DNA from: Tannerella sp.
GTDB lineage: Bacteria; Bacteroidota; Bacteroidia; Bacteroidales; Tannerellaceae
Assembly: GCA_031289445.1 (NCBI GenBank)
Contig: JAITPL010000068.1
Span: forward strand, 1-7,121
Length of the DNA: 7,121 nt
Direction: 5' to 3'
Shown here: positions 1-7,121 of the stretch, in pieces
Layout: the number at the start of each line of letters is the position of its first letter
How positions within the stretch are numbered: the stretch's first letter is position 1
Made by a program: the position numbers and the translations under genes
The notes under the pieces: generated by a model
The model's database searches: none
Told to the model about the DNA's origin: nothing
Seen by the model: the letters and a program-made list of their open reading frames with translations, nothing else

Positions 1-200
1 AAAAGATACTCGGCAAGCAATATCAGTTCGATATCGCCACCGGCAAGCACATCCTTAAAGATCGCCCGCGCTTCCGCAATGCCTTTCTCGAAAGAAAGGC
101 GACCCTCATGTTCCCTGCCATCGGTCTCCAGAGCCTTGCGGCCCCTGGCTATTTTTGCAACTGCGTCAGCGATATCATTTCTCAAGCCATTCTTTTCCAT
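1..200 (-). CDS. Unknown protein, N-terminal part (runs off left edge)
   Basis: I translated this frame by hand from the reverse complement. It starts at the ATG whose complement is 198-200 (MEKNGLRND...) and stays open for 66 codons to the window edge, so the C-terminus is missing. The visible part is hydrophilic and probably helical, with many Arg, Lys, Glu and Ala (for example KIARGRKAL, FEKGIAEARAIFKDVL). It has no signal peptide or membrane segment, so a cytoplasmic protein is likely. Its start lies inside the 3' end of the 80-residue gene (26 nt overlap, different frame), which suggests co-transcription and translational coupling. I do not recognise the family. The two-gene overlapping layout would suit a small interacting pair, but nothing seen proves a toxin-antitoxin role. 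A truncated copy of its first codons occurs at 444-527. Confidence 0.6.
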   Translation of the reverse strand, partial: MEKNGLRNDIADAVAKIARGRKALETDGREHEGRLSFEKGIAEARAIFKDVLAGGDIELILLAEYL

Positions 201-417
201 AAGCTGCCTCCACGTCCGTCATATTCCGCCCCATTGCGAGCAGATAATCCAATCCCATCTTCTCTTTGAACACCCTCGCCATCCCTGGGGGCATCGGTAT
301 TTTCTCCCTTTGCAGGGCCTTGGCTTCTTCAATCTTGCCTTCCTTCTTAAGGGCGATTGCCTGCATGATAATGGGCAGGTCTCTGTTAACGAGCCGTTCC
401 TGTTCTTCTCTTGTCAT
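175..417 (-). CDS. Small unknown protein, 80 aa (inner tandem copy)
   Basis: A short hydrophilic, charged protein (begins MTREEQERLVNRDLP, ends YGKEWLEK) with no signal peptide or membrane segment, probably cytoplasmic and mostly helical. It has a central Pro-rich turn (IPMPPGMARV, residues 40-49). The gene is supported by a near-identical second copy with the same start, length and stop, and by a Bacteroidota-type promoter about 37 nt upstream of the ATG. Its last 26 nt overlap the start of the next minus-strand gene, suggesting an operon. Against the other copy I count eight amino-acid differences: K24, K28, I29, K33, G45, G63, R64 and D68 here versus E, E, Y, D, W, K, W and E there. I cannot assign a function. 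The frame could conceivably be a non-functional relic, but conservation of both start and stop after duplication argues for a real gene. Confidence 0.7.
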   Translation of the reverse strand: MTREEQERLVNRDLPIIMQAIALKKEGKIEEAKALQREKIPMPPGMARVFKEKMGLDYLLAMGRNMTDVEAAYGKEWLEK

Positions 418-443
418 AATATTCTTCGTTGTTTATTTTGTTA

Positions 444-527
444 TTAATCCGTGCAAAAGTACATAAAATATTGAGATTTACAATAGCGAGGAATGAAAAT
501 ATCATTTCTCAAGCCATTCTTTTCCAT
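444..527 (-). pseudogene. Truncated copy of the left-edge gene at the duplication junction
   Basis: Downstream of the outer 80-residue gene the sequence repeats the first nine codons of the left-edge gene exactly (MEKNGLRND). It then switches at the duplication junction (about 498/499) into sequence upstream of the inner copy, reads 18 unrelated codons (from IFIPRY on) through the inner promoter, and stops with TAA at 444-446. The result is a 27-residue chimeric frame. It overlaps the outer gene by 26 nt, just as the intact pair does. It is best read as a by-product of the tandem duplication, although it could still be translated. Confidence 0.6.
454..483 (-). promoter_or_regulatory. Bacteroidota-type promoter of the inner 80-aa gene
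   Basis: On the minus strand a -7 box TACTTTTG (454-461) matches the Bacteroidota consensus TAnnTTTG. A TTG -33 core (481-483) lies 19 nt upstream of it. The predicted transcript start is about 30 nt before the ATG at 417. The outer copy has the same arrangement, so the element is conserved between the duplicates. Called by consensus only. Confidence 0.6.
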
Positions 528-744
528 AAGCTGCCTCCACTTCCGTCATATTCCACTTCATTGCGAGCAGATAATCCAATCCCATCTTCTCTTTGAACAC
601 CCTTGCCATCCATGGGGGCATCGGTATTTTCTCCCTCTGAAGGGCGTCGGCTTCCTCGTACTCGCCTTCCTTCTCAAGGGCGATTGCCTGCATGATAATG
701 GGCAGGTCTCTGTTAACGAGCCGCTCCTGTTCTTCTCTTGTCAT
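502..744 (-). CDS. Small unknown protein, 80 aa (outer tandem copy)
   Basis: A paralogue of the gene at 175-417: same length, same termini, about 93% identical in DNA over the coding region by my count. Differences cluster: residues 24-33 carry three Lys-to-acidic changes plus I29Y, and residues 63-68 carry G63K, R64W and D68E. G45W lies in the Pro-rich turn. I count about 12 nonsynonymous and 5 synonymous base changes, so the protein is not strongly constrained at these patches. It has its own promoter (781-811). Downstream it overlaps only a truncated start of the partner gene, so this copy has lost its partner unless it acts with the intact one further along the same transcript. Function unknown; the protein has no export signal and is probably cytoplasmic. 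Confidence 0.7.
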   Translation of the reverse strand: MTREEQERLVNRDLPIIMQAIALEKEGEYEEADALQREKIPMPPWMARVFKEKMGLDYLLAMKWNMTEVEAAYGKEWLEK

Positions 745-780
745 AATATTCTTCTTTATTTATTTTGTTATTAACCGGTG

Positions 781-811
781 CAAAATTACATGAAATTTTA
801 GAAAATTCCAA
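781..811 (-). promoter_or_regulatory. Bacteroidota-type promoter of the outer 80-aa gene
   Basis: On the minus strand a -7 box TAATTTTG (781-788) fits TAnnTTTG, with a TTG -33 core at 809-811, 20 nt upstream. The start codon at 744 is 37 nt beyond the box. It corresponds to the promoter of the inner copy and shares the GCAC sequence just downstream of the box. Called by consensus. Confidence 0.6.
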
Positions 812-1128
812 GCGCGAGGGATGAAAAAAGTTTTTTTTACAAAGGAAAGATATATAAAAATATTGAGATAATGGTAGGGGCGACCCTTGCGGTCGCCCAA
901 ACATTATCAGGGCGACCGCAATCACGGGCGTATGCAATACGCCCCTGTTCGTAGAAGATGTCGGACGATCCTGCCTTTCAGGCATCTCATCTCACTTGAC
1001 CCAAAGGGATAAGCAGTTTTCTACCTTCTACCTTTTTATCATTCGTTATTGGGTTTTGGTTTTTCGTTTTAGAGGGCGGAATGGGATTTTTGGCAGTCTG
1101 ATCGGTGCGCTATATGCAGAAAAATTCA
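812..1128. other. Intergenic region between divergent transcripts
   Basis: About 415 bases (745-1159) separate the minus-strand small gene from the plus-strand efflux operon. Besides the promoters, this part holds the mosaic hairpin repeat at 876-946 and a small perfect hairpin (TGCCT-ttc-AGGCA, 972-984). It also contains a two-copy TTCTACC heptamer (1019-1032) and otherwise A/T-rich sequence. A 90-codon minus-strand frame (713-985) crosses the hairpins and the promoter and has no protein-like character. I see no regulator gene, tRNA or other structured RNA gene. Confidence 0.6.
876..946. repeat. Mosaic palindromic intergenic repeat (REP/MITE-like)
   Basis: A 71-base GC-rich island in A/T-rich surroundings. 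It contains a perfect hairpin at 878-898 (stem GGGCGACC/GGTCGCCC, 5-nt loop) and another at 926-944 (stem GGGCGTAT/ATACGCCC, 3-nt loop). A third arm, GGGCGACCGCAA (910-921), is the exact reverse complement of 887-898. The outer ends are inverted too: AGGGGCG at 876-882 and CGCCCCT at 940-946. This nested build is typical of dispersed non-coding palindromic repeats. I recall similar GGGCGACC/GGGCGTAT motifs as recurrent intergenic elements, but cannot confirm copy number from one window. There is no U-tract, so a simple terminator is less likely. Confidence 0.7.
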
Positions 1129-1136
1129 TATATTTG
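1111..1136 (+). promoter_or_regulatory. Probable promoter of the efflux operon, with inverted repeat
   Basis: TATATTTG (1129-1136) matches the Bacteroidota -7 box TAnnTTTG and is followed by GCAG, placing the transcript start near 1140-1143. No good TTTG is found at the expected -33 position. A 6-bp inverted repeat (TATATG 1111-1116, CATATA 1127-1132, 10-nt spacer) overlaps the -7 box and could be an operator, but such AT-rich repeats also arise by chance. The leader would be about 18 nt, which supports the ATG at 1160 as start. Confidence 0.5.
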
Positions 1137-1159
1137 CAGTGAAAATATTGAAGAATAAT

Positions 1160-2266
1160 ATGAAGAAGATTTACTTATTGGGGGCGACGCTGATGTCGCT
1201 CATCGTGATTTCATGCGGGAAGCAGCAGACCGGCAGCAACCAGGTCGGCCAACCGCAATCGTATCCTACAGCGACGGTCGCCACAGGAGCGGCCGAACTG
1301 ATAACCTACTATCCGGCAACACTGCGCGGTAAGGAAGATATCGAGATACGTCCGCGCATCGACGGATTCATCGAGAATATACTTATCGACGAAGGCTCGG
1401 TGGTACGACAGGGACAGGTTTTGTTCAAGATAAACTCGCCACAGGCCGAGCAAGCGGTAACGACGGCGCAGGCAGCTGTTACCGTTGCCGATGCTCAACT
1501 TGCAACGGCCGAATTGAACGTCAGCCGCATGAAACCATTAGCCGACAAAGGCATTATCAGCAGCGTGCAGTTGGATGCTTATATCAATGCGCATAATGCC
1601 GCGAAGGCCTCAAGAGAGCAGGCTCTGGCGCAACTGAAAAACGCCAGGGCGACGCTGTCGTGGACCTCGGTAACAAGTCCTGTTAACGGACATGTCGGCG
1701 CAGTAACATACCGTAAGGGCAGTTTGGTGAATAGTCAGAACGTGCTGACTACCGTCGCCAACACCTCAACCGTCTTTGCTTATTTCTCGCTGAACGAGAA
1801 GGAGTTGGTCGAGTTTCTGGGGCGCTTTGAAGGCGTCACGCAGGCGGAAAAACTGAAGAAGGCTCCCGAAGTAACCCTTACCCTTGCCGATGGCTCTGTC
1901 TATCCATCGAAAGGACGCATCGAAACAATTGCCGGAGTGGTCAATATCACTACCGGAAGCGCCGGTTTGCGAGCCGAATTTCCGAATGCAGAAGGACTGC
2001 TTCGCAGCGGTACAAGCGGCAAGATAGCCCTCCCCGCATCCTACAGCGACGTGATAATCATTCCGCAGCGAGCCACTTTCGCGCAGCAGGACAAGACGCT
2101 GGTTTACGTCGTCGAAGAAGGCGTTGCCAATCAGCGCATTATAGATGTAACATCGACCCCCGACGGGCAGACATACATAGTACATTCCGGCTTGCGGGCA
2201 GGTGAACGCATAGTAACAGAGGGCGTTGCGACGCTTGTCAACGGAACAAAAATCGCTAATCAATAA
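1160..2266 (+). CDS. RND efflux periplasmic adaptor, lipoprotein (AcrA/MexA type)
   Basis: Membrane-fusion subunit that links the inner-membrane RND transporter to the outer-membrane channel in the periplasm. The 368 residues have the family order. There is a lipoprotein signal (MKKIYLLGAT..., lipobox VISC, Cys19). The lipoyl domain is split, with its first half at about 61-95 (IRPRIDGFIENIL, DEGSVVRQGQVLF) and its second at about 170-201 (TSPVNGHVG). The two halves flank an alpha-helical hairpin (about 96-168, with LADKGIISSVQLDA). A beta-barrel (about 203-292) and a membrane-proximal domain (about 296-365) follow. Length is normal for the family. A GTG seven codons upstream (1139) is in frame but sits at the predicted transcript start, so the ATG at 1160, which gives a clean signal peptide, is preferred. 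The residues after Cys19 (GKQQ) lack the acidic patch of Bacteroides surface lipoproteins, fitting a periplasm-facing anchor. The transporter gene starts 12 nt downstream, so the two form an operon. Substrate cannot be read from the sequence. Confidence 0.93.
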   Translation: MKKIYLLGATLMSLIVISCGKQQTGSNQVGQPQSYPTATVATGAAELITYYPATLRGKEDIEIRPRIDGFIENILIDEGSVVRQGQVLFKINSPQAEQAVTTAQAAVTVADAQLATAELNVSRMKPLADKGIISSVQLDAYINAHNAAKASREQALAQLKNARATLSWTSVTSPVNGHVGAVTYRKGSLVNSQNVLTTVANTSTVFAYFSLNEKELVEFLGRFEGVTQAEKLKKAPEVTLTLADGSVYPSKGRIETIAGVVNITTGSAGLRAEFPNAEGLLRSGTSGKIALPASYSDVIIIPQRATFAQQDKTLVYVVEEGVANQRIIDVTSTPDGQTYIVHSGLRAGERIVTEGVATLVNGTKIANQ

Positions 2267-2278
2267 ATTGCAAGCACT

Positions 2279-5200
2279 ATGTTAAAGACATTTATAGACA
2301 GGCCTGTACTATCGACGGTTATATCCATTTTGATTGTTGTTTTGGGCATCATCGGGCTGTTCATGCTTCCGGTTGAGCAGTATCCCGACATAGCGCCTCC
2401 AACAGTCAGAGTATCAGCTACATATTCGGGCGCTAATGCCGATGTGGTTATGAACTCGGTCGTCATTCCGCTTGAGGAGCAAATCAATGGCGTCGAGGGT
2501 ATGACCTATATGACGTCGTCGGCTTCAAATACCGGTAGCGCCACCATTTCAATCTTCTTCGAGAAAGGCATCAATCCTGACATTGCGGCTGTAAACGTAC
2601 AGAATCAGGTAGCCCGAGCCACGCCCCGACTGCCGCAGGAAGTTACGCAGGTAGGCGTTACCGTGCGCAAGCAGCAAAGCTCTACTATTCTGATGATTAA
2701 CTTCATGACCGATAATCCGGATTACGACCAGACTTTTCTTCAGAACTACGCTAATATCCACCTTCTTCCGCCTATCAAGCGCGTCAAGGGCGTGGGCGAC
2801 GCCAATGTTTACGGGGCGCGCGACTATTCGATGCGAATATGGCTGAAACCCGACGTGATGGCGGCTTACAGGATTACTACGCAAGAGGTCATTGCCGCGC
2901 TTCAGGAGCAGAATATCGAGGCGGCGCCGGGTGAACTCGGTCAGGAAAGCAAGCAAAGTTTTCAGTACACGCTTAAATATACCGGACGGCTCAAGACTGT
3001 TCCCGAATACGAGAATATCATCGTCCGCTCTGTTGACGGACAGGTGCTGCGCCTGCACGACGTGGCACAGGTCGAACTCGGAGCGCTCAACTATACCGTC
3101 CTCTCGAAAGTCGATGGCAACCAGTCTGTTACGATAGGTATCAATCAAACTGCAGGTTCGAATGCGCAGGAAGTTATCAACAATATCAAAGCCGGATTGA
3201 AAGAGGCCGAAGTCAACTTCCCTCCCGGCCTGAAAATCATCTACGTACAGGATGCCAACGAGTTTCTGGACGCTTCAGTCGAGAAAGTTCTGCATACCTT
3301 GGTAGAGGCTTTTCTGCTCGTGTTTGTTGTAGTGCTCATTTTCCTGCAAAATTTCCGCTCTACACTGATACCTGCAATTGCCGTGCCGGTCGCCATAGTG
3401 GGGACTTTCTTCTTCCTGCAACTGTTCGGTTTCTCGATTAACTTGCTGACTCTCTTTGCCTTAGTGCTTGCTATCGGTATAGTTGTGGATGATGCTATCG
3501 TGGTAGTCGAAGCTGTTCATGCACAGTTGGATGCCGGGATGAAAGACGCCCGCGAGGCTACGATAAAGGCGATGAAAGAAATTGCGCCCGCCATCGTTTC
3601 CATCACGCTTGTGATGGCGGCGGTCTTCGTTCCGGTCAGTTTTATAGGCGGCACTTCGGGAGTTTTCTACAAACAGTTTGGCTTGACGCTCGCCGTCGCC
3701 ATCCTGCTTTCGGCTGTTAACGCACTGACTCTCAGCCCCGCTCTTTGCGCTATTTTTCTGCACGGTAATCACTCGTCGGAGAAAAAGAAGAAAAATATAT
3801 TCAGCCGTTTTGCATCTGTGTTTAATACGTTTTTTGAGGCTGCAACCGCGCAGTATGGCCGCTCTCTGCATTTCCTCGGCAAACGGAATCATCGCTGGAT
3901 TACGGTAACGCTGATTCTCACTATGGCTGTCCTGCTTTTCACCCTGATGAAAATCATTCCTTCGGGCTTCGTGCCCCAGGAAGACAGCGGCGGCGTGATG
4001 GGAATGGTTACGCTTGCGCCGGGCGCTTCACTCGAACGCACTCAGGAAATAGCTCAACAAGTAACCGAAATAGCACAAAACATCGAACATGTCCTGAATG
4101 TAGCCTCACTTGTGGGGGTCAATTTCATGAGCGGACAAGGCAGTTCGTATGCGACGATTCAGATTAAAATGGATCCTTGGAATAGCCGTAAAATCACTAC
4201 CAATCAGGTCGCTGCCATATTGAAAGAAAAAACCGCCGATATCAAGGACGCGACGTTTATCTTTATGGGAACGCCGACCTTGCAGGGTTTCGGATTGAGC
4301 AACGGCGTAGAGTTGCAGATGCAAGACCGTACCGGCGGCGACATCAATCACTTCTTTGACGTAACTAACGACTTCCTTGCATCCATGCGCCAAAGACCGG
4401 AGGTGATGATGGCAATGACTACTTTCAATCCCAATTTCCCGCAAAAACAAATAGAGGCTAATGTCGCTAAAATAAAGGAGGCGGGATTGACGCTGGGGCA
4501 AGTGATGAGTACACTGCAGGCTTTCGTCGGCAGTATGTATGTGTCCGACTTCAATCTCTACGGCAAGCAATACCGCGTGATGGTGCAGGCCTTGCCCGAA
4601 TATCGCGAGCGGCTTGACAACCTCGACGGTTTCTTCGTTCGGACTGCTTCGGGCGAGATGGCGCCGGTAACTGAATTTCTTACTATTCAAGATGTTACAG
4701 CGCCTCAAACATTGAGCCGCTTCAATATGTATTCGTCGATGAGCATTACCATCATGCCCAATTATATTGGAGGATATGCTAATGGCGACGTACTTCGCGC
4801 TATTGATGAGGTCGCCGCGGAGATACTGCCCGATAATTTCACTTACGATTATTCGGGCATGACGCGCGAAGAAGTCAAGAGCGGCGGACAGACTTATATG
4901 ATTCTGGCTCTCTGTCTGATATTTGTTTACCTCTTGCTGGCGGCTCTGTATGAGAGTTATATCCTGCCTCTGGCGGTTATTTTCTCGCTACCGGTCGGCT
5001 TGGCAGGTGTATATATCTTTATATTCGTCGGAATGTCGTTTGGAACAGGTATTGTAAACAATATCTACGTCCAGATTTCGCTGATAATGCTGATTGGAAT
5101 GTTGGCCAAAAATGCCATTTTGATTGTCGAATACGCCATTCAGCGACGGCGACAGGGATTGAGCATTGTCGAGGCCGCAGTAAACGGCGCCGTTGCCCGA

Positions 5201-6817
5201 CTGCGACCTATCCTGATGACCTCTTTTGCCCTGATATTCGGACTTATGCCGCTGGCTATGGCGTCGGGCGCAGGCGCTATCGGCAACCGCTCAATAGGTA
5301 TCTCGGCCATTGGCGGAATGTTGATTGGAACCTTCCTCGGAATACTTGTCGTGCCTTCGCTTTTCATTATCTTTCAGTTGATTCAGGAACGCTTCAGCAA
5401 GTCGGGACTGGTCAATGCGGCAAAGATGATTGCGGTTGTCAGCGTCCTTTCTTTAAGTATTTCATCGTGTCAGGTCTTTAATAAATATCAGTCGCCGGAG
5501 GTTGATACAACAGACTTGTATCGCGCAGAATATAACTCCAATGACACGACTACGGTCGCCTCGCTTCACTGGTCTGATTATTTTATCGACCCGACACTGC
5601 AAAAACTTATAGAAGAGGGACTTAGTGCAAATTTTGACCTGCGGACGGCTTATTTTCGCGTGGAGGAGGCTGCGGCGGCGCTCTCAGTTGCGAGGGCGGC
5701 ATATTTCCCCACTGCAGGGATTGCAGGGCAAGCTACTCATTCGCGTACAAGCGAGAAGAACGGCGTAACGGATGCATTGGGCTATGGCAGCAATCGCTAT
5801 CAGTTAGGGCTGGCCGTGCAGTGGGAGATAGACATCTGGGGCAAACTCAACCGTCGCTCTCGCGCAAGTTTGGCTCAATATCTGCAAAGTATTGAATATA
5901 AGCGACTTATACAGACTACTCTTATATCAAATATTGCCGCTTCATACTTTACGCTGATGGCGCTTGACGAACAACTGCATATCTCGCTCGAAACGATAGA
6001 GGTATTGAAGCAAAACGCTGTTTCGATGCAGGCGATGATGGATGCCGGTCTGCTAACTGCCGCCGCTGTCGAACAAAGCCGTGCACTGTTGGCTTCGACA
6101 CAGGTCTCGGCCTTAAATTTGGAGGTTTCAATCCGCAAGTTGGAGAACGCTCTCTCAATTGTTGTAGGGCGCAAACCGGGCGCTATCGACAGGCAGTTGC
6201 TATCTACATGGACAGCTCCTTCAGCTCCATTGTCGCGTGGCGTACCTGCACAGATGCTTGCCTTGCGTCCAGACGTGCGCACCGCCGAATTGCAGTTGCG
6301 TTCGGCCTTCGAGTTGCGCAATGCCGCGCAGGCCGCGCTTTATCCCTCGCTGACGCTCACTTCCGGCACTATGGTTGGTTATGGCGCTTCGTCGTTCTCC
6401 GATTTCTTCAAGCCTGAAAACCTTCTGGCTAATGTTATCGGCGGCCTGACGCAGCCTCTCTTTGCGGGCAATCAACTGCGTGCACAAGTGAAGATTACGA
6501 AAGCGCAGGAGCAGGAAGCTCTGACTGCTTTTGAGAAAGCGACATTGACGGCTGCGCAAGAGGTTTCGGATGTGTTGTTTGTTTACGACAAGGCGCAAGA
6601 GAAGACGGTTTTTCGTCGCGAGCAGATAGAGTCGCTACGCAAGTCGGTTGACTATACCGGCGAACTGCTAAGCGCCGGCGAAGCTACCTATCTGGAGGTT
6701 TTGACTGCCCGCCAGAGCTACCTGACCGCCCAGCTTGCTTCCGTCAACGACACTCTCGAAAAAGCTCAAGCAGTAATCGACCTCTACCGTGCTCTCGGCG
6801 GTGGTGGAGAAAACTAA
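2279..6817 (+). CDS. HAE-1 type RND transporter fused to NodT/OprM-type outer-membrane factor
   Basis: One uninterrupted 1512-codon frame that encodes two normally separate proteins. Residues about 1-1049 form a complete AcrB-like proton/drug antiporter, close to AcrB in length. They comprise TM1 (about 10-30), a first periplasmic domain, TM2-6 (about 341-492), a lysine-rich cytoplasmic loop (about 495-515), TM7 (about 540-561), a second periplasmic domain and TM8-12 (about 875-1036). The proton-relay residues are present: D404 and D405 in TM4 (GIVVDDAIVVVE), K944 in TM10 (MLAKNAILIVEYA) and T981 in TM11, matching AcrB D407, D408, K940 and T978. The loop FVPQEDSGG after TM7 fits HAE-1 rather than metal-type RND proteins. 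Residues 1050-1512 are a complete outer-membrane factor, described separately. There is no stop, frameshift or long linker at the join. The gene is 12 nt behind the adaptor, so the two encode a full tripartite pump. Probable role: export of hydrophobic or amphiphilic toxic compounds; the exact substrate is unknown. Confidence 0.93.
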   Translation: MLKTFIDRPVLSTVISILIVVLGIIGLFMLPVEQYPDIAPPTVRVSATYSGANADVVMNSVVIPLEEQINGVEGMTYMTSSASNTGSATISIFFEKGINPDIAAVNVQNQVARATPRLPQEVTQVGVTVRKQQSSTILMINFMTDNPDYDQTFLQNYANIHLLPPIKRVKGVGDANVYGARDYSMRIWLKPDVMAAYRITTQEVIAALQEQNIEAAPGELGQESKQSFQYTLKYTGRLKTVPEYENIIVRSVDGQVLRLHDVAQVELGALNYTVLSKVDGNQSVTIGINQTAGSNAQEVINNIKAGLKEAEVNFPPGLKIIYVQDANEFLDASVEKVLHTLVEAFLLVFVVVLIFLQNFRSTLIPAIAVPVAIVGTFFFLQLFGFSINLLTLFALVLAIGIVVDDAIVVVEAVHAQLDAGMKDAREATIKAMKEIAPAIVSITLVMAAVFVPVSFIGGTSGVFYKQFGLTLAVAILLSAVNALTLSPALCAIFLHGNHSSEKKKKNIFSRFASVFNTFFEAATAQYGRSLHFLGKRNHRWITVTLILTMAVLLFTLMKIIPSGFVPQEDSGGVMGMVTLAPGASLERTQEIAQQVTEIAQNIEHVLNVASLVGVNFMSGQGSSYATIQIKMDPWNSRKITTNQVAAILKEKTADIKDATFIFMGTPTLQGFGLSNGVELQMQDRTGGDINHFFDVTNDFLASMRQRPEVMMAMTTFNPNFPQKQIEANVAKIKEAGLTLGQVMSTLQAFVGSMYVSDFNLYGKQYRVMVQALPEYRERLDNLDGFFVRTASGEMAPVTEFLTIQDVTAPQTLSRFNMYSSMSITIMPNYIGGYANGDVLRAIDEVAAEILPDNFTYDYSGMTREEVKSGGQTYMILALCLIFVYLLLAALYESYILPLAVIFSLPVGLAGVYIFIFVGMSFGTGIVNNIYVQISLIMLIGMLAKNAILIVEYAIQRRRQGLSIVEAAVNGAVARLRPILMTSFALIFGLMPLAMASGAGAIGNRSIGISAIGGMLIGTFLGILVVPSLFIIFQLIQERFSKSGLVNAAKMIAVVSVLSLSISSCQVFNKYQSPEVDTTDLYRAEYNSNDTTTVASLHWSDYFIDPTLQKLIEEGLSANFDLRTAYFRVEEAAAALSVARAAYFPTAGIAGQATHSRTSEKNGVTDALGYGSNRYQLGLAVQWEIDIWGKLNRRSRASLAQYLQSIEYKRLIQTTLISNIAASYFTLMALDEQLHISLETIEVLKQNAVSMQAMMDAGLLTAAAVEQSRALLASTQVSALNLEVSIRKLENALSIVVGRKPGAIDRQLLSTWTAPSAPLSRGVPAQMLALRPDVRTAELQLRSAFELRNAAQAALYPSLTLTSGTMVGYGASSFSDFFKPENLLANVIGGLTQPLFAGNQLRAQVKITKAQEQEALTAFEKATLTAAQEVSDVLFVYDKAQEKTVFRREQIESLRKSVDYTGELLSAGEATYLEVLTARQSYLTAQLASVNDTLEKAQAVIDLYRALGGGGEN
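5426..6817 (+). other. Outer-membrane factor half of the fusion, with its own lipoprotein signal
   Basis: Codons 1050-1512 (463 residues, the usual length of a free OprM/NodT-type channel). They begin with Met1050, preceded by Lys1049, then a hydrophobic run (IAVVSVLSLSIS) and a lipobox ending in Cys1064 (codon 5468-5470). This is what a free OMF lipoprotein gene would start with. The mature part has the two OEP repeats. The first contains WSDYFIDPTLQKLIEEGL and AYFPT; the second contains LRPDVRTAELQL (1329-1340), ALYPSLTLT and QPLFAGNQLRAQ. These are typical OMF helix/strand segments. The trimer would form the beta-barrel and periplasmic tunnel of the pump. It could be released by signal peptidase II from the fusion or be made from the internal ATG. 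No Shine-Dalgarno is visible before that ATG, which is uninformative in this phylum. Confidence 0.85.
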
Positions 6818-6846
6818 CTTCATAGCAATGGGAAAGGAGGCTACAG

Positions 6847-6888
6847 GTAATCGACCTTTACCGTGCCCTTGGCGGTGGTGGAGAGTAG
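6847..6888 (+). pseudogene. C-terminal remnant of a second outer-membrane factor
   Basis: Thirteen codons plus TAG that repeat the end of the preceding gene (VIDLYRALGGGGE, then stop). Compared with 6773-6817, four codons differ, all at the third base and all synonymous (CTC/CTT, GCT/GCC, CTC/CTT, GAA/GAG), and one Asn codon before the stop is missing. Upstream similarity fades within about 20 bases (a GGCTACAG stretch may correspond to GCTCAAGCA). It is best explained as the 3' tail of a diverged paralogous OMF gene whose body was lost, rather than a fresh 74-bp tandem duplication. It has no start of its own and is not expected to be expressed. Confidence 0.7.
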
Positions 6889-6924
6889 AAATTTTGCTTT
6901 TTATTTAAAATTATTGCCGAAAAA

Positions 6925-6956
6925 TTTGGTGATTTAGAAATAAACACTTACCTTTG
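6925..6956 (+). promoter_or_regulatory. Consensus Bacteroidota promoter
   Basis: TTTG (6925-6928) and TACCTTTG (6949-6956, fits TAnnTTTG) are separated by 20 nt, the cleanest match to the Bacteroidota promoter in the window. Transcription should begin near 6960-6963 and run rightwards out of the window. It separates a downstream unit from the efflux operon; no clear terminator hairpin with a U-tract is seen in between. Confidence 0.7.
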
Positions 6957-7121
6957 CAGCGTAAAAAGATTTGCGGCGCGGCATTAAGGTCTGCGGCGTT
7001 TAAAAACAGAGAGCAGGAGCTTGCCGTTTTTGCAGTTCCCGAAATACTCAAGAAATCTCCTCAGTTGCACCATTCGGAATGGGAGCAACGAGGCTTCGCA
7101 GTAGAAAGAGCTAAGATTTTC
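6957..7121 (+). other. Open frame of uncertain status, runs off right edge
   Basis: Downstream of the promoter one frame stays open to the edge, in phase with the codons AAA AAC AGA at 7002-7010. The protein-like stretch reads KNREQELAVFAVPEIL (7002-7049) and then continues through HHSEWEQRGFAVERAKIF. No ATG or GTG precedes it. The nearest upstream in-frame TTG (6954) lies inside the -7 box and so cannot be the start from this promoter. It may be a 5'-truncated gene, a gene using an unusual start, or untranslated leader for something further right. I do not recognise the family from this fragment. Confidence 0.3.

Follow-up and report, generated by a model that had tools for sequence, protein, structure and literature searches.

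The drug efflux systems MexAB-OprM and AcrAB-TolC are composed of three components, an HAE-1 RND transporter, an adaptor whose gene lies just upstream, and an outer-membrane channel, and their transporter and channel are encoded by separate genes. RND transporters end in the cytoplasm, as known from AcrB. In MexAB-OprM a distance of 23 nm separates the two membranes, MexB protrudes into the periplasm by 7 nm, and the periplasmic part of OprM measures 10 nm; MexB and OprM do not touch and leave a gap of ~6 nm (PMC4754349, in the available part of the source). OprM has a lipidated N-terminal Cys, which is anchored in the outer membrane, according to the accessible portion of that report (PMC4790312). 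The preliminary description of the locus studied here stated that transporter-channel fusions are known among the metal-type CusA/CzcA proteins of Bacteroidota, and this was borne out: a CusA/CzcA match above the cut-off was present in 120 of 149 class genomes, and 29 of the 30 best-scoring loci are single frames of more than 1,300 aa, while many lower-scoring matches are unfused frames near 1,040 aa. Their joins consist of a hydrophobic stretch followed by Ala or Gly and then Gln in 29/29 cases (27 Ala, 2 Gly; one locus was counted as Gly-Gln though an Ala-Gln lies five residues on). This Gln at +1 matches the “Q-rule,” by which the substrates of Bacteroidetes signal peptidase I mostly begin with Gln (PMC5837995, as far as the source is available).

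The locus described below resembles these metal-type fusions in having an RND transporter and a channel in one frame with a signal-peptide-like join, but they score above the CusA/CzcA cut-off (TIGR00914), and their join is type I-like instead of a lipobox. For a polytopic inner-membrane protein followed by a cut internal signal peptide and an exported protein, we take the fbcH cytochrome b/c1 polyprotein of Bradyrhizobium as a precedent; its product belongs to a respiratory complex and involves type I signal peptidase, and it is not an efflux pump. In polytopic dual Sec/Tat proteins, an internal signal sequence after earlier helices likewise exports a C-terminal domain; unlike what is proposed here, these proteins are Tat-dependent and, in the available part of the source, are not described as cut in two (PMC5449189).

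We analyzed a stretch of 7,121 nucleotides from Tannerella sp. (contig JAITPL010000068.1; here called the window), which comes from a 1.68-Mb assembly that is 61% complete. The forward strand contains a single stop-free frame of 1,512 aa, from the ATG at 2279 to the stop ending at 6817, in which Pfam places ACR_tran at residues 1 to 1032 and two OEP matches in the C-terminal part (Table 1). The adaptor is a gene of its own, whose stop (2264 to 2266) lies 12 bases 5' of the ATG of the fused frame, so that the arrangement given in the preliminary description, transporter and channel in one frame with the adaptor separate, is confirmed. An alternative, longer adaptor frame starts from GTG 1139, and on this frame the TIGR01730 score was 233.1 (cut-off, 94.9). 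The TAnnTTTG motif of TATATTTG is presumably a Bacteroidota promoter element.

Table 1. Features of the transporter-channel locus and their positions in the window
Feature	Position	Strand	Basis
Promoter-like element TAnnTTTG of Bacteroidota, TATATTTG	1129..1136	+	Pattern scan; upstream of adaptor gene
Periplasmic adaptor (RND_mfp), lipoprotein-like (MKKIYLLGATLMSLIVISC)	1160..2266	+	Pfam, TIGR01730
HAE-1 RND transporter domain, residues 1-1032	2279..5374	+	ACR_tran, TIGR00915, proton-relay letters
Transporter C-terminal tail QLIQERFSKSGLVNAAK, expected cytoplasmic; prospective signal-peptide n-region	5375..5425	+	Junction comparison; topology as in AcrB
Hydrophobic h-region MIAVVSVLSLS, predicted core of the signal peptide and 13th membrane segment	5426..5458	+	Hydropathy
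Lipobox I-S-S-C; predicted LspA cut S1063/C1064	5459..5470	+	Junction conservation; OprM alignment
Mature outer-membrane channel (OEP/NodT, OprM-like), residues 1064-1512 plus stop	5468..6817	+	Pfam, TIGR01845, OprM alignment

By profile score, the transporter of the window is of the HAE-1 (drug) type. The fused frame exceeds the TIGR00915 cut-off (1025.8 versus 940.35) and remains below those of CusA/CzcA TIGR00914 (328.6 versus 701.45) and RND_permease_1 NF000282 (1130.7 versus 1250). D404, D405, K944, and T981 are all present at those positions; we take them, from AcrB and as assigned in the preliminary description, to be the proton-relay residues, and the drug-type assignment made there is upheld. 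The C-terminal part of the frame, the OprM/NodT-like channel, was likewise recognized correctly (TIGR01845, 273.2 versus 210.05). The nearest sequence relatives in the PDB are CmeB and other RND drug pumps for the whole frame, and SilC, OprM, and CusC for the channel part. TIGR00915 was also scored on five fused relatives, of which P0132, P0216, P0127, and the L080 frame lie above the cut-off and P0131 narrowly below it (931.6 versus 940.35); the remaining fused proteins are termed drug-type through their descent from the searches and their source names. P0134 and P0135 lie far away on the first (FastTree) tree.

The source assembly is not only incomplete but divided into 234 contigs, and an assembly, base-calling, or binning error could in principle unite two separate genes. 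A stop or frameshift at the join in close relatives was named in the preliminary description as the sign of such an error, and what was found instead is the same stop-free frame in 15 of 36 same-genus genomes, with 77 to 92% identity over the matched part among the top-ranked matches listed. All 15 joins were confirmed by reading the loci; one of the open frames is a fragment at a contig edge (G029), and another is open as far as the contig end (G012). In a second, genome-contig collection, which overlaps the same genomes and therefore does not provide independent counts, 19 of 23 loci are fused, and many database proteins are fused too, including named Chitinophaga and Pedobacter records. Because independent genomes carry the same frame, an error is refuted, its chance being negligible, and the transporter-channel frame is genuine.

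Eighteen of these 23 loci are in Tannerella sp. records; apart from the fused ones, two are separate (L074 in Parabacteroides sp. PH5-46 and L076 in Rikenellaceae) and two show no channel within the locus, one of which (L077) stops at a contig edge. The search for homologues with both domains that the preliminary description had proposed yielded further fused drug-type frames, representatives of which were placed on a tree of transporter domains. A protein search on residues 1060 to 1512, with candidates limited to proteins of ~831 aa or more that share most words, returned at least 35 proteins, every one with both Pfam domains. The same kind of search from Chitinophaga alhagiae P0132, which scored only candidates sharing most words, returned at least 170 proteins; the 120 of 170 that were listed include C. 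filiformis, C. sancti, C. agri, Pedobacter steynii, and Parapedobacter. Across 295 genomes of the class, the returned loci and 18 further regions were read, which does not amount to a census. An open-frame length of ~1,500 was discarded as a sign of fusion, since L078, L081, and L125 to L135 are separate genes when read. One genome (G016) carries two unlike drug-type fusions, the window-type L032 and L079 (G016:C129), the latter only 38% identical.

The preliminary description left open whether a drug-type version had been described. Fused RND-channel proteins as such, the drug type included, are already in databases, many of the latter under the names HAE1 exporter or RND permease. Among the titles and abstract openings of the matches listed, a range outside which most subscription journals fall, no paper on drug-type fusions or on RND-channel cleavage was found, a weak indication that none exists.

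The transporter and the channel are connected by ERFSKSGLVNAAK-MIAVVSVLSLSISS/C1064QVFNKYQSP, where the slash marks the predicted cut. According to the preliminary description they follow each other without stop or linker; there is indeed no stop, but ~22 to 31 residues with the anatomy of a signal peptide separate the transporter end (residues ~1032 to 1041) from the start of the mature channel at Cys1064. Scored by motif and hydropathy, not by a trained predictor, residues ~1049 to 1064 form an internal signal peptide with a cleavage motif, in which Lys1049 is followed by hydrophobic residues 1050 to 1060 and then by the lipobox I-S-S-C1064. The join starts with Lys/Arg, which fits a cytoplasmic transporter C terminus. 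Alignment with OprM, likewise a channel of the lipoprotein type, puts Cys1064 (residue 29 of the piece translated from 5384 to 6814) on residue 1, the Cys of the mature OprM chain; at sequence level, the lipoprotein Cys is thus at the mature N terminus expected of a NodT/OprM-type channel.

This arrangement is retained in nearly all relatives. Among 37 distinct junctions of the window's family, Cys and the Ser at −1 are invariant (37/37 each), Ser at −2 is found in 36 and Gly at −4 in 33. By contrast, hydrophobic and small residues replace one another at positions −5 to −14, except that −10 is mostly Gly; the pattern looks like that of a lipobox under selection, not of a free linker. (L072 stands outside this set, and nine reverse-strand loci stand outside the start-codon set considered below; all ten junctions have the Cys.) Of 43 distinct fused drug-type entries in a first set, 41 have the Cys, and the other two, P0131 and P0133, have a type I-like site (..PAQ and ..SAQ) instead. 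The Chitinophaga-type set (P0132, P0136 to P0254), which comprises Chitinophaga, Pedobacter, Parapedobacter, and other drug-type frames, shares with the window the architecture and the Cys after a hydrophobic stretch; the Cys rule is satisfied in 116 of 120 entries, and the other four were assigned by eye, with a Cys beyond the range of the rule in P0160, P0161, and P0167 and a Cys after Gln, in a poor lipobox (SQC), in P0180. The union of both sets, to which P0132 is common, thus has the Cys in 160 of 162 fused drug-type entries; the loci are at most 66% identical to proteins within this union, and the window is 84% identical.

Where such pumps have a separate channel, it begins with the same lipoprotein signal peptide in 44 of 44 cases by a looser rule (35 of 44 by the strict lipobox pattern). 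In six more, the Cys was found by eye in four; of the other two, L136 has an unreadable start, and the site of L082, a remote TolC-like channel, is type I-like. In contrast, no hydrophobic segment follows TM12 in 66 separate transporters aligned to the window, an alignment that also sets the position of TM12; past it, the highest 13-residue hydropathy is 0.48 (63 of 66 tails have at least 13 residues, three are shorter), versus 2.28 in the window. Since separate transporters are without the segment and separate channels have it, the segment was brought in by the channel and retained thereafter. That each fusion class keeps the kind of signal of its own channel is shown, on these motifs, for the drug type only.

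We propose, with a probability of roughly 0.8, that the product of this one gene, an HAE-1 transporter linked to an OprM-type channel via a lipoprotein signal peptide, is a polyprotein that LspA cuts at Cys1064 into two separate pump subunits. Translation would start with the 12-helix transporter, whose charged cytoplasmic tail would then serve as the n-region, and the h-region would insert N-in/C-out as a 13th segment. Sec would export the channel, Lgt would lipidate Cys1064, and LspA would cut before it, giving a transporter of ~116 kDa and a lipoprotein channel of ~49 kDa. The channel would proceed to the outer membrane as a lipoprotein, the spent signal peptide would stay behind as an additional segment at the C terminus of the transporter, and the separate adaptor would assemble the pump as usual; the gain would be 1:1 synthesis of two trimeric partners. 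LspA is encoded in 34 of the 37 genomes searched, the window's included. Lgt was found in 32 of the 37; it was not found in the window's own, 61% complete genome. An AlphaFold prediction of residues 1013 to 1512 (mean pLDDT of 61, 10 sequences) was too weak to use.

The unbroken frame could also mean that the chain is never cut and functions as a covalent transporter-channel protein, in which the hydrophobic join forms a lasting 13th helix; we regard this as quite improbable. Such a helix would give no reason for the lipobox Cys and the −1 Ser to be invariant, and the first Pfam OEP match (nt 5597, residue ~1107) begins only ~43 residues after Cys1064. An extended chain covers ~0.35 nm per residue. 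The ~43 residues would therefore span at most ~15 nm, whereas the midpoint of the channel's periplasmic part is ~18 nm away (7 + 6 + half of 10); these figures are sums of lengths taken from the available part of the source and not a model, and the membranes of MexAB-OprM are 23 nm apart (PMC4754349). Furthermore, without a cut the very Cys whose OprM equivalent, in the accessible portion of the source, is anchored in the outer membrane (PMC4790312) would be kept at the outer face of the inner membrane, and hence the chain is probably cut. The Chitinophaga-type fusions point somewhat the other way: their uncharged stretch between the last charge and the Cys is longer (median 17, range 12 to 24, 116 proteins, reaching 20 or more residues in some) than that of separate channels (median 13.5, range 10 to 18, 44 proteins), which appears closer to a lasting membrane helix and counts against cleavage. 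They also form a clade separate from the window's, with separate forms between (P0132 represents the group on the tree). Two cleaved products are favored by the combination of a lipobox at the join, retained almost throughout, with the 23-nm spacing given in the available text. The argument of the preliminary description that fusing the two 1:1 partners makes stoichiometric sense survives insofar as the joined partners occur at 1:1 in known pumps; one covalently joined working product is not supported.

It is also unlikely, in our estimate, that the channel is additionally, or exclusively, made from an internal start codon and that the join is incidental. An in-frame ATG does lie at 5426 in the window, 14 codons before the Cys, making it one of 5 junctions, out of 20 distinct ones, in which an ATG occupies −13 or −14. 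However, initiation at 5426 would give a signal peptide without a positive side chain, and start codons are not kept in place elsewhere: L059 has one only at −8, L060 at −30 and −8, and L062 at −30 and −20, and the 30 codons preceding the Cys contain neither ATG nor GTG nor TTG in 3 of the 20 junctions (L066, L070, and L072), where non-standard starts are possible. Cleavage of one long precursor by LspA is the reading we favor.

On an IQ-TREE phylogeny of 69 transporter domains (28 fused, 41 separate), the fused and separate labels change at least 13 times, and 11 of these changes are forced by well-supported branches. The set corresponds to 102 rows less the partial fusion P0024 and 32 long-branched, redundant, or thinned rows, and on this tree the long branches of P0131 and P0128 meet; the first FastTree tree of all 102 rows, with P0024 labelled separate, gave 14 and 11 changes. 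The phylogeny requires at least 11 switches, gains and losses being indistinguishable, and because of these switches the lipobox was probably retained repeatedly and is not one shared relic. The sequences around the join illustrate both states. In the main fused clade, the transporter passes from ...SKSGLVNAAK into the h-region; in P0019, the h-region follows ...SGLVNSNDEVIRK, so that the join point differs from that of the main clade. In L074, a separate relative within the window's family, the transporter ends with ...SKSGLINTNDELIGSKND, and the channel gene comes after it. L071 (1935 to 5078, 90% identity) has a stop at the join position, its transporter ending in SKSGIVNG with no channel gene after it in the locus; because it sits inside the fused clade, its channel part was probably lost secondarily.

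The system in the window can be read as an HAE-1 counterpart of the metal-type fusions, reinterpreted as a polyprotein for signal peptidase. More broadly, Bacteroidota have quite probably turned efflux transporter and channel genes into polyproteins repeatedly, LspA cutting the drug type and signal peptidase I the metal type, with the spent signal left as a 13th helix and the RND-TolC fusions being precursors. If this is true, widespread “fusion” pumps in databases have been misread, and bacterial polyproteins are cut by ordinary signal peptidases; inner- and outer-membrane subunits are synthesized at a fixed 1:1 ratio from one message; and these RND transporters possess a 13th segment that the 12-helix picture does not contain. 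Exact N termini (a lipidated Cys, or pyroglutamate) are then predicted and can be searched for in existing proteomes, and the natural switches between fused and separate forms allow the worth of the coupling to be tested.

Several other features were recorded alongside the locus. A 1,563-aa frame in the window's genome (G000:C100:2556-7247, forward strand; L006, L173) was considered as a second transporter-channel fusion and rejected, as it joins an RND permease (ACR_tran, residues 2 to 1025) and an ABC ATPase (ABC_tran, 1293 to 1437) in one protein; by search match, 11 same-genus genomes and one of another family, among 36 further genomes, have a full-query, stop-free match to it. In the window itself, positions 172 to 471 and 499 to 798 form a tandem direct repeat of 300 nt (92% identical) containing two similar 80-aa frames on the minus strand (175 to 417 and 502 to 744) with no Pfam match. 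The last codons of the channel (6773 to 6810) are repeated after its stop at 6847 to 6884, with 92% identity over 38 nt and VIDLYRALGGGGE-stop again, perhaps left over from a duplication or from a second channel gene.
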